Shown: positions 1-64,000 of the stretch, in pieces
Position numbering within the stretch: position 1 is the stretch's first letter
Layout: every line of letters starts with the position of its first letter
Assembly: GCF_030813495.1 (NCBI RefSeq)
Contig: NZ_JAUSUI010000001.1
Location: 682,001 to 746,000, forward strand
Direction: 5' to 3'
Source of the DNA: Ancylobacter polymorphus
Lineage (GTDB): Bacteria; Pseudomonadota; Alphaproteobacteria; Rhizobiales; Xanthobacteraceae
Length of the DNA: 64,000 bases
Program-made: the position numbers and the translations under genes
Notes under the pieces: model-generated
What the model was told of the DNA's origin: nothing
What the model saw: only the letters and a program-made list of their open reading frames with translations
The model's database searches: none

Positions 1-473
1 TTAATCTGCACGGCAGGCGTGCCGGTGGCGCGGATGCGCTCAGCGTCGTTGGCTGTCTGCTGGTCGCCCTCGATCACCGCCGCCGGCACCCGCGCGCCTA
101 AAGCCCGCAGCGTCTCGACCAGCAGCGTGGTTTTCCCGGCGCCGGGTGCGGCGAGAAGATTGAACGAGACGATGCCGCCTGCCTTCAGCCGGGCGCGATT
201 TTCCGCAGCGAAAGCGTCGTTCTTGGCGAGGATGCCCCGCTCGATCTCCACCAGCCGGCTTTCCGCTGCGGCGGCCGGATGATGCTCGTGGTGATGGTCG
301 TGGTGATGGTCGTGGGCGTGGTCGTGATGGTGGTCATGCCCGTGGTGATGAGCGTGCCCGTGGTCATGGCCGTGGTCATGGCCGTGGTCATGGCCATGCC
401 CATGCCCGCGCGCCTCGCCCTGGGCGCCCGAAATGGTGACGTTGTCCGATCCGCAACCGCAAGTCACACACAT
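1..473 (-). CDS. hypB: Hydrogenase nickel-incorporation GTPase HypB (3' end outside window)
   Basis: HypB is the GTPase that, with HypA, delivers nickel to the hydrogenase large subunit in the cytoplasm. The first 157 residues are in the window and the gene runs off the left edge. Visible are an N-terminal CxxCGC high-affinity metal motif (C2, C5, C7), a histidine-rich stretch at about residues 23-65 with 26 His in 43 residues, and a P-loop (PGAGKTT, about 110-116) followed by the family motif EGDQQT. The ATG overlaps the hypA stop by one base (TGATG), so the two are translationally coupled. The His-rich tail suggests nickel storage as well as GTPase function, as in rhizobial HypB. Confidence 0.95.
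   Translation of the reverse strand, partial: MCVTCGCGSDNVTISGAQGEARGHGHGHDHGHDHGHDHGHAHHHGHDHHHDHAHDHHHDHHHEHHPAAAAESRLVEIERGILAKNDAFAAENRARLKAGGIVSFNLLAAPGAGKTTLLVETLRALGARVPAAVIEGDQQTANDAERIRATGTPAVQI
279..407 (-). repeat. Short-period repeat encoding the HypB histidine tract
   Basis: The DNA encoding the His-rich segment of HypB is built from near-repeats of a 12-base unit alternating CAT/CAC with GGC/GAC codons. Three almost identical 12-mers lie at about 361-396. The low complexity gives long spurious open frames on the other strand. Confidence 0.75.
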
Positions 474-814
474 CACACCACCTCCAGATCCTTGATACGC
501 ATATCGGTGCCGCCATTGGGCCTCAGCCTTTCGCCGCCACATCGGGGGCATGGGGAAAGCCGGTCGGCGAGCGCCACGGTATCGGAGCAGTCGAAGCACC
601 AGGCGGTGCCGGGCTCGTCGAGAATGTCGAGCTGGGCCGCTTCCGCCAGCGAGCCGCGCATCACCACGTCGAAACCGAACCGCAGCGCCTCCACCTCGAC
701 CCCGGCAAAGGGACCGACCACCAGCCGCACCTTCGTCACCTTGGCGAAGCCATGGGTGCGGGCGGCATCCTTCAGCGAGTCCAGCAGGCTCTCGCACAGC
801 GCCATCTCATGCAT
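473..814 (-). CDS. hypA: Hydrogenase nickel-insertion zinc protein HypA
   Basis: HypA (113 aa) is the nickel metallochaperone partner of HypB in [NiFe]-hydrogenase maturation. The start is set by the family N-terminus MHEM, whose His2 is a nickel ligand. A longer upstream start would add seven non-conserved residues. Two CxxC pairs (C73/C76 and C89/C92) form the structural zinc site. The ATG lies inside the last codons of hupK (ATGCATGA) and the stop overlaps the hypB start, so hupK-hypA-hypB are translated as a coupled unit. Confidence 0.95.
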
Positions 815-1790
815 GGGCGACCTCCCTCGGCTCAATCCGCAGCGTCACCGGCACACAGGGATTGACGCAGGAGACGACGAGACGGGCCAGCATCGGCGTC
901 TGCCCGCTCATCGGCAAGGCTGCGAGCATGCGCGACAGCAATCCGCCGGGTGCGAGATTCCACGCGCTGGGGGACAGCACGCGGTAATCGGCGACAAGAC
1001 CGCCGACGACACGCGCGCGATGCGCCAGCAGGCCGCGCGCGGCGCGGGCGAGGCCGATACCGGGGGCCGGAGACGCGAGAACGGGAGCCTCCGGCGCTCC
1101 GTCGAGACACGCGACAAGGTCCAGCAGCCGGGCCAGCAGGCGCAGAAACAGGCTCGCCCCTTCGCGCGCGTGCAGATCGCGCAGCAGCGGCGCGGCGCGC
1201 CAGGGATCGGCGGCGGTGGTCTCGCGCAGGCGTGCCGGTTCCCCGGCCTCCAGCGCGGCGGCGATGTCGGACCCGTCGGGCATGGCGAGTTCCGCCCGCC
1301 CCCAGGGAGGGTCGAGCGTGGCGCGGAGATGCGCCAGCAGGCGGACCGTCGGGCTGCGGCCAGCCTCCAGCCAGTGTTCCATCGCCTTTATCGAACCGCC
1401 GGCGAGGTCGATATCGCCGCCCAACACAGCATCGCGCAGCCGGCGCATCGACCCCTCCGAGCCGTTCGCCAGCCCGGCCAGCGCCGCGCGGTCGGGACTG
1501 CGGCCCATCAGCGACGGCCAGTCGCACAGCAGGGCGACCGCATGGTCGCGCGCCCGCTCCCGCCGGGCGGCGCGCGTGGCGGCCTCGTCCGCCGGCAGGC
1601 CGAGCGCCGCCCGCGCGGCCTGCGCATGGGCGCCGGAGCAGAGGTTGAAAATGCGCGGCATCAGCGCCGCCACCTCTTCCGCGCGGCGGCCGATGGCCCA
1701 GCCGGTGCCGAGCCCCCCGCCGGTCGGCGTCAGACGCCAGCGCGGCGCGCCCTCGGCGCTGTCGAGCGCGATGTCGAGCCCGCCGATCAT
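807..1790 (-). CDS. hupK: Hydrogenase expression/formation protein HupK (HoxV-like)
   Basis: A 327-residue protein resembling a degenerate hydrogenase large subunit. [12 protein letters not shown] near residue 46 corresponds to the RICGxC motif of HupL, and VNPCVPV near the C-terminus corresponds to DPCxxC, each keeping a single Cys. HupK/HoxV proteins are thought to act as a scaffold for the Fe(CN)2CO unit before transfer to HupL. It overlaps hupIJ upstream by ATGA and hypA downstream, and sits at the position hupK occupies in the R. capsulatus-type cluster. The assignment rests on these motifs plus context. Confidence 0.88.
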
Positions 1791-2680
1791 GCGCCGCTGC
1801 CCTCCCCGGCGGCAGGGGCGGAGGCAAGGCCCGCACCGAAGATCAGCGCGCGGCGGGTCGGCACGGCGGGCACTTTCGCGGCCTCAGTGGGGCTCGCCTC
1901 CTCGTCCCTCACGTCCATGCCCGCAGTCCGCGCCGCCTCGGCATCGACGGCTTCCTGCCGCGCCCGGCGGATCTCGTCGGAACGGTCGCCCTCCTCTCGG
2001 ATCGCCGGGTCGAACAGGGCGGCGAGCGCGGCACGCGCCGTCTCGGTGGCCTGCAGCATGGAGGTGAAATCGAACATCGGGGAGAACAGCGAACACGCCT
2101 TGTAAGGCCCCGTCTCAGGGCGGTTGGCGCCGACGAATTCATACTCGCCGGAGGGAAAGGCGATGATCTCCTTTGCCCCCGGGACCAGCCCCGACCAGTC
2201 CTCGTCCGGCCCCGGCGCCAGCACAATGTTCATGAACCACGGCGTGACCAGCAGGCCGAGCACGCGCTGGCCATGCGGACGAAAGCCGATGGCCTTGACC
2301 TCCAGCGTCTCGTTGAGCAGCGGCACGCCGCGCATCTGGCCGACATGGATTTCCCGGAACGCCGCCTCGAAGCGCGCGGGAAGGGTGGCCGCAAGCGCGG
2401 TGAGGCGGGGATCGACGCCCGGCGGTGCGGTCGCCGGCGCGCGCACGGGCGCCTCCCCATCGGTGTCGATCACCATGAACTGGTCGCGGGCGCCGTCGCA
2501 TTTCGGGCAGCGCCATTCCTCCGGCAGTGCCGCGAAGGGCGTGCCGGCCGGCACCTGCCAATAATCGCAGCCCACGGCCGGGTCGTAGACATGCCAGCAG
2601 ATCTTGCATTCCAGCACGGCATTCGGCGCCAGCCGGGCGGCGTCGCCGAGGAAGGAGCCTTCAAAGCGCTTGGTCAGCAT
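1787..2680 (-). CDS. hupJ: Rubredoxin-HybE fusion hydrogenase assembly protein (HupIJ)
   Basis: A 297-residue two-domain protein. Residues 1-70 are a rubredoxin with C25/C28 and C58/C61. Residues from about 85 to 225 match the HybE/HupJ assembly chaperone family (PWFMNIVLAPG region), followed by a charged, Ala-rich tail of about 70 residues. In rhizobia these are two proteins, HupI and HupJ; here one frame carries both without interruption. Rubredoxin in this setting is thought to protect or assemble the small subunit under oxygen, and HybE-type proteins chaperone the twin-arginine small subunit. The start (ATG at 2680) was chosen because it begins the rubredoxin domain; longer starts run into hupH. 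Confidence 0.9.
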   Translation of the reverse strand: MLTKRFEGSFLGDAARLAPNAVLECKICWHVYDPAVGCDYWQVPAGTPFAALPEEWRCPKCDGARDQFMVIDTDGEAPVRAPATAPPGVDPRLTALAATLPARFEAAFREIHVGQMRGVPLLNETLEVKAIGFRPHGQRVLGLLVTPWFMNIVLAPGPDEDWSGLVPGAKEIIAFPSGEYEFVGANRPETGPYKACSLFSPMFDFTSMLQATETARAALAALFDPAIREEGDRSDEIRRARQEAVDAEAARTAGMDVRDEEASPTEAAKVPAVPTRRALIFGAGLASAPAAGEGSGA

Positions 2681-2690
2681 CGAAGGGCTC

Positions 2691-3563
2691 CTAGCGGATC
2701 GCGGCGAGGATATCGGCCAGACGCTCGGCGGAGTCGGCAATGTCCTCCGGCGCGGCGCAAGCGACCTCGGGCACATCAGTCACCTCGATCGTGTCGAGGA
2801 TCAGCGTGTCGGCCGAATTGTAGTAGCGCACCCGCCAGACGCCCACTGTCGCCGTGGCATCGATGCGGCAATTGCCATAGCCGCGCGAGAGGATGGTGAT
2901 CCCTCCCCGTCCCAGCCCCGCTTCGATGAGGGCGAGGTCTTCCGGCGTGTGCGGCAGCAGGCTGAGATTGATCACATGCGGCAGGCCGCCGGGACGGCGC
3001 TCCCGGCTCTTGTGCACGATCTCGGTGAGGATGGCGGGGGCATTGACCACGCCCGCGCGCGGCCGCGCGACATAATCAAGGTCCACCGGCCAGTCGCGCG
3101 GAAAGGCCCGCACCAGCGCGCCGCGCGGGAAGGGCGCGATGTCGATGCGCTCGCGCGTGATCGGCGCCGCGCCGGGCGCCGTGGCGGTCGCCCGCAGCCG
3201 CCACACGCCGGCGCAGCTGGCTTCCTGTATCTCGATGCGCTCGCCCGGCACCTCGACCACGATCGCGACCTCGCCCTCGCCCAGCGTCTCGTCGACCAGC
3301 GCCCGATTTTCCGCGTCCAGCCCATCGAGCGCGAACGTGGTGGAGCCGTTCGGCGTCCACTGCGCGAGCGCGGCGCGGATCGCCTCCAGCGTCGCCAGCG
3401 CGGGGGCGAAGCGGGCGGGATCGTCGACTTCGGGCAGATGCGCTTCATAGATGCGCATGCCGGAGGGCATGGCAAGATAGGCGAGGCCGTCGGCCTCCTC
3501 GCCGGGCTGGCTGCCGGCGCCGTAGCCGATGGGGGGAACCGTCGCGAAGGGAATGGACGACAT
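2691..3563 (-). CDS. hupH: Hydrogenase expression/formation protein HupH (HyaF family)
   Basis: A 290-residue soluble protein of the HupH/HyaF family, needed for maturation of the hydrogenase small subunit or its iron-sulfur clusters; the precise biochemical role is not settled. Recognisable segments are the N-terminal PPIGYGAGSQ and the C-terminal half with ILSRGYGNCRI and VRYYNSADTLILDTIEVTD. The ATG at 3563 is preferred over an in-frame TTG at 3575 that would overlap the hupG stop. It lies between hupG and hupIJ, as expected for the conserved cluster order. Confidence 0.92.
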   Translation of the reverse strand: MSSIPFATVPPIGYGAGSQPGEEADGLAYLAMPSGMRIYEAHLPEVDDPARFAPALATLEAIRAALAQWTPNGSTTFALDGLDAENRALVDETLGEGEVAIVVEVPGERIEIQEASCAGVWRLRATATAPGAAPITRERIDIAPFPRGALVRAFPRDWPVDLDYVARPRAGVVNAPAILTEIVHKSRERRPGGLPHVINLSLLPHTPEDLALIEAGLGRGGITILSRGYGNCRIDATATVGVWRVRYYNSADTLILDTIEVTDVPEVACAAPEDIADSAERLADILAAIR

Positions 3564-3571
3564 GGCGGACC

Positions 3572-3970
3572 TCAATGGCTGGCGGCGGGACGGGCGAGGA
3601 CGGCGGAGAGGCGTTCGAGGAATTCGTCCCAGTCGCGCATGCGCGAGAGCGAGCCGAGCGGCCGTCCGCCGCGCAGGACGACGATAGCCGGCAAAGCGAT
3701 CCCGCCGAGCTGCTCGCGCAGCTGCTTCTCATAAGCCGGCCCGGCCACCGCGCCGCTCATGGTGGCGGAGGCACCGAGGGCACCGACCAGTTCCGGCAGC
3801 ACCACGGCGATATCGGGCGTCTCCATATGCGCCTTGCCGTGGGCGGGCAGGAACAGCAGGCTGTCGCCCGCCGGCAGGGTGGCGGCGGCCTCCTCCTCGC
3901 TGTCGAGATAGGGATAGCCGAGCGCGGTGGTCAGGCGTGCCACGAGCGGATGGAGCGTGTCGGGGGTCAT
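3572..3970 (-). CDS. hupG: Thioredoxin-fold hydrogenase chaperone HupG (HyaE family)
   Basis: A 132-residue protein of the HupG/HyaE family, which binds the Tat signal of the hydrogenase small subunit and helps control its export. Like its relatives it has a thioredoxin-like fold but no CxxC motif; there is no cysteine at all. That fits a chaperone rather than a redox role. The ATG overlaps the hupF stop by ATGA, so it is coupled to hupF. Confidence 0.9.
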   Translation of the reverse strand: MTPDTLHPLVARLTTALGYPYLDSEEEAAATLPAGDSLLFLPAHGKAHMETPDIAVVLPELVGALGASATMSGAVAGPAYEKQLREQLGGIALPAIVVLRGGRPLGSLSRMRDWDEFLERLSAVLARPAASH

Positions 3971-4296
3971 GAAGTCGGCTCCGGGCGGGAAGCGGCGGAA
4001 AGGGCGAGATGGGCCGGCAGGGTCGGCTCGCGGCCGACAAGATCGGCAAAGGCGTGGTCGATGGCGGCCGCATCGCCGCTCAGGGCGGCCGCGACGGCGT
4101 CGAGCGCCTGCGCGATCAGGCGCGCCTCGTCGGCGTCGAGCAGGCGGCGGCCGGTGCCGAGAAAGGTCAGCACATGGTCGCCCGGCTGCGCCTCCGGCAG
4201 CAGCGAGAGGTCGACGAGATGCAGTTCCTCGCCGCGACGGCAGCGGGCGGCGTGACCGTCGACGCTGAGGATTTCCATAGGGATGCCGAGGCACAT
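3967..4296 (-). CDS. hupF: HypC-family hydrogenase chaperone HupF
   Basis: A 109-residue HypC/HupF-family chaperone. The start is fixed by the family N-terminus MCLGIPM, whose Cys2 becomes N-terminal after Met removal and contacts the iron precursor or the large subunit. HupF proteins are longer than HypC and are reported to stabilise the HupL precursor under oxygen. The C-terminal half, rich in Ala and Asp and ending in Ser/Pro, is the HupF-specific extension. It follows hupD by 10 bases and overlaps hupG. Confidence 0.93.
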   Translation of the reverse strand: MCLGIPMEILSVDGHAARCRRGEELHLVDLSLLPEAQPGDHVLTFLGTGRRLLDADEARLIAQALDAVAAALSGDAAAIDHAFADLVGREPTLPAHLALSAASRPEPTS

Positions 4297-4306
4297 GGGG
4301 CCGCTC

Positions 4307-4918
4307 CTAGCGCCAGCCGGCGAGCACGCGGGCATCGCCGATGCGGCAGGCGTCCTCGGCGGCCGGGCGGCCGGTCTCATAGGCCTCGCGGCTGATCGCG
4401 GGCGGGGTGAAGCCTTCCACTGAACGGCGCGGCGTCACTGTCACGCTGAATTCGTCGGCCAGCAGGCCCAGTACCACGGCCAGCGCCGGCCCAACCTGCG
4501 CGGCGATGGCGGGGGTGAGGCCACCGCCATAATCGTCAAGCCGCTCCGGCTGCACGCCGACCAGCCGCAGCCGCGACGGGGCGCATCCACGCAGTTGCAG
4601 CAGCGCGAGCACTTCCTGGAAGCCGGTCTGGTGCAGACTCACCTTGCGCGCGCCCAGTACCGCCGGCACCTCGTCGTCGCGAAGCTGCTTCAGCGTTGCC
4701 GGCGGCAGGCCATAGTCGATGGCGTCGACAATGATGACCGCGTCCGCCTCTTCCAGATAAGGCAGGAGATAGAGGCCCTGCGTGCCGCCATCGAGCGCGG
4801 TGACGTGTTCGGGCAGCTCGTAGCGCGCCTGCAATTCCTCGATGACGCGGACGCCGAAGCCCTCATCCGCCCACAGGATGTTGCCGATGCCGAGTATGAG
4901 AATGCGTTCGTCGGCCAT
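4307..4918 (-). CDS. hupD: Hydrogenase large-subunit maturation endopeptidase HupD
   Basis: A 203-residue nickel-dependent endopeptidase that removes the C-terminal tail of the HupL precursor after nickel insertion. The family start (LGIGNILWADEGFG) is intact, and the three metal ligands known from E. coli HybD align as E19, D65 and H96. It is the first gene after the terminator that follows hupC. The roughly 300-base spacer upstream contains a sigma54-like element, so hupD may start a separate accessory transcript (hupDFGH-IJ-K-hypAB). Confidence 0.96.
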   Translation of the reverse strand: MADERILILGIGNILWADEGFGVRVIEELQARYELPEHVTALDGGTQGLYLLPYLEEADAVIIVDAIDYGLPPATLKQLRDDEVPAVLGARKVSLHQTGFQEVLALLQLRGCAPSRLRLVGVQPERLDDYGGGLTPAIAAQVGPALAVVLGLLADEFSVTVTPRRSVEGFTPPAISREAYETGRPAAEDACRIGDARVLAGWR

Positions 4919-4997
4919 GAGCGACGTCTCCTCGAAGCGACTTTTCCGTTCCCCAGGCGCGAGCGGTCTGACCGCCGCTCTTTTGAATCTGTCTCAA

Positions 4998-5013
4998 TTC
5001 AAACAGCGTGCCA
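4998..5013 (-). promoter_or_regulatory. Degenerate sigma54-like -24/-12 element upstream of hupD
   Basis: Minus strand reads TGGCACGCTGTTTGAA. The -24 half (TGGCAC plus G) is full consensus and the spacing is correct. The -12 half is TTGAA instead of TTGCA, a change in the normally invariant GC pair. It is followed about 80 bases later by the hupD ATG. It could be a weak or inactive relative of the hupS promoter. Confidence 0.35.
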
Positions 5014-5147
5014 CTCGGGGATCCACCCATTAAGTCGTTGGCGATATTGTCGAAATCTGCGGATCCGCAGTGAAAGCCACCTGCGGTCTGGAAAGAGTCC
5101 TTCCAATTTCGACCTGAAACGGAAATCTGTCATCCAGATAAAAAGAA

Positions 5148-5169
5148 GGGCGCGGCCGAGGCCGCGCCC
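5148..5169 (-). terminator. Rho-independent terminator after hupC
   Basis: A perfect 10-base inverted repeat (GGGCGCGGCC with a two-base centre), followed on the minus strand by TTCTTTTTAT. It lies about 50 bases past the hupC stop. This is a textbook intrinsic terminator and should end or attenuate the hupSLC transcript. Confidence 0.85.
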
Positions 5170-5218
5170 TCAAAGCCGGCCTGTCCCCGCAGGCCGTATT
5201 CCGGGAAGGACCGGAATC

Positions 5219-5968
5219 TCAGTCGGGATCGTCATCCTTGAAGGTGCGCACACCCGAGACCATCGTGGAAACGATGGACTGGCGGGACATGATGTCCTCG
5301 CGGATCGCCGCATAGACGTGGACGATGATGAACAGCAGGATCGCCCACATGCCGAGACGGTGCCAGGTGTGCACGTCGAGGCTGCCGCCGAGCAGCGGGA
5401 TGACCCAGCCGAACAGATGATCCTGCCAGCTGCCCGGCCCCGCCCCCTCGGAATAGAGGGCGAAGCCGGTGACGATCATGAACACCGAGCCGACGCCGAT
5501 GGCCCAGAACATGGCGAACTGCGCCAGCGGGTTGTGGCCGACATATTTCTTCGGCTTGGCTTCGAGGAAGAAATACCACCGCGCCTCCTCGAACAGGCCG
5601 CGCCAATAGGCCCGGCTCCAGAACGGCAGGATGAACAGCTGTCGCGCATGGTGGTTGCCGACGAAGGCCCAATAGATGCGGAACAGGAAGCCGACGGCGA
5701 AGATGTAGCCGGCGGAGAAGTGCAGGAAGCGGATGGTGCCCATCACATAGTGCTGGCTCGCCTCGCCTGACAAGGTCGGGAGCGGCTGGCCGATGAGGTA
5801 GCCGGTCAGCGCGAGCACGCTGATCGCCGCGGCATTGGTCCAGTGCCACAGGCGCACCGGCGCCTCATAGACATAGACGGCGCTCACCCGGCCCACCGGC
5901 TCGCCGTCTATGGTGGCGGGCAAGGCCGGAGGCGCAGTGTGGAGGGAAGCGGGGTCGATGCTGGTCAT
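5219..5968 (-). CDS. hupC: Ni,Fe-hydrogenase b-type cytochrome subunit HupC
   Basis: A 249-residue integral membrane diheme cytochrome b that anchors HupSL on the periplasmic face and passes electrons from H2 to the quinone pool. Four hydrophobic segments are visible (about residues 43-62, 84-104, 152-172 and 205-222). Candidate heme-ligand histidines include the RLWHWTNA motif in helix 1, the His in FLHFSAGY and the HTWHRLGMW motif. It is separated from hupL by 12 bases and is followed by an intrinsic terminator. Confidence 0.96.
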   Translation of the reverse strand: MTSIDPASLHTAPPALPATIDGEPVGRVSAVYVYEAPVRLWHWTNAAAISVLALTGYLIGQPLPTLSGEASQHYVMGTIRFLHFSAGYIFAVGFLFRIYWAFVGNHHARQLFILPFWSRAYWRGLFEEARWYFFLEAKPKKYVGHNPLAQFAMFWAIGVGSVFMIVTGFALYSEGAGPGSWQDHLFGWVIPLLGGSLDVHTWHRLGMWAILLFIIVHVYAAIREDIMSRQSIVSTMVSGVRTFKDDDPD

Positions 5969-5980
5969 CGCCGCCTCCCC

Positions 5981-7798
5981 TCAGCGCACCGTGACCCGCG
6001 CCATCTCCGCCCCGTCGGGCGCGATGACGTGCGTCGAGCAGGCGAGGCACGGATCGAAAGAGTGGAGCGTGCGCAGGATCTCCACCGGCTCCTCCGGCCG
6101 CTCCATCGGCGTGTTCATGAGCGAAGCCTCGAAGGCGCCGATATTGCCCTTGGGGTCGCGCGGGCCGCCATTCCAGGTGGTCGGCACCACGCATTGATAG
6201 TTCTCGATCCGCCCGTCCTTGATCTTGATCCAGTGGCCGAGCCCGCCGCGAGGCGCCGCCACCGTGCCGACGCCCTTGGCCTCCTTCGGCCAGGTCGCGG
6301 GGTCCCATTTCTCGACATTGGCGGTGGAACTGTCGCCGGCCTTGATGTTGGCGATGAGGTGGTCGAAATCGTCCAGCATCATCTGGGCGCAGTAATGCGC
6401 CTCCAGCGCCCGCGCCAGCGTGCGCCCGATGGTGGTGGGCAGCGCCTGCTGCGGCGTGAGGCTGGTGCCGGCGAGCGCGTTGAAGCGGCCGAGCGAGTCG
6501 TCCACCTGCCCCTTCACATAATCGACGCCATGGGCATAGGCGAGGATGTAGCGGGCGAGCGGCCCGACCTCCACCGCATTGCCCTTCCAGCGCGGCGCCT
6601 TGATCCAGGAATATTTGGCGCTCTCGTCGATCTCGCGAATGTCGGTGCGCGTGCCCTTGGCGTTGGGGCCGAGCTCGTATTTCGGCTGGGTAACACCGTC
6701 CCAGGGATGCAGACCCTTGTCGGCATTGCCGTCGCCATAGCTGTACCAGCTATGGGTGACGAACTCCTGCACCTGCTCCGGGTCGCGCGGGTCGATGGGG
6801 TGAACCTCGTCCCACTTGCCGTTGAGGATGACGCCGCCCGGCAGGCGGTCGGTCTCCTTGCGGCCCTGCACCGCTTCATAGTCGCCATAGTCCATGACGT
6901 TGAGGCCGGAGAGGCCGCCGCCATAGAGCCAGCCCTTGTAGAAGGAGGCGATGGCGATCACGTCGGGGACATAGACGTTCTTGGAGAAGGCGAAGGCTTC
7001 CTGCAGCTTCAGCTTGACGAAGTTCAGCCGCTCCATGTTCAGCGGCGCGCCGGCGGCCATGTTGCCGTCCATGTTGATGGCGCAGGGCACGCCGCCCACC
7101 ATGTAGTTCGGATGCGGGTTCTTGCCGCCGAAAATGGTGTGAACCTTGACAATCTCCTTCTGGAAATCGAGCGCCTCCAGGTAATGCGTCACCGCCATCA
7201 AATCGGCCTCGGGCGGCAGCTTGTAGGCCGGGTTGTCCCAGTAGCCGTTCTTGAAGATGCCGAGCTGGCCGCTTTCGACGAATTTCTTCAGCCGGTTCTG
7301 CACATCGCGGAAATAGCCGGGGCTGGAATTGGGATGGTCGGGTCCGACCATCTGCTGCAGCTGCGAGGTCGCCTTCGGATCGGCCTTCAGCGCATTGACC
7401 GGGTTGACCCAGTCCAAAGCGTGCAGGTGATAGAAGTGCACGACATGGTCGTGCCATTGCAGCACCTTGGCCATGATCTCGCGGATCAGGAAGGCGTTGT
7501 TGGGAATGCGGATGTCGAGCGCGTCCTCCACCGCGCGCACCGAGGTGAGCGCGTGGCAGCCGGTGCACACGCCGCAGATGCGCTCGACGAAGGCCCAGGC
7601 GTCGCGGGGGTCGCGCCCTTTGAGGATCACCTCCAGCCCGCGCCACATGGTGCCGGTGGAAACCGCATTGCGGATGACATTATTGGAATCGACATTCACC
7701 TCGCAGCGCATATGGCCTTCGATGCGGGTGACGGGATCGACGACGATGCGCTTGCCTGACGTGTCGAGGCTGAAGCCGTTGGGGGTCTGGATGGTCAT
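5981..7798 (-). CDS. hupL: Uptake [NiFe]-hydrogenase large subunit HupL
   Basis: The 605-residue catalytic subunit carrying the Ni-Fe(CN)2CO site. The two ligand motifs are intact: RICGVC near the N-terminus (C75, C78) and DPCLACSTH at the C-terminus (C584, C587, H590). Fifteen residues follow H590, the propeptide removed by HupD. The ATG at 7798 overlaps the hupS stop by ATGA, so the subunits are coupled; the open frame extends upstream, but that part is hupS in another frame. Length and motifs fit the membrane-bound H2-uptake class (group 1). Confidence 0.98.
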
Positions 7799-8910
7799 GC
7801 CGCGTCTCCCGTGTGGCTGGAGCCGTTCGAACCGTTGCCGTGCTTGTGCTGGGCGCGCTTGAGCGCGCTCACCGCGGCATGCAGCGCCACCGCGCCGCCC
7901 ACCGCCGCCGCCGCGCCGAGGCCGACCCGGTCGGCGGTGGATTCGATGCCGAAGCCGACGCCGTGCAGATCGGTGAGGCGCGCATACCAGGAGCCCTTGT
8001 CCCAGAAGCCGTCTTCCGAACAGCCGATGCAGCCATGACCGGCCTGGATCGGGAAGGAGGTGCCCTCGTTCCAGCGCACGGTGGAACAGGCGTTGTAAGT
8101 GGTCGGGCCCTTGCAGCCGACCTTGTAGAGGCAATAGCCCTTGCGCGCGCCCTCATCGTCGAAGGACTCGACGAACTGGCCGGCGTCGAAATGCGGCCGG
8201 CGGTAGCATTTGTCGTGGATGCGCTGGGAATAGAACATTTTCGGCCGCCCCTGCCGGTCGAGCTCGGGCATGCGGTCGAAGGTGAGCATGTAGGTGATCA
8301 CGCCGGTCATCACCTCGGCGATGGGCGGGCAGCCCGGCACCTTGATGATCGGCTTGTCGGTGATGACTTCGTGCACCGGCGTGGCGCGGGTCGGGTTCGG
8401 GCGCGCCGCCTGCACGCAGCCATGCGAGGCGCAGGAGCCCCAGGAGATCACCGCCTTGGCGTCCTTCGCCACCATGCGCAGCTGGTCGAGGAAGGGCTTG
8501 CCGCCGATGATGCAGTACATGCCATCCTCGTTCAGCGGCGGGTTGCCTTCCACGGCGAGGATGTAGTTGCCCTTGTACTTCTCCATCACCTCCTGAAGGA
8601 TCGCCTCGGCCTGATGCCCGGCGGAGGCCATCAGCGTGTCGTCATAGTCGAGCGAGATCATCGACAGCACGACATCCTTGGCGAGCGGATGCGCCGAGCG
8701 GATGAAGCTCTCCGAGCAGCAGGTGCATTCCAGCCCGTGCAGCCACAGCACCGGCGTGCGCGGCTTGGTTTCCATGGCATGGGCGATCTGCGGCACGAAT
8801 TCCGGGCCGAGACCGAGCGCGGCGGCGGTCAGCGAACAATATTTGAGGAAGGATCGGCGGGTGATGCCCTGCCGTCGCATCACCTCATAAAACGTCTCAA
8901 GCCCAGCCAT
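7795..8910 (-). CDS. hupS: Uptake [NiFe]-hydrogenase small subunit HupS (Tat-exported)
   Basis: The 371-residue iron-sulfur subunit. Residues 1-45 are a Tat signal with RRSFLK at 18-23, ending near AHA. C62 and C65 (ECTCC) start the proximal cluster, and later Cys/His residues ([22 protein letters not shown]) fit the medial and distal clusters. A hydrophobic segment around 325-350 followed by a His/Lys-rich tail is the C-terminal membrane anchor. The ATG at 8910 is preceded by a strong GGAGGG ribosome site; an upstream in-frame ATG at 8955 would fall at or before the predicted sigma54 transcript start. It is the first gene of the structural operon. Confidence 0.97.
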
Positions 8911-8970
8911 GCGGCTCCCTCCGGTGTGCTTGTTGTCCGGCGCGTCGGCGCGCACCGATGGAAGGACAAC

Positions 8971-8986
8971 AGCAACCCGCGTGCCA
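8971..8986 (-). promoter_or_regulatory. Sigma54 (-24/-12) promoter of hupSLC
   Basis: Minus strand reads TGGCACGCGGGTTGCT, matching every constrained position of the TGGCACRNNNNTTGCW consensus. The expected transcription start is near 8960, giving a leader of about 50 bases to the hupS ATG. An IHF-like site lies 18 bases upstream. This implies an enhancer-binding activator, probably a HupR/HoxA-type regulator encoded outside the window. Confidence 0.85.
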
Positions 8987-9004
8987 CCGCGCTTTCATGT
9001 TTTG

Positions 9005-9017
9005 GATCAATGAATTA
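9005..9017 (+). promoter_or_regulatory. IHF-like binding site upstream of hupS
   Basis: GATCAATGAATTA matches the IHF consensus WATCAANNNNTTR at all constrained positions but the first. It lies just upstream of the -24/-12 element in the most AT-rich part of the hypF-hupS gap, where a bend would bring an upstream activator to the polymerase. Confidence 0.65.
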
Positions 9018-9024
9018 AGCTATT

Positions 9025-9047
9025 CTTCCGCCATTTGCCGCCGGAAG
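9025..9047. repeat. Inverted repeat upstream of the hupS promoter
   Basis: CTTCCG and CGGAAG form perfect 6-base arms around an 11-base centre. It lies between the hypF stop and the IHF-like site. It may be an activator site for hupS or a weak hairpin at the end of hypF; it lacks a T-run. Confidence 0.4.
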
Positions 9048-9083
9048 CGCCGAGACCGCTTTGCCGGAGGAGCGGAAAGCGGC

Positions 9084-11381
9084 TTACCGCCCGCCGCGCG
9101 GCGCAACTCCCAGCCGCGCGGCCGCGACCGCCGCCTGCCCGAGGGCGAGGCCGCCATCATTGGCCGGCACCTCGCCGGGCAGCAGCAGGCTCCGGCCGGA
9201 AGGCTCCAGCCGCGCCACCAGCATTTCCAGCAGCAGCGCGTTCTGGCAGACCCCGCCGGACAGGGCGATGGCCCTCGCCCCCTGCGCGGCGGCGAGGGAG
9301 AGCGCAAGGTCGGCAAAGCTCTCGGCCACCCCCGCATGGAAGCGCCGTGCGATGGAGTCGAGCGAGCACCCCGCCGCGAGGTCGGCGCAGGCCGCCCGCC
9401 ACATCGGGGCGGGGTCGATCTCCATGAGATTGCCCACCGGCGCGCGGCCGAAGGGATAGGGCGGCACGTCTCCGGCCATTTCCGCCACCGCCTGCAGCGC
9501 CATTGCCGCCTCGCCCTCGAAGCTGAGGCGGGGTGGCGCGAGACCGAGCAGCGCGGCCATGGCGTCGAACAGGCGGCCGGTGGAACTTGCCAGCGGCGCG
9601 TTGAGACCGCGCGCGATCATGGCGCGCAACGTCGCGACCGGAAGCCCGGCGAACAGCGCATCCGGCACCGCCTCCGGCCCCAGCGCGACATCGAGATGGG
9701 CGAGGAGCACGCGCCAGGGTTCTCGATTGGCCGCGTCGCCGCCGGCAAGCGGGATCGGCCTCAGCCGCGCGAGCCGGCGGCTGTCGCGGTAATCGCAGAG
9801 GAGGATTTCCGCGCCCCAAATGGTGCCGTCCTCGCCAAACCCGAGCCCGTCGAGCGCGATGCCGATCACCGGCCCGCCCTCCAGCGGCCAGCCGCGTTCC
9901 GCCATCACGGCGGCGATATGGGCGTGGTGGTGCTGCACGGCGATCAGCGGCAGGCCGCGCGCCTCCGCCAGCGCGGCGCCGAAGCGGCTCGGCGGATAGT
10001 CCGGGTGCGTGTCGACGGCAATCGCCGCCGGGCGGTGGTCGAACAGGACGGTGTAATCGGCGATCGCCTGCTCGAAGGCGTCCTGCGTCGCCGGCTCGTC
10101 GAGATCGCCGAGATGATGCGACAGCAGCGCCTTGCCGCCGATGGTGAGGCAGATCGCGCTTTTCAGCGCGCCACCAAGCGCCAGCACCGGCGGCGCCGGC
10201 GCGAAGCCGGCGGGCAAATCGCGCGGCGCCGGGGCAAGGCCACGGCCGCGCCGCATCACCTGCGGCCGGCCGGCGGCGAACTGCACCACGCTGTCGTCGA
10301 GCCGCCGGGCAATGGGGCGGTCATGGGTAAGCAAGCCGTCGACAATCTCGGCGAGCCCCGCCCTCGCTGCCTCGTCGCGAAAAATCTGGGGTTCGCCGGA
10401 GCGGTTGGCGCTGGTCATCACCAGCGGCCGCCCGACCGTCTCCATCAGCTGATGATGCAGCGGCGTATAGGGCAGCATCACCCCCAGCCGGTTCTGCCCC
10501 GGCGCCACGGCGGCGGCGAGCGCGCTCTCCGGGCGCAGCCGCAGCAGGAGGATGGGCGCCGACGGATGCGTAAGCGCCGCGATCTCCGCGTCGCCGGCGA
10601 CGCAGAACGCCTCCACCATGGCCGGATCGCGCAGCATCACCGCCAGCGGTTTGGTCGGGCGGTGCTTGCGGGCGCGCAGTTCGGCCACACTGGCCTCGCT
10701 GGTCGCGTCACAGGCGATGTGAAAGCCGCCGATTCCCTTGATGGCGAGGATCTTTCCCGCGCGCAGCCGCAGGGCGGCGGCCTCCACCGGGTCGCCGTCG
10801 ATCACCTCCCCGCCCGCCTCCAGCCACAGCCTCGGCCCGCACTCCGGGCAGGCGATGGGCTGAGCGTGGAAGCGCCGATCGGCCGGGTCGGCATATTCGG
10901 CCCGGCAGGCCGCGCATAGGCTGAAGCCGCGCATCGTGGTCGCCGCGCGGTCATAGGGCAGTCCCTCGACGATGGAGAAGCGCGGCCCGCAATCCGTGCA
11001 GTTGGTGAAGGCGTAGCGATGCCGGCGGGCGGCGGGATCGGCGATCTCGGCGCGGCAGGCCGGGCAGGTCGCGATGTCGGCGACGATGCCGACCGACACC
11101 GTGCCGGGCGCGCTGGCGGCGATGATGAATCCGCTGCCAGCGAAGGAAGGCGCCGCCCGGCGCTCGATCGATTCCACGCGGGCGAGCGGCGGCGCCTCGG
11201 CGGCAAGCGCCGCGGCGAAGGCGTCGAGAACCGGAGGCGGCCCGGAAGCGACGATAACCACCGCATCGCCGCGATTGCTCACCTCGCCATCGAGCCCAAG
11301 GCGCTGCGCCAGCCGCCACACGAAGGGGCGGAAGCCGACGCCCTGCACGATGCCGCGGACGATGATCTCCTCGCTGGGCAT
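9084..11381 (-). CDS. hypF: Carbamoyltransferase HypF
   Basis: HypF (765 aa) converts carbamoyl phosphate to the carbamoyl adenylate and transfers it to HypE, the source of the cyanide ligands on the hydrogenase iron. Domains in order are an N-terminal acylphosphatase (GIVQGVGFRPFV, about 10-21), four CxxC zinc motifs (C106/109, C128/131, C156/159, C178/181), a YrdC-like domain (about 200-380) and a Kae1-like carbamoyltransferase domain with HHHAHIA near residue 480. The ATG at 11381 is preferred over an in-frame TTG at 11393 inside hupV. It lies between hupV and hupS, as in R. capsulatus. Confidence 0.96.
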   Translation of the reverse strand: MPSEEIIVRGIVQGVGFRPFVWRLAQRLGLDGEVSNRGDAVVIVASGPPPVLDAFAAALAAEAPPLARVESIERRAAPSFAGSGFIIAASAPGTVSVGIVADIATCPACRAEIADPAARRHRYAFTNCTDCGPRFSIVEGLPYDRAATTMRGFSLCAACRAEYADPADRRFHAQPIACPECGPRLWLEAGGEVIDGDPVEAAALRLRAGKILAIKGIGGFHIACDATSEASVAELRARKHRPTKPLAVMLRDPAMVEAFCVAGDAEIAALTHPSAPILLLRLRPESALAAAVAPGQNRLGVMLPYTPLHHQLMETVGRPLVMTSANRSGEPQIFRDEAARAGLAEIVDGLLTHDRPIARRLDDSVVQFAAGRPQVMRRGRGLAPAPRDLPAGFAPAPPVLALGGALKSAICLTIGGKALLSHHLGDLDEPATQDAFEQAIADYTVLFDHRPAAIAVDTHPDYPPSRFGAALAEARGLPLIAVQHHHAHIAAVMAERGWPLEGGPVIGIALDGLGFGEDGTIWGAEILLCDYRDSRRLARLRPIPLAGGDAANREPWRVLLAHLDVALGPEAVPDALFAGLPVATLRAMIARGLNAPLASSTGRLFDAMAALLGLAPPRLSFEGEAAMALQAVAEMAGDVPPYPFGRAPVGNLMEIDPAPMWRAACADLAAGCSLDSIARRFHAGVAESFADLALSLAAAQGARAIALSGGVCQNALLLEMLVARLEPSGRSLLLPGEVPANDGGLALGQAAVAAARLGVAPRGGR

Positions 11382-11389
11382 GGCGCCGC

Positions 11390-12862
11390 TCAATGCACCG
11401 TGCAGACCATGCAGGGGTCGAAGGAGCGGACGATGTGCTGAACCGCCACCGGCGTGGTCTCGCCCTGGCGCACCGGCGCCCCGACCAGTGCCGCCTCCAG
11501 CGGCCCCGGCATCCCGGCCGCATCGCGCGGCGAGAAGTTCCAGGTGGTCGGCGCGATGATCTGATAGCCAGCGATGCGCCCGTTCTCCACCCGCAGCCAG
11601 TGCCCGAGCGCGCCCCGCGCCGCCTCAGTGAGCCCTGCCGCCCGCCCATGGCTGGGCAGGGTGCCCTGCGCGCACCAGGGCGCGCCGGGGGTGAGTTCAT
11701 GCACCCAGCGCTCCATGGCGATCAGAGTACGCGCGGTCTCCACCAGCCGCGCCACAACGCGGGCCAGCACGCTGCCGCCCTCGCTCTGCACGATGTCGCG
11801 GATCAGTGGCTGGCCGTCCACCATCTGCCGGGCGACGGCGCCCGTCTCGAAGGGCAGGCCATGAAGGCGCGGCGCCTTGCACCAGCTATAGCCGGTCTCG
11901 TCCTCCACATCCGGCAGGGTCGAGCCGTCGAAGGGATGGTGCGGATGGGTGCGATGCTCCATACGCGCATGTGTATGGTCTTCCGCGATGGCGCTCAGAT
12001 CCACCGCGCCCGCGCCGTCCGGGGTGAAGATCCCGCGCGCGTAAAGCGGCATCTCGGCGCCGGGATAGGCGCCATAGCTGAGATAGCGGTCATAGGCGCG
12101 GCCGAGCCGGCCAAGGTCGAGATCGGCGGCGATGTCGAGGAAGAGGCGGAAATCGCCCTCCGGGCCGGCGGCGCGCCAGCGGTCCAGTTCCTCGCGGGCG
12201 GAAAGTTCGGCGACGCGCTCCAGCTTCGCCCCGAACAACCCTTCTTCCAGCGCCCGCCGCACCGCGCCGAGCGTCGCCGCCAGGCGCACCTTGTCGCGCG
12301 CGTCGGCGCCGCGCGTCACCCCGCCCGGCTGGATCGCCAGAGTGTGTGGCCAGCGCCCGGCGAGCAGGCCGAGCACATGCAGGAGCGTGGTCCGCGTCTC
12401 CAGCGCCTTGCGCACCGCGCTGCCCTGCGCCGCCTTGAAGCGCGCTTCGACGCGCGGAAACCACGGCCGCTCCGCATAAAAGGCGCGGGCGAAGTCCGGC
12501 ATGAAGAAGACGTGGAAGTGGGTGAGATGGTCGGCCACATTCTCGGTGGCGACGATGAGATTGGTCGCCACACGGCCATTGTCGGTCGGCACCAGCCCCT
12601 GCACCCCGGCGAGCGCCAGCGCGGCGGCGTGGGATTGCGACACCGAGCAGATGCCGCAGATGCGCGGCGCGATCACCAGCGCGTCGCGCGGGTCGCGGCC
12701 TTCCAATATGCGCTCGAAGCCCCGGAACAGCGGCGACGACACGAAGGCCGCCGCCACCCGGCCCTGCGCCAGCTCCAGCCGCACTTCCAGGTCGCCCTCG
12801 ACCCGGTTGAACGGGCCGACGACGAGCCGCGCCGTGCCCTCGCTGCTGCCCGTATCGCTCAT
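11390..12862 (-). CDS. hupV: H2-sensing regulatory hydrogenase large subunit HupV
   Basis: The 490-residue large subunit of the soluble regulatory hydrogenase (group 2b sensor). Motifs RICGIC (C69, C72) and DPCMVC (C484, C487) bind the active site. The protein ends exactly at the His that is the cleavage point in HupL, so no C-terminal propeptide exists and no endopeptidase is needed, as known for HupV/HoxC sensors. The ATG overlaps the hupU stop (ATGA). Confidence 0.95.
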   Translation of the reverse strand: MSDTGSSEGTARLVVGPFNRVEGDLEVRLELAQGRVAAAFVSSPLFRGFERILEGRDPRDALVIAPRICGICSVSQSHAAALALAGVQGLVPTDNGRVATNLIVATENVADHLTHFHVFFMPDFARAFYAERPWFPRVEARFKAAQGSAVRKALETRTTLLHVLGLLAGRWPHTLAIQPGGVTRGADARDKVRLAATLGAVRRALEEGLFGAKLERVAELSAREELDRWRAAGPEGDFRLFLDIAADLDLGRLGRAYDRYLSYGAYPGAEMPLYARGIFTPDGAGAVDLSAIAEDHTHARMEHRTHPHHPFDGSTLPDVEDETGYSWCKAPRLHGLPFETGAVARQMVDGQPLIRDIVQSEGGSVLARVVARLVETARTLIAMERWVHELTPGAPWCAQGTLPSHGRAAGLTEAARGALGHWLRVENGRIAGYQIIAPTTWNFSPRDAAGMPGPLEAALVGAPVRQGETTPVAVQHIVRSFDPCMVCTVH

Positions 12863-13881
12863 CGGCGCTTGATGTCCCGGACGGCGGGCGGGCGCACCAC
12901 ATGGTCGCTGGTCGCGTTCAGCCGCAGCCGCTCCGGCGTCGCCGCCTTGGCGAGCGAGGACAGCGCCACAAACCACGCCTTCGGCATGTCGGTGGGCAGG
13001 CCGACCGGGAAACCGGCGATTTTCGGCGTCTCGACGAAGGCGTGGCCGGGCTCCTCGAATTCCGGTGCGGTGCAGTTGATGCAGGCATAGCCGCCGCGCG
13101 TACAGGAGCCCTCCCCGTTCCACAGGCGGGTGTTGCAATCGGCATGCGCCTGCGTGCCGAGGCAGCCCAAATGCTCCATCATGCAGCCGAGATCCGACAT
13201 CTTCTCCGCGCTGGCCTTGTACTCGTAATATTCATTGCGCGGGCAGCCATGATGCACGAGATGGTCGGCATAGAAGCGCGGGCGGCGATAGACATCGAGA
13301 TCGTCCGCCCCCAGCAGTCCCGCCGCCAGCAGCATCAGCGTTTCCGTCACCCAATTGGGATGGGTCGGGCAGCCCGCGACATTGATGACAGGCAGGCCGG
13401 AACGCGAGCGGAAGGCGGCGCCGAGCGCCCCGCCCTCGCGACGCCCGTCATATTGCAGCCCGCAGGCATCGGTGGGGTTGGCGCCGGCGGCGGTGACGCC
13501 GCCATAGGCGGCGCAGGTGCCGACCGCGACGACAGTCTCCGCCACCGCCGCCAGCCGCCGCACCCATTCGATGGTGGGAACGCCCGTGCCGGCGAGGATG
13601 TGGAAGCGCCCGGTATCCTTGGGGCCGCGCAGCATGGCGCCTTCCACGCACAAGGCGTCGAGCCGGAGCGTGCCGTCGAGCACCTGTTCGAACAGCGCCA
13701 CCGCCTCCGCCCCGGTCTCCTCCGACAGGGTCGGGTGCCAGAGGAAGCGGATATTGGCGCTCTCCAGCGTGGTGGCGAGGTCGGGGGCCTCCGCGCACAG
13801 CATCGACATGGTGCAGCCGCCGCAGCCGCCGGACTGGATCCACAGCACGTTGAAAGGTGCGGGTTCGGGCGGCGCGAGCAT
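12859..13881 (-). CDS. hupU: H2-sensing regulatory hydrogenase small subunit HupU
   Basis: The 340-residue iron-sulfur small subunit of the H2 sensor. It starts directly with the cluster region (SGGCGGCT, Cys around 20 and 23) and lacks a Tat signal and a membrane anchor, so it stays in the cytoplasm. Further Cys-rich segments (HHGCPRNEYYEY, CMMEHLGC, CINCTAPE) bind the other clusters. It follows hupT by four bases and overlaps hupV. With HupV it reports H2 to HupT. Confidence 0.95.
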   Translation of the reverse strand: MLAPPEPAPFNVLWIQSGGCGGCTMSMLCAEAPDLATTLESANIRFLWHPTLSEETGAEAVALFEQVLDGTLRLDALCVEGAMLRGPKDTGRFHILAGTGVPTIEWVRRLAAVAETVVAVGTCAAYGGVTAAGANPTDACGLQYDGRREGGALGAAFRSRSGLPVINVAGCPTHPNWVTETLMLLAAGLLGADDLDVYRRPRFYADHLVHHGCPRNEYYEYKASAEKMSDLGCMMEHLGCLGTQAHADCNTRLWNGEGSCTRGGYACINCTAPEFEEPGHAFVETPKIAGFPVGLPTDMPKAWFVALSSLAKAATPERLRLNATSDHVVRPPAVRDIKRR

Positions 13882-13885
13882 GATC

Positions 13886-15259
13886 TCAATCTCCGTTCGC
13901 GGCGCTGCCGGCCGGCAGCGTCAGCGTCATCACCGCCCCGCCCTCAGGATGGTTGGCGGCCTCCAGCGTGCCGCTATGCTCCTGCACGATGCCGTAGCTG
14001 ATGGAAAGCCCGAGCCCGGTGCCCTTGCCCACCGCCTTGGTGGTGAAGAACGGATCGAAAATGCGCGAAGCGATGTCGGGGGCGATGCCCGGCCCGGTGT
14101 CGCGCAGGGTGAGCGTGACCGCCTCGCCCGCCCGGCCGGTGATGTCCAGCCGCTGCACGGGCTGGCCTTCCATGGCATCGAGCGCGTTCTGCACCAGATT
14201 CATCAGCACCTGATGGATATGGCCGGGATGGCCGACCACCACCAGTCCGTCGCCGAGGTCGAACTGCGTCTCGATCGTCGGCCGCTGCGCTTTCACCACC
14301 CATTCCAGCGCGGAGCGGACCAGCGGGGCGAGGTCGAACGCCTCCCAGGCCTCGCGCCGTTCGGAGGAGAAATGGCGCAGATCCGCGACGATGTCGCGCA
14401 CCCGCTCGGCGCCTTCCAGCATGCCGTCGAGCGTGCCGGCGATATTGGCCAGCGTCGTGTCGATCTTCAGTTCGGCCTGCAGCTTCGCCAGGGCCGGCCC
14501 GCTCACCCCGCGATGCACCGCGTCGAGATAGGTGGTGAGCCGCGCGCCGTAGCGCTTCAGCGTATGGGCGTTGCCATAGACGAAGGAGATCGGGTTGTTC
14601 AGCTCATGCGCCACGCCGGCGACGAGACGGCCGAGCGAGGCCATTTTTTCCGAATGGACCAGCTGCTTCTGCGTCTGCTTCAGCCGCTCATGCGCGGCGG
14701 CGAGGTCGCTATAGGCCTGGCGCAATTCGCCGATAGGCCGGCCGACCAGCACCATGCCGACCGCACGCCCGCGGGAATCGAAGCGCACCGCGCCATTGAC
14801 CGACACCGGCAGCGGCCCCGCTGGCGTCGCGAACAGCAGTTCGCGGTCGCTGAGGCGCGCGCGCCGCTCGATGGTGGCGCGCAGATCGTCGAAAGTGGTC
14901 GGCGATTCCGCCGCGATAAGTTCGCGCAGATGCCGCCGCTCCAGATCGCCCGGCGGCCGCTGGAAGGCCCGCTCGGCGGCGAGGTTCACCTGTTCGATAC
15001 GGCCGGCGGGGTCGCAGGCGATGAGCACGTCGGTCATCGACGACATCAGGCCGGCGATGAAGGTCTGCGCCTCCTCAAGCTCGGCGTTCTTCTGTTCGAG
15101 CGCGACCTGCTGGGCGACGAGTTCGGCATAGGTCTCGTCCATCTTGCGGATGACGGCGATCCAGGCATCGTCCGTCTGGCCGGCGAACGGGGCGAGCAGG
15201 TCCGCACCCGGGAGAGGTGCCTCAATATCCTTCGGCGAACCTTTCGGCGATTGCGACAT
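13886..15259 (-). CDS. hupT: Sensor histidine kinase HupT
   Basis: A 457-residue soluble histidine kinase with no membrane segment: an N-terminal coiled stretch (about 40-65), a PAS domain (about 66-180), a second coil, a dimerisation/phosphoacceptor domain with H218 in VAHELNNP, and a HATPase domain (N-box NLVQNALDAM around 350, G-boxes DTGPGIAP and GKGTGLGL). In R. capsulatus HupT phosphorylates the response regulator HupR, and HupUV modulates it by H2. No response regulator gene is in view; hupR would be expected to the left of hypB. Confidence 0.93.
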   Translation of the reverse strand: MSQSPKGSPKDIEAPLPGADLLAPFAGQTDDAWIAVIRKMDETYAELVAQQVALEQKNAELEEAQTFIAGLMSSMTDVLIACDPAGRIEQVNLAAERAFQRPPGDLERRHLRELIAAESPTTFDDLRATIERRARLSDRELLFATPAGPLPVSVNGAVRFDSRGRAVGMVLVGRPIGELRQAYSDLAAAHERLKQTQKQLVHSEKMASLGRLVAGVAHELNNPISFVYGNAHTLKRYGARLTTYLDAVHRGVSGPALAKLQAELKIDTTLANIAGTLDGMLEGAERVRDIVADLRHFSSERREAWEAFDLAPLVRSALEWVVKAQRPTIETQFDLGDGLVVVGHPGHIHQVLMNLVQNALDAMEGQPVQRLDITGRAGEAVTLTLRDTGPGIAPDIASRIFDPFFTTKAVGKGTGLGLSISYGIVQEHSGTLEAANHPEGGAVMTLTLPAGSAANGD

Positions 15260-15329
15260 GGCACCTTCAGCGTCGGTTTCGCGGCACAGTAGAATGCGCC
15301 TGCGAGGCCGGCAATGAAACCCTCACCCC

Positions 15330-15356
15330 GCCGGCGCCGCTGGGTTCGGCGCCGGC
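15330..15356 (-). terminator. Hairpin between btuD and hupT
   Basis: A perfect 10-base inverted repeat (GCCGGCGCCG) with a 7-base loop starts 3 bases past the btuD stop. There is no T-run, so it may terminate only partly. It is the only visible boundary between the cobalamin operon and hupT. Confidence 0.5.
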
Positions 15357-15359
15357 GCC

Positions 15360-16142
15360 TCACAAAGGCTCGCCCGGCTCGTGATCGACGAGATAGTCGA
15401 TCTGGCGGCGGCCATTGGCGCCGGCGCGGATGGCGACCTCCACCCCGAACACGTCGCGAATGAGGGCGGGGGTCAGCACCTCCTCCGGCGCGCCGGCCGC
15501 CACCAGCCGGCCGGCGGCGAGCACGCCGATGCGGTCGCAGAACAGCGAGGCGAGGTTGAGATCGTGCAGCGCCACGATGCAGGTCACGCCGAGCCGCCGC
15601 ACCAGCCTGAGAATGGAGAGCTGGTGCTGGATGTCGAGATGGTTGGTCGGCTCGTCGAGAATGAGCTCGCGCGGCGCCTGCGCCAGCGCGCGGGCGATAT
15701 GGACGCGCTGGCGCTCGCCGCCCGACAGCGTGTGCCAAAGCTGGTCGTGCCGCTCGGAAAGGCCGACCCGTTCGAGGGCCGCATCAACGGCATGCTCATC
15801 TTCCGCACTCCACGCGGCGAAGGCGGCGCGGTGGGGCGTACGCCCCAGCCGCACCACATCGCAGACGGTGAGCGCGATCTCGGTCGTTGCCTGCTGCTCG
15901 ACAAAGGCGAGACGCCGGGCAAGGTCGCGCCGGCCGACGCCGGCAATGTCCTCCCCGTCCAGCGTCACCACGCCGCTCGCCACCTTGCGCAGGCGGCAGA
16001 GCAGGCGCAGCAGGCTCGACTTGCCCGAGCCATTGGGGCCGATCAGGCCGAGCACACGGTTGGGCTCGACCTCCAGCGTCACGCCGTCGACGATGAGCTT
16101 GCCGCCCGCGCCCCAGCGCACATCATGGGTGGCGAGCGTCAT
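15360..16142 (-). CDS. btuD: Cobalamin/iron-siderophore-type ABC transporter ATPase
   Basis: A 260-residue ATPase of the FepC/BtuD class. Walker A is GPNGSGKS at 35-42, the signature is LSGGERQR, Walker B is LILDEP, and the switch His is in VALHDLNLA. It is the last gene of the riboswitch-controlled operon and overlaps the permease stop by ATGA. It powers import through the adjacent permease. The cobalamin assignment comes from the riboswitch; by sequence alone a siderophore substrate would be equally possible. Confidence 0.88.
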   Translation of the reverse strand: MTLATHDVRWGAGGKLIVDGVTLEVEPNRVLGLIGPNGSGKSSLLRLLCRLRKVASGVVTLDGEDIAGVGRRDLARRLAFVEQQATTEIALTVCDVVRLGRTPHRAAFAAWSAEDEHAVDAALERVGLSERHDQLWHTLSGGERQRVHIARALAQAPRELILDEPTNHLDIQHQLSILRLVRRLGVTCIVALHDLNLASLFCDRIGVLAAGRLVAAGAPEEVLTPALIRDVFGVEVAIRAGANGRRQIDYLVDHEPGEPL

Positions 16143-17176
16143 GCGGGCCGCCTCGCGCGGTAGAGGATGAAGGCAAAGGCCGGCGCGCCGACCAGCGCGG
16201 TGACGATGCCGATGGGCAGGATCTGCTGCGGCACCAATATGCGCGAAAGCACATCGGCGAGGATCATGAACACCGCGCCGATGATGAGGCAGGCCGGCAG
16301 CAGCCGGGCATGGCCGGGCCCGACGAGAAAGCGCGCCGCATGCGGGATAACCAGCCCGACAAAGCCGACCGTGCCGACGATCGCCACCATGGTGGCGGTG
16401 AGCAGCGCGGTGGTGGCCAGCAGCACCAGCCGCACCCGCGCCACAGGGATGCCGAGCGAGGCCGCCGCATCGGCGCCGAAGGCGAAGGCGTCGAGCGCCT
16501 TGGCGTGGACCATGCAGACCAGGAAACCGAGCAGCGCCACCGGCGCGGCCACCGCGAGGTCCGACCAGCGCACGCCGCCGAAATTGCCGAGCAGCCAGAA
16601 CATCACGCCCCGCGCCTGTTCGGCGCTCGCCATGGTGGTGACAATGGTGGCGGTCGCCGCGTTGAACAGCTGCGAGCCGGCGACGCCGGCGAGGATCACC
16701 CGGTCGCTGGCCCCGCCTGCCCCGGCGGCCAGCAGGCCGACGAGCACCAGCGCCGCCACCGAGCCGAGAAACGCCCCGCCGGACAGGCCGAGCGTCGCCC
16801 CGCCAAGCCCGAGGATCATCACGCAGACCGCGCCCGTGGAAGCGCCGGCGGAGACGCCGAGAATATAGGGTTCCGCCAGCGGGTTGCGCAGCAGCGCCTG
16901 CAGGATCGCGCCGGAAAGCGCCAGCGCGCCGCCGCACAAGGCCGCCATCAGCGCCCGGCTCAGCCGGTACTCGAAGATCACCCCCTGCTGGATGGCGCTG
17001 ACGGGATAGCCGAGATCGAACAGGCCGTTGCCGAGCGCGCGGAAGGCGACGGCGAGCGGGATCGGCATCTCGCCGACCGTCACCGCCAGCGCGATGGCGA
17101 CGACGAGCGCGGCGAGGGAGAGGCCGGCGAGGGCAAACCGCGCCGGCCAGTTCGGCCCGATGGCGAGATGGCTCAA
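16139..17176 (-). CDS. btuC: FecCD/BtuC-type ABC permease
   Basis: A 345-residue permease with about ten hydrophobic segments, of the FecCD/BtuC family; hallmarks are LSGAILQALLRNPLAEPYILG and VGFVGLVIPH. The start is a TTG at 17176 overlapping the btuF stop (TTGA). The next in-frame Met would remove the first membrane helix. It works with the binding protein upstream and the ATPase downstream to move a corrinoid across the inner membrane. Confidence 0.87.
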   Translation of the reverse strand: MSHLAIGPNWPARFALAGLSLAALVVAIALAVTVGEMPIPLAVAFRALGNGLFDLGYPVSAIQQGVIFEYRLSRALMAALCGGALALSGAILQALLRNPLAEPYILGVSAGASTGAVCVMILGLGGATLGLSGGAFLGSVAALVLVGLLAAGAGGASDRVILAGVAGSQLFNAATATIVTTMASAEQARGVMFWLLGNFGGVRWSDLAVAAPVALLGFLVCMVHAKALDAFAFGADAAASLGIPVARVRLVLLATTALLTATMVAIVGTVGFVGLVIPHAARFLVGPGHARLLPACLIIGAVFMILADVLSRILVPQQILPIGIVTALVGAPAFAFILYRARRPA

Positions 17177-18219
17177 TGGACCAGACCGAAGCCCTGCACC
17201 GCCGTGGCGATGGCCTCCAGGCCGTCCACCGTGTCGAGCCCCGGCCTTGTGGCGGCGACATCGACAATGACGATGCGCCCGTTCTTCACCGCGGAGAGCT
17301 GGCTGGCCACAGGATCGGTCTTGAGGAAGGCGAGCTTGGCGTCGATATCGTCGGCGGGAAAGCGGCGGCGGTCCATCTTCACCAGCACCAGCACGTCGGG
17401 ATCGTTGGCGGCGATGGTTTCCCAGCCGACCAGCGGCCATTCCTCTTCCGTGGTGATGATGTTGCGGGCGCCGAGCTGTTCCATCACATAGGCCGGCACG
17501 CCGTTCTTGCCGGCGAGGAACGCGTCGCCCTTGATCTCCTTGCTGGAGAACCACAGCGCCATCGATATATTCCGCCCCTTCAGCGGAGCGACGGTGCGGG
17601 CGGCGGCGTCCTCGCGCGCCTTCAGGCTGGCGATGAGCGCGTCGGCGCGGTCCGACACGTCGAAGATGGCACCATATTCCCGGATGTTCCGGTAGAGCAG
17701 TTCGGTCGAATACAACTGCGTGCGCACGCCGTCGCCGGCGCCGCTATTGTCCTTGCCGACGCAGTCGGTGGGCGAGACATAGACCGGCACCTTCACCCCG
17801 TCGAAGCGCTCGCGCTTGCCGACGATGCCATTGGGACCGATGTGCCACTCATACATGGCGACGACGAGGTCCGGCTCCTGCCCGACCACCGCCTCGAAGC
17901 TCGGATCATTGTCGGCGAGCCGCTTCACCCCTTCATTGACCGCCGCATAAGGCTTGGCCACGGGGCCGAACCACAGCGCGCTGGCGACCACGCGGTCGCC
18001 GAGGCCGAGCGCATAGAGGATTTCCGTCTGCGCCTGGCCGATGCTCACCACCCGCTTGGGCGCGTGGTCGATCACCACCTTGGAGCCGCAATTCTCAAGG
18101 GTGAGCGGATAGGTCGTGCCGGCGAAGGCCTGGGTGATGCCCGCGCCCGCGAGCAGGCCAAGCGCCACGGCGAAGCCCTGGGCCGAGCGACGGAAAAGAT
18201 GAGAGGTCGTGTTGAGCAT
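17173..18219 (-). CDS. btuF: Periplasmic cobalamin-type substrate-binding protein
   Basis: A 348-residue class III solute-binding protein. An N-terminal signal peptide (about residues 1-33) is followed by the BtuF/FhuD fold start (KRVVSIGQAQTEILYALGLGDRVV). The ATG at 18219 is preceded by an AGGAAG ribosome site; the longer open frame upstream belongs to the riboswitch leader. It is the first gene after the cobalamin riboswitch, so the ligand is probably cobalamin or a precursor. It carries an uncommon insertion with YEWHIGPNG and CVGKDNSGAG (about 120-175), which may reflect a modified ligand site. Confidence 0.85.
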   Translation of the reverse strand: MLNTTSHLFRRSAQGFAVALGLLAGAGITQAFAGTTYPLTLENCGSKVVIDHAPKRVVSIGQAQTEILYALGLGDRVVASALWFGPVAKPYAAVNEGVKRLADNDPSFEAVVGQEPDLVVAMYEWHIGPNGIVGKRERFDGVKVPVYVSPTDCVGKDNSGAGDGVRTQLYSTELLYRNIREYGAIFDVSDRADALIASLKAREDAAARTVAPLKGRNISMALWFSSKEIKGDAFLAGKNGVPAYVMEQLGARNIITTEEEWPLVGWETIAANDPDVLVLVKMDRRRFPADDIDAKLAFLKTDPVASQLSAVKNGRIVIVDVAATRPGLDTVDGLEAIATAVQGFGLVH

Positions 18220-18337
18220 TGTTACCGCTTCCTGAACAGGAAGACGGGAAGCGTAAAGGACACCACCCCAGGCAGGAGCGAATCGCACTCCCGCCGGGAA
18301 GGCAACCTTCGGAGCACCCCGCCCGAAAGATTGTGTG

Positions 18338-18538
18338 CGATCAGGGCAGGTCTCCTGGCTCGCGGGTCGACGCTGGCTCCACCCGGCCTTCCCAGCGCCC
18401 GGCCGAAACCGGGACGCCAGTGGACGATGGGCAGAGGGCTCGCCGCTTACAGTTGCGGGGGCAGCCTCGGCTTTGGCGCGGGGCGCCTCACCGAGTTCCC
18501 TCTTAGCTTCGGGCGGAGTGCCCGAAGAACCGTGATCG
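18338..18538 (-). promoter_or_regulatory. Cobalamin (AdoCbl) riboswitch
   Basis: Read on the minus strand, the core elements appear in order: ACGGTTCTTCGGGC, AGAGGGAACTCGGTG, GCTGCCCCCGCAACTGTAAG, CCACTGG, GGGAAGGC, GACCCGCGAGCCAGGAGACC. The closing stem P1 is formed by CGATCA (18538-18533) and TGATCG (18343-18338). It ends about 120 bases before the btuF ATG, leaving room for an expression platform. High adenosylcobalamin should repress the operon. Confidence 0.96.
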
Positions 18539-18834
18539 GCCGCGACCGTAAACGCTTCGCCCCCGTCGTCAAGCGTGCCGGTTCGCCCCTACCCCGTCCG
18601 CCTTTCGCCAGCGCAGGATGAATTTGATACATTGTATCACTTGCGAGGACAAGACCGGCGCACCGGCACGTGGCCGAAAGTTGGCGGCGGGCGATCTTGC
18701 CCGGCTTCGAGCGAAATATCATAGTCGCACCAGCAGATTCCCCTACCGTCGGCAGCGCCGGGCGGGAGCCTCGATCCCGCACCGGACGGGCGCCTGCCTG
18801 GCAGCGCCGTCATGTCTTTCCCAAGGGCCCACCC
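18539..18834. other. Divergent intergenic region, cobalamin operon / NCS2 permease operon
   Basis: The 296 bases between the riboswitch and the permease start contain the 15-base palindrome at 18625-18639 and otherwise GC-rich sequence without a convincing ORF. Promoters for both directions should lie here, but none was clear enough to call. The permease-side leader (about 195 bases after the palindrome) could hold RNA structure. Confidence 0.5.
18625..18639. promoter_or_regulatory. Operator-like palindrome TGATACA-T-TGTATCA
   Basis: Two perfect 7-base arms around a single base in an AT-rich patch of a GC-rich region, typical of a repressor operator; the size suits a GntR- or MarR-type dimer. 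It is 196 bases upstream of the permease ATG and 87 bases upstream of the riboswitch, so it could serve either side. Confidence 0.55.
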
Positions 18835-20541
18835 ATGCCGCGCAAGCCGACGAACATCATCTACTCGGCCAATGAGAAGCCGCCGGCCGGCACGGTGCTC
18901 ATCCTCGGGGTCCAGCACGCCACGCTCGCGCTTCTGTTCATCGTCTATCCGCTCGTCGCCGCCGCCGAGGCGGGGCTGTCCTTCGACGATACCCAGCTCT
19001 TCATCACCAGTTGCATCATCTTCATGGGCATCGCCACGCTGCTGGAATGCCTGCCGCGTCCGGGCGCCGGCATGCTGCTGGTGCAGATTCCCAACATGGC
19101 GCACATGCCGCTGGCGGTGCAGTCGCTCGCCGCCGGCGGGCCGGCGCTTTACGCCGGCATGAGCCTCGTCGCCGCCATCTCGCAGCTCACCCTGTCGCGG
19201 TTCATGCGCGCGCTCAGGGCGGTGTTTCCGCCGGAAGTGTGCGGCGTCGCCGTCACCATGCTGGGGGTCGCCCTCGCCGATCCGGCGCTGCGGCGGGTGT
19301 TCGGCATTTCCGGCGCGATCACGCCCGATCTCGATCTGCGCTACGCCCTCGTCAGCTCGGTGACGCTGGTCATCATTGTCGGCCTCGCCATCTTCTCGCG
19401 CGGCATGCTGCGCCTGTTCGCGGTGGCGATCGGCGCCGCGATCGGCTGGATCCTGGCGGCCTATCTCGGCGTCGCGCCGGAGCCCAATGCCAGCTTCGCC
19501 ACCCTGCCCTATATCGATATTCCGCATCTCGGCTGGCCGGGCGTCAGCTTCTTCTCCTGGGCGCTGATCCCGGCGGCGATCATCACCGGCGTGCTGTCCG
19601 CCGTGGACATGGTCGGCACTGTGGTGTCGATGCAGCGCATGGACGATGCCGACTGGCGCCGCGCCGATCTCGACCAGGCGGGACGCGCCATTCAGGCCAA
19701 CTGCCTCGGCGATATCGGCACCGCCATTACCGGCGGCTTCGCCAGCGCCTCCTCCTCGGCCGCCGTCGGCGTCGCCTTCGCCACGGGTACGACGGCGTGG
19801 CGGGTGGGTGCGGTCTCCGGCATCCTCATCATCCTCGCCGCCTTCTCGCCCCGCCTCATCGGCGTGCTCACCATCATCCCCTCCCCGGTCATCGGCGCCA
19901 TCCTCATCTATGCCGCCGCCTTCCTCACCGTGGCGGGCATGGAACTCATCCTCTCCCGCCGCCTCAGCGACCGGCGCATCTTCACCGTCGGCCTCGCCAT
20001 CCTCACCGGCCTCGCCGTGGCCATACTCCCCGGCCTTGTCGGCCTCACGCCGGAATGGGCGCAGCCGATCCTCGAATCGCCGCTCTCCATCTCCACCGCC
20101 GTCGCCATCGTGCTGAACCTGGTCTTCCGCATCGGTATCCGCCAGGAAGCCTCGCGCGAGGTGACGACGGCCGACAACCCCTTCACCGTCGCCACCGAAT
20201 TCCTCGAATATCAGGGCGACCTGTGGGGGGCGCGGCGCGACGTGATCTCCATGGCGATCCCCGTCGTGGCGGAAGGGGTGGAGATGCTGCTCGACACCGG
20301 CGTCGCGCCGGGCAAGCTGGAAGTGCGGGCGCATTTCGACGAGGAGAATTTCGACGTGGCTCTGCTCTATGAGGGCGAGCCGATCACCATCCCCGACCAT
20401 CGCCCCTCGCCCGAAGACCTTCTGGGCGACGCCCACGCCGTCGCCCGCTTCGTCGGCTACATGCTGAGCAAGCGGGCCGACAGGCTGGTGCTCGGCACGG
20501 ACGGCACCCGGGAGAAACTGACCCTGCGCTTCGAGCACTGA
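18835..20541 (+). CDS. NCS2 (xanthine/uracil-type) permease with C-terminal degenerate GHKL-like domain
   Basis: A 568-residue protein. Residues about 15-445 form a nucleobase:cation symporter-2 permease with about twelve membrane segments and the family stretch GFASASSSAAVGVAFATGTT. Residues about 455-568 are soluble and resemble the RsbW/anti-sigma GHKL fold encoded two genes downstream. AEGVEMLLDTG lines up with the N-box EFFNNAVDYG, LYEGEPI with the G1 box SDDGDPF, and the last 35 residues with its C-terminus. The N-box Asn residues and the DxG motif are missing, so it should not hydrolyse ATP. The ATG at 18835 was chosen as the first Met before the permease fold. Substrate is unproven; xanthine, urate or uracil are possible. 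Confidence 0.85.
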   Translation: MPRKPTNIIYSANEKPPAGTVLILGVQHATLALLFIVYPLVAAAEAGLSFDDTQLFITSCIIFMGIATLLECLPRPGAGMLLVQIPNMAHMPLAVQSLAAGGPALYAGMSLVAAISQLTLSRFMRALRAVFPPEVCGVAVTMLGVALADPALRRVFGISGAITPDLDLRYALVSSVTLVIIVGLAIFSRGMLRLFAVAIGAAIGWILAAYLGVAPEPNASFATLPYIDIPHLGWPGVSFFSWALIPAAIITGVLSAVDMVGTVVSMQRMDDADWRRADLDQAGRAIQANCLGDIGTAITGGFASASSSAAVGVAFATGTTAWRVGAVSGILIILAAFSPRLIGVLTIIPSPVIGAILIYAAAFLTVAGMELILSRRLSDRRIFTVGLAILTGLAVAILPGLVGLTPEWAQPILESPLSISTAVAIVLNLVFRIGIRQEASREVTTADNPFTVATEFLEYQGDLWGARRDVISMAIPVVAEGVEMLLDTGVAPGKLEVRAHFDEENFDVALLYEGEPITIPDHRPSPEDLLGDAHAVARFVGYMLSKRADRLVLGTDGTREKLTLRFEH

Positions 20542-20697
20542 CCGCATCGCCGGCCCCCAGCCCAGCGCTTGCACCGGCGCTTGCACGGTTTTGGCTTTGC
20601 CGATAATCCTCTTCCATCCTCGCGCGGACGGGCTGGCAGGCGCTGGGCCGCGCGGCCTCCCCGATGCCGCCGCCCTCCCGAATTCTGGAGCCGAGCC

Positions 20698-21030
20698 TTG
20701 ATACATATCGACCGCATCGTCGAGGGCGCCGTCGTCGTCACCGCCGTCAAGGGACGGCTCGACAGCAGTTCCTCGCCCAAGCTGGAGGAATTCCTCATCG
20801 ACGCCGCGCCGAGCGGGACCGTGCTGCTCGACTTCGCCGAGCTCACCTATATCAGCTCGGCCGGCCTGCGCGTCGTGCTCAAGGCGACCAAGCTGCTGCG
20901 CGGCGCCGGCGGCACGCTGGCGGTCTGCGGCCTCATTCCACAGGTGCACGAAGTGTTCGACGTGAGCGGCTTTTCCTCGCTGATCCCGATCCATCCCAGC
21001 CGCGAGGCGGCGCTCGCCACCCTCGGCTGA
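20698..21030 (+). CDS. STAS-domain anti-sigma factor antagonist (RsbV/SpoIIAA-like)
   Basis: A 110-residue single STAS domain. LDFAELTYISSAGLRVV carries the conserved phosphorylatable serine, S54 by alignment with SpoIIAA. In partner switching the unphosphorylated protein binds the RsbW-type kinase and releases that kinase's other target. The start is TTG at 20698 with GGAG nine bases upstream, giving an N-terminus (MIHIDRI) at the usual beginning of the fold; no ATG fits. It is followed closely by the RsbW-like kinase. Confidence 0.92.
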   Translation: MIHIDRIVEGAVVVTAVKGRLDSSSSPKLEEFLIDAAPSGTVLLDFAELTYISSAGLRVVLKATKLLRGAGGTLAVCGLIPQVHEVFDVSGFSSLIPIHPSREAALATLG

Positions 21031-21062
21031 CCACACCACCGGCACGCGCGGCGGAGCGGGCG

Positions 21063-21479
21063 ATGACCGACATGCGGCTCGATCTACGCCTGCCCAACAA
21101 CCTGGGCGAGCTCGACGCGCTCAGCACACGGATCGAAGGCTTCATGGAGGACGCCGGGGTTCCGCCGACCCCGGCCTATCGACTGCAGCTCGCCGTGGAT
21201 GAGTTCTTCAACAACGCGGTCGATTACGGCTATCCCGACGGCCGCGCGGGCGAGATTGTCATTGAGGTGAGCCGCACCGGCGACCGCCTTGACCTCTTTT
21301 TCAGCGATGATGGCGACCCGTTCGATCCTTTCGCCGCGCCGCCTCCCGATCTCGACGGCACGCTGGAGGAGCGGCGCATCGGCGGGCTCGGCGTGCATCT
21401 CGTGCGCACCTTCGCCGACCACTTCGCCTATGCGCGCGAGAACGGGCGCAATGTGAAGCGCCTCACCTTCGCTCTTTAG
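21063..21479 (+). CDS. RsbW-like anti-sigma serine kinase (GHKL ATPase)
   Basis: A 138-residue GHKL ATPase of the RsbW/SpoIIAB class. N-box DEFFNNAVDYG has E47, N50 and N51; the G1 box is SDDGDPFDP (81-89) and the G2 box GGLGVHLV (107-114). It should phosphorylate the STAS protein upstream and sequester an unidentified partner. No sigma factor lies nearby, so the output may be a remote sigma factor or the permease tail. It is last in the plus-strand operon and converges with the Na/Pi transporter. Confidence 0.92.
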   Translation: MTDMRLDLRLPNNLGELDALSTRIEGFMEDAGVPPTPAYRLQLAVDEFFNNAVDYGYPDGRAGEIVIEVSRTGDRLDLFFSDDGDPFDPFAAPPPDLDGTLEERRIGGLGVHLVRTFADHFAYARENGRNVKRLTFAL

Positions 21480-21536
21480 AGCCTGGTCCGATCACGTTGC
21501 GTCGCCCTGAGCGGTGAATCAGCCTCTGAACGTTCT

Positions 21537-23129
21537 CTAGCCCACGCTGCGGGCGCGGCGCACCTGCGTCATCCCGTTTACCAGCCGGCGCGCCAGCCAG
21601 ACGATGCGCTCGAACAGCACCGTCATGCGGAACAGCGCGTTCTGCTCCGCCGCGGCCAGTTCGCTCTGCGAGGAGAGGCGCTGGCGCAGTTCCTCCATCA
21701 GCCGGTCGCGATGGCCGAGCAAGGCGAGCACCACTTCCGGCTCCTCCGCCCCGAGGCTCTCGGCATGGTCGGCGACGGCGCCGAGCAGCAGATGCAGCGC
21801 CTCGTTCAGCCGCTGCGCGGTCGGCACATGGCGGACAGCGGCGGCCTCGTGCGCATAATCGGCCAGCGCTTCATGCAGGGCGCCGGCATTGTTGGCGGCA
21901 TCGTCGAGCAGCAGCGCCACCGCCACCTGGTCGCGGGCCAGCTGCGCGTCGAGCAGCGAGGCGAGATAGGCGCGGATCGCCTCGGTGAGGCTGGCGCCGG
22001 CAGTGCGCAGCACCGTTGCGGACGGGGCGGACGGGTCGCCCTCCTCCCGCACATGCTCGATCATCTGCGGCAGGCGGCCGCTCAGGCGCGCCACCTCGCG
22101 CGTGGCGAGGTCCAGTGCCGCCTCGGTGTCGCCCAGCGCCTCGCGTAGCAGGAAGGCGGGCTGGGACAGCGTTTCCACCGCGTTCATCGGCAGCAGCCGC
22201 GCCAGGATGCGGCGGGTCGGCGCTTCGAGCAGCGCGGAGGCGATCGCCCCGCCGATCTGCGCCGCCAGGAACAGCAGCGCCAGCACGGCGCCGATGTCTC
22301 CCTCGGCCGGCAGGAGCCCCGCCATGGCCTCTGGCCGCAGGGCCGCGAACAGGGCGAGCCCGACCAGAAGCAGCGAGCCGGCGCCCTTCTGCACCACCTG
22401 CAGTGCGAAGACGACGCGGCCGGGCCGCGTCTCGCCGGGAATCAGCACGGCGTTGTTGATCATCCCCGCCGCATTGGCGCCGGCGATCAGCGGCAGCGCC
22501 GTGCCGAAATCCAGCAGCCCGCCCGCCACCGCCGCCACGGCGAGCGCGGCCGCCACCGAGGAGGACTGCGCCGCCATGGAGAAGCCGGCGCCGATCGCCG
22601 CCAGCAGCCAGGGATTTTCGACCGCCGCTTCCCACCAGGGATGCCCCAGCAGGGCCTCGCGCATCGGGCCGACGGCGACGGAGACGAGATGCATGCCGAA
22701 CAGCAGCAGCCCCGCCCCAAGCGCCGCGTCGAGCGCGTTGCGCATGCGGTCGCCGCGCACCAGCCGGAAATAGGTGATGAAACCGACCACGCCGATGACA
22801 AGGCCGGCGGCGGTCGAGGTATCGACGGCGACGATCAGCGGCAGCAGCGAGGTGCCGACATTGGCCCAGCTCGGCGCCAGCAGCGCCGGCCCGTCGGTGA
22901 GCACGCCACCGCGCACGAAGGAGACGACGATCCACGACACGGCGGTGGAACTCTGGGTGATCATCCCCGCCAGCGTGCCGCTGATCGCGGCGCTGACATT
23001 GCCGCGCAGCGCCCGTGCGAAGGCGGCGCGGGTGCGCCGGCCGACCAGCGGCACCAGATTGGCGGAGAGCCCGCGCACCCCGATGAAGAACAGCCCCAGC
23101 CCGCTGAACAGAAGCGCGATGGTCGCCAT
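21537..23129 (-). CDS. Na+/phosphate cotransporter family membrane protein with PhoU-like tail
   Basis: A 530-residue protein of the Na/Pi-cotransporter (NptA, PF02690) family. Two inverted repeats carry the signature QSST (about 59-62) and QSSS (about 190), with about eight to nine membrane segments in residues 1-310. The C-terminal half (about 330-520) is soluble, helical and resembles the PhoU-like domain found in many bacterial members. It probably moves phosphate with sodium, but bacterial homologues can act as exporters or regulators. It lies downstream of three two-component/PP2C genes on the same strand, 138 bases after the single-receiver gene. Confidence 0.87.
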   Translation of the reverse strand: MATIALLFSGLGLFFIGVRGLSANLVPLVGRRTRAAFARALRGNVSAAISGTLAGMITQSSTAVSWIVVSFVRGGVLTDGPALLAPSWANVGTSLLPLIVAVDTSTAAGLVIGVVGFITYFRLVRGDRMRNALDAALGAGLLLFGMHLVSVAVGPMREALLGHPWWEAAVENPWLLAAIGAGFSMAAQSSSVAAALAVAAVAGGLLDFGTALPLIAGANAAGMINNAVLIPGETRPGRVVFALQVVQKGAGSLLLVGLALFAALRPEAMAGLLPAEGDIGAVLALLFLAAQIGGAIASALLEAPTRRILARLLPMNAVETLSQPAFLLREALGDTEAALDLATREVARLSGRLPQMIEHVREEGDPSAPSATVLRTAGASLTEAIRAYLASLLDAQLARDQVAVALLLDDAANNAGALHEALADYAHEAAAVRHVPTAQRLNEALHLLLGAVADHAESLGAEEPEVVLALLGHRDRLMEELRQRLSSQSELAAAEQNALFRMTVLFERIVWLARRLVNGMTQVRRARSVG

Positions 23130-23267
23130 GGGCCTACCTTGTCGTCCGTTGATTATTGGATGGGCGCACGAAGAGTGGTTCCTTTACCGCCGGGCGACGG
23201 CAGGAATGCAAGGAGCAGGCCGTTATGAGAGCTTCGCATGACAGAACGGTGACGACACCGATCCCCG

Positions 23268-23639
23268 TCAGCCCGGCAGGCCGAGCCGGCTGCGGATCTT
23301 CTCCAGCAGCCGCGGCAGTTCCACCGGCTTGGTGTCGAAGTCATCACAGCCCGCCGCCATCGCCTGCTCGCGGTCCGAGGCCATGGCGTGGGCGGTGAGC
23401 GCGATGACCGGGATCGCCGCCGTATCGGGATGCGCCTTCACCTGCCGCGTCGCCTCCCAGCCGTCGAGTACCGGCAGGCTCATATCCATCAGGATCAGCG
23501 CCGGCTTCTCGGCGAGAGCGATGTCCACCCCCTCCTGGCCGTTGACCGCGATCAGCACCTCGAAGCCGTTGCGGGCGAGACGCCGCGAGAGCATGTCGCG
23601 GTTCATCTCATTGTCCTCGACGAGGAGAATCTTCGTCAT
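23268..23639 (-). CDS. Single-domain response regulator
   Basis: A 123-residue CheY-like receiver with no output domain. The phosphoacceptor is D52 (LILMDMSLP), the acidic pocket is E8-D9 (LLVEDNEMNRDML) and the switch Lys is in DTKPVELP. It is a DivK-like stand-alone receiver. It lies nine bases downstream of the hybrid kinase gene, so it is a likely phosphorylation partner. Confidence 0.93.
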   Translation of the reverse strand: MTKILLVEDNEMNRDMLSRRLARNGFEVLIAVNGQEGVDIALAEKPALILMDMSLPVLDGWEATRQVKAHPDTAAIPVIALTAHAMASDREQAMAAGCDDFDTKPVELPRLLEKIRSRLGLPG

Positions 23640-23648
23640 CGCACCCTC

Positions 23649-25940
23649 TCAATGGCCGTGGCTGGCGATCGTGCCGAGCGCCGCGCCGAGCGAGCCGATC
23701 GGCTGCGCGCCCTTGTTCAGGATCAGCAGCGTGTTGCGGGCCAGGAACTCGCGCTCATCCTCGGTGAGTTCCTTGGCGGTGAGCACGACGACGGGCAGCT
23801 CGCCATAGGCCGGCTCTGCCCGCACATGGGTGAGGAAGGCGAAGCCGTCCATCCTGGGCATCATCAGGTCGAGCAGCACGAGCGCGGGAAGCGGGTGCGC
23901 GCGGAGCCATTCCAGCGCCTCTTCGCCATTGGCCGCTTCGGCCACCGGCAGGCCGGCGCCCTCGATCGTGGCCCGCATGATCGCGCGCACCTCGGCATCG
24001 TCATCGACCACCAGCACCACGCCCCCCTCATTGCAGGGCGCGAATTTATGCACCAGCGCGACCAGCCGCTGCCGGTCGATGGGCTTGGTCATGTATTCCG
24101 AGGCGCCGAGCGAATAGCCGAGATTCCGGTCATCGACGATGGTGAGCATGATGACAGGGATATGCGCCAGCGCCGGCTCCGATTTCATGATGCCGAGCAC
24201 CGACCAGCCGTCGATCTTCGGCATCATCACATCGAGCGTGACGATATCGGGCGGATCCTTGCGCATGATGTTCAGCGCCTCCACCCCGTCGCGGGCGTGG
24301 CGCAGCACATAGCCTTCCTTGCCGAGGGTGGCGGTGAGCACGTCATGCACCGCCGGGTCGTCATCGACCACCAGCACGGTGATCGCCCCCGGCGTCGTCG
24401 GCGCGCCGGGATCGACGATCTCGTCCTCATCGCCGAGCGCCCCCGCCAGATGCGCCTCGACCGGCAGCTCGATGGTGAAGGTCGAACCCTTGCCCGGCTC
24501 GCTCGCCACCGCGATGGTGCCGCCGAGCATGGCGGCGAAATGCTTGGTGATGGTGAGCCCGAGCCCGGTGCCGCCAAAATTCCGCGTGGTGGAGGAATCC
24601 GCCTGGGTAAAGGCCTGGAACAGCCGGCCCATCTGCTCCTCGCTCATGCCGATGCCGCTGTCGCTGACATCGAAGCGCACCGCCTCGCTGCCATCGGGCA
24701 TGCGGTCGCGGGCGATGGCCAGAGTCACCGTGCCCTCCTTGGTGAACTTGGCGGCGTTGCTGAGCAGGTTGATAAGGCTCTGCTTGAGCTTGGTGACATC
24801 GGTGCGCAGCGTGCCGACATCGACCGGGCAGTCGATAACGAAGCGATTTCCGTTCTTCTGCATCATCGGCCCGACAATGGTCTTCACCTCCTCGACCATG
24901 CGGGTCAGGAACACCTGTTCCAGATAGACATCCATGCGCCCGGCCTCGATCTTGGAGAGATCGAGAATGTCGTTGATGAGGCCGAGCAGGTGTTTTCCGG
25001 CTGCCTGAATCTTGTCGAGATCGGCGACCATGGCGCTGTCGCCGGCATCGGCGGCGTCCTCGGAAAGGATTTCGCTGTAGCCGATGATGGCGTTGAGCGG
25101 CGTGCGCAGTTCGTGGCTCATATTGGCCAGAAACGCCGATTTCACCCGGCTGGCAGATTCCGCCGCCTCCTTGGCCTCGCGCAGCTGGTGCTCCATGCGC
25201 ACCCGGTCGCTGATATCGACGAAGGTGGCGATCACCGCCGGCTTGCCGCGGAACTCCAGCGGCTCATGCGAGACCATGGTGCAGATGGTCGAGCCGTCCG
25301 TATGCGGCAGGTTGAACTCCCGCCGCTCGCTCGACGGCGTGGCGAGGATGTCCGCCAGTTCCTGCCCGCGCGCGGCGTCCGCAAACAGCTCGCGCAGCGG
25401 GCAGCCGATGAGCGTGCCGGCGTCGCGGCCGATCAACCGGCCGAAGCAGCCATTGGAGTGGCGCACGACCTTGCCCGCCACATCCATGATGACGAGCCCG
25501 ATCGGCGCCGCCGCGTCGATGGCGCGCAGCTGCTCCTCATCCTCGCGCAGCTTCATTTCCGCGAGCTTGCGCTCGGTGATGTCGGTATAGATGGCGATGA
25601 AACCGCCGCCCGGCACGGGATCGCGCCGCACCTCCAGAATGGTGCCGTCGGGGCGGGTACGCTCGAAGCGGTGCGGCGTTTCCAGCTGGGCGAGGCGCTG
25701 GGCGAGCGCGACCTCTATGTCCACGTCGCCGAATTCGCCGCGCGCGCCGAGATAGCGGATATAGTCGGAAAAGGTGTGCTCGGTGCCGAGGAATTCCTCG
25801 GGCATGTCGAGATAATCGACGAACAGCTGGTTCCAGGTCACCAGCCGGTGCTTGGCGTCGTACATGGCGACGCCTTGCGCCATGTTCTCCAGCGTCGCGC
25901 GCAAGAGCGTCGCTTCGCTCACCCACTCGTCCTCGGTCAT
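23649..25940 (-). CDS. Hybrid sensor histidine kinase, PAS-PAS-HisKA-HATPase-REC-REC
   Basis: A 763-residue cytoplasmic hybrid kinase without membrane segments. Order: PAS 1 (about 10-125, ending with a TDITERK linker), PAS 2 (about 135-250, VDISDR linker), HisKA with H276 (NMSHELRTPLN), HATPase (NLLSNAAKF, DSGIGM, GGTGLGL), receiver 1 (about 520-640, VVDDDPAVHDV and DVMMPKIDG), receiver 2 (about 645-755, VVDDDAEVRAI and DLMMPRMDG, with a poorly conserved end). The ATG at 25940 overlaps the end of the PP2C gene upstream. It probably integrates a cytoplasmic signal and feeds the adjacent receivers, including the REC-PP2C protein. Confidence 0.9.
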   Translation of the reverse strand: MTEDEWVSEATLLRATLENMAQGVAMYDAKHRLVTWNQLFVDYLDMPEEFLGTEHTFSDYIRYLGARGEFGDVDIEVALAQRLAQLETPHRFERTRPDGTILEVRRDPVPGGGFIAIYTDITERKLAEMKLREDEEQLRAIDAAAPIGLVIMDVAGKVVRHSNGCFGRLIGRDAGTLIGCPLRELFADAARGQELADILATPSSERREFNLPHTDGSTICTMVSHEPLEFRGKPAVIATFVDISDRVRMEHQLREAKEAAESASRVKSAFLANMSHELRTPLNAIIGYSEILSEDAADAGDSAMVADLDKIQAAGKHLLGLINDILDLSKIEAGRMDVYLEQVFLTRMVEEVKTIVGPMMQKNGNRFVIDCPVDVGTLRTDVTKLKQSLINLLSNAAKFTKEGTVTLAIARDRMPDGSEAVRFDVSDSGIGMSEEQMGRLFQAFTQADSSTTRNFGGTGLGLTITKHFAAMLGGTIAVASEPGKGSTFTIELPVEAHLAGALGDEDEIVDPGAPTTPGAITVLVVDDDPAVHDVLTATLGKEGYVLRHARDGVEALNIMRKDPPDIVTLDVMMPKIDGWSVLGIMKSEPALAHIPVIMLTIVDDRNLGYSLGASEYMTKPIDRQRLVALVHKFAPCNEGGVVLVVDDDAEVRAIMRATIEGAGLPVAEAANGEEALEWLRAHPLPALVLLDLMMPRMDGFAFLTHVRAEPAYGELPVVVLTAKELTEDEREFLARNTLLILNKGAQPIGSLGAALGTIASHGH

Positions 25941-25956
25941 CCCGTCCCTTGCCCCC

Positions 25957-27135
25957 TTACTCGGCTGCCGGCGCATCCAGTGTCAGCAGCAGCGCCGCCA
26001 TATCGTCAAAGGCCGGCAAGCCGGCCTCGAAGGCCCGCACCGCCGCCGCCAGCCGCGGCAGCGGTGCCGCCTCCTCGCCGAGCGCGGCGAGGAAAGCGCC
26101 CACACGCTCCTCGCCATAGAGGTCGCCGGCATGGTCATGCGCCTCGGTCAGCCCGTCCGTTACCACCATCAGCCGTTCCCCCGCGCCGAGCGGCACGGTG
26201 GCGGCGCTGTAGGGGAACTCCTCCATGACGCCGAGCGCCGGCCCGCCGGCGGCCGTCAGGCGGCTGACCGTGCCGTCGCACGCGCGCAGATACGGCGGCA
26301 CATGGCCGGCACGCACATAGGTCAACATGCCCGCCGATACGTCGACCACCGCCAGAAGCAGGGTGACGAACATGCAGGAGGCATTGCCCCGCGCCAGCGC
26401 GTCGTTCACCAGCCCCGCCGCCCGCGCCGGATCGGCGAAGAGTTCCGCCGCGTCCGGCCTTGTGCCGAGCGAGCGGAACATGGAATGGGTGCGCGCCATC
26501 ATCAGTGCGGCGCCGGCCCCCTTGTCGGAGACATCGCCGATGATCGCCACGATCCGGCCGTCGCCGACCGGGAAATAGTCGACGAGATCGCCGCCAACCT
26601 CCTTGGCCGGCTCCAGCAGCACGTCGATGGTGAGGTTCCGCCCGGCGAAACGACCGGCGAAGGGCGGGGGCACCAGCGCCAGTTGCAGGGTGCGCGCTTC
26701 GATGAGTTCGGCCTGCTTGCGCTTCAGCTCGTCACGGGTGCGGTCGCGCAGCGCCTTCTTCTCCAGCGTGGCGAGCACGCGAGCGCGCAGCAGCGTGGGA
26801 TTGAACGGCTTGAAGATGAAATCGTCGGCGCCCAGTTCGATGCAGCGCACCACCGGCTCGATCTCGTTGAGGGCGGAGACGACGATGACCGGCAGATCGT
26901 TGATCCGCCCGTCGCCGCGCAGCCGGTCGAGCACGCCGAAGCCGTCCAGCTCCGGCATCATGATGTCGAGCAGGACAAGGTCGTAGGGTTTCTGGTCGAT
27001 GGCGGCGAGCGCCTCGATGCCGTTGGCGGCCTCGTCGATATGGGAAAAGCCCAGCCGCTTCAGGCGGCGCAGCAGCAGGTCGCGGTTCTCGGCAACATCG
27101 TCGACCACCAGAATCGCCGCGTTCTGGTCCGTCAT
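25957..27135 (-). CDS. Receiver-controlled PP2C (RsbU/SpoIIE-type) serine phosphatase
   Basis: A 392-residue protein. Residues 1-125 are a receiver domain with D57 (LVLLDIMMPELDGFG), 130-160 a coiled linker, and 165-385 a SpoIIE/RsbU PP2C phosphatase (VGGDLVDYF and IGDVSDKGAGAAL, metal-binding aspartates, TDGLTEA). Such proteins dephosphorylate STAS antagonists when the receiver is phosphorylated. The obvious substrate is the STAS protein at 20698-21030. The ATG at 27135 begins the receiver fold. First gene of the minus-strand signalling operon. Confidence 0.92.
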   Translation of the reverse strand: MTDQNAAILVVDDVAENRDLLLRRLKRLGFSHIDEAANGIEALAAIDQKPYDLVLLDIMMPELDGFGVLDRLRGDGRINDLPVIVVSALNEIEPVVRCIELGADDFIFKPFNPTLLRARVLATLEKKALRDRTRDELKRKQAELIEARTLQLALVPPPFAGRFAGRNLTIDVLLEPAKEVGGDLVDYFPVGDGRIVAIIGDVSDKGAGAALMMARTHSMFRSLGTRPDAAELFADPARAAGLVNDALARGNASCMFVTLLLAVVDVSAGMLTYVRAGHVPPYLRACDGTVSRLTAAGGPALGVMEEFPYSAATVPLGAGERLMVVTDGLTEAHDHAGDLYGEERVGAFLAALGEEAAPLPRLAAAVRAFEAGLPAFDDMAALLLTLDAPAAE

Positions 27136-27392
27136 GATCCCGCTTCCACCGACATGCTTCTCGACTGCGCCCGGATGCGGGCTCGCGCGGACTATCCACA
27201 CAATGACAGGGCTTAGCAACGCCGTCGGAGCTTCCGGACAGTGACAAAAGCTGCATGTTCCCGGCCTCACGCTGCGGCACCCGTATTGGGGTATGGCAAC
27301 GACGCGGCGCGCAGGCGAAGGGCGTGCTGGAAGCCGTGGCGCGGGACGCTTCCACACCCTAGATAGGGACGAGGGAGGCGCCACAGATAGCG

Positions 27393-27680
27393 ATGAAGAT
27401 ATTCCGAGCGGGCCTTCTCACGGCGGCACTGGCGGTTTCGGCCGGTCCCGCCCTGGCCCAGGTCACCTCACAGCCGAGCCCCTACATGCCCCAGCGACGC
27501 GATTCGGTCCGGCCCAACAGCCAGAACCTCATGCAGGGCCCGTCCTATTGGACGCCGCAACAGCGCCGGCTCAACGTGCCCGGCGCCACCGCCAATCCCA
27601 GCCTGCGGCGCGACACCGAGCCCTACCCGCCGCCGCCTCTGCCGCCGCCGGTGCGACCGGCGGAAACGCCGGACAAGTGA
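27393..27680 (+). CDS. Small secreted proline-rich protein of unknown function
   Basis: 95 residues with a clear signal peptide (cleavage near ALA-Q at about 23), then a short hydrophilic chain with two YxPQ-like segments (YMPQRRD, YWTPQQRR) and a C-terminal poly-proline stretch. No cysteine and no known domain were recognised. It stands alone between the divergent signalling operon and thrS. Probably periplasmic. Confidence 0.65.
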   Translation: MKIFRAGLLTAALAVSAGPALAQVTSQPSPYMPQRRDSVRPNSQNLMQGPSYWTPQQRRLNVPGATANPSLRRDTEPYPPPPLPPPVRPAETPDK

Positions 27681-27711
27681 CGGGACGGCGGGGCGGCTCG
27701 TGCCCGCCCTC

Positions 27712-27750
27712 CGTCATGCTGAGGTGCCGGCCGGAAGGCCGGCCTCGAAG
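27712..27750 (+). repeat. Palindromic intergenic repeat, copy A
   Basis: A hairpin-forming element with core GCCGGCC-GGAA-GGCCGGC, flanked by TCATGCTGAGG and CCTCGAAG. It is an inverted relative of copy B 30 bases away. This resembles short palindromic elements common between genes in Hyphomicrobiales. Confidence 0.7.
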
Positions 27751-27781
27751 CAATCAGGCGGTGTGACGCGGCAGCCATCAG

Positions 27782-27823
27782 CGTCCTTCGAGGCCCGGCT
27801 GCGCCGGGCGCCTCAGGATGAAG
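27782..27823 (-). repeat. Palindromic intergenic repeat, copy B (inverted)
   Basis: Read on the minus strand it begins TTCATCCTGAGG and ends CCTCGAAGGACG, matching copy A, with a GC-rich hairpin in the middle. The A/B pair could itself fold as a larger cruciform. Confidence 0.7.
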
Positions 27824-27851
27824 GGCCGCGCGAAAGTCGCCACCCATGTGC

Positions 27852-27885
27852 CGTCATTCCGGCCGAGCGCAGCGAGAGCCGGGAG
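27852..27885 (+). repeat. GTCATTCCGG-type intergenic repeat
   Basis: CGTCATTCCGGCCGAGCGCA followed by GCGAGAGCCGGGA, a variant of a widespread alphaproteobacterial intergenic element with imperfect dyad symmetry. It lies between copy B and the next hairpin in the same thrS-side gap. Confidence 0.55.
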
Positions 27886-27900
27886 CGCGGGCAGATGTCG

Positions 27901-27936
27901 GTCATCCCGGATCGGCCTGCGGCCGTCCAGGATGAC
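27901..27936 (+). repeat. GTCATCC-hairpin repeat, copy 1
   Basis: GTCATCC/GGATGAC arms enclose CGGATCGGCC and GGCCGTCC around TGC. It is nearly identical to 32791-32824 and related to 43862-43897. All three copies lie between convergently transcribed genes. Confidence 0.8.
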
Positions 27937-27953
27937 AGTTTGGGGCGGGCGCC

Positions 27954-29915
27954 TCAGTCCCGCTGCAAATCCGGCGGGCTTGCCTCGGCCACCAGGCTCG
28001 CCAGCGCCTCGTCGAGCGTCAGCGTGGTCTGGTTCGGCGAGCCGAGCCGGCGGATGGAGACGGTGCGCTCAGCGGCTTCCTTGCGCCCGACGACAACCAG
28101 CGCCGGCACCTTGGCCAGCGAGTGCTCGCGCACCTTGTAGTTGATCTTCTCGTTGCGCAGGTCGAGTTCGACCCTCAGCCCCATCTTCTTCGCCGCCGCG
28201 ACGATCTCGCGGGCATAGTCGTCACCCTCGGAGGTAATGGTCGCCACCACCGCCTGCACCGGCGCCAGCCAGAGCGGGAAATGGCCGGCATGGTGCTCGA
28301 TAAGGATGCCGGTGAAGCGCTCCATCGAGCCGCAAATGGCACGGTGGATCATGACCGGCGTCTTCTTCGAGCCGTCGGCATCGACATAGAAGGCGCCGAA
28401 GCGCTCCGGCAGGTTGAAGTCGACCTGCGTCGTGCCGCACTGCCATTCGCGGCCGATCGCGTCGCGCAGCGTGTACTCGAATTTGGGGCCGTAGAAAGCG
28501 CCCTCGCCCGGCAGGATGCCGGTCTTGATCTTGCCGCCGGATTCCGCCTCGATCTGGGTGAGCACGCGGCCCATCACGTCCTCGGCATGGTCCCACACCG
28601 CGTCGGAACCGACGCGCTTCTCCGGCCGGGTGGAGAGCTTGACCACGATCTCCTCGAAGCCGAAATCGGCATAGGTGGAGAGGATCAACTCGTTGATCTT
28701 CAGGCACTCCGCCGCCATCTGCTCCTCGGTGCAGAAGATGTGGGCGTCGTCCTGGGTAAAGCCGCGCACGCGCATCAGCCCGTGCAGCGCGCCCGACGGT
28801 TCGTAGCGGTGCACGGCGCCGAATTCGGCGAGGCGCATAGGCAGGTCGCGATAGCTCTTCAGCCCATGCTTGAAGATCTGCACATGGCCGGGGCAGTTCA
28901 TCGGCTTGAGCGCATAGACGCGGTCATTGTCCTCGGTGTCGCCGGCCGGCTGCACCTTGAACATGTTGTCCTTGTACCAGCCCCAATGGCCAGAGGTCTC
29001 CCACAGCGACTTGTCGAGCACTTGCGGCGCGTTGACCTCGCTATAGTCGGCGGCGAGGCGGCGGCGCATATAGGAGACGAGGTTCTGGAACAGGTTCCAG
29101 CCCTTGGGGTGCCAGAACACGACGCCCGGCCCCTCCTCCTGGAAGTGGAACAGGTCCATCTCCCGGCCGAGGCGGCGGTGGTCGCGCTTCTCGGCTTCCT
29201 CCAGCTGAAGGATATAGGCGTCGAGTTCTTCCTTGGTCCGCCACGCCGTGCCGTAGATGCGGGTCAACATCTGGTTGTTGGCGTCGCCGCGCCAATAGGC
29301 ACCCGCCACCTTCATCAGCTTGAAGGCGTCGCCCACCTTGCCCACGCTCGGCATGTGCGGGCCGCGGCAGAGGTCGAACCACTCGCCCTGCTTGTAGATC
29401 TTGATCGTCTGGTCGGCGGGGATGGCGTCCACCAGTTCGACCTTGAACGCCTCGCCCTTCTCCTTGAACACGGCCTTGGTCGTCTCGCGGTCCCATACCT
29501 CTTTGGTGAAGGGCGCGTCGCGGGCGATGATCTCGCGCATCTTCTTTTCGATGGCGGCGAAATCGTCCGGGGTGAACGGCTCGTTGCGGAAGAAGTCGTA
29601 ATAGAAGCCGTTCTCGATCACCGGGCCGATGGTCACCTGCGTGCCCGGCCACAGCGCCTGCACCGCCTCGGCCAGCACATGGGCGGCATCGTGGCGGATG
29701 AGTTCCAGCGCTTCCGGGCTCTCGCGGGTGACGAGCTCGAACCTGGCATCCGCGGAAATGGGATCGGAAAGGTCGGTCAGCACCCCGTCGAGCTTCATCG
29801 CCAGCGATTTCTTGGCCAGCGATTTGGCGATGGAGGCGGCGACCTCGGTGCCGGTGGTGCCGGAGGCATAGGCTCGGACGGCGCCATCGGGAAAGGTGAG
29901 GTGGATATCAGACAT
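27954..29915 (-). CDS. thrS: Threonyl-tRNA synthetase
   Basis: The 653-residue class II synthetase that charges tRNA-Thr. It has an N-terminal TGS domain (1-62), the editing domain with [10 protein letters not shown] near 74-83 and the SAD motif, the catalytic core (zinc ligand Cys in MNCPGH; class II motif 2 around [17 protein letters not shown]), and a C-terminal anticodon-binding domain starting around 545. The full-length ATG sits 52 bases after yidD on the same strand. The 3' side is a repeat-filled convergent gap. Confidence 0.98.
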
Positions 29916-29967
29916 GGTATCGGCTCCTGCCCACTCCTGCGAACCACGCAGGTAGGCTCATCTGAGG

Positions 29968-30309
29968 TCACGTATCGCGCGCGCCCGGCGGCTCCGGGGT
30001 CCGCGCGTAGCGCCACGGCATATACCACACGCCCTCACGCGGCAATTCGGCCGGCACCGGCTCGAAGCCCGATCCGCCCCAGGGATGGCAGCGGCAGATC
30101 CGCCCCGCCGCCATCCAGCCGCCCGCCCACGCCCCATGGCGGTCGATCGCCGCCTCGGCGAATTCCGAGCAGGTGGGGAGATAGCGGCACTGCCGCCCCA
30201 TGAAGGCGGAGAAGCTGTAGCGATAGACGAGGATCGGCGCCCGCAGCATCAGCCGTGGCAGCCGCGCCGCGAAAGCTGCGACACTCGCCTGCGACTTCGG
30301 CGCCGTCAT
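29968..30309 (-). CDS. yidD: Membrane protein insertion efficiency factor YidD
   Basis: A 113-residue YidD-family protein. Signature residues are RQCRYLPTCSEFAEAAI and CRCHPWGGSGFEPVP. It associates with the inner membrane through an N-terminal amphipathic segment and aids YidC-dependent insertion. The C-terminal extension after VPAELP is ordinary for alphaproteobacteria. It lies directly upstream of thrS and may be co-transcribed with it. Confidence 0.95.
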   Translation of the reverse strand: MTAPKSQASVAAFAARLPRLMLRAPILVYRYSFSAFMGRQCRYLPTCSEFAEAAIDRHGAWAGGWMAAGRICRCHPWGGSGFEPVPAELPREGVWYMPWRYARTPEPPGARDT

Positions 30310-30401
30310 CGCCCGCCCCTAACCGGGAACCGGCGCGACTCCGCCGCGTTGCCCCCGTGACACGCCGGCGCGCAGGCCGGTCGGCAGCCCGGGAGCAGAT
30401 G

Positions 30402-30827
30402 ATGACGGACACCCGATTCTGGACGATGGCGGCGCTGGCGGCCGGTCTTTGCCTGGCCGCCCCGGCCTTCGCGCAGCAGCCGCCGGCGGACACGCATGTC
30501 CCCCCCGGCCCGGCCGGCGGCACGCAGCCGGAGCCCTCCGCCGCCAATTCGCCGGAAGTGGACCCGGACATGCAGCGTGTCGCCGCCTGCAAGGCCGATG
30601 CGCTGGCGAAGCTGAAGCAGCGCTCGCCCTCGATCGAGGACATCTATATCGACGTGGACGGCCTCACCATCGCCGAATCCGAGAGCACGCTCGGCACCAC
30701 CGCCGTCAAGGGCGTGATCATGGGCGAGGCCTATATCCAACGCGACCGCTCCGACACCGCCAACCGCTTCCTCTGCCTCACCGGCCCGAAGGACGAGGTG
30801 CTGTTCACCTTCTTCACCGAGCGCTGA
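30402..30827 (+). CDS. Secreted protein of unknown function
   Basis: 141 residues beginning with a signal peptide (cleavage near AFA-Q, about residue 24), then a Pro-rich linker and a compact acidic domain with two cysteines (about residues 64 and 126), which could form a disulfide in the periplasm. No family recognised. Tandem ATGs occur at 30399 and 30402; the second has the better distance to the GGGAG ribosome site. It ends nine bases from the convergent scaffold gene. Confidence 0.7.
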   Translation: MTDTRFWTMAALAAGLCLAAPAFAQQPPADTHVPPGPAGGTQPEPSAANSPEVDPDMQRVAACKADALAKLKQRSPSIEDIYIDVDGLTIAESESTLGTTAVKGVIMGEAYIQRDRSDTANRFLCLTGPKDEVLFTFFTER

Positions 30828-30836
30828 GCCGCGCCC

Positions 30837-31283
30837 CTACTCTGCCGCCTGCGCCGCGCGCGCCGCGATCTGATCGAGGGCGTCGACCACGGCGTCGAAG
30901 GTGAGCAGCGTCGAGGCGTGGCGTGCCTTGTAGTCGCGCACCGGCTCCAGCACCTTCAGCTCGGCCCAGCGGCCTTCCGGCGGCGCGCCATTCTCTTTCA
31001 GCATCCGCCGCATCGCCTCGCGCACGGCGCGCAACTCGTCCGCCGTGGAACCGACGATGAGCGCGCCCATGACGGAGGACGAGGCCTGACCGAGCGCGCA
31101 GGCGCGCACCTCATGGGCGAAATCCGCCACCACGCCGTCGCGCAGCGCGAGATCGACGGTGACGGTGGAACCGCAAAGCTTGGAATGCGCCGTTGCCGTC
31201 GCATCGGGGGCCGCGAGGCGGCCAAGGCGTGGTATGTCGGCGGCGAGTTCCAATATCCGGCGGTTATAGACGTCGTTCAGCAT
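30837..31283 (-). CDS. NifU/IscU-like iron-sulfur cluster scaffold protein
   Basis: A 148-residue IscU/SufU-type fold. The usual three scaffold cysteines correspond to C37 (SKLCGSTVTV) and C62 (RACALGQASSSV), while the third Cys near the C-terminus is absent, with His there instead (DYKARHASTLL). That arrangement is typical of the alphaproteobacterial paralogue encoded beside folE. Function as an Fe-S scaffold is inferred from family. The ATG at 31283 begins the conserved fold. Divergent from folE. Confidence 0.82.
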   Translation of the reverse strand: MLNDVYNRRILELAADIPRLGRLAAPDATATAHSKLCGSTVTVDLALRDGVVADFAHEVRACALGQASSSVMGALIVGSTADELRAVREAMRRMLKENGAPPEGRWAELKVLEPVRDYKARHASTLLTFDAVVDALDQIAARAAQAAE

Positions 31284-31537
31284 AAGGCTCGATCCCTGCA
31301 CGACGGGCGGTGATCCCCGCACAGGCCGCGTCCGCCCGATTGCGGCCAGCCCTGCCTGGCTTATATAGGAGCGGTCGCCCCCCTGCGAAAGCAGCGGACG
31401 CGATCTGTCTTTCGGCAGGCGCGCCGGGCAGCTATGGTCGGTATGATGCTGATCCGTGGCGGGTATTGGCACGTAGGACGCATTTGACCGAAGCAGTCGG
31501 GCTGCGGATCATAATGCGTCGTCGAACGGAGTTCGTC

Positions 31538-32176
31538 ATGGATGCCGTGCTTGAAACACTGATGCGCAGCGCCCAGAGCGAGAAGGAGGCGTCCACCGCG
31601 CGCCGCCCCTCCCGTGAGGAGGCCGAGGCCGCCGTCCGCACGCTCATCGCCTGGGCCGGCGACGACCCGACCCGCGAGGGCCTGCTCGACACGCCCAAGC
31701 GCGTGGTGCGCGCCTATGAGGAACTCTACAGCGGCTACCGCATCGGGCCGGAAACCATTCTCGACCGCACCTTCGGCGAGATCGGCAATTTCGACGACAT
31801 GGTGATGGTGCGCGACATCGAGTTCCATTCCCATTGCGAGCACCACATGGTGCCCTTCGTCGGCAAGGCGCACATCGCCTATTTCCCGGTCGAGCGCGTG
31901 GTGGGCCTCTCCAAGATCGCGCGCATTGTCGACATCTATGCCCGCCGCCTGCAGACGCAGGAGCACCTGACCTCGCAGATCATCACCGCGATGGACGAGA
32001 TCCTGAAGCCGCGCGGCGTCGCCGTGCTGGTCGAGGCCGAGCATATGTGCATGGCCATGCGCGGCGTGCGCAAACAGGGCGCGTCCACCGTCACCACCCA
32101 GTTCACCGGCGTTTTCCGCGACGATCCGCAGGAGCAGGTTCGCTTCATGAGCCTGCTGCGCGGCCTGCGTCCGTAG
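31538..32176 (+). CDS. folE: GTP cyclohydrolase I
   Basis: A 212-residue type I GTP cyclohydrolase, the first enzyme of tetrahydrofolate/pterin synthesis. Zinc ligands are C100 and H103 ([12 protein letters not shown]) and C171 ([11 protein letters not shown]); the GTP-binding segment around [19 protein letters not shown] is intact. The ATG at 31538 has GGAG six bases upstream; an in-frame ATG at 31514 lacks a ribosome site. hisI follows 25 bases downstream. Confidence 0.97.
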
Positions 32177-32201
32177 GGGCGTCGCCTCCGCACAGGCTTC
32201 G

Positions 32202-32702
32202 ATGACCGAGATTTCCTTCGCCCCCCGCGGCAGCAAGGCCGAGATCGAGGAGGGCGAACGCCTCTCCCCGAAATTCGACGCCGATGGCCTGCTCACCGCC
32301 GTGACCGTCGATGCCGATGACGGCACCGTGCTCATGGTCGCGCACATGAACGCGCAGGCGCTGGCCCTGACCATCGAGACCGGCGTGGCGCATTATTTCA
32401 GCCGCTCGCGCGGGCGGCTGTGGAAGAAGGGCGAGGAAAGCGGCCATCTCCAGCAGCTGGTCGAACTGCGGGTCGATTGCGACCAGGACGCGGTGGTCCT
32501 GCGCGTGCGCATGCCCCCGCTCGGCCCCGGCGTGCCCGGCGCGGCCTGTCACACCGGGCACCGCTCCTGCTTCTTCCGTTCCGTGCCGCTGGGCGCGGCG
32601 CCTACGCCGGAATTGACGCTCGCCGTCAATGATGACGGCCCGCTGTTCGATCCGGCCAAGGTCTACGGGCTGACGAAGAAGACCGACACGCCGCGCTTCT
32701 AG
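32202..32702 (+). CDS. hisI: Phosphoribosyl-AMP cyclohydrolase
   Basis: A 166-residue HisI, the third step of histidine synthesis, opening the purine ring of PR-AMP. Recognisable segments are LMVAHMNAQALALTIETG and YFSRSRGRLWKKGEESGH, the Asp-rich metal site DCDQDAV, and the zinc cysteines in AACHTGHRSCFFR. It is slightly longer than average at both ends. Bifunctional HisIE is excluded because no HisE domain follows. Probably co-transcribed with folE. Confidence 0.97.
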   Translation: MTEISFAPRGSKAEIEEGERLSPKFDADGLLTAVTVDADDGTVLMVAHMNAQALALTIETGVAHYFSRSRGRLWKKGEESGHLQQLVELRVDCDQDAVVLRVRMPPLGPGVPGAACHTGHRSCFFRSVPLGAAPTPELTLAVNDDGPLFDPAKVYGLTKKTDTPRF

Positions 32703-32790
32703 CGGCGCCAGCTTCCGGCCGCTTTGCTTTCGCCGTCATCACGGCCGGAGGCGACGGTGCAAAGCCAGCCCCCCTCCCCCGCCCGCGCGC

Positions 32791-32824
32791 GATCCCGGAT
32801 CGGCCTGCGGCCGTCCGGGATGAC
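32791..32824 (+). repeat. GTCATCC-hairpin repeat, copy 2
   Basis: Nearly identical to 27901-27936 across the core CCCGGATCGGCCTGCGGCCG, ending CCGGGATGAC. It lies in the convergent gap between hisI and the CBS protein, 18 bases from the latter's stop, where it could serve as a bidirectional terminator. Confidence 0.8.
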
Positions 32825-32842
32825 GCCCTTACACGGCCGCGA

Positions 32843-33274
32843 TCACGCCGAGAGGATGTATTCCCGCATGGCGTGGCTCTCGCGCTCCATCTCGGCCAGG
32901 CGCTGCTTGACCACGTCGCCGATGGAGATGATGCCGATCAGCTTGCCGCCCTGCACCACCGGGAGGTGGCGGAAGCGGCCGGCGGTCATGTGTTCCATGA
33001 TCTGGTGAACCGTCTCATTGCCCTCGCAGGTGACGACGCGCGAGGTCATCACCGAGCTGACCGTGTCATCGAGCCGATCGGGTCCGTCGAGGCCGATCAC
33101 GCGCACCACGTCGCGCTCCGAGAGAATGCCGACCACCCGCCGCTCGGGGTCCGTCACAACGATGGCGCCGATGCGCTTGGCCGCCAAAAGCTCCGTCGCC
33201 TCACGCAGCGTCGCCTCGGGGGCGATCGTCTGAACATCGAAGCCCTTTTCTTCAAGAATCGTCCGAACCGTCAT
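32843..33274 (-). CDS. CBS-domain pair protein
   Basis: A 143-residue stand-alone Bateman module. Two CBS domains span about 8-62 (IGAIVVTDPERRVVGILSERDVV) and 75-128 (FRHLPVVQGGKLIGIISIGDVV). Such proteins bind adenine nucleotides and modulate partner enzymes; the partner here is unknown. The ATG at 33274 is preceded by GGAGG eight bases upstream. Confidence 0.93.
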   Translation of the reverse strand: MTVRTILEEKGFDVQTIAPEATLREATELLAAKRIGAIVVTDPERRVVGILSERDVVRVIGLDGPDRLDDTVSSVMTSRVVTCEGNETVHQIMEHMTAGRFRHLPVVQGGKLIGIISIGDVVKQRLAEMERESHAMREYILSA

Positions 33275-33429
33275 GCAAGCCTCCTTCCCGGAATGCGGGA
33301 CGGCTGGAACGCGCTCCATCCACCGCCCGCTTTGTTCGGCTTCTTCCCCACATCGGGGCGAGCCATGGCGGAATGATCCGCCTTAACCTTCCGGCAGGCA
33401 AGGGGCGCGGCGGCAAACAGTTCGGCGAC

Positions 33430-34227
33430 TTAGAAGCGGGAGGTGCGGGAATAGCTGTCGCTGCCGGGACGGCGGCGGATGGGGTCGAACAGCGGGAACG
33501 CCAGCAGCCCGGCGAGGAAGCCGCCCATATGCGCCTGCCAGGCGATGCTGCCATCGACCAGGCCGGCCGGTTCGCCGAGGCCGAAGGCGAGGTTGATGAC
33601 GAACCACACAACGACGAATCCGATCACCCGCCGGTCGCGCATCACGTCCATCAGCGGCGGGGCCGGGGCATGTACGGCCTGCTCCGCGACGCCCGGCCGC
33701 CACGCCCGGCCGCCATCGGCGAACATGAAGCGCAGCGCCGCCGCCATGAAGCCGGATACTGCCGCCGAGGCGCCAATCATCGGCACCAGTTCGCCCTCAT
33801 GGGTGACGAGATGCAGCCCCGCCCCCGCCGCGGCGGTGAAGGCGAAGAACGAGAGGAAGCGCAGCACGCCGAAACGGCGCGCCACCGGCGTGCCGAAGGC
33901 GAGCATCCATAAGAGATTCAGCCCGACATGGGCCCAGCCGCCATGCAGGAAGGCATAGGTGATGAAGGTCCACGCATCCGCCGCCACCCCGCCCGGCAAT
34001 ACGCCGTCGGCGAGAACGGAGGGGTCGTAGCGGGCGGGAATGAAGGCGAACAGCGCCAGGATCTCAATGCCCGTCTCGACATCCACCCAGTCGCGCACCA
34101 GCTGGATAAGCAGCATCGCCGCCGCCAGCACGGTGATTACCGGCGGCACGTTGAGAAGCGGTTCGCGTCTGTGGGCGGCAAGGCGGGGCGGTTCAAGCAC
34201 ACGGATCACATAGGCGTCCCGCCGCAT
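33430..34227 (-). CDS. Rhomboid-family intramembrane serine protease
   Basis: A 265-residue six-helix rhomboid. Catalytic Ser is S154 in GASAAVSG, catalytic His is H233 in HMGGFLAG, and the HxxxN motif of helix 2 is H100/N104 (AHVGLN). Cytoplasmic ends are short. It cleaves membrane proteins within the bilayer; the substrate is unknown. It is transcribed alone, divergent from the transglutaminase-like peptidase gene. Confidence 0.93.
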   Translation of the reverse strand: MRRDAYVIRVLEPPRLAAHRREPLLNVPPVITVLAAAMLLIQLVRDWVDVETGIEILALFAFIPARYDPSVLADGVLPGGVAADAWTFITYAFLHGGWAHVGLNLLWMLAFGTPVARRFGVLRFLSFFAFTAAAGAGLHLVTHEGELVPMIGASAAVSGFMAAALRFMFADGGRAWRPGVAEQAVHAPAPPLMDVMRDRRVIGFVVVWFVINLAFGLGEPAGLVDGSIAWQAHMGGFLAGLLAFPLFDPIRRRPGSDSYSRTSRF

Positions 34228-34440
34228 GGCGGCAAGGTCGCAGCGCGCCGCACCGGGCTGAAACCCGTTTCCGCCGGCTTAAGCGGCGTGATGAACAGTT
34301 TACCTATTGCTGTGGTTAACGCCAATAAAAAACCTATTAACGTTCCCTATCCGTCGTAGTGATGAATCGCCGCCATCGCTTAGACGCGTATAAAATCCTT
34401 CGCGCTAAGCTCTCATCCAGTGACAGGGATGAGGTACGCG

Positions 34441-35097
34441 ATGAAAAAGAGGCTCGAACGGGCCCTTCTCGCGGCGGGTCAGGCGGTTGTTGCGGCTGCC
34501 TTTGCGGCGGTGCTGACGCCCGCCGAGCCCGCACAGGCGGAGAAGACGGTGGCGATGCTCTCCAGCTTCGCCGCCAACATGGCGCCCGGCGCGCAGACCA
34601 GCGTGCCGATGGGCTATTTCCAGTTCTGCACCGAGCACCTCACTGATTGCGGCTCGGCCGGCAGCACCGGCGGCAAGGTGGCGTTGACGGAGGCCAATTT
34701 CGCCCAGCTGCGCACGGTCAATGACGACATCAACGGCCGCATCCAGCCGCTGACCGATCTCGAACATTACGGCGAGATCGAGCGCTGGACCTATCCTGAC
34801 GACGGCTTCGGCGATTGCGAGGATTATGTTCTGCTCAAGCGCCGCACGCTGGTCGACCTCGGCTGGCCGGCGGACACGCTGCTGGTCACCGTGGTCCGCG
34901 ACCACAAGGGCGACGGCCACGCGGTTCTCACCGTGGTGACGGACCGCGGCGACCTCGTGCTCGACAATCAGGAATCGGCCATCCTGCTCTGGCACGAAAC
35001 CGGCTATCGTTTCGTCAAGCGCCAGGCGCAACAGGATACCGACAGCTGGGTCTCGCTCGGCGACGTGCTGGCGCCCCTCTCGGTCGGCCGCAACTAG
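34441..35097 (+). CDS. Periplasmic transglutaminase-like cysteine peptidase (BTLCP family)
   Basis: A 218-residue secreted protein of the bacterial transglutaminase-like cysteine peptidase family (DUF920). Signal peptide about 1-33; catalytic triad C126 (GFGDCEDY), H160 (GDGHAVL) and D175 (LDNQ). Relatives of the LapG type process adhesins under c-di-GMP control, but no lapD-like gene is adjacent, so the substrate is unknown. The ATG at 34441 follows a GAGG site at good distance; GTG (34420) and ATG (34429) upstream are alternatives. It ends tail-to-tail with the acetyltransferase gene, sharing CTAG. Confidence 0.88.
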   Translation: MKKRLERALLAAGQAVVAAAFAAVLTPAEPAQAEKTVAMLSSFAANMAPGAQTSVPMGYFQFCTEHLTDCGSAGSTGGKVALTEANFAQLRTVNDDINGRIQPLTDLEHYGEIERWTYPDDGFGDCEDYVLLKRRTLVDLGWPADTLLVTVVRDHKGDGHAVLTVVTDRGDLVLDNQESAILLWHETGYRFVKRQAQQDTDSWVSLGDVLAPLSVGRN

Positions 35098-35630
35098 CCG
35101 GCCGCCTGCCACTCCTTGCGCAGCAGGGCGTATTGCAGCGTGTTCTCATAGACGGGGTTGCCGTGCTCATCCTCCCGGAAGGAGATGAACTCCCGGAACA
35201 GCCCCTCGACCCGCATGCCAAGCCGCTCGCAGAGCCGCCGCGAGGGGACATTGTCCTCCTCGACATAGGCATAGAGCCGCCGCGCCTGTTTCACCGTGAA
35301 CAGATAGTCGAACAGCGCCCGCGCCGCCTCGGTGGCGAAGCCAGCCCCGGAGAACGCCGCATTGAAGTTCCAGCCAACGGAATAAGTGTCGGGCGGCTCG
35401 GGCATGGCGAACACGTCGCCGATCACCCGGCCGGTCGCGGCAAGACAGACGGCGATGTTCTCGTCGCTGCCGGCGCGCTCCGTCGCTTCGGCCTCCGCCG
35501 CCGCGAGATCGTCCAGCTTGAGCGAGAGAAAACAGCTGGCGCCCGGCTCCCGCAGATAGGCCAGCAGGTCGGGCGCATCCTCGGGGCGGAAATTCCGCAG
35601 GATCAGCCGCTCTGTCTTGATCGTATCCAT
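35094..35630 (-). CDS. GNAT-family N-acetyltransferase (RimJ/RimL-like)
   Basis: A 178-residue acetyltransferase_3 (RimJ/RimL) fold: starts TERLILRNFRPEDA, with an acetyl-CoA region around GAGFATEAARALFDYLF and VEEDNVPSRRLCERLGM. It transfers acetyl from acetyl-CoA to an amino group; the substrate cannot be read from sequence. It overlaps the end of the convergent peptidase gene by four bases. Confidence 0.9.
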   Translation of the reverse strand: MDTIKTERLILRNFRPEDAPDLLAYLREPGASCFLSLKLDDLAAAEAEATERAGSDENIAVCLAATGRVIGDVFAMPEPPDTYSVGWNFNAAFSGAGFATEAARALFDYLFTVKQARRLYAYVEEDNVPSRRLCERLGMRVEGLFREFISFREDEHGNPVYENTLQYALLRKEWQAAG

Positions 35631-35715
35631 CCGGGTCCCCGCGAATCCAAATCAGGGATGCCCCCTGCGCGAAGACTGGCCGGAGACTATGGCCGAAGCT
35701 GGGGCGCCCCGCCCC

Positions 35716-36246
35716 TCAGTCGATCCGGCGCAGCCCTTCGGCGAAGCGCCGCCAGTTGCGCACATAATGCGCGGCGGTGCCGTGGATGCGCTTCTCCATC
35801 GCCTCGTCGAGGCTGCGGATCACCTTGCCCGGCGCCCCGACGATGAGCGAGTTGTCGGGATATTCCTTGCCCTCGGTCACCAGCGCGCCCGCGCCCACCA
35901 GACAATTGCGGCCGATCTTCGCGCCGTTGAGGATGGTCGCCCCCATGCCGATCAGGCTGTTGGCGCCGATCGTGCAGCCATGCAGCATCGCCTTGTGGCC
36001 GATGGTGCAGTCCTCGCCGATGGTCAGGGGGAAGCCGGGATCGGTGTGCAGCACGCACAGTTCCTGGATGTTCACCCGGGCACCGAGCGTGATCGGCTCA
36101 TTGTCGCCGCGAATGACCGAGCCGAACCACACGCTCGCCTCGTCGCCCACCACGATATTGCCGATCAGCTCGGCGGTGGGGGCGATCCAGTAGCGGCCGA
36201 GCGCCGGGAGTTCCGGCGCCACACCGTCGAGCGCGTAGACCGGCAT
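35716..36246 (-). CDS. Gamma-class carbonic anhydrase-like protein
   Basis: A 176-residue left-handed beta-helix protein with hexapeptide repeats. The three zinc-ligand histidines of gamma carbonic anhydrases are present as H67, H84 and H89. CO2 hydration is possible, but many YrdA/CaiE-like members show no activity. It is the last gene of a small minus-strand set (cysE, DUF3126 protein, this gene), with five bases to the preceding gene. Confidence 0.93.
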
Positions 36247-36251
36247 CGTCC

Positions 36252-36464
36252 TCAGTCCTCGAGATCGGTGTCGAGAATGGCCATCTGGAAATTATAGGAC
36301 AGTTCGCCGTCTTCCTTGTCCTCGAACAGGACGCCGATGAACTCGTCACCGAGATAGACCTCGGCCGAATCCTTCTTCTTCGGACGCGCGACGACGCGCA
36401 GCTGGGTGTTGGTGAACAGGCGCCGCATATAGGTCTGGACGCGTTCCAGGTCCTTCTTTTCCAA
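36252..36464 (-). CDS. DUF3126 family protein
   Basis: A 70-residue highly charged protein of the alphaproteobacterial DUF3126 family ([26 protein letters not shown] region). Function unknown. Its place between cysE and a gamma carbonic anhydrase is common in Hyphomicrobiales and suggests co-transcription. Confidence 0.88.
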
Positions 36465-36577
36465 ATCCGTGCTCCCAAGGGGGTTGATCGGCCGGCAGGC
36501 TTGCCACGGCGCGACGGCCGGCGCAACCGCACCGGCGCAATCGCCTGTTCACACCGGCGCGCCGAACGCCCCGCGCC

Positions 36578-37438
36578 TCAGATCGCCTCGCCGAGAAAGG
36601 TCGGCATATCGGCAAAATGGTCGAACATCTGGTCCATGCTGCGCGAGGGCTCGGCACAGCCGGCCTCCCCCACCACCTTGGCCGGCACCCCCGCCACGGT
36701 GGTGCGCGCCGGCACGGGCTTCAGCACCACCGAGCCGGCGGCGACACGGGCGCAATGGCCCACCTCGATATTGCCGAGCACCTTGGCGCCGGCACCGAGC
36801 AGCACGCCGTGGCGGATCTTCGGGTGGCGGTCGCCATGCTCCTTGCCGGTGCCGCCCAGCGTCACGCCCTGCAGCACCGAAACATTGTCCTCGATCACCG
36901 CAGTCTCGCCCACCACAATGCCGGTGGCATGGTCGAAGAAGATGCCGCGACCGAACGGCGCCGCCGGGTTGATGTCCACCTGATTCACCGCCGAGGAGCG
37001 GCTCTGCAGATAGAGCGCGAAATCGGTACGCCCGTTCTTCCACAGCCAATGCGCCAGACGGTGGGTCTGGATAGCGTGGAAGCCTTTGTAATAGAGCAAG
37101 GGCTGGATCGCCCGGTCGGTCGCCGGATCGCGGTCGAGCACGGCGACGATGTCGGCGCGGATGGCGACGCCAAGCCCCGGATCGTCCGCCGCCGCTTCCT
37201 CGAAGGCCTGGCGGATGATATCCGCCGGCACGTCGCCATGATCGAGCCGCTGGGCGATACGGTGCGCCACCGCCCGCTCCAGCGAGGTGTGGTAGAGCAC
37301 GGTCGAATAGACGAAGCTGGCAAGCGCCGGCTCGCGCTGGGTGATGGTCTCGGCTTCCGCGCGGATGCGCGCCCAGACCGGATCGACCTTGTCGAGCGCG
37401 CGCGGCGCCTCGGCGCGCTGAAGAGTGTTCACAGCCAT
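36578..37438 (-). CDS. cysE: Serine O-acetyltransferase
   Basis: The 286-residue CysE that makes O-acetylserine for cysteine synthesis. An N-terminal helical domain (about 15-140) is followed by a left-handed beta-helix with the catalytic stretch INPAAPFGRGIFFDHATGIV and the acetyl-CoA region VLLGAGAKVLGNIEVG. The C-terminal tail lacks the usual terminal Ile-rich peptide that docks into cysteine synthase but does end in Ile, so complex formation remains possible. Upstream is a 344-base gap. Confidence 0.95.
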   Translation of the reverse strand: MAVNTLQRAEAPRALDKVDPVWARIRAEAETITQREPALASFVYSTVLYHTSLERAVAHRIAQRLDHGDVPADIIRQAFEEAAADDPGLGVAIRADIVAVLDRDPATDRAIQPLLYYKGFHAIQTHRLAHWLWKNGRTDFALYLQSRSSAVNQVDINPAAPFGRGIFFDHATGIVVGETAVIEDNVSVLQGVTLGGTGKEHGDRHPKIRHGVLLGAGAKVLGNIEVGHCARVAAGSVVLKPVPARTTVAGVPAKVVGEAGCAEPSRSMDQMFDHFADMPTFLGEAI

Positions 37439-37595
37439 TTTTCTACCCTCGCCATTCGCCGTTGCGGCGTCGGCCAGATGTCCCGAGTTGGACCGAACCT
37501 AGCACAACGGCCCGCATCGGCCTACGCTGCCGGGATTGCAGGATTGCATTGTCGCGTTCCGGTGCCCGGAGGGATAACGGCAAGGCTGACACGGC

Positions 37596-37649
37596 ACGGA
37601 ATCGAAATATCAGCTTTCCCGCGCAAGCGATTCCGCCGACTCCGTTATT
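37596..37649 (+). repeat. Diverged direct repeat, unit 1
   Basis: Shares about 70 percent of positions with 37713-37766, 117 bases downstream: CGGAATCG-AAT near the start, a shared CCCG in the middle, and CCGACTC near the end. Purpose unknown. Confidence 0.45.
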
Positions 37650-37712
37650 CCGCCTGACCGGCGACCTCACTCCCGCGTCCGCACCGGGACGGCACACGGC
37701 GCGGAGCCCGGG

Positions 37713-37766
37713 GCGGAATCGGAATGTGAACGTTGCCCGGCAAACCGCTTATCCGACTCTGCTTTT
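37713..37766 (+). repeat. Diverged direct repeat, unit 2
   Basis: Second copy of the element described at 37596-37649. It ends 17 bases from the higA stop codon. Confidence 0.45.
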
Positions 37767-37782
37767 AGGCCGGCGGACCGAC

Positions 37783-38076
37783 TCACGCCGCGCTTTTCGG
37801 CGCCACCGTGAGCGTGAGCCCGAGCGCACGCACGACACCGAGCAGCGTGGAGAGGCGCGGATCACCGTCCGCGCTCAGCGCCTTGTACAGCGCCTCGCGC
37901 GTCACACCGGCATCCCGGGCGATCTTCGTCATGCCCTTGGAGCGAGCGATCGCGCCAAGCATCGTGGCGATCACCGCCGGATCGCCATCCTCGAACGCCG
38001 CCTCCAGATAGGCGGCGACATCTTCGGCCGTCTCGATATGGTCAGCTGGATCCCACGTGGTCGTCTCCAACGCCAT
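37783..38076 (-). CDS. higA: HigA-family antitoxin (addiction module antidote)
   Basis: A 97-residue antitoxin of the putative addiction-module antidote family: N-terminal toxin-binding part (about 1-40) and a C-terminal HTH (MTKIARDAGVTREALYKALS, about 50-70). It neutralises the adjacent toxin and should bind the operators upstream of higB. The ATG at 38076, two bases past the toxin stop, has GGAGG nearby. The longer in-frame start overlaps higB and is less likely. Confidence 0.92.
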   Translation of the reverse strand: MALETTTWDPADHIETAEDVAAYLEAAFEDGDPAVIATMLGAIARSKGMTKIARDAGVTREALYKALSADGDPRLSTLLGVVRALGLTLTVAPKSAA

Positions 38077-38078
38077 GT

Positions 38079-38372
38079 TCACTCCTCCCATTCGGCCGCG
38101 AGGCGGGTGGCGAGAGCTATGTCGCGGGTCTGCGTGCGCTTGTCGCCTCCTGCGAGCAGGATCACCAGCTCCGTCCCACGCCAGGTGAAATAGAGCCGGT
38201 AGCCCGGCCCGTAGTCGATCCGCAGTTCGCTGATGCTCCCGACACGCTTGGCATCGCCGACATTGCCGCCGGCAAGACGGGCGATGCGCGTATCGATCCG
38301 CGCCCGAGCCTGCCTATCCCTGAGGCCACGGAACCAGGCAACAAACTCAGCCGTCTGCCGCACCTCGATCAT
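38079..38372 (-). CDS. higB: RelE/HigB-family toxin
   Basis: A 97-residue toxin of the phage-derived Gp49-like/HigB type (RelE superfamily): FVAWFRGLRDRQARARIDTRI, GPGYRLYF and LLAGGDKRTQTRDI. Relatives cleave mRNA at the ribosome. The toxin gene precedes the antitoxin, the HigBA order. Its ATG lies only four bases past an operator palindrome that contains the -10 box, so the mRNA is predicted to be leaderless. Confidence 0.93.
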   Translation of the reverse strand: MIEVRQTAEFVAWFRGLRDRQARARIDTRIARLAGGNVGDAKRVGSISELRIDYGPGYRLYFTWRGTELVILLAGGDKRTQTRDIALATRLAAEWEE

Positions 38373-38376
38373 GAAT

Positions 38377-38392
38377 GTGAACTATAGTTCAC
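38377..38392. promoter_or_regulatory. higBA operator O1 (overlaps -10 box)
   Basis: A perfect 16-base palindrome, GTGAACTATAGTTCAC. On the minus strand its centre carries the -10 hexamer TATAGT (38386-38381). Binding of HigA or the HigBA complex here would block RNA polymerase. Confidence 0.88.
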
Positions 38393-38409
38393 AGAACGCG
38401 GGCTGTAAA
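38381..38409 (-). promoter_or_regulatory. sigma70-type promoter of higBA
   Basis: On the minus strand a -35 TTTACA (38409-38404) and a -10 TATAGT (38386-38381) are separated by exactly 17 bases. The transcription start would fall at about 38372-38375, at or next to the higB ATG. Confidence 0.8.
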
Positions 38410-38420
38410 CGCGCGTTCAC
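38405..38420. promoter_or_regulatory. higBA operator O2 (overlaps -35 box)
   Basis: Minus strand GTGAACGCGCGTTTAC has the same GTGAAC-N4-GTTCAC layout as O1 with one arm mismatch. Its centre is 28 bases from that of O1. It overlaps the -35 hexamer. Confidence 0.75.
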
Positions 38421-38422
38421 GC

Positions 38423-39169
38423 CTACTCGCTCAGGAACGCCAGCACCGCTTCCTTGAACACCTTGTCGCCCACCGCGCGCATGTGGTCGCGGTCGGGAAT
38501 GTCGACCGCGCGCGCGCCTGATATCAGCGCCGCGAGCGGGGCGGCGGCGCCGGAGACCTCGTCGCGGGTACCGACGCAGATCAGCGTCGGCACGGCGATC
38601 CGCATCACCTCCTCGCGGCTCAGCGTGCGGCGGGAGCCGACGATGCAGGCGGCCAGCGCCTCCCGGTCGCTCTTGGTCTGGTCGGCGAAGGCGCGGAACA
38701 TGCGGCCCATCGGGTCGGTCACGTCGTCGAGACTGGGAGCGCGCAGCGCATCGGCGATGGTGATGGGCAGACCAGCGCCGGCAATGAGGTGAATGCCGAT
38801 TCCGCCCAGCACCAGCGCGCGCACCCGCTCCGGCGCGGTCAGCGCGGCGCAGGCGCTGATCCGCCCGCCCATGGAGTAGCCCATCAGGTCGACACGGCCG
38901 AGGCCGAGATGGTCGATCAGTGCCAGCACGTCGCGCGCCATCAGCCAGGGATCGTACAATTCGGGCTGATAGAGCTTGGCGGAAGCGCCATGGCCGCGAT
39001 TGTCGAGCGCGATCACCCGCCGCCCCGCCCCGGTGAGGGTCGAGACCCAGCCCGGCCCGACCCAGTTGATCTCCTTGGTCGAGCCGAAGCCATGCACCAG
39101 CACGATCGGTTCGCCCTCCCCCTCGTCGAGATAGGCGAATTCGATACCGTCATGGGAGAAGGTCGGCAT
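38423..39169 (-). CDS. Alpha/beta-fold hydrolase
   Basis: A 248-residue alpha/beta hydrolase: oxyanion segment VLVHGFGS (24-31), nucleophile S99 in GYSMGG, acid around D207 (GTRDEVSGA), and His near the end (DRDHMRAVG). Most like small esterase/lipase or 3-oxoadipate enol-lactonase relatives; the substrate is not predictable. It ends just upstream of the higBA promoter region and is probably monocistronic. Confidence 0.9.
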   Translation of the reverse strand: MPTFSHDGIEFAYLDEGEGEPIVLVHGFGSTKEINWVGPGWVSTLTGAGRRVIALDNRGHGASAKLYQPELYDPWLMARDVLALIDHLGLGRVDLMGYSMGGRISACAALTAPERVRALVLGGIGIHLIAGAGLPITIADALRAPSLDDVTDPMGRMFRAFADQTKSDREALAACIVGSRRTLSREEVMRIAVPTLICVGTRDEVSGAAAPLAALISGARAVDIPDRDHMRAVGDKVFKEAVLAFLSE

Positions 39170-39240
39170 GGCGCGCTCCGTTCAGGGAGCGGGCACGCTA
39201 ATGAGCCCGCCCCGCCCTGCCAAGCGCTGGCGCGACGGCG

Positions 39241-39756
39241 TCACGTCTCCAGCGCGGCCAGCAGGTCCTCATAGACCCGGAGGTCGGCGTCGGTGAAGCA
39301 GCAGAAGATGACCTCCCCCGGCACGCCCGGCTGGTCGCGGAAGCCCGCCGCCGTCGCCACCGCGATGCCCGCGGCCCGCTCGATGGGATAGCCGTAGCGC
39401 CCGGTGCTGATGCCGGGAAAGGCGATGCTGCCGAGGCCATGCGTGCGCGCGAGCTCAATGCTGCCGCCATAGCATTGCGCCAGCAGCGCATCTTCGCCAT
39501 GCCCGCCCCCACGCCAGACCGGGCCGACCGTGTGCAGGACAAAGCGCGCCGGCAGATTGTAGCCGCGCGTCATCTTGACCTCGCCGGTCCGGCAACCGCC
39601 GAGAAGCCGGCATTCGTGCAGCATCGCCGGTCCCGCCGCGCGGTGGATCGCGCCGTCGACTCCGCCACCGCCAAGCAGCGACGAATTGGCCGCATTGACG
39701 ATGGCATCGACGGCAAGTGTGGTGATGTTGGCCTTGATGGCACGCAGGGCGATCAT
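39241..39756 (-). CDS. Macrodomain protein (O-acetyl-ADP-ribose deacetylase-like)
   Basis: A 171-residue macrodomain of the YmdB/MacroD class: DAIVNAANSSLLGGGGVDGAIHRAAG binds ADP-ribose, and GSIAFPGISTGRYGYP is the second signature. Family members remove acetyl from O-acetyl-ADP-ribose or ADP-ribose from proteins. No ADP-ribosyltransferase is adjacent. Confidence 0.95.
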   Translation of the reverse strand: MIALRAIKANITTLAVDAIVNAANSSLLGGGGVDGAIHRAAGPAMLHECRLLGGCRTGEVKMTRGYNLPARFVLHTVGPVWRGGGHGEDALLAQCYGGSIELARTHGLGSIAFPGISTGRYGYPIERAAGIAVATAAGFRDQPGVPGEVIFCCFTDADLRVYEDLLAALET

Positions 39757-39764
39757 CGGAAGCT

Positions 39765-40133
39765 CTAGCCCGGCTTCTTCAGCGCCTTATCGTTGCGGCA
39801 GCGCGACAGAGGCAGGATCGTGCCGGAATAGATGCGGGTAATGTTCATCGAAGCCTTGTCGGTGTCGACGCTGAGGCAGGCGCAGCCATAGCCATAGCCG
39901 TTCGGCTGCAATTTCACATATTGCTTGGCGTCGAATTCCGGGGCGTTGTCGAAGCCTTCCGCCTCCAGCCCGCCCTGCGAGCGCATCCACCAGTCGCCGT
40001 CGCGATCGGTGAGATACCAGTTGCCCGGCGTCGGGTTCACATACCAGCCGCAGCGGTTTTCCGCCGCGCCGGCTCGAAGGGTGACGAGCGCGAGCGCGGC
40101 GAGCGCGCACAGCATCGGCAGGAAACGGCGCAT
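39765..40133 (-). CDS. DUF4087 family secreted protein
   Basis: 122 residues with a signal peptide (about 1-23), then the DUF4087 pattern RCGWYVNPTPGNWYLTDRDG, and four cysteines (about residues 28, 84, 86 and 112) suggesting disulfides in the periplasm. Function unknown. The ATG at 40133 was chosen because it begins the signal peptide. Confidence 0.85.
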   Translation of the reverse strand: MRRFLPMLCALAALALVTLRAGAAENRCGWYVNPTPGNWYLTDRDGDWWMRSQGGLEAEGFDNAPEFDAKQYVKLQPNGYGYGCACLSVDTDKASMNITRIYSGTILPLSRCRNDKALKKPG

Positions 40134-40153
40134 CTGAACCTCCTCGGCGAGCC

Positions 40154-41140
40154 TCACGCCGGCAGGGGCAGCGGCCGGCGTCGCTTTTTCTTCCACATCG
40201 GACGCAGCATCGCCACCACCATCGCATTGAACGAGGCGATGAGGCCGAGCACGTTCAGCGCGGCGGCGATGATCCAGTAGGCGAGCTTGGCCATCGCCTC
40301 GGTGAGGAACAGCGCCCCGCGCCCCAGCGTCTTCACCACCGCCAGCGTCTTGCCGCCCTTGGCCTGCGCCAGCGCGCTCAGCCGCGCCGCACCGGCGGCA
40401 TCGTCGACATGGCGCAGCCCGGCGAAGGTGGCGCGCGTGCCGGCTTTCGAGCCCGCCGTGCCGAGATCGCCCACCAAGGCGGCAAGTTGCGCCTTCGAGC
40501 CGCCGCGCACCGCCGCCGCGATATTCCCCGCGAAGCGCCCGCCGACGACGCCGGCGCGCCGCGCGCCCTTCAGCACCGAGAGCCCGGCGCGGAAGGTCAG
40601 CGGCGCGCCGAAGGCGGCATAGGTCGCCCCGGTCGCCACGATGCCGATGCCGGCGAGATTGACCATGAAATGGTCCACCGGCTCGCCGCGCGCCCAGTTC
40701 GCCGCCTCGCGACCGAGATCGCGCACATCGCCCCAGACGGTGAGGTCGCCCGCCGCAGCACCCGCGAGCCCGGCCATATCCTCGCCCTGCCCGGTGAGGA
40801 AACCATGGCCGAAGCTCCCCGCCCCGCGGGCGAAGCTCGCGCCCGGCGCGTTGGCGAGGGCGACACGGCTCCGGCGCTCGGCCGTCACCGGCACGCCGCG
40901 CTCCTGCGCCAGTTCGACAAAGCTCGCTGCCAGTTCGGCATCGTTCTCCGCCAGCGCCGCGTCGATCTCCTGCGCCACCCGCGCCTCGGTCAGCACGCCG
41001 GCGAGCTGCAGATCCGCGAGCCGCGCCGCATCGTCCTGCGCGCTCACCAAAGCAAAAGCCTGCCGTCCCGCCGGCACCACCCAATGGGCGGCACCCGCGA
41101 AGGCGAGCAGAAAGCCGAGAGCGGCGAAAAAGCGGTACAT
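40154..41140 (-). CDS. Membrane protein of unknown function
   Basis: 328 residues, not recognised. Hydrophobic segments lie near residues 3-22, 150-180 and 290-315. A charged helical region follows the first segment (QDDAARLADLQLAG..), the centre is Gly/Ala-rich, and the tail is strongly basic (KKKRRR). This suggests an inner-membrane protein with a periplasmic part, possibly an assembly or toxin-like pore protein, but nothing specific supports either. It lies 20 bases before the DUF4087 gene and may share its transcript. Confidence 0.6.
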   Translation of the reverse strand: MYRFFAALGFLLAFAGAAHWVVPAGRQAFALVSAQDDAARLADLQLAGVLTEARVAQEIDAALAENDAELAASFVELAQERGVPVTAERRSRVALANAPGASFARGAGSFGHGFLTGQGEDMAGLAGAAAGDLTVWGDVRDLGREAANWARGEPVDHFMVNLAGIGIVATGATYAAFGAPLTFRAGLSVLKGARRAGVVGGRFAGNIAAAVRGGSKAQLAALVGDLGTAGSKAGTRATFAGLRHVDDAAGAARLSALAQAKGGKTLAVVKTLGRGALFLTEAMAKLAYWIIAAALNVLGLIASFNAMVVAMLRPMWKKKRRRPLPLPA

Positions 41141-41306
41141 GGGCGGGATATGGGGCGTGCGGCGCGCGATTTCATGTGTCTGCCCGGCCATTATGGCGAA
41201 GCGATGGGGGCGGCGTGCACAGGCGCGGCATCCGGCCCCTTGGACCCAGGCCCGCCAGCGGCTATGGTCGCGCCGATTTCAACGCGAGCGCGGACAGGCG
41301 GACATC

Positions 41307-41555
41307 ATGGCGGGCCACGTCGTTCCCCATTTCCACAATTCGGCCGGCGTGGCGAAGATCGCCATCGGCGCCAAGGAATTCATGTGCGTGGGCGCGCTGC
41401 CGCCCTATGACCACCCGCATGTGTTCCTCGACATGGGGTCGGACAGCGAGATCATCTGCCCCTATTGCTCGACCCTCTACACCTTCGATTCCCACCTGCA
41501 CGGCACCGAATCGAACCCGCCGGGCGCGCTGTTCGAGATTCCGGCCGCTGCCTGA
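41307..41555 (+). CDS. CHCC zinc-finger domain protein (NDUFS6-like)
   Basis: 82 residues with the zf-CHCC layout: Cys in KEFMCVGALPPYDHPHVFLDMG and CPYCSTLY, with His between. Relatives include the complex I accessory subunit NDUFS6/B13. It may bind zinc near respiratory complex I or act independently. The ATG at 41307 gives the family length. The monooxygenase gene follows nine bases later. Confidence 0.85.
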   Translation: MAGHVVPHFHNSAGVAKIAIGAKEFMCVGALPPYDHPHVFLDMGSDSEIICPYCSTLYTFDSHLHGTESNPPGALFEIPAAA

Positions 41556-41564
41556 GCGCGGCCC

Positions 41565-42743
41565 TTGCCCGCCCGCTCCCTCGCCATCGCCGGTGCCGGC
41601 ATTGGCGGCCTCACCGCCGCCCTTGCGCTGGCGCAGGCCGGCTTTGCCGTCACGCTCGTTGAGCGGGCGGAGGTTCTAGAGGAAGCCGGTGCCGGCGTGC
41701 AGCTCGCCGCCAATGCCACGCGCTGCCTGAAGGCGCTCGGAGTCTATGAGCGCGTCGCCGCTGAAGCCGTGCTCCCCACCGCCTTCGCCGTGATGGACGG
41801 TCGGTCCGGCACGCGCCTCGCCGGCGGGCCGATGGGCACGCAGGCCGAGGCCCGGTTCGGCGGGCCTTTCCTCGTCATTCACCGCGCCGATTTGCAGGGC
41901 GCCCTGCTCGCCGCCGTGCGCGAGGTGCCCGCCATCACGTTGAAGCTCGGCCATGCGCTGGAGAGCTTCGCGCCCGAAGCCTCCGGCGTCAGGTTGAACC
42001 TGCGCCATGCCGGCGGCACGGAGACCCTGCGCGCCGACGCGCTGATCGGCGCGGACGGGCTACGCTCAGCCGTCCGGCGTGTACTCCTGCCGCAGGCGGC
42101 GCCCTCCTTCCGCCACCGCGCCGCCTGGCGCGCCACCGTGCCGGCGGAAGCACTGCCCGCCGCCCTCACCGATCCCGTGACCCGGCTGTGGATCGGCCCC
42201 GGCGCCCATCTCGTCACCTACCCCGTCAAGGCCGGCCGGGCGATCAATCTGGTCGCCGTCATGCCCGACGAGCGCGAGGTGCATGGCTGGAGCGAGGCCG
42301 CCGCCCGCGACGAGCTTCTGGCGCATTATCGCGGCTGGTGCGCGCCGGCCCGCGCCTTGCTCGACGCGCCGGAACGCTGGCTGCGCTGGGCGCTGTTCGA
42401 TCTCGACCCGCTCACCAACTGGGGCGACGGGCCGGTGACGCTGCTGGGCGACGCCGCCCACGCCATGCCGCCCTTCCTCGCCCAGGGCGCGGCGCAGGCG
42501 ATCGAGGACGCGGTGGTGCTGGCGCGTGAACTGGCCGGCGCGGACGACATCCCCGCCGCGCTGCGCCGCTACGAGGCCGCGCGCCAGCCACGCACCGCCC
42601 GCGTGCAGCGCGCCGCGCGCGGCATGGACCGCATCTATCATCTCAAGGGCCCGGCCCGCCTCGCCCGCGACCTCGTCATGCGCGTTCAGCCGGAAAGCGC
42701 GGTGCTGGAACGCTACCGCTGGATCTATGACTGGCGGGCGTGA
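41565..42743 (+). CDS. FAD-dependent aromatic monooxygenase (salicylate hydroxylase-like)
   Basis: A 392-residue group A flavoprotein monooxygenase: Rossmann motif GAGIGGLTAALAL (about 10-22), the GADGLRSAVR (DG) motif, and LLGDAAHAMPPFLAQGAAQA for FAD/NAD(P)H. It resembles salicylate or 3-hydroxybenzoate hydroxylases and probably hydroxylates an aromatic acid. The start is TTG at 41565; no ATG precedes the Rossmann fold. It follows the CHCC gene closely. Confidence 0.88.
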   Translation: MPARSLAIAGAGIGGLTAALALAQAGFAVTLVERAEVLEEAGAGVQLAANATRCLKALGVYERVAAEAVLPTAFAVMDGRSGTRLAGGPMGTQAEARFGGPFLVIHRADLQGALLAAVREVPAITLKLGHALESFAPEASGVRLNLRHAGGTETLRADALIGADGLRSAVRRVLLPQAAPSFRHRAAWRATVPAEALPAALTDPVTRLWIGPGAHLVTYPVKAGRAINLVAVMPDEREVHGWSEAAARDELLAHYRGWCAPARALLDAPERWLRWALFDLDPLTNWGDGPVTLLGDAAHAMPPFLAQGAAQAIEDAVVLARELAGADDIPAALRRYEAARQPRTARVQRAARGMDRIYHLKGPARLARDLVMRVQPESAVLERYRWIYDWRA

Positions 42744-42853
42744 CGCCGGGCCCGCGCTCTGATCTTCTTTTCTCATGCCCCCCATGAGAACATCTCGTTT
42801 TCCGATCCAAGCCGCGCCGCCTAACGTCTCCGCGATCCATGTGGAGACGACGC

Positions 42854-43801
42854 ATGCCCACCGCATCGAAGGCGAACCCGTCCGGCGCCGTCCCGGCCGC
42901 ACCGGCGACCTTTCTGCCGCTGCCGCTGCTGGTGGCGCTGTTCTGCGTGCTGTGGTCTTCGGCCTTTGCCGGGGCCAAGCTGTCGCTGGCCGATTGCCCG
43001 CCGCTGATCCTGCTCGCGGTGCGGCTGCTGCTGGCGGGCTCGCTGATGCTGGCACTCGCGCCGCTGTGGGACAGCGGGGCGCGCCGAAAGGGCCTGCCGC
43101 CGATCCGGCGGCGGGACATCGTCGCCCTCATCGGCATCGGCGTACTCAACAATGCGGTCTATCTCGGCCTCAACTGGACGGCGCTGACCTTCACCTCCTC
43201 GGCCTACACCGCCGTGTTGACGAGTTGCCTGCCGCTGCTGGTGGCGCTCGGCGCCGGGCCGCTGCTGGGCGAGAGGATGAGCCCGGCGAAATGGGCGGGC
43301 ATCGCGCTGGGGCTGATCGGCGTCGTCATCGTGCTGCGCTCGCGCCTTGCCGGCGCGCATGAAACGCTGGCCGGCACGCTGCTCATCGCCGGCGGGGTCA
43401 GCGCGCTCGCCGCCGGCACGCTGGCGTTCAAATATCTCGCGCCGCGCGGCGGCATCTGGAGCGGCAATGCCGTGCAATGTCTGGCCGGCGGGCTGGCGCT
43501 GATCCCGGTCGCGCTGGCCACCGAGAGCACCGGCGACATCCGCCTCACCGCCAACCTCATCGGCGGCCTCGCCTTTCTGGTGATCGGCGTCTCCATCGGC
43601 GGCTATGGGCTGTGGTTCTATCTGCTCACCCGCGCCTCGGCGACGGCGGCCTCCAGTCTGCACTTCCTTATGCCGCCGCTCGGCCTGTTCTTCGGCTGGC
43701 TGCTGCTGGGCGAGGCCGTGCCGCCGCTCGATTTCCTCGGAATCGTCCCCATCGCGCTCGGCATCTGGCTGGTGACGCGGCCGGCGCGCGGGCCGGCATA
43801 G
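42854..43801 (+). CDS. DMT-superfamily (EamA) transporter
   Basis: A 315-residue protein with ten membrane segments in two EamA repeats (about 28-155 and 165-300); VLWSSAFAGAK and LNWTALTFTSSAYTAVLTSCLPLLVAL are typical. Probably an exporter of amino acids or other metabolites. The ATG at 42854 with GGAG eight bases upstream is preferred to the ATG at 42839. Confidence 0.9.
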   Translation: MPTASKANPSGAVPAAPATFLPLPLLVALFCVLWSSAFAGAKLSLADCPPLILLAVRLLLAGSLMLALAPLWDSGARRKGLPPIRRRDIVALIGIGVLNNAVYLGLNWTALTFTSSAYTAVLTSCLPLLVALGAGPLLGERMSPAKWAGIALGLIGVVIVLRSRLAGAHETLAGTLLIAGGVSALAAGTLAFKYLAPRGGIWSGNAVQCLAGGLALIPVALATESTGDIRLTANLIGGLAFLVIGVSIGGYGLWFYLLTRASATAASSLHFLMPPLGLFFGWLLLGEAVPPLDFLGIVPIALGIWLVTRPARGPA

Positions 43802-43861
43802 CCGTTTCGCACGTCATCTCGACCGCAGCGTAGAGCCGCGATCGTCAGCCAGCAGCGGCCC

Positions 43862-43897
43862 GCCATCCCGGATCGGCCTCAGGTCGTCCGGGATGAC
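43862..43897 (+). repeat. GTCATCC-hairpin repeat, copy 3
   Basis: A diverged copy of 27901-27936: CCATCCCGGATCGGCC, then AGGTCGTCCGGGATGAC. It sits between the convergent DMT and LLM genes, 20 bases from the latter's stop. A second element beginning CGTCATCTCGACCG lies at about 43811. Confidence 0.75.
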
Positions 43898-43917
43898 GCT
43901 GTTTCAGGGGTGCCGCT

Positions 43918-44946
43918 TCAGGCCACCGCCGATACCGCCTGCAGCGCCTTCACCAGCGTGTAGGAGCGCTTCTTCGCCGCCATGTCCGGAATGGCGGTGG
44001 TGATCATCAGTTCGTCCGCCTGCGTGGTGTCGAGGAACCGCTCCAGCCCCTCCGCCACCTTTTCCGGCCCACCGACCAGCACCTTGTCGCGGTTGCGACG
44101 GATAAAGACACGATCCGCTTCGCTATAGGGATAGGCGGCCGCCTCCTCGGCGGTGGGAATGGGCCCGTAATGCCCGCGCGCGCGGCGCAGATGGGCGAGA
44201 TCGACGCTGCCGGCGAGATATTCCGCCTCCTCGTCGGTCGGCGCACACACGACAGCCAGTGCGAGGATGGCATGCGGCGCCGCCAATCGCTCCGAGGGCT
44301 GGAAGCCGGCGCGGTAGCTCAGCATCGCGTCCAGCACATCATGCTGGGCGAAATGATGGGCATAGGCATAGCCCACCCCGATCTGCGCCGAGAGCCGGGC
44401 GCTGTAGCCCGACGAGCCGAGCAGCCATATCGGCGGCAGCTTCACATCCACCGGCATCACCTGGATGTTGCGATAGGGATGGTCCGCCGGCCACTGTCCG
44501 GTGTCCCACAGCATCAGCTCTTTCAGCCGGTCGAGGAAATCGTCGCCGGGATCGACATCTTGCCGGCGCCGCAGCGCGTGCGAGGTGAGATGGTCCGTGC
44601 CCGGCGCCCGGCCGAGGCCGAGGTCGACCCGGCCAGGATAAAGCGCTTCCAGCACCTTGAAGCGCTCCGCCACCATCAGCGGGGCGTGATTGGGCAGCAT
44701 CACCCCGCCGGAACCGACGCGGATGCGCTCGGTCGCCGCCAGGATTTGCCCCGCCATCACATCGGGCGCGCCAGAGGCGACGGAGGCGAGGTTGTGATGC
44801 TCGGCGACCCAGAAGCGGGTGAAGCCGAGACCATCGACATGGCGCGCCAGTTCCAGCGTGCCGCGCAGCGCCTCCGGCCCGCTTGAGTCGGAAGCGACGA
44901 AGGAGAGGTCGAGGACGGAAAGGGGGGTGTGGGTAAGACGGGTCAT
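43918..44946 (-). CDS. LLM-class flavin-dependent oxidoreductase
   Basis: A 342-residue bacterial luciferase-like TIM-barrel protein of the MsnO8 subgroup: LSVLDLSFVASD at the start, RFWVAEHHNLASVASGAPDV, GSGGVMLPNHAPLMVAERF and DLGLGRAPGTD. It uses reduced flavin, but the substrate is unknown. Divergent from putA. Confidence 0.93.
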   Translation of the reverse strand: MTRLTHTPLSVLDLSFVASDSSGPEALRGTLELARHVDGLGFTRFWVAEHHNLASVASGAPDVMAGQILAATERIRVGSGGVMLPNHAPLMVAERFKVLEALYPGRVDLGLGRAPGTDHLTSHALRRRQDVDPGDDFLDRLKELMLWDTGQWPADHPYRNIQVMPVDVKLPPIWLLGSSGYSARLSAQIGVGYAYAHHFAQHDVLDAMLSYRAGFQPSERLAAPHAILALAVVCAPTDEEAEYLAGSVDLAHLRRARGHYGPIPTAEEAAAYPYSEADRVFIRRNRDKVLVGGPEKVAEGLERFLDTTQADELMITTAIPDMAAKKRSYTLVKALQAVSAVA

Positions 44947-45083
44947 GGCGATGAGGTGGGGATCGGTCGCCTGCCTGCCAAGGAGTATCCTCGATGTGAC
45001 CGGGACGGAACGCCGCGCGGTTCGACATGTTCCGTTCGTGGCAAGGAGCGACGCCTCTGTCGCCCGGCCCGTCAGCTTTTGAG

Positions 45084-45113
45084 TTGCACCTTTTTGCGCC
45101 TTTGGTTACACCT
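45084..45113 (+). promoter_or_regulatory. Triple TTGCACCT-like repeat upstream of putA (candidate PutA operator)
   Basis: TTGCACCT (45084-45091), TTGCGCCT (45094-45101) and TTACACCT (45106-45113) are direct repeats at about one helical turn each. They contain the GTTGCA-type core reported for E. coli PutA sites. The neighbouring gene encodes a PutA with a ribbon-helix-helix domain, so autorepression is the natural reading. Confidence 0.6.
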
Positions 45114-45146
45114 CATCATCTTACCGGATAGATTTGGGGAACCCTC

Positions 45147-48100
45147 ATGTCCACCACAACGATCGGCGTCAAGATCGATGAGGACCTGCGTGCCCGGCTG
45201 AGGGCCGCTGCCGAGCGGGAGGGTTGCACCCCGCACGCTCTGGTCAAGGGCGCGCTCACCGCCGCCATCGAGCGCACGGAGCGCGGGCTGGAAGCGGTTC
45301 CGCAGGTCGATACCGTGCCGGAGCCCGCCCCGACCCTCAGTGGCGTGTCGGGGGACAGCCCCTTCCTCCCCTTCGCCCGCGGCATCCGGCCCCAGAGCGT
45401 GCTGCGCGCCCGCGTCACCTCCGCCTATCGCGTGCCGGAGACCGAGGCGATGCCGGTTCTCATCGGACCGGCCACCCTGCCGGCGCCGAAAGCCGAGGCC
45501 GCCCGCGCCCGCGCACGGCAATTGGTCGAAGCGCTGCGGGCCAAGGGTCAGAAGGGTCCGGTCGAAGGGCTGATCCACGAATATTCGCTCTCCAGCCAGG
45601 AAGGCGTGGCGCTGATGTGCCTCGCCGAGGCGCTGCTGCGCATTCCCGACCGCGCCACACGCGACGCGCTGATCCGCGACAAGATCGGCCATGGCGACTG
45701 GCAGTCGCATCTCGGCCACAGCCCCTCGCTGTTCGTCAACGCCGCGACCTGGGGTCTGGTGCTCACCGGCAAGCTGACCTCCACGACCAGTGAGGCTGGT
45801 CTCACTGGCGCTCTCACCAGACTCATCGGTCGCGGCGGCGAGCCGCTGATCCGGCGCGGCGTCGATGTCGCCATGCGCATGATGGGCGAGCAGTTCGTCA
45901 CCGGCCAGACCATCTCCGAGGCGCTGGCCAATTCCCGCCGCATGGAGGCGAAGGGATTCCGCTATTCCTTTGATATGCTTGGCGAAGCCGCCACCACGGA
46001 AGCGGATGCCCAGCGCTATTACACCGATTACGAACAGGCGATCCATGCCATCGGCAAGGCCTCGGCCGGGCGTGGCATCTATGAGGGGCCGGGCATCTCG
46101 ATCAAGCTGTCCGCGCTGCACCCGCGCTACAGCCGCGCTCAATATTCGCGCGTTATCAATGAGTTACTACCCCGCGTCGCCGCGCTCGCCAAGCTGGCGC
46201 GCCATTACGACATCGGGCTCAACATCGACGCCGAGGAAGCCGACCGGCTGGAAATCTCGCTCGACCTGCTTGAATCGCTTTGTTTCGATGAGGCACTAAG
46301 CGGCTGGAATGGCATCGGTTTTGTCATTCAGGCCTATCAGAAGCGCTGCCCTTATGTGGTCGATTACCTGATCGACCTCGCCCGCCGCTCCGGCCATCGG
46401 CTGATGATCCGGCTGGTGAAGGGGGCCTATTGGGACAGCGAGATCAAGCGCGCCCAGGTGGACGGTCTGGAAGGTTTTCCGGTCTATACGCGCAAGATCC
46501 ACACCGATGTGGCCTATCTCGCCTGCGCCCGGAAGCTGCTGGCGGCACCCGACGCGGTGTTCCCGCAATTCGCCACCCACAACGCCCAGACGCTCGCCAC
46601 CGTCATGGAGATGGCGGGGGCTAACTACTATGCCGGGCAATATGAATTTCAGTGCCTGCACGGCATGGGCGAACCGCTCTATGAGGAGGTGGTCGGCCGC
46701 GAGAAGCTGGGTCGCCCCTGCCGGATCTACGCACCCGTCGGCACCCATGAGACGCTGCTGGCCTATCTCGTCCGCCGCCTGCTGGAGAACGGGGCCAACA
46801 CGTCCTTCGTCAACCGCATCGCCGATCCCGATGTGCCGGTCGACGAATTGATCGAAAGCCCGGTCGAAGCCGCCCAGCGCATCGAGCCGATGGGCGCCCC
46901 CCATCCCGGCATCGCCGCGCCGGCCGATCTGTTCGGCGCGGAACGGCGCAATTCGGCCGGACTGGACCTTTCCAACGAACAGCGCCTCGCCTCCCTCGCC
47001 GCCGCCCTGCTCGCGGGCAGCGCGGCGCCGGTGGCGGCAAAGCCTTTGCTGGCGGGGCCTCTCACCATGGACGGGCCGACCCGCCTGGTGCTGAACCCCG
47101 CCGATCATCGCGACACGGTCGGCACGGTGGAGGAGACCGCGCCGGAAATGGTCAGCCGCGCGATGGCCTATGCCAATGCGGCGGCGCCGATCTGGCAGTC
47201 CACCCCCCCGGACGAGCGCGCCGCCTGCCTGTTCCGCGCCGCCGAGCTGATGGAGGCGCGCCTGCCCGCCCTCATCGGCCTCATCGTCCGCGAGGCCGGA
47301 AAGTCCTACCCGAACGCCGTGGGCGAAGTGCGTGAAGCCGTTGATTTCCTTCGCTATTACGGCACTCAGGTACGTCATGGCTATTCCGGCGACACCCATC
47401 GGCCGCTGGGACCGGTAGTGTGCATCAGCCCGTGGAACTTCCCGCTCGCCATCTTCACCGGCCAGATCAGCGCGGCGCTCGCGGCCGGCAATGTGGTGGT
47501 GGCCAAGCCGGCCGAGGAGACCCCGCTCATCGCCTTCACGGCGGTCGAGATCCTGCGCGAGGCAGGCGTGCCTGATGGCGCGCTGCAGCTTGTCCCTGGC
47601 GATGGCAAGGTCGGCGCGGCGCTGGTCGCCGACAGCCGCACGCGCGGGGTGATGTTCACCGGCTCCACCGAGGTCGCGCGTCTGATCCAGCGCCAGCTCG
47701 CCACCCGGCTCAGCCCGGATGGCAGCGTCATTCCGCTGGTCGCCGAAACCGGCGGACAGAACGCGATGATCGTCGATTCCTCGGCGCTGGCGGAGCAGGT
47801 GGTGGCCGATGTGCTGTCCTCCGCCTTTGACTCCGCCGGCCAGCGCTGTTCGGCGCTGCGCGTGCTCTGCCTGCAGGAGGATGTCGCCGACCGCATGCTC
47901 GCCATGCTGCGCGGCGCGTTGAAGGAGCTCAGCGTCGGCAATCCGGTGAATCTGTCGACCGATATAGGTCCGGTCATCTCGGCCGAAGCCAAGGCCGGGA
48001 TCGAGGCCCATATCGAACGTCTGCGCAAGGCCGGTTGCCGGGTGGAGCAGTTTCAGCTCGGCGAGGAAGCGGCGCACGGTACCTTCGTCCCGCCGACGCT

Positions 48101-48986
48101 GATCGAGATCGGCGAGATCGGAGACCTCACCCGGGAAGTGTTCGGCCCGGTCCTGCATGTGGTGCGCTATGCCCGTGACGGCCTGGACCGGCTGATCGAC
48201 GCCATTAACGCCACCGGCTACGGCCTCACCTTCGGCCTGCACACCCGCATTGATGAGACCATCGCCCATGTCGGCGCGCGGGTCGAAGTCGGCAATGTCT
48301 ATGTGAACCGCAACATCATCGGCGCCGTCGTCGGCGTGCAGCCCTTTGGCGGGCACGGGCTTTCCGGCACCGGGCCGAAGGCGGGCGGGCCGCTCTATCT
48401 CGGGCGCCTGCTCTCGCGCCGCCCGGCCGCTCTGCTGCCGGCACGCGAGGCCCCGTCCCCCGCACGGCTCTGGGTGGATTTCCAGTGGGATACCGGCATT
48501 CGCACCATGTGCGGGGCGGTGCTGGACAGCTCGCCCTTCGGCCACATCGCGGAACTGCCCGGCCCGGTGGGCGAACGCAATGTCTATGCGCTCTCGCCAC
48601 GCGGCACCGTGCTGTGTCTGGCGGCCACCGAACGGGGGCTCGCCGTGCAGATCGCCTCCGCCCTTGCCACGGGCAACCGCGTGTTGCTGGAAGGCTCGCA
48701 AATGCCGGCGCTTCCCAGCGGCCTGGAAGATTGGGTGCAGATCACCGACAGCTATGACGGGGCGGTGTTCGATGCCGTCCTGTTCGAGGGCGATGGCGAT
48801 GCGCTGCGCCGCCTGAACGAAGCCATCGCCGCCCGCGAGGGGCCGATCGTGCTGGTCCATGGCCTGGCGCCGGACGACATCGCACGCGGCGAGGTTTATC
48901 CGCTCGACCTGCTGATGCTGGAACGTTCCACCAGCACCAACACGGCCGCCGCCGGCGGCAATGCCAGCCTGATGACGCTGGGCTGA
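45147..48986 (+). CDS. putA: Trifunctional proline utilisation protein PutA
   Basis: A 1279-residue fusion that oxidises proline to glutamate at the membrane. Domains: N-terminal ribbon-helix-helix DNA-binding domain (about 1-47, TTIGVKIDEDLRARLRAAAE), a linker and dimerisation region, the FAD proline dehydrogenase barrel (about 200-580, SIKLSALHPRY), P5C dehydrogenase (about 660-1130, general base E867 and catalytic C901), and a C-terminal domain of about 150 residues ending ASLMTLG. The RHH domain makes it also the transcriptional repressor. It is preceded by the triple repeat at 45084-45113 and a GGGGA ribosome site. Confidence 0.97.
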   Translation: MSTTTIGVKIDEDLRARLRAAAEREGCTPHALVKGALTAAIERTERGLEAVPQVDTVPEPAPTLSGVSGDSPFLPFARGIRPQSVLRARVTSAYRVPETEAMPVLIGPATLPAPKAEAARARARQLVEALRAKGQKGPVEGLIHEYSLSSQEGVALMCLAEALLRIPDRATRDALIRDKIGHGDWQSHLGHSPSLFVNAATWGLVLTGKLTSTTSEAGLTGALTRLIGRGGEPLIRRGVDVAMRMMGEQFVTGQTISEALANSRRMEAKGFRYSFDMLGEAATTEADAQRYYTDYEQAIHAIGKASAGRGIYEGPGISIKLSALHPRYSRAQYSRVINELLPRVAALAKLARHYDIGLNIDAEEADRLEISLDLLESLCFDEALSGWNGIGFVIQAYQKRCPYVVDYLIDLARRSGHRLMIRLVKGAYWDSEIKRAQVDGLEGFPVYTRKIHTDVAYLACARKLLAAPDAVFPQFATHNAQTLATVMEMAGANYYAGQYEFQCLHGMGEPLYEEVVGREKLGRPCRIYAPVGTHETLLAYLVRRLLENGANTSFVNRIADPDVPVDELIESPVEAAQRIEPMGAPHPGIAAPADLFGAERRNSAGLDLSNEQRLASLAAALLAGSAAPVAAKPLLAGPLTMDGPTRLVLNPADHRDTVGTVEETAPEMVSRAMAYANAAAPIWQSTPPDERAACLFRAAELMEARLPALIGLIVREAGKSYPNAVGEVREAVDFLRYYGTQVRHGYSGDTHRPLGPVVCISPWNFPLAIFTGQISAALAAGNVVVAKPAEETPLIAFTAVEILREAGVPDGALQLVPGDGKVGAALVADSRTRGVMFTGSTEVARLIQRQLATRLSPDGSVIPLVAETGGQNAMIVDSSALAEQVVADVLSSAFDSAGQRCSALRVLCLQEDVADRMLAMLRGALKELSVGNPVNLSTDIGPVISAEAKAGIEAHIERLRKAGCRVEQFQLGEEAAHGTFVPPTLIEIGEIGDLTREVFGPVLHVVRYARDGLDRLIDAINATGYGLTFGLHTRIDETIAHVGARVEVGNVYVNRNIIGAVVGVQPFGGHGLSGTGPKAGGPLYLGRLLSRRPAALLPAREAPSPARLWVDFQWDTGIRTMCGAVLDSSPFGHIAELPGPVGERNVYALSPRGTVLCLAATERGLAVQIASALATGNRVLLEGSQMPALPSGLEDWVQITDSYDGAVFDAVLFEGDGDALRRLNEAIAAREGPIVLVHGLAPDDIARGEVYPLDLLMLERSTSTNTAAAGGNASLMTLG

Positions 48987-48998
48987 CGCGGCACGAGG

Positions 48999-49020
48999 GC
49001 CCGGGCGCCATCGCCCGGGC
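48999..49020. terminator. Hairpin between convergent putA and gadB
   Basis: Perfect 9-base arms GCCCGGGCG/CGCCCGGGC with loop CCAT, 12 bases after the putA stop. Further copies of the same arm follow, allowing alternative folds. No T-run, so it may act with Rho or as a 3' end stabiliser for both genes. Confidence 0.5.
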
Positions 49021-49045
49021 GCCATGGCGCGCCCGGGCGTTGCGT

Positions 49046-50452
49046 TCAGTTGTGGTTGAACCCTGCCGCCTCGTCATCGGTCAGCGGGTGCGTGACCGGA
49101 TGCTTGGCGAAGAAGTCGAGCGTCCGGCGGAAATCGTCGAGCAGTAGGCTGGCGAGATCGCGGCTCACCCCGTGGCGCACCAGAATGCGCTGGATGACGA
49201 GGTCCTGCCGGTTCGCCGGCATGGAATAGGCCGGGACCTGCCAACCGCGCGAGCGCAGCCGGTCCGCTAGGTCGTAAAGGGTGTAACCGCCGAAACCCTT
49301 GTCGTCCTTCAGCTTCCAGCACAGCGCCGGAATGCCGGTGTGCCGGTTGCCGTCGTAGAGAATCTCGAAGGGCCCGAGCGCAGCGATCTCGCGCGCGAGA
49401 TATTCGGCGGTGTCGTAGCAGGCGTTCTGGATTTTGGCGTAGCCCTCGCGGCCCAGCCGGACGAAGTTGTAATATTGGGCGACGACCTGTCCGCCGGGAC
49501 GGGAAAAGTTGAGCGCGAAAGTGGGCATGTCGCCGCCGAGATAGTTCACGTCGAAGACGAGTTCCGGCGGCAGGTCGGTCGCCTCGCGCCAGATCACCCA
49601 GCCCACGCCGAGCGGGGCGAGCCCGAATTTATGGCCCGACGTGTTGATCGACTTCACCCGCGGCAGGCGGAAATCCCAGGGGAGCTCCGGTGCGCAGAAG
49701 GGCGCCAGGAACCCACCCGAGGCACCGTCGACATGAATCGGGATATCGAGGCCCGTCTCGGCCTGCAACCGGTCCAGCGCGTCGCTCACCGCCTTCACCG
49801 GCTCATATTGGCAGGTGAACGTCACGCCCAGCGTCGGCACCACGCCGATCGTGTTCTCGTCGACCCGCGCAATCACCTCCTCCGGCGTCATGATCAGCCG
49901 ATCGCCTTCGAGCGGAATCTCGCGAAGCTCGACATCGAAATAGCGGGCGAATTTGTGCCAGCAGATTTGCACCGGCCCGCAGATCAGGTTGGGTCGGTCG
50001 GTGGACTTTCCCTCCTTGGCGCGGCGCTTGCGCCACTGCCACTTGAGCGCGAGCCCGCCCAGCATCGCCGCTTCCGACGAGCCAACGGTGGAACAGCCAA
50101 GCGTGGTGAGAGGATCCGGCGCGTTCCAGAGGTCGGCCAGCATGCGCACGCAGCGCGCCTCGATTTCCGCCGTCTGCGGGTACTCGTCCTTGTCGATCAT
50201 GTTCTTGTCGATCGACAATTCCATGAGATCGCGGATCTCGTCATCGACCCAGGTCTGGCAGAAGGTGGCGAGGTTCTGGCGCGAATTGCCGTCCAGCATC
50301 AGCTCGTCGCGCACCGCCGCGAACACGTGGCGAGGCTCCCTCTGGACGACCGGGAAACCGGATTTCGGCAGCATTCCCAGCAGGTCGGGCGAGGAATAGA
50401 TGTCGTCGAGGAGATCGTCGCGCAGATCGGTGCTGGGCTTTTCGGGCGTCAA
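49046..50452 (-). CDS. gadB: Glutamate decarboxylase
   Basis: A 468-residue PLP-dependent decarboxylase converting glutamate to GABA, consuming a proton. The PLP lysine is K275 in [16 protein letters not shown]; other signatures are [23 protein letters not shown] and [13 protein letters not shown]. The start is a TTG at 50452 with AAAGGA nine bases upstream, giving a length like E. coli GadB (466); the longer in-frame extension is not conserved. No GadC antiporter is next to it. Its position beside putA places glutamate from proline upstream of a possible GABA route. Confidence 0.93.
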
Positions 50453-50543
50453 GGCTGGCGTCCTTTCAGGCTGGTGGAGCCGCTGGAGTAAGCGACATGG
50501 GGGCGGCGAACGCAAGCAAGCCCTGCCAAGGGCTGTGCCAGCC

Positions 50544-52082
50544 TCACCGGGCGTCCAGTGCCGCCGGCACGTCGCGCGAGGTCATCGCGCCGAGCACGAA
50601 GGCGAGATTAGCGGCCGCGACCAATGAGGCCGCATGGGCGTCGGACTGCGCGATCCGGGCGGTCAGAAGCCCGCTTTCGGCGGTGGTGGCGGCGGTGATA
50701 TCGCCGACGCCGCTCTCATAGGCGCCGAGCGCCGCATCATACGTTACCGCCGCAGCTTCTGCGAGCGCCGTTGCCGCACGGTAGGAGGCGAGCGCCGAGC
50801 GCAGCGTATCGGCGGCGACGACAATCTCGCGGGCGGCCGCGTCGCGGGTCGCCTCGAACGTCGCCTCGCTGGTGGAGGCCAATGACTCCGCCTTCTTCAG
50901 TTGCGCTGCCCGCAGCCCGCCATCATAGAGCGGCATCGTCACCCCCAGCAGCACGCCCGTGGTCGAGGCCTGCTGGCCGATGGTCGGCAGGCCGGTGGCG
51001 CTGAAGCTCGCCCCTCCCCCTGCAGCGACCGCGCCAAGGAACACTTTGGGCATGAACTCCGCCTCCGCGGCACCGACGGCGGAGCGGGTCGCCTTCATGG
51101 CGGAGAAAGACGCCAGCACATCCGGACGGCGGGCGAGCGCGGCCTTGATCATCTCTTCCGTCGGCGTTCCCACCGAGGCTGGCAGCGCCCGCCGGCCGGG
51201 TTCGCGGACGCTGATGCGGGTCAGCGGGGACACGCCCATCGCCGCCATCAGCAGCTGGTAGGAATCGCGCTCGGCGCCTTGCGCCTGCACGAGGCCGAAC
51301 TGCGCCTGCGCCACCAGCTGCCGCCCTTGCGCCACCTCCACCGTCGTGCCGCGCCCCTGATCGTTCCGCGCCTGTGCCGCCGCCGAGATCTTTCGCGCAT
51401 TGCTGGCATTCTGCTCGGCGATCCGCACCCGGCTGCGCGCCGCGCCATAGAGGAAATAGGCGCGCGTCACATCGTGGATGATCTTCTGATGCGTGCCGTT
51501 GAACAGGATATTGGCGGCGGTCGCGTTGTGGCGAGCGGCCTTATGCAACGCGTCGCGCTGGCCGAAATCGAAGACAAGCCATTGCAATGCGACCTGCGGC
51601 GACACGCCCTCAACCCGGCTCGACACCTGGTTCACGCTGCCCAAAGTGACCGGCAGCGTCGACGACACGTCCTGCCAGCCGCCGATGACATTGGCGGAGA
51701 TGAAAGGCAGATAGGTCGCCTCCACCATGCCGGTGGTCAGGGCCGCCTGCCGCGCCTGCTGCCAGGCGATGCGGGTCTGCGGATTCTGCATCTGGGCGAT
51801 GTCGATGAGTTCCGGCAGCCCATAGGCGCGGCGGGGGTCGATGCCCGGGGTCGGCTGCATCTGGGCAACGTCCGGATCAGCCGGGACGCTGAACAGCTTG
51901 GCCGACGCTTCCGCCGCACCGCTCGCGCCAGTGGACGCTGCGGCGCCCTCCGGCGTCCAGGGCTGCGCGGAGTCCTGAGGCGCCGTTTTCAGGGCGCTGG
52001 TCGCGCAGCCGGCCAGAAAAAGACCCGCCACAACAACGGCTAAGGGTACAAATGTACAGGGGCGAAGGCGAAACGCGGCCAT
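50544..52082 (-). CDS. TolC-family outer-membrane efflux lipoprotein
   Basis: A 512-residue outer-membrane factor. A lipoprotein signal (LAGC, C26) is followed by two OEP repeats with long coiled-coil helices (about 130-300 and 320-490), as in MdtP/OprM-type proteins. It should form the exit duct for the adjacent HlyD-FUSC pump. It starts three bases after the FUSC gene. Confidence 0.92.
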
Positions 52083-52085
52083 ACT

Positions 52086-53948
52086 CTACCCCGCCGCCAG
52101 TGTGGCGATGCGTTCGGCCCGACGGGCGAGCGCATCCGAAGCATCGGCGGGCTCTGTCACGGGCTCCCCCTGCCCGGTCTCGTTACAGGCAAGCCGCTCC
52201 GCCGCCGCGGCAAAGCGCTGCGCGGTGTCGGTCGGCACATCAGGGGCGAAGATCAGCGCCGGCAGCACCGCGCCGGCCTCCTCCACCAGCCGGCGAAGAC
52301 GCCGCTCGGTGGTCCCGGACGGGCGCAGGCGTGCCGGCTCGAAGGGCAAAAGTGCCAGTACGTCCCGTGACTTGGCGAGTTCGGTCTCCACGGTCGCCGC
52401 CTCCGCCATCGCCTGGCGGCGGGCGACGGGATCGAGCGTCGCCAGCCGCGCCAGTGCGGCCAGAGCCCGCGACAGCCTCTCGCGCACATCGACCACCGCG
52501 CTTTTCGGCCATATCTGCGTGAAGATGAGATAAACCACGAGATTGCCTAGCAAAATTCCGACGACGCGGTCGCGGGCGGCGTCCATGTCGGTGCTGGGGC
52601 CGAATCCGTTGAGGATGGTGAGGAGGAAGGCGAGGCCGATCTGCACGCCGCCATAGGAGATGCGCTCGCTGCCCGACGACACCCAGGCGGCGACCAGAAC
52701 GCCGGCGAACACCAGCGCCATCAACCCGCCAACCGATTGAAGATGCGGGATAATATACAGGATCGACGCGAGCCCGAGCGCCGCGCCGACGAGGCAGCCG
52801 GCGATGCGGAGCGCCAGCTTGTGCACCGTCTCGCCGGTCGTGCCGAGTGCGGCGACGTAGCAGGTGACCATGGCGGTGTGGATGCCCTGCCAGTCGATCA
52901 GCGAATAGATGAGATAGCAGGCGATCGCCGCTGCCGTGGTCTTCAGCGCGTAGCGCTGGTGGTCGCTATTGGTGAAGGCATCGGGCGCGAGAAAGGGCGG
53001 CTTCGAGGCGATTAACCCATTGCCGTCCTTATATTTTCCAAGATCGTCCAGCGCCTGCGCGATGGCGGCATGGGCGCCCGCGCCCTCGCTGGCGGCGGCT
53101 TCCGGGGTGGGCCGGCGACCGGCGCGGAGGGCCTCGGCCGCCGCGCGGCAGCGCTGCGCCAGCCCGCTCTCCACACGGCCGGGAGGCAGCGCCGCCACGG
53201 CCAGAAGAAGTCGATAAGTCGTTGCCGCAGAAGAAGAAAGCCGGTCGATGGCGCGCGTCGGCGCGGTGTGGAACAGGCGCGCCAGCATGATCTGCTTGGC
53301 GTCGGCCTCCAGCCCCTCGGCCAGCGCCGCGTTGAGCGCCCGCCGCCCGCGGCCGGCGAGCGCCAGCGCCGCGGCATCGAGCCTTTCCACCAGCGTCTGG
53401 CGCAGCAGGCGGTGCGGCGACGTACCGAGCACCATGGAGAAAAGCGCCAGCAAAACCATGGGCATAACCGCCATCTGCCAGGCATAGAGCAGGCCGCGGG
53501 TGACGATTTCCCCGGCTGGCACCTGGTCGACCAGGGTCAGCACGAAGGCGATGACGAGGGCGATGATGGCGCCGATCTCGCCCAGTTGGGATGCCGAACT
53601 GAGGTAGAGAAAGGCGAAGGAGGTGGCGGCGATGACCACGATCCGCAGCAGCGGCAGCTCCGCCGTCCACTGGATGATCGGTGCGATGAGGAGGATGATG
53701 AGGCTTACGAGGACGATGAGACCGAGCGCCTGCCCGACATTTTCCGCCCCGTTCGGCCGGGTCAGGAAAATGATGAGGTAGCAGCTGATCGCCGCCTCCG
53801 GCACTTTGTAGAGCATCGCCGTGCCGCAGACGAGCGCGCAGAGCAGGGCGATCCGCCAGGTCATGGCGAAGCGGCCGGGTGCCGGCTGGAGGTCGGCCCA
53901 GATCTCGCGCAGCAGACCGCCGCCGGGCGTTTCAGCACTCCGTGTCAT
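52086..53948 (-). CDS. FUSC-family (AaeB/MdtO-like) inner-membrane efflux protein
   Basis: A 620-residue protein with two blocks of about five to six membrane segments (about 28-180 and 335-475), separated and followed by soluble helical domains, the FUSC/AaeB layout. E. coli relatives AaeB and MdtO export aromatic acids or sulfonamide-like compounds. Its ATG overlaps the HlyD gene by 17 bases. Confidence 0.9.
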   Translation of the reverse strand: MTRSAETPGGGLLREIWADLQPAPGRFAMTWRIALLCALVCGTAMLYKVPEAAISCYLIIFLTRPNGAENVGQALGLIVLVSLIILLIAPIIQWTAELPLLRIVVIAATSFAFLYLSSASQLGEIGAIIALVIAFVLTLVDQVPAGEIVTRGLLYAWQMAVMPMVLLALFSMVLGTSPHRLLRQTLVERLDAAALALAGRGRRALNAALAEGLEADAKQIMLARLFHTAPTRAIDRLSSSAATTYRLLLAVAALPPGRVESGLAQRCRAAAEALRAGRRPTPEAAASEGAGAHAAIAQALDDLGKYKDGNGLIASKPPFLAPDAFTNSDHQRYALKTTAAAIACYLIYSLIDWQGIHTAMVTCYVAALGTTGETVHKLALRIAGCLVGAALGLASILYIIPHLQSVGGLMALVFAGVLVAAWVSSGSERISYGGVQIGLAFLLTILNGFGPSTDMDAARDRVVGILLGNLVVYLIFTQIWPKSAVVDVRERLSRALAALARLATLDPVARRQAMAEAATVETELAKSRDVLALLPFEPARLRPSGTTERRLRRLVEEAGAVLPALIFAPDVPTDTAQRFAAAAERLACNETGQGEPVTEPADASDALARRAERIATLAAG

Positions 53949-54981
53949 GGTGCACGGTCGCGGTGGCGGAGGCGCCGATGCGCATCAGCTCGGCGGCAGG
54001 GTCGAGCAGACGGATGCGCACGGGGAAACGCTGCGCCACCCGCACCCAGTCGAGGCTCTTGGGCACGATCGGCATTTTGCGCGGCAGGGTGATCTGCTCG
54101 GTCGACTGCACACCCCAGCCGATACCCTCCACCCGGCCGCGCATCTTCACCGCGCGGTTGGCGAGGGTGTAGACCGTGGCGCAATTGCCGACGCGGATGC
54201 CGGCAAGCTCGGTTTCGACGAAGGCGGCGGAGGCGTACCAGGCGCCGGTGTCGATCAGCACGAAGACCGACTGGCCCGGCAGCACATATTCGCCCGCCGC
54301 CGTCTCCAGCCCCACCACCTTGCCGTCGAACGGGGCGACGACCTTCGTGTCGGCTAGCGCGCGTTCGGCGATGGCGAGGGCCGCGCGCCGGGCTTCCACC
54401 AGCGCCACCGCCGCCGCCGTGTCGCTGACCAGAGCGAGGGCGGCCGCTTCCTGTTGCAGCGCCTGTTTAAGGCTCACCTCGGCGTCGCGCTTGGCGGTGG
54501 CGGCGTCGTCCACCTGCTGGGCGCTGACATAGCCCTTGGGCCGCAACGCCTCCAGCCGGGCGAGGGTCTGGGTGGCGAGGGCCAGATTCTGCCGCGCCCG
54601 CGTCACCTGTTCCTGCGCGATCACGGCATTGGCGCGCTCGGCGGTCACCGTGCGCTGCTTGTCGGCCAGCCCCGCCTCGGCGAGGGCGAGGTCGGCCCGC
54701 GCCTGCGCCACCTGCAACTCATAAGTGGCAGGGTCGAGCGCGAACAGCAGCTCGCCCTTCGCCACCGCCTGGTTCTCGCGCACCGCGATGGTGGCGATGC
54801 GGCCGGGCACGGAGGCGGCGATGGCGGTGACATCCGCCGTCAGCTCCGCGTCCTGGGAGAGCGGGTTCAGTTCGGCATCGCGCAGATAGTGCCAGCCCAG
54901 CAGAACCGCCCCGGCAAGGGCGATAAGGCTCACCAGCACGCCGAGGCTGCGGCGGGGCGGGGTGTGCGTGTGCTCCTCCAC
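53932..54981 (-). CDS. HlyD/MdtN-type periplasmic adaptor protein
   Basis: A 349-residue membrane fusion protein. A single N-terminal membrane helix (about 12-30) is followed by a split biotinyl-lipoyl domain (VPGRIATIAVRENQAVAKGELLFALD and DTKVVAPFDGKVV) around a long coiled-coil hairpin (about 85-205) and a beta-barrel domain. Bridges the FUSC pump and the TolC-like duct. Three bases after the YtcA-like gene. Confidence 0.93.
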   Translation of the reverse strand: MEEHTHTPPRRSLGVLVSLIALAGAVLLGWHYLRDAELNPLSQDAELTADVTAIAASVPGRIATIAVRENQAVAKGELLFALDPATYELQVAQARADLALAEAGLADKQRTVTAERANAVIAQEQVTRARQNLALATQTLARLEALRPKGYVSAQQVDDAATAKRDAEVSLKQALQQEAAALALVSDTAAAVALVEARRAALAIAERALADTKVVAPFDGKVVGLETAAGEYVLPGQSVFVLIDTGAWYASAAFVETELAGIRVGNCATVYTLANRAVKMRGRVEGIGWGVQSTEQITLPRKMPIVPKSLDWVRVAQRFPVRIRLLDPAAELMRIGASATATVHHDTEC

Positions 54982-54984
54982 CTT

Positions 54985-55272
54985 CTAGCGCCCGAAGCCG
55001 AGAAGCGAGACAGCAAAGCCGATGGCGGCGGCGATGCAGATATAGACCGGCAGGCGGATTGGCAGCGCGTCGTCGATACCGGCGCGGATGAAGATCAGTC
55101 GCACCACCACAGCGCCGAGAATGCCGATGAAGGCGCAGAGCAGCCAGGAAGGGAAATAGGCGCCGAACAGCGGGATGGCCGGCGCCCCGGCCGAAAGGCA
55201 GCCCGCGAGAGGCAGCGCGGCAAAGATCACGGCCCCGGCGCGCAGCAGCGCACCAGCCTGGCGGCGGGGCAA
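54985..55272 (-). CDS. YtcA-like small inner-membrane lipoprotein
   Basis: A 95-residue protein: lipoprotein signal with LAGC (cysteine near residue 25), then two hydrophobic segments (about 38-60 and 72-92). E. coli ytcA likewise precedes mdtN, and the length is about the same as YtcA (91). The start is a TTG at 55272, which gives a proper basic n-region (MPRRQ); no ATG fits. First gene of the four-gene efflux operon; its role in the pump is unknown. Confidence 0.78.
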   Translation of the reverse strand: MPRRQAGALLRAGAVIFAALPLAGCLSAGAPAIPLFGAYFPSWLLCAFIGILGAVVVRLIFIRAGIDDALPIRLPVYICIAAAIGFAVSLLGFGR

Positions 55273-55565
55273 AAATCGGCCCGCAGCCGCTGTGACGGAA
55301 CACCAAAAGGCCAACGTCGCTCTCCGGCAGAGCCCCCGAGTCGGAGACGTCGGGTAAAGGGGTAGCAAGCCCTTGCCGCCAGGGCAAATTTCGGTTGTCG
55401 CGACGCGGCGGGCGCCGCGCGGGCTTTCGCCACCGGCTGAATCATGCCACCAACCGGGGGCGGCTGAATACCCGCCGCGCCGCCACAGACCCGCCGTCCG
55501 TCGGCGGCGCGACAGGAGAGACGCGGCGGGGCGCCGGCCCTCGCCCGAACCGGAGGACGCACCTC
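55273..55565. other. Divergent intergenic region, efflux operon / Ntn hydrolase gene
   Basis: 293 bases, GC-rich, with an AT-richer patch around 55385-55405. No gene, palindrome or promoter was clear enough to call. Promoters for both directions are expected here. Confidence 0.4.
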
Positions 55566-56678
55566 ATGTGCACATCGCTCGGCTATCGCGACGCGGACGG
55601 CAGGGCCTATTTCGGCCGCACGCTCGAACTCACGCTCGATCTGCCCTACCAGATGGCGTATTTCCCCGCCGGCTTCGCCACGCGCTCGCAGGTGGACGGT
55701 CACGCGCCGGTGGAGTACCGAGCGCGCCACGCCATGCTGGCGGTCACCATGCCCGCCCGCGTTCCCACCGCCGAGGCGCCCGTCGGCCTTGCCGATCTCA
55801 AAGTGCTGGAAGGGCTGAACGATCAGGGGCTGACCTTCAGCCTGCTGTCCTACCCCACCGCCGGCGGCAAGCAGCGCGGCGTGGAGATGACGCAGGCCGT
55901 GCTCTCCGCTTCCGATCTCGGCAGCTGGTGCCTCGGCCAGTTCGCGACGGTGGCGGAAGTGAAGGAAGCGGTGGCGGCGCAGCCGATCCTGCTGGTGCCG
56001 CTGGCGATACTGGGCGGGGTGGAATCGCCCTTCCATTATGTGGTGCACGACGCGACCGGCGCGGCTTTGGTGATCGAGTTCGATCGCGGGGAGATGAAGG
56101 TTTACGACAACCCCGTGGGGGTGATGACCAACGGGCCGAGTTTCGACTGGCACCTCACCAATCTCAACAATTACAGCTTCCTCTCCAATGTCGATAAGTC
56201 GGCGGGGCGCTTTGGCGCGTATAAGGCGGTCCAGCCGGATTCCGGCATCGCCACGGCGGGCCTTCCCTCCTCCAACACCTCGGTAGGCCGCTTCGTCCGC
56301 GCCGCCTATTATGCCGAGTTCACCGAAAAGGCGGCGACGCCGGACCTCGCCGTGCGCGCGCTCGCCCATATCCTCAACACTTTCGACCGGCCGCGCGGGG
56401 CGAGCATCGATTATCCCGGCCAGGGCGGCGGGCATATGGAGGTGGCGGGGCTCGACCAGCCGCAGGGCCAGAGCTACGCCACCGAATATACCTGCTGGAC
56501 CAGCCTGTCCGACCTCGACCGCAAGCTGTTCTTCCTGCGCGACTACCGCAGCCTCAACTTCACCCGTTTCGACCTCGGCGCGCTCACCGACCTCACCGCG
56601 CCGCGCGTGCTGCCGCTGGAACGGCTGGCGGAGGCGGCCGACGCCACCGCCGCGCTGAAGGCGGCGCTGGCGGCGTGA
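55566..56678 (+). CDS. Choloylglycine hydrolase / penicillin V acylase-like Ntn hydrolase
   Basis: A 370-residue linear amide C-N hydrolase. The ATG is fixed because the Ntn fold needs Cys2 as N-terminal nucleophile after Met removal (MCTSLGYRDADGRAYFGRTLE, with the family Arg near residue 18). VMTNGPSFDWHLTNLNNY is the substrate-pocket Asn region. No signal peptide precedes Cys2, so it is cytoplasmic or exported another way. In bacteria that do not see bile, such enzymes cleave penicillin V-like or N-acyl homoserine lactone amides. A membrane protein gene follows 34 bases later. Confidence 0.9.
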   Translation: MCTSLGYRDADGRAYFGRTLELTLDLPYQMAYFPAGFATRSQVDGHAPVEYRARHAMLAVTMPARVPTAEAPVGLADLKVLEGLNDQGLTFSLLSYPTAGGKQRGVEMTQAVLSASDLGSWCLGQFATVAEVKEAVAAQPILLVPLAILGGVESPFHYVVHDATGAALVIEFDRGEMKVYDNPVGVMTNGPSFDWHLTNLNNYSFLSNVDKSAGRFGAYKAVQPDSGIATAGLPSSNTSVGRFVRAAYYAEFTEKAATPDLAVRALAHILNTFDRPRGASIDYPGQGGGHMEVAGLDQPQGQSYATEYTCWTSLSDLDRKLFFLRDYRSLNFTRFDLGALTDLTAPRVLPLERLAEAADATAALKAALAA

Positions 56679-56712
56679 GCGGACATCGCCGCGCACAGGA
56701 GGAGCCGGGCCG

Positions 56713-57573
56713 ATGAAGGGCGTGCATGTTCACCCCTCCGGCCTGCGCATCCGCGTCGGCGGGCCGTGGCCCTTCATCACACGGCGCAGCTATGCGCTGG
56801 CCGGACGGCGCATCGTCTGGCAGGCGCGCCAGCACCGCAAGGGACTGGCGCGGGCGGCGCGGGCGCTGGAGAACGCGCCGGTCCCGTTCTGGCAGACGCA
56901 GGGCTACAATTGGTGGACCGGCGCGCTGTTCGCGCTCGGCTCGCTGCTGTTCCTCACCGGCAGCCTGCTCAGCCTGCTCCCCGAGGGCATCGCGCCGGCA
57001 GCGACGCCGATCAACATCGTGTTCTTCATGGGCTCGATCCCGTTCACGCTGGCGGGCTATCTCCAGCACTTCCAGGCCGCCAATCAGAGCGCCTTCACGC
57101 TCGACCCGAACGACAACGCCGCGCCGCGCCATATCGCGTTGATCGGCTGGCACCCGCACAGCGCGGGATGGCTGAGCACCTTCTGCCAGTTCGTCGGCAC
57201 GGTGGCGTTCAATTTCAATACTTTCGACCCGCTGGTGGCGGGCGCCGGCTGGGCGACGCAAGACCTCGCCGTGTGGCTGCCGGGCATGATCGGCTCGGTG
57301 CTGTTCCTCGTCTCGGGCTATCTCGCCTTTGTCGAAACCGCGCACCGCTACTGGAGCTGGCGCCCACGCCAGCTCGACTGGCAGATCGTGTTCATCAATC
57401 TTCTCGGCTGTGTCGCCTTCATGGCCGCCTCGACGCTGGCCTATGTGCCGCGCGGCGGCGAGGCGGCGTGGATAGAAGACCTCGCCAATCTCCTGCTCGG
57501 CCTCGGCGCGCTCGGCTTCTTTGTCGGCGCGGCGCTGATGATGCGCGAGAGCGCGGCGGCAGCCAAGGGTTGA
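56713..57573 (+). CDS. Conserved membrane protein, possibly YrhK-like
   Basis: 286 residues with about six hydrophobic segments (about 73-92, 97-118, 150-172, 190-210, 225-243, 255-278). Repeated motifs of the kind GALFALGSLLFLTGS and MIGSVLFLVSGYLAF suggest two copies of a YrhK-type domain; this family guess is weak. Function unknown. It lies just downstream of the Ntn hydrolase gene on the same strand and ends four bases from the convergent luxR-type gene. Confidence 0.6.
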   Translation: MKGVHVHPSGLRIRVGGPWPFITRRSYALAGRRIVWQARQHRKGLARAARALENAPVPFWQTQGYNWWTGALFALGSLLFLTGSLLSLLPEGIAPAATPINIVFFMGSIPFTLAGYLQHFQAANQSAFTLDPNDNAAPRHIALIGWHPHSAGWLSTFCQFVGTVAFNFNTFDPLVAGAGWATQDLAVWLPGMIGSVLFLVSGYLAFVETAHRYWSWRPRQLDWQIVFINLLGCVAFMAASTLAYVPRGGEAAWIEDLANLLLGLGALGFFVGAALMMRESAAAAKG

Positions 57574-57576
57574 ACC

Positions 57577-58476
57577 TCAGGGCTTGCGCCGCATGATGGC
57601 GACGAAATGCGCGAAGAGGCCCGCCTGCGAGTTGATGTTGAGCTTGCGGTAGATGTTGCGGCGGTGAACCTTGGCCGTGCCGGCGGAGATCGACAGCAGC
57701 CGGGCGATGGAATCGGCCGAATGGCCCTGCAGGATGAGATCGACCACCTCGCCCTCGCGCTCGGTGAGCGACAGGTCCTGCCAGATCTTGCCGCGGTCCA
57801 GTTCGCGCGGCGCCCTGCCCTCGCCGCGCCCGCTGCGGCCGCCGGCCTCCTCGCCGATCACCTCCGCGCCCCAGCGCAGCCGGCACAGGCTGAGCACCAC
57901 CGGCGCCAGTTCGCGCAGCAGCCGCACCTGCGCCGCGCCGAACACGCCGGAAGCGGCCTTGCGCATCAGCGACACCACCACGCTCGCGCCATTGGCCAGC
58001 GGCACGAAGAAGCCGACCTCCTCCGCCAGCACGGTCTGGCTGTAATAGGAGCGGTAATATTCACTGGCATAGAAGCGGTCCGGCGCCAGTTCGCGCATGC
58101 GGCGGAACCCCTCGATCCGGTCGATGGCGGCGTGGTAAAAGGGATCGAGCAGATAGGGGCCGACCTGGTAGAGCGTCACATAGACATGGCTCTCCTGCCG
58201 GTTGAAGGTTTCGAACAGCAGCGGCGGGCGCGTCGTGCCGCGATAGCCGAAGGTCACGCAATGGTCGAAGGGCACATGCGTCCGCAGCCAGGCGATGAGC
58301 GCGTGGCCGAACGGGTCGTCGCCCGGCCCGGTGCGGACATTGGCGCTGCGCTCATGCGCGGCCGCGATGGCCTCGGCCAGAAGCCGTGCCGCCAGAGCGC
58401 GCTCGCTTTCCTCCTGCCGCCCCTCGCCGCCCTCGGTGGCGGCGGAGGTCACGGCGACCTTGCCCCTGCCCACCAT
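57577..58476 (-). CDS. LuxR-family transcriptional regulator
   Basis: A 299-residue regulator. The N-terminal part (about 20-200) has no recognised fold, though its position and aromatic content (FDHCVTFGYRG, YYRSYYSQTV) suggest a ligand-sensing domain. The C-terminal HTH (about 235-295) is LuxR type: LTEREGEVVDLILQGHSADSIARLLSISAGTAKVHRRNIYRKL. It is divergent from the ABC importer operon, with 140 bases between the starts, so it probably controls that operon. Confidence 0.9.
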   Translation of the reverse strand: MVGRGKVAVTSAATEGGEGRQEESERALAARLLAEAIAAAHERSANVRTGPGDDPFGHALIAWLRTHVPFDHCVTFGYRGTTRPPLLFETFNRQESHVYVTLYQVGPYLLDPFYHAAIDRIEGFRRMRELAPDRFYASEYYRSYYSQTVLAEEVGFFVPLANGASVVVSLMRKAASGVFGAAQVRLLRELAPVVLSLCRLRWGAEVIGEEAGGRSGRGEGRAPRELDRGKIWQDLSLTEREGEVVDLILQGHSADSIARLLSISAGTAKVHRRNIYRKLNINSQAGLFAHFVAIMRRKP

Positions 58477-58616
58477 CTATACCCCCTTTGACTGATAATT
58501 AGGCCCGTTCTACCACTCCAAAGGTATATCCCCTGAAACGCGCCGGTATTAGCATTTTAGCGAATACGGATCCGGCCGCCACTCTGTAAAGCGACCGGAA
58601 GCTGCGGAGAACACCG

Positions 58617-59756
58617 GTGGCTTCTGAGACCCTCGACATCGAGTTTCGCGGCGTCAGCAAGCGCTATGGCGATGTCACCGCCGTCCACCCGACCGATTTC
58701 GCCGTGCCGAAGGGCGCGTTCATCGCCCTGCTCGGCCCTTCCGGCTGCGGCAAGACCACCTGCCTGCGGATGATCGGCGGCTTCGAGCAGCCCACCACCG
58801 GCCAGGTGCTGATCGGCGGCGCCGACATGGCGGAAGTGCCGCCCTATCGCCGGCCGGTCAACATGGTGTTCCAGCATTATGCGCTGTTCCCGCATTTCGA
58901 TGTCAGCGCCAATGTCGCCTATGGGCTGCGGCAGGTGCGCCCGCGCCTGACCTCCTCGGAAATCGCCCGGCGCACCGCCGATGCGCTCGCCATGGTGCAG
59001 CTCGCCGGCTTCGGCAAGCGCAAGGTGCACGAGCTCTCCGGCGGCCAGCAGCAGCGCGTGGCGCTGGCGCGGGCGCTGGTGAACCGCCCCTCCGTGCTGC
59101 TGCTCGACGAGCCGCTCGCCGCGCTCGACAAGAAGCTGCGCACCGACATGCAGATCGAGTTGCAGAATCTGCAGCGCGAACTCGGCATCACCTTCGTCCT
59201 CGTCACCCACGACCAGGAAGAGGCGCTGTCCATGAGCGACGTGGTGTGCGTGATGAATGGCGGGCGCATCGTCCAGCTCGGCGCGCCGGATGAAATCTAC
59301 GACCGCCCGGCCGACCGCTTCGTCGCCGCCTTTGTCGGCAAGACCAATTTTCTCGACGGCACGGTGGTGGAGAATGGCGGCAACGCCGCCCGCATCCGCC
59401 TCGCCAACGGCATGGAGATCGGCGCCCGGCTCACCGGCGGTGGCGCCCCCGGTGCGGCGGTGTCGGTGAGCCTGCGCCCCGAGGCGCTGCGCCTCGGCGC
59501 CGCGACGGGCGAGACCGGGCTCGGCGGCATCATCCGCAACCGCATCTTCCTCGGCTCCACCGCCGAATACGCCATCGAGGTGCCGGGCCTCGGCACGCTG
59601 CTCGCCACCGCCGACCATGACGCGGCCCGCAGCGACCTGCTGAGGCCGGGCGATGAGGTCGCCATCAGCTTCAACCCCGGCGCGCCACTGGCGTTTCCGG
59701 TGGCCGACAACAAGACCACCCAGAGGGAAACCAGCCATGTCGAAGTCCTATCGTGA
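58617..59756 (+). CDS. PotA-like ABC transporter ATPase
   Basis: A 379-residue ATPase of the spermidine/putrescine class: Walker A GPSGCGKTT (about 39-47), signature LSGGQQQR, Walker B LLLDEP, switch His in LVTHDQEEAL, and a C-terminal TOBE domain (about 290-360). The start is GTG at 58617 with GGAGA upstream. First gene of a five-gene operon. Its 3' end overlaps the start of the binding-protein gene by 20 bases. Confidence 0.92.
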   Translation: MASETLDIEFRGVSKRYGDVTAVHPTDFAVPKGAFIALLGPSGCGKTTCLRMIGGFEQPTTGQVLIGGADMAEVPPYRRPVNMVFQHYALFPHFDVSANVAYGLRQVRPRLTSSEIARRTADALAMVQLAGFGKRKVHELSGGQQQRVALARALVNRPSVLLLDEPLAALDKKLRTDMQIELQNLQRELGITFVLVTHDQEEALSMSDVVCVMNGGRIVQLGAPDEIYDRPADRFVAAFVGKTNFLDGTVVENGGNAARIRLANGMEIGARLTGGGAPGAAVSVSLRPEALRLGAATGETGLGGIIRNRIFLGSTAEYAIEVPGLGTLLATADHDAARSDLLRPGDEVAISFNPGAPLAFPVADNKTTQRETSHVEVLS

Positions 59757-60900
59757 CGGCCTGCCGCTCTCGGCGCGGGAATTTATCGATCAGCTGCTGC
59801 GCTTCCGCCGCGGCTCCATCAGCCGCCGGCACTTTCTCGGCGTGACCGGCCTCGGCGCCGCCACGGCGGTGCTCGCCGGCGAATTCGGCCTCAAGCCGAT
59901 GCCGGCCTTCGCGGCCGGTGAACTCGGCGACCGCATGTCGATCGCCACCTGGCCGAACTACCACGACCCGCAGACCTTCGTCGATTTCACCACCAAGACC
60001 GGCGTCGCCATCGAGGTGAACGTGTTCGGCTCCAATGAGGAAATGCTGGCCAAGCTGCAGGCGGGCGGCTCGGGCTGGTCGCTGTTCGTGCCGACCAACT
60101 ACACGATCTCGACCTATCGCCAGCTCGACCTCATCGACCCGCTCGACCTCGCCAAGCTGCCGAATTACGACGCCGCCGCGCAGAACAAGCGCTTCACCGC
60201 CGAGGGCGAGGTGGCCGGGGTGCTCTGCGCCGTGCCGAAGAACTGGGGCACCACCGGCTTCGCCGTGAACACGAAGAAGCTCACGGCGCCGATGGACAGC
60301 TGGAAGAGCTTCTTCGATGTCGCCATGACCACCGGCAGCGGCCGGTCGATGGTGCATGACTATCAGCTCACCACCATCGGCAACGCGCTGAAATATTACG
60401 GCTATTCCTTCAACTCGCTGAAGCCGGACGAACTGGCCAAGGCCGAGGAGCTCCTCCTCAAGGTCAAGCCGCATCTCTTCGCCATCTCCAGCGACTACCA
60501 GCCCGCCATGCGCAGCGGCGACGCCTGGCTGACCATGTGCTGGACCAATGACGGCGCCCAGCTGCACCGCGACATCCCCGAGATCAACTATGTGCTCGGC
60601 AAGGAAGGCGGCGAGATCTGGACCGATTTCTACGCCATCCCCAAGGACGCGCCGAACAAGCCGGCGGCCTATGCGCTGCTGAACCACCTGATGGACCCGA
60701 AGGTGGCGGTGAAGGAGCACATCGCCAATGGCGCGCCCTCCACGGATGCGCGCGTCAACGCCCTCCTGCCCAAGGACCTGCTCGACAACCCGATCCTCTA
60801 CCCCGCCGCTGATCTGCTCGCCCCGCTGGAATTCGGCGCGGCGGCGACGCTGACCGACCCGAACCGTGCCGAGCTGATGGCGCGTTTCAAATCCGCCTGA
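59737..60900 (+). CDS. PotD-like extracellular solute-binding protein (Tat-exported)
   Basis: A 387-residue binding protein with a twin-arginine signal (SRRHFLG, R30-R31, cleavage near FAA at about 52). The mature part begins SIATWPNYHDPQTFVDF and contains VPTNYTISTYRQLDLIDPLD, the pattern of PotD/PotF polyamine-type proteins. Polyamine binding is plausible but not proven. It is followed by an intercistronic hairpin before the permease genes, which often means higher expression of the binding protein. Confidence 0.9.
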   Translation: MSKSYRDGLPLSAREFIDQLLRFRRGSISRRHFLGVTGLGAATAVLAGEFGLKPMPAFAAGELGDRMSIATWPNYHDPQTFVDFTTKTGVAIEVNVFGSNEEMLAKLQAGGSGWSLFVPTNYTISTYRQLDLIDPLDLAKLPNYDAAAQNKRFTAEGEVAGVLCAVPKNWGTTGFAVNTKKLTAPMDSWKSFFDVAMTTGSGRSMVHDYQLTTIGNALKYYGYSFNSLKPDELAKAEELLLKVKPHLFAISSDYQPAMRSGDAWLTMCWTNDGAQLHRDIPEINYVLGKEGGEIWTDFYAIPKDAPNKPAAYALLNHLMDPKVAVKEHIANGAPSTDARVNALLPKDLLDNPILYPAADLLAPLEFGAAATLTDPNRAELMARFKSA

Positions 60901-60940
60901 GCCGGCGCCGGCCGGGGGCGCTCGCTCCCGGCCCCGCTTC

Positions 60941-60961
60941 GGGAGCGCGGCCCGCGCTCCC
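60941..60961 (+). repeat. Intercistronic hairpin after the binding-protein gene
   Basis: Perfect 9-base arms GGGAGCGCG/CGCGCTCCC with loop GCC, 40 bases after the stop of the binding-protein gene and 28 bases before the permease ATG. No T-run. Likely protects the upstream mRNA end and lowers readthrough into the permease genes. Confidence 0.6.
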
Positions 60962-60988
60962 GCCCTCCTCCCCGTGAAGTGGACAGCC

Positions 60989-61849
60989 ATGTCGAGCGCC
61001 GCCCGCAAGCGATTGGTCACGGCCCTGCTGCTCGCCCCGGCGGCGGTGTGGCTGTTCCTGTTCCTGGTGCTGCCCTTCGCCGCCATCGTCGTGTTCAGCC
61101 TCGGCGAGCGGGCGCCGGCGGGGGGCTACGCCCCGGCTTTGACGCTGGCGCAATATGCCAATCTGCCGGCGCGGGCGACGGCGTTCTGGAACACGCTGGT
61201 GCTGGCCCCGGCCGGCGCGCTGGCCTGCCTGCTCATCGCCTATCCCGTCGCCTATTATCTCGCGCTGAAGGTGCTGCCGCAGCGCCGGCTGCTGCTGGTG
61301 GCGCTGATCGTCATCCCGTTCTGGACCAGCCTGCTGATCCGCACCTATGCCTGGATGTATATTCTCGGCGCGCGCGGCATCCCCGCCTTTCTGGAACTGG
61401 TCGGCCTGCCGGAGATGCGCTTCATCAACACGCCCGGCGCGGTGCTGCTCGGCATCGTCTATGGCTATCTGCCGCTGATGATCCTGCCGATCTATATCAG
61501 CCTGGAGCGGCTCGACCGCCGGCTGCTGGAAGCCTCGGCCGATCTCGGCGCGACGCCGTTCTCCACCTTCTTCAGCGTGACCCTGCGGCTCTCTCTGCCC
61601 GGCATGATGACCGGCTTCTCGCTGGTGCTGATCCTGCTGCTGGGCGAATATCTCATCCCAACCCTGCTCGGCGGCGGCAAGGTGTTCTTCATCGGCAATG
61701 CGCTGGTGGATCTGTTCCTGCAATCGCGCAACTGGCCGTTCGGCTCGGCCATCGCCGTGGCGCTGGTGGCGATCACCGTGGTGCTGCTGCTGGCCGCCAA
61801 CCGCCTCACCGCCCGGCTCTCCGGCGCCCGACAGGTCGATCTCCTATGA
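60989..61849 (+). CDS. PotB-like ABC permease
   Basis: A 286-residue inner-membrane permease with six helices. The EAA loop is EASADLGATPFSTFFSVTLRLSLPGMMTG. It pairs with the next gene product to form the channel for the PotA-like ATPase. The ATG at 60989 is used; a GTG at 60974 in frame would add five residues. It overlaps the following permease by ATGA. Confidence 0.92.
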   Translation: MSSAARKRLVTALLLAPAAVWLFLFLVLPFAAIVVFSLGERAPAGGYAPALTLAQYANLPARATAFWNTLVLAPAGALACLLIAYPVAYYLALKVLPQRRLLLVALIVIPFWTSLLIRTYAWMYILGARGIPAFLELVGLPEMRFINTPGAVLLGIVYGYLPLMILPIYISLERLDRRLLEASADLGATPFSTFFSVTLRLSLPGMMTGFSLVLILLLGEYLIPTLLGGGKVFFIGNALVDLFLQSRNWPFGSAIAVALVAITVVLLLAANRLTARLSGARQVDLL

Positions 61850-62664
61850 TGCGCGCCTTCGTCACCGCCGTTTACGGCTTCCTTTATCTGCCCATCGCGC
61901 TGGTGGTGCTGTTCTCCTTCAATGCGGGGCGGCACGCGAGCGAGTTCACCGGCTTTTCCTTCCAGTGGTACGGGCGGGCGCTCTCCAACACCTTCCTGAT
62001 GGAAGCGCTGACCAACAGCCTGATCGTGGCGACGACCAGCGCCGGCCTTGCCTCGCTGTGCGGCACCGCCGCCGCCATCGGGCTCGGCCGCGCCGGGCCG
62101 CGCACCCGTGCCGTGTTCGACGCGCTGTTCGGCGCCGCCATCGTGGTGCCGGGTGTGGTGATCGGCATCGCCACGCTGGTGGCGCTGGTGCAGCTGTTCG
62201 GCATCGTCAATCCCGCGCTCGCGGCGCTGTGGCCGGGCGATACGCCGCCGCGCCTCGCCCTCGGCTATGGCTCGATCATCGCCGCGCATGGGCTGTTCTC
62301 CACCGCGCTCGTCACCATGATCGTGCGGGCCCGGCTCGGCGCGCTGGGGCGCGACATGGTGGAAGCCTCCAGCGACCTCTATGCCGGGCCCTTCACCACC
62401 TTCCGTTGCATCGTGCTGCCGCAGATCCTGCCCGCCATCCTCGCCGGCTTCCTGCTGGCCTTCACCTTCTCCTTCGACGATTTCATCGTCGCCTTCTTCG
62501 TCGCGGGATCGCAGACCACGCTGCCGATCTATGTCTTCGCCTCCATCCGGCGCGGCGTCACGCCGGAGATCAACGCCATCGGCGCGCTGGTGCTGGCGGC
62601 GTCCATCGTCCTCGTCATCGCGGCGCAGCTTCTGCTGCGCCGGCGCACGCCGGCTTCCTCGTAG
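61846..62664 (+). CDS. PotC-like ABC permease
   Basis: A 272-residue second permease with six helices. The EAA loop is EASSDLYAGPFTTFRCIVLPQILPAILAG, and the end is basic. The start overlaps the preceding stop (ATGATG). It completes the importer. Confidence 0.92.
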   Translation: MMRAFVTAVYGFLYLPIALVVLFSFNAGRHASEFTGFSFQWYGRALSNTFLMEALTNSLIVATTSAGLASLCGTAAAIGLGRAGPRTRAVFDALFGAAIVVPGVVIGIATLVALVQLFGIVNPALAALWPGDTPPRLALGYGSIIAAHGLFSTALVTMIVRARLGALGRDMVEASSDLYAGPFTTFRCIVLPQILPAILAGFLLAFTFSFDDFIVAFFVAGSQTTLPIYVFASIRRGVTPEINAIGALVLAASIVLVIAAQLLLRRRTPASS

Positions 62665-62671
62665 GTACATC

Positions 62672-63433
62672 ATGATTCTCAAGGACAAGATCGCCATCGT
62701 CACCGGCGCCGGCTCAGGGATCGGCCGCGCCGGAGCGCTCGCCATGGCGCGCGAGGGCGCGCATGTCATCGTCGCCGACCGCGACGGGGCTTCAGGTGAG
62801 GCGGCGGTCGAGGCCATCCGCGCGGCGGGCGGGCGCGCCGAGGCGGTGCGGACCGATGTCGATGTCGACGCCGACATCGAGGCGCTGGTGGGCGGCACGC
62901 TGGCGCGTCACGGACGGCTCGACATTCTGCACAGCCATGCCGGCGTGCAGGTGGGTGGGCCGCTGACCGAGGTGGCGCCGGACGGCATGGACCGTTCCTG
63001 GCGGATCAATGTCCGCGCCTCCTATCTCGCCGCCCGCCTCGCCATGCCGGCGATGATCGCGCAGGGCGGCGGGGTGATCCTGGTCACCGCCTCCAATTCC
63101 GGCGTGTTCTACGACCGCGAGATGATCGCCTACACCACCTCCAAACACGCCGTCATCGCCATGGCGCGGCAGATGGCGATCGACTATGCCCGGCACAATG
63201 TGCGGGTGAACGCGCTCTGCCCGGGCTGGGTCGATACCCCGTTCAACGAGCCCTTCATCGCCCAGATGGGCGGGCGCGCGGCCATCGAGGCCTATGTGCG
63301 CGAGAAAATCCCCATGGGCCGCTGGGCCAGCGCGGAGGAGATCGCGCAGGCCATCCTGTTCCTCGTCTCCGACCGCTCCTCCTTCATGACCGGCCAGGCG
63401 CTGGTGGTGGATGGCGGCGAGAGCATCGGGTAA
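62672..63433 (+). CDS. SDR-family oxidoreductase
   Basis: A 253-residue short-chain dehydrogenase: TGAGSGIG (11-18) binds NAD(P), the catalytic Ser is in VTASNSG, and YTTSK holds Tyr and Lys. The structural NNAG motif is replaced by HSHAG (ILHSHAGV), which is unusual and may change activity or stability. It begins seven bases after the permease gene and is last in the operon, so its substrate is likely the imported compound or a product of it. Confidence 0.93.
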   Translation: MILKDKIAIVTGAGSGIGRAGALAMAREGAHVIVADRDGASGEAAVEAIRAAGGRAEAVRTDVDVDADIEALVGGTLARHGRLDILHSHAGVQVGGPLTEVAPDGMDRSWRINVRASYLAARLAMPAMIAQGGGVILVTASNSGVFYDREMIAYTTSKHAVIAMARQMAIDYARHNVRVNALCPGWVDTPFNEPFIAQMGGRAAIEAYVREKIPMGRWASAEEIAQAILFLVSDRSSFMTGQALVVDGGESIG

Positions 63434-63611
63434 GAGATTAGCCGGCTTATTGTGGGCGCCCGGCGGGCTTAAAGCGCCGCCCGGCGCGTGTGGGGGCGGC
63501 CGCAAGCGATCCATCCAAAAATCGGCTTTGACGGTGTGGCCGCGCGATTGGTAGCCGGGTAGACGGAGCCAAGGGGTTCCCTAGCGGTATCGACAGCCAA
63601 GGACGCCCATC

Positions 63612-64000
63612 ATGACACGTCTATCCCTGCTGGCGGGCCTCGCCGGCGCGCTGCTGCTGAGCGGCGCGGCGCAGGCGCGCGAGAGCTTCAGCATCATCCA
63701 GGACAAGCCGGAACTCACCCATATCGACCTTGGCAAGGAAGGTGCCTCGCATGGCGACATGCTGGCGTTCGAAGCCGCCTTCACCACCCCGGACGGCAAG
63801 AAGGGCACGATGAGCGGGCTCATCACCACGGTGGACGTGCCCGACGGGGCCGGCGACAAATTCTTCGACCGCCTCGCCGACATCGTGCTCGACTTCGGCA
63901 ATGCCGATACGCTCGTCATCGCCGGCCGCTCCGTCTATGCGGTGGGCGCCGGCGAGATGGTGGTGGACGCGCCGCAGGTGCGCGCCATTGTCGGCGGCAC
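63612..64000 (+). CDS. Secreted protein, possibly allene oxide cyclase-barrel-like (truncated by window)
   Basis: The first 129 residues are in the window. A signal peptide (about 1-22, AQA) is followed by a beta-rich chain (MLAFEAAFTTPDGKKGTMSGLI, ITTVDVPDG, VLDFGNADTLVIAGRS) that could be an AOC/dirigent-type barrel. The pattern is suggestive only. The ATG at 63612 follows a 178-base gap after the SDR gene, so it is probably a separate transcript. Confidence 0.6.
   Translation, partial: MTRLSLLAGLAGALLLSGAAQARESFSIIQDKPELTHIDLGKEGASHGDMLAFEAAFTTPDGKKGTMSGLITTVDVPDGAGDKFFDRLADIVLDFGNADTLVIAGRSVYAVGAGEMVVDAPQVRAIVGG

Follow-up and report, generated by a model that had tools for sequence, protein, structure and literature searches.

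An NCS2-family permease of Ancylobacter polymorphus with a predicted, catalytically disabled RsbW-type tail beside partner-switching genes

In this study, we showed that an NCS2-family permease of Ancylobacter polymorphus ends in a domain that is predicted to fold as an RsbW/SpoIIAB-type GHKL domain but has lost the ATP/Mg motifs of that family, and that its gene lies beside genes for an intact RsbW-type kinase, a STAS protein and further signalling partners. This suggests that a switch best known for controlling gene expression may here act directly on a transporter. The gene was found in a stretch of 64,000 nucleotides (contig NZ_JAUSUI010000001.1, positions 682,001 to 746,000), hereafter called the window, and its features are listed in Table 1. 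An initial annotation, made from the sequence alone, had proposed that the last roughly 115 residues of the permease align in order and spacing with the RsbW-like protein encoded two genes later but lack the N-box asparagines and the DxG motif, and this observation was confirmed. Its interpretation, that the permease is a receptor whose tail docks the STAS protein or dimerises with RsbW so that nucleobase transport is coupled to partner switching, was supported only in part. Below, genomes of the searched samples are designated G and loci fetched from genomes are designated L.

Table 1. Features of the permease locus in the window
Position	Strand	Feature	Basis
18835-20145	+	NCS2-family membrane domain of the permease (residues 1-437)	PF00860, E 4.7e-38, residues 21-399; only NCS2 match in the window's genome
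20146-20541	+	Predicted C-terminal pseudo-RsbW (GHKL) tail, residues 438-568 and stop	Predicted structure, fold comparison, profile match to RsbW, motif loss
20698-21030	+	STAS protein (RsbV/SpoIIAA type), probable TTG start	PF01740, E 7.5e-16; TIGR00377 anti-sigma factor antagonist, over its cut-off; SSAG serine motif conserved in the STAS rows of the co-fold alignment
21063-21479	+	RsbW-type kinase with intact N-box, G1 and G2 motifs	PF13581, E 3.8e-24; motifs invariant or nearly so in 13 orthologues
21537-23129	-	Na/Pi cotransporter-family protein	PF02690; in 13 of 14 related loci; same place in L097 of another family
23268-23639	-	Single-domain response regulator (REC)	PF00072; in 13 of 14 related loci
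23649-25976	-	PAS hybrid histidine kinase with two REC domains, probable sensor of the module	PF12860, PF00512, PF02518, PF00072; 54% identical over 756 aa to the kinase beside the tailed permease in L053
25957-27384	-	REC-PP2C (SpoIIE/RsbU-type) phosphatase, start codon uncertain, REC begins at residue 91 of this frame	PF00072 and PF07228 (E 1.6e-40); 44% identical over 390 aa to the REC-PP2C of the L062 operon
18637-21045	-	802-aa open frame	Taken as a mirror frame of high-GC DNA and not studied

The permease tail is predicted to be a disabled RsbW-type domain

The permease frame is intact from the ATG at 18835 to the TGA at 20539-20541 and encodes 568 aa. The STAS and RsbW genes follow on the same strand with gaps of 156 and 32 bases, respectively; the start codons of relatives were not used to support the TTG start of the STAS gene, since the aligner prints start codons as Met. 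Pfam sees an NCS2 permease (131.4 bits against a cut-off of 27) and no STAS domain in the protein, while the last 131 residues alone matched no Pfam or NCBIfam model. The tail was modelled by AlphaFold2 with 15 tails, giving a mean pLDDT of 93.2 and a pTM of 0.86. Comparison of this model with the PDB by Foldseek put chains of RsbW/RsbV, SpoIIAB, UsfX and SigF/anti-sigma entries in the first 16 rows (best E 3.5e-4, probability 1.00). By VIA-align the best match was 8ih8_C (Z 12.5, rmsd 3.0 over 111 residues), and the ten best entries were all of the RsbW group (Z 11.1-12.5), followed by LvrC at 10.0, SiaB (6kko) at 9.2 and DesK at 7.9. The initial annotation had named a tail folding as something other than GHKL as a result that would count against it, and the predicted fold did not bear this out.

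Homology was tested by profile comparison using hhalign. A profile of 35 tails against one of 13 RsbW orthologues gave 96%, E 4.1e-9 over 118 columns, and the first 17 tails gave 84%, E 7.4e-6. As controls, reversed profiles gave 0.1% each, the best of 30 column-shuffled RsbW profiles gave 4.5% (E 0.009), and STAS gave 0.3%, so that, together with the absence of a STAS match in Pfam, a reading of the tail as a STAS domain was rejected. With the 15 close tails of the Ancylobacter group alone the comparison was not significant (0.9%), and the distant tails were needed to make the homology visible. A PDB sequence search with the tail profile found no RsbW (best E 0.25), so sequence alone does not reach solved structures whereas fold comparison does. 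The window tail did not match HATPase_c_2 (PF13581) at E up to 1 and thus did not reach the Pfam gathering score, while 9 of the 35 tails matched, with a best E of 0.0086. Conversely, among the reading frames of the fetched loci, the tail HMM also picked up true RsbW domains in L050, L055 and L077.

In the register of the 35-tail comparison, tail E43 aligns with RsbW E47, M47 with N51, Y75 with D82 and G77 with G84. Across the 35 tails, the N-box Asn and the first Asp of G1 were each found in 0, and none has a GGxG motif. The N-box Glu is kept in 27 (Gln in 7) and the G1 Gly in 34, so the tail is a little less degenerate than the initial annotation held. Kinase activity and ordinary ATP/Mg binding should therefore be lost while the scaffold is kept, although this step is an inference. 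The tail is under purifying selection and evolves like the membrane part: over 14 pairs against the window, dN/dS was 0.14-0.44 for the tail and 0.09-0.42 for the membrane part. Since it is conserved with low dN/dS in 14 other genomes, a frameshift or read-through artefact was rejected as its origin.

Distribution and gene neighbourhood of tailed permeases

In 199 genomes of the order, 7 had tailed permeases, after an eighth hit (L008 in G183) was left out because it lies antisense to a dehydrogenase-like frame, as judged by eye. In 385 genomes of the class there were 15, after a sixteenth (G277) proved to be a genuine RsbW. In 398 genomes of the phylum the one hit from outside the class, G817, is also a genuine RsbW, and the other 3 genomes with hits in that sample are of the class. 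About 10 candidates per genome were scored in the class and phylum searches, so tailed permeases may have been missed, outside the class too. The G817 locus (L081), found only because its RsbW matches the tail profile, holds a SpoIIE-type PP2C, RsbW and two tandem STAS genes. Some genomes hold several tailed permeases, and in L058 (5287-9042) and L061 (7307-12479) these lie side by side in pairs, head to head against each other or in tandem, perhaps as hetero-pairs.

The 14 relatives of the window locus in named genomes are 13 Ancylobacter records and one Xanthobacteraceae isolate. Permease, STAS and RsbW occur in this order in 14 of 14 of these related loci, with the hybrid kinase and the REC gene in 13 of 14. 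In other genera, STAS genes lie beside the tailed permease in five loci (L050, L051, L055, L061 and L062), of which L062 is the fullest, with hybrid kinase, REC-PP2C, RsbW, STAS and tailed permease all in one direction; in L051 and L061 our HMMs found no RsbW in the locus. Tailed permeases recur in other alphaproteobacterial families. Of six REC-PP2C loci fetched in other genomes, five show RsbW and four show STAS. In the order sample, the N-terminal 250 residues of the window hybrid kinase matched at E below 1e-70 only in G000 and G157, both tailed-permease genomes (6 of 199 at E up to 1e-30), and the REC-PP2C was found in 7 of 199, of which 4 have tailed permeases (p 1.9e-5). However, the module can exist without the tailed permease, since G050 has RsbW, STAS, Na/Pi, REC, hybrid kinase and REC-PP2C genes laid out much as in the window but no tailed permease was found in that genome. 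Likewise, the Na/Pi cotransporter-family gene sits between RsbW/STAS and the REC/kinase/PP2C genes both in the window and in L097 (3815-5533), a locus of another family that has no tailed permease.

Co-occurrence with STAS and RsbW genes was then counted, its absence being the other outcome that the initial annotation had said would contradict it. The 21 tailed-permease genomes hold 90 STAS matches and 52 NCS2 genes (from 53 rows, with one N-terminal piece of a G068 gene left out), of which 31 are tailed and 21 untailed. STAS lies within about 1.5 kb of 6 of the 31 tailed genes, against about 0.11 expected by density, and of 0 of the 21 untailed genes. Two of the six are in one genus and one is the window, 25 of the 31 tailed genes have no STAS nearby, and the contrast of tailed against untailed genes gave only a Fisher p of 0.07. 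The gene G356:C12:149385, whose tail match starts more than 300 bases after the Pfam match, is counted here as tailed; filed as untailed, it gives p 0.03. Some of the untailed genes have open frames of about 600 aa and may hold tails too diverged to be seen. Strong RsbW genes (PF13581, E up to 1e-14) are in 7 of 7 tailed-permease genomes against 32 of 199 in the order, and in 13 of 15 against 78 of 327 in the class; the count of 13 of 15 assumes that G264 and G276 were part of the 327-genome sample, and otherwise it is 13 of 13. By genus, p is 2.8e-4 and 1.3e-5, respectively. The window's genome is counted in both samples, and neither relatedness, beyond counting genera, nor genome size was controlled for. 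G264 and G276, two of the 21 genomes, have tailed permeases but neither an RsbW-grade match nor a small STAS frame, so the tail may work without them, or the link was lost there. An RsbW match lies within 9 kb of a STAS match in 17 of the 21 genomes, in 13 of them within 350 bases, using 31 of the 90 STAS rows (mainly small frames) and the 25 best PF13581 rows. Tailed permeases thus co-occur with RsbW/STAS genes.

Co-folding of the tail with the STAS protein

The permease stop and the STAS start are in frame, so tail, linker and STAS can be read as one chain with TGA as Trp. With 14 tails and 14 STAS proteins as unpaired rows, AlphaFold2 gave a pTM of 0.76, with most domain blocks at pLDDT 81-95 and a linker mostly below 50. 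A pTM of 0.65 or more had been set in advance as the level that would support docking. This result suggests docking of STAS on the tail but leaves the binding itself undecided, as no control was run, no paired rows were used, and neither the interface, the error matrix nor the coordinates were inspected. Foldseek on this model found SpoIIAA/RsbV chains and RsbW/SpoIIAB chains, which confirms the two folds and not the interface.

Substrate of the permease

The one PDB sequence match of the permease is a uracil permease (8omz, E 1.6e-9). In the solved uracil permease the acidic or amide residues of TM8 and TM10 bind the substrate. In this alignment the TM8 Glu corresponds to Asp258 of the window protein, and the TM10 Glu-Asn (near residues 300-312) to Ala-Ala. 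The Glu residues are replaced in the tailed permeases compared, and no row of their alignment has Glu or Gln at the TM10 position, though several keep the Asn. These changes bear on the substrate and not on family membership, and suggest another substrate or a sensing role. The curated NCBIfam cut-offs of the specific NCS2 subfamilies (pbuX, UraA and RutG types) were missed (TIGR03173, 172.8 against 414; TIGR00801, 127.8 against 291.8; PRK10720, 52.9 against 477), whereas the broad NF037981 'purine/pyrimidine permease' cut-off was passed (66.6 bits against 40). A nucleobase substrate, as assumed by the initial annotation, is therefore possible but not to be taken for granted.

Discussion

Our tentative explanation, which we hold at slightly less than even odds, is that the permease is a membrane client of an RsbU/RsbV/RsbW-type partner-switching module. 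The window has the parts of such a module, namely STAS with the serine motif, RsbW with intact motifs and a PP2C phosphatase nearby, although phosphorylation was not measured. In this view, the tail is a pseudokinase of the RsbW family that could bind the STAS protein without phosphorylating it. Signals would reach the hybrid histidine kinase and the REC-PP2C phosphatase. Phosphorylated by RsbW, STAS would bind neither partner; once the phosphatase removes the phosphate, STAS could bind RsbW or the permease tail, and binding the tail would open or close the transporter. The permease is put on the output side since the sensor chain is already present and the tail should not be a kinase, since in Rhodobacter the data favour STAS as the output with no sigma target found (PMC3999984), since a review lists several STAS proteins that act unphosphorylated on unknown targets (PMC8256260), and since MlaB is a STAS protein acting on a transporter (PMC7367683). 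The computations establish the predicted fold, the motif loss, the purifying selection on the tail, the conserved gene set and the co-occurrence; STAS docking is no more than indicated, while the dependence on phosphorylation, the gating and the direction of signal flow are inferred. The fold is close to certain and the link to RsbW/STAS is likely, whereas the direction is left undecided by these data.

Of the alternatives, all of which appear unlikely but remain, the best supported is that the tail is a fixed part of the transporter. RsbW folds dimerise and NCS2 carriers work as dimers, so the tail may hold the permease dimer together without any STAS partner, and the neighbourhood with STAS/RsbW in some lineages would be secondary. 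The many tailed genes without STAS nearby, and G264 and G276 with neither partner, agree with this, and the most conserved tail columns (G24, W27, G77 and D112) fit a structural core as well as a docking face. Against it stand the strong over-representation of RsbW genes in tailed-permease genomes, the recurrence of the gene set in several families and the co-fold. Less likely is the receptor role proposed by the initial annotation, in which substrate binding or transport alters the tail, which takes up or releases STAS and so changes how much STAS is left for RsbW and its target. The anatomy is the same, the substrate-site changes would fit a carrier turned sensor, and a membrane protein fused to an intact RsbW exists in the tailed-permease loci L050 and L055. 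However, the module already has a PAS hybrid kinase and a REC-PP2C phosphatase as input, so an output role is at least as likely, and G050 has the module without a tailed permease found. Least likely, the tail may pair with RsbW itself as the dead half of a heterodimer, bringing the kinase to the membrane or inhibiting it, which would fit the shared fold family and the dimeric nature of RsbW-type kinases, but in L051 and L061 our HMMs found STAS beside the tailed permease and no RsbW in the locus, and this pairing was not tested.

The RsbU/RsbV/RsbW and SpoIIE/SpoIIAA/SpoIIAB systems share with the window the STAS antagonist, the GHKL kinase and the PP2C phosphatase, and the tail has the predicted fold of the GHKL partner; here a second, catalytically dead GHKL partner is fused to a membrane carrier, and no sigma factor was identified as target, no sigma-factor profile having been searched. 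RbaV/RbaW/RbaY of Rhodobacter capsulatus is an alphaproteobacterial STAS/kinase/phosphatase system whose target is unknown, and the words permease and transporter do not occur in its description (PMC3999984). SulP/SLC26 carriers, whose fold is related to that of SLC23, are fused to one half of the STAS/anti-sigma pair; the present permease is the mirror image, as the carrier bears the kinase-like half and STAS is a separate protein. In MlaFB, the single-domain STAS protein MlaB binds and supports a transporter from the cytoplasm, but on an ABC ATPase instead of a pseudo-RsbW domain, and we found no kinase/phosphatase pair described for it (PMC7367683). Switches of the SiaB/SiaC and HsbA/HsbD type act on an enzyme instead of a sigma factor, their targets being signalling enzymes and not carriers with a pseudokinase tail. 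CbrA joins a carrier to a GHKL-containing part, but the carrier is of the SLC5 family and the histidine kinase is active. In literature searches no report of an NCS2 permease with an RsbW-like tail was noticed, which, as only open-licence PMC papers were covered, is no proof of absence.

Partner switching is known chiefly as control of sigma factors, and for several Gram-negative systems the target of the STAS protein is unknown (PMC8256260, PMC3999984). A carrier with a pseudo-RsbW tail is a concrete, testable target, which would couple a two-component/PP2C cascade to membrane transport in one protein-protein step. It would also give a pseudokinase of the RsbW family a defined job and name a C-terminal domain that Pfam and NCBIfam leave blank in the window protein. 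It is possible, though we put it at somewhat less than even odds, that a family of membrane carriers has recruited a dead copy of the anti-sigma kinase as a docking port, so that the STAS protein acts directly on transport as a protein-level output of RsbUVW signalling and a candidate for the missing targets of sigma-less alphaproteobacterial switches. Other clients in the same lineages may follow the same port logic. In L050 (1053-3161, RsbW part near residue 600 of the frame) and L055 (11787-12938), an intact RsbW domain is fused behind a membrane segment that looks by eye like an ABC inner-membrane subunit (no Pfam match to that segment of L055 at E up to 1), near a HAMP-PP2C protein, STAS and a tailed NCS2 permease, and in L050 a solute-binding (SBP_bac_3) protein is next to it. 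In L099 (5031-6026) and L100 (8976-10076), glutaminase (PF04960) genes lie beside STAS, RsbW and REC-PP2C genes, possibly as another non-sigma client of the same kind of switch.
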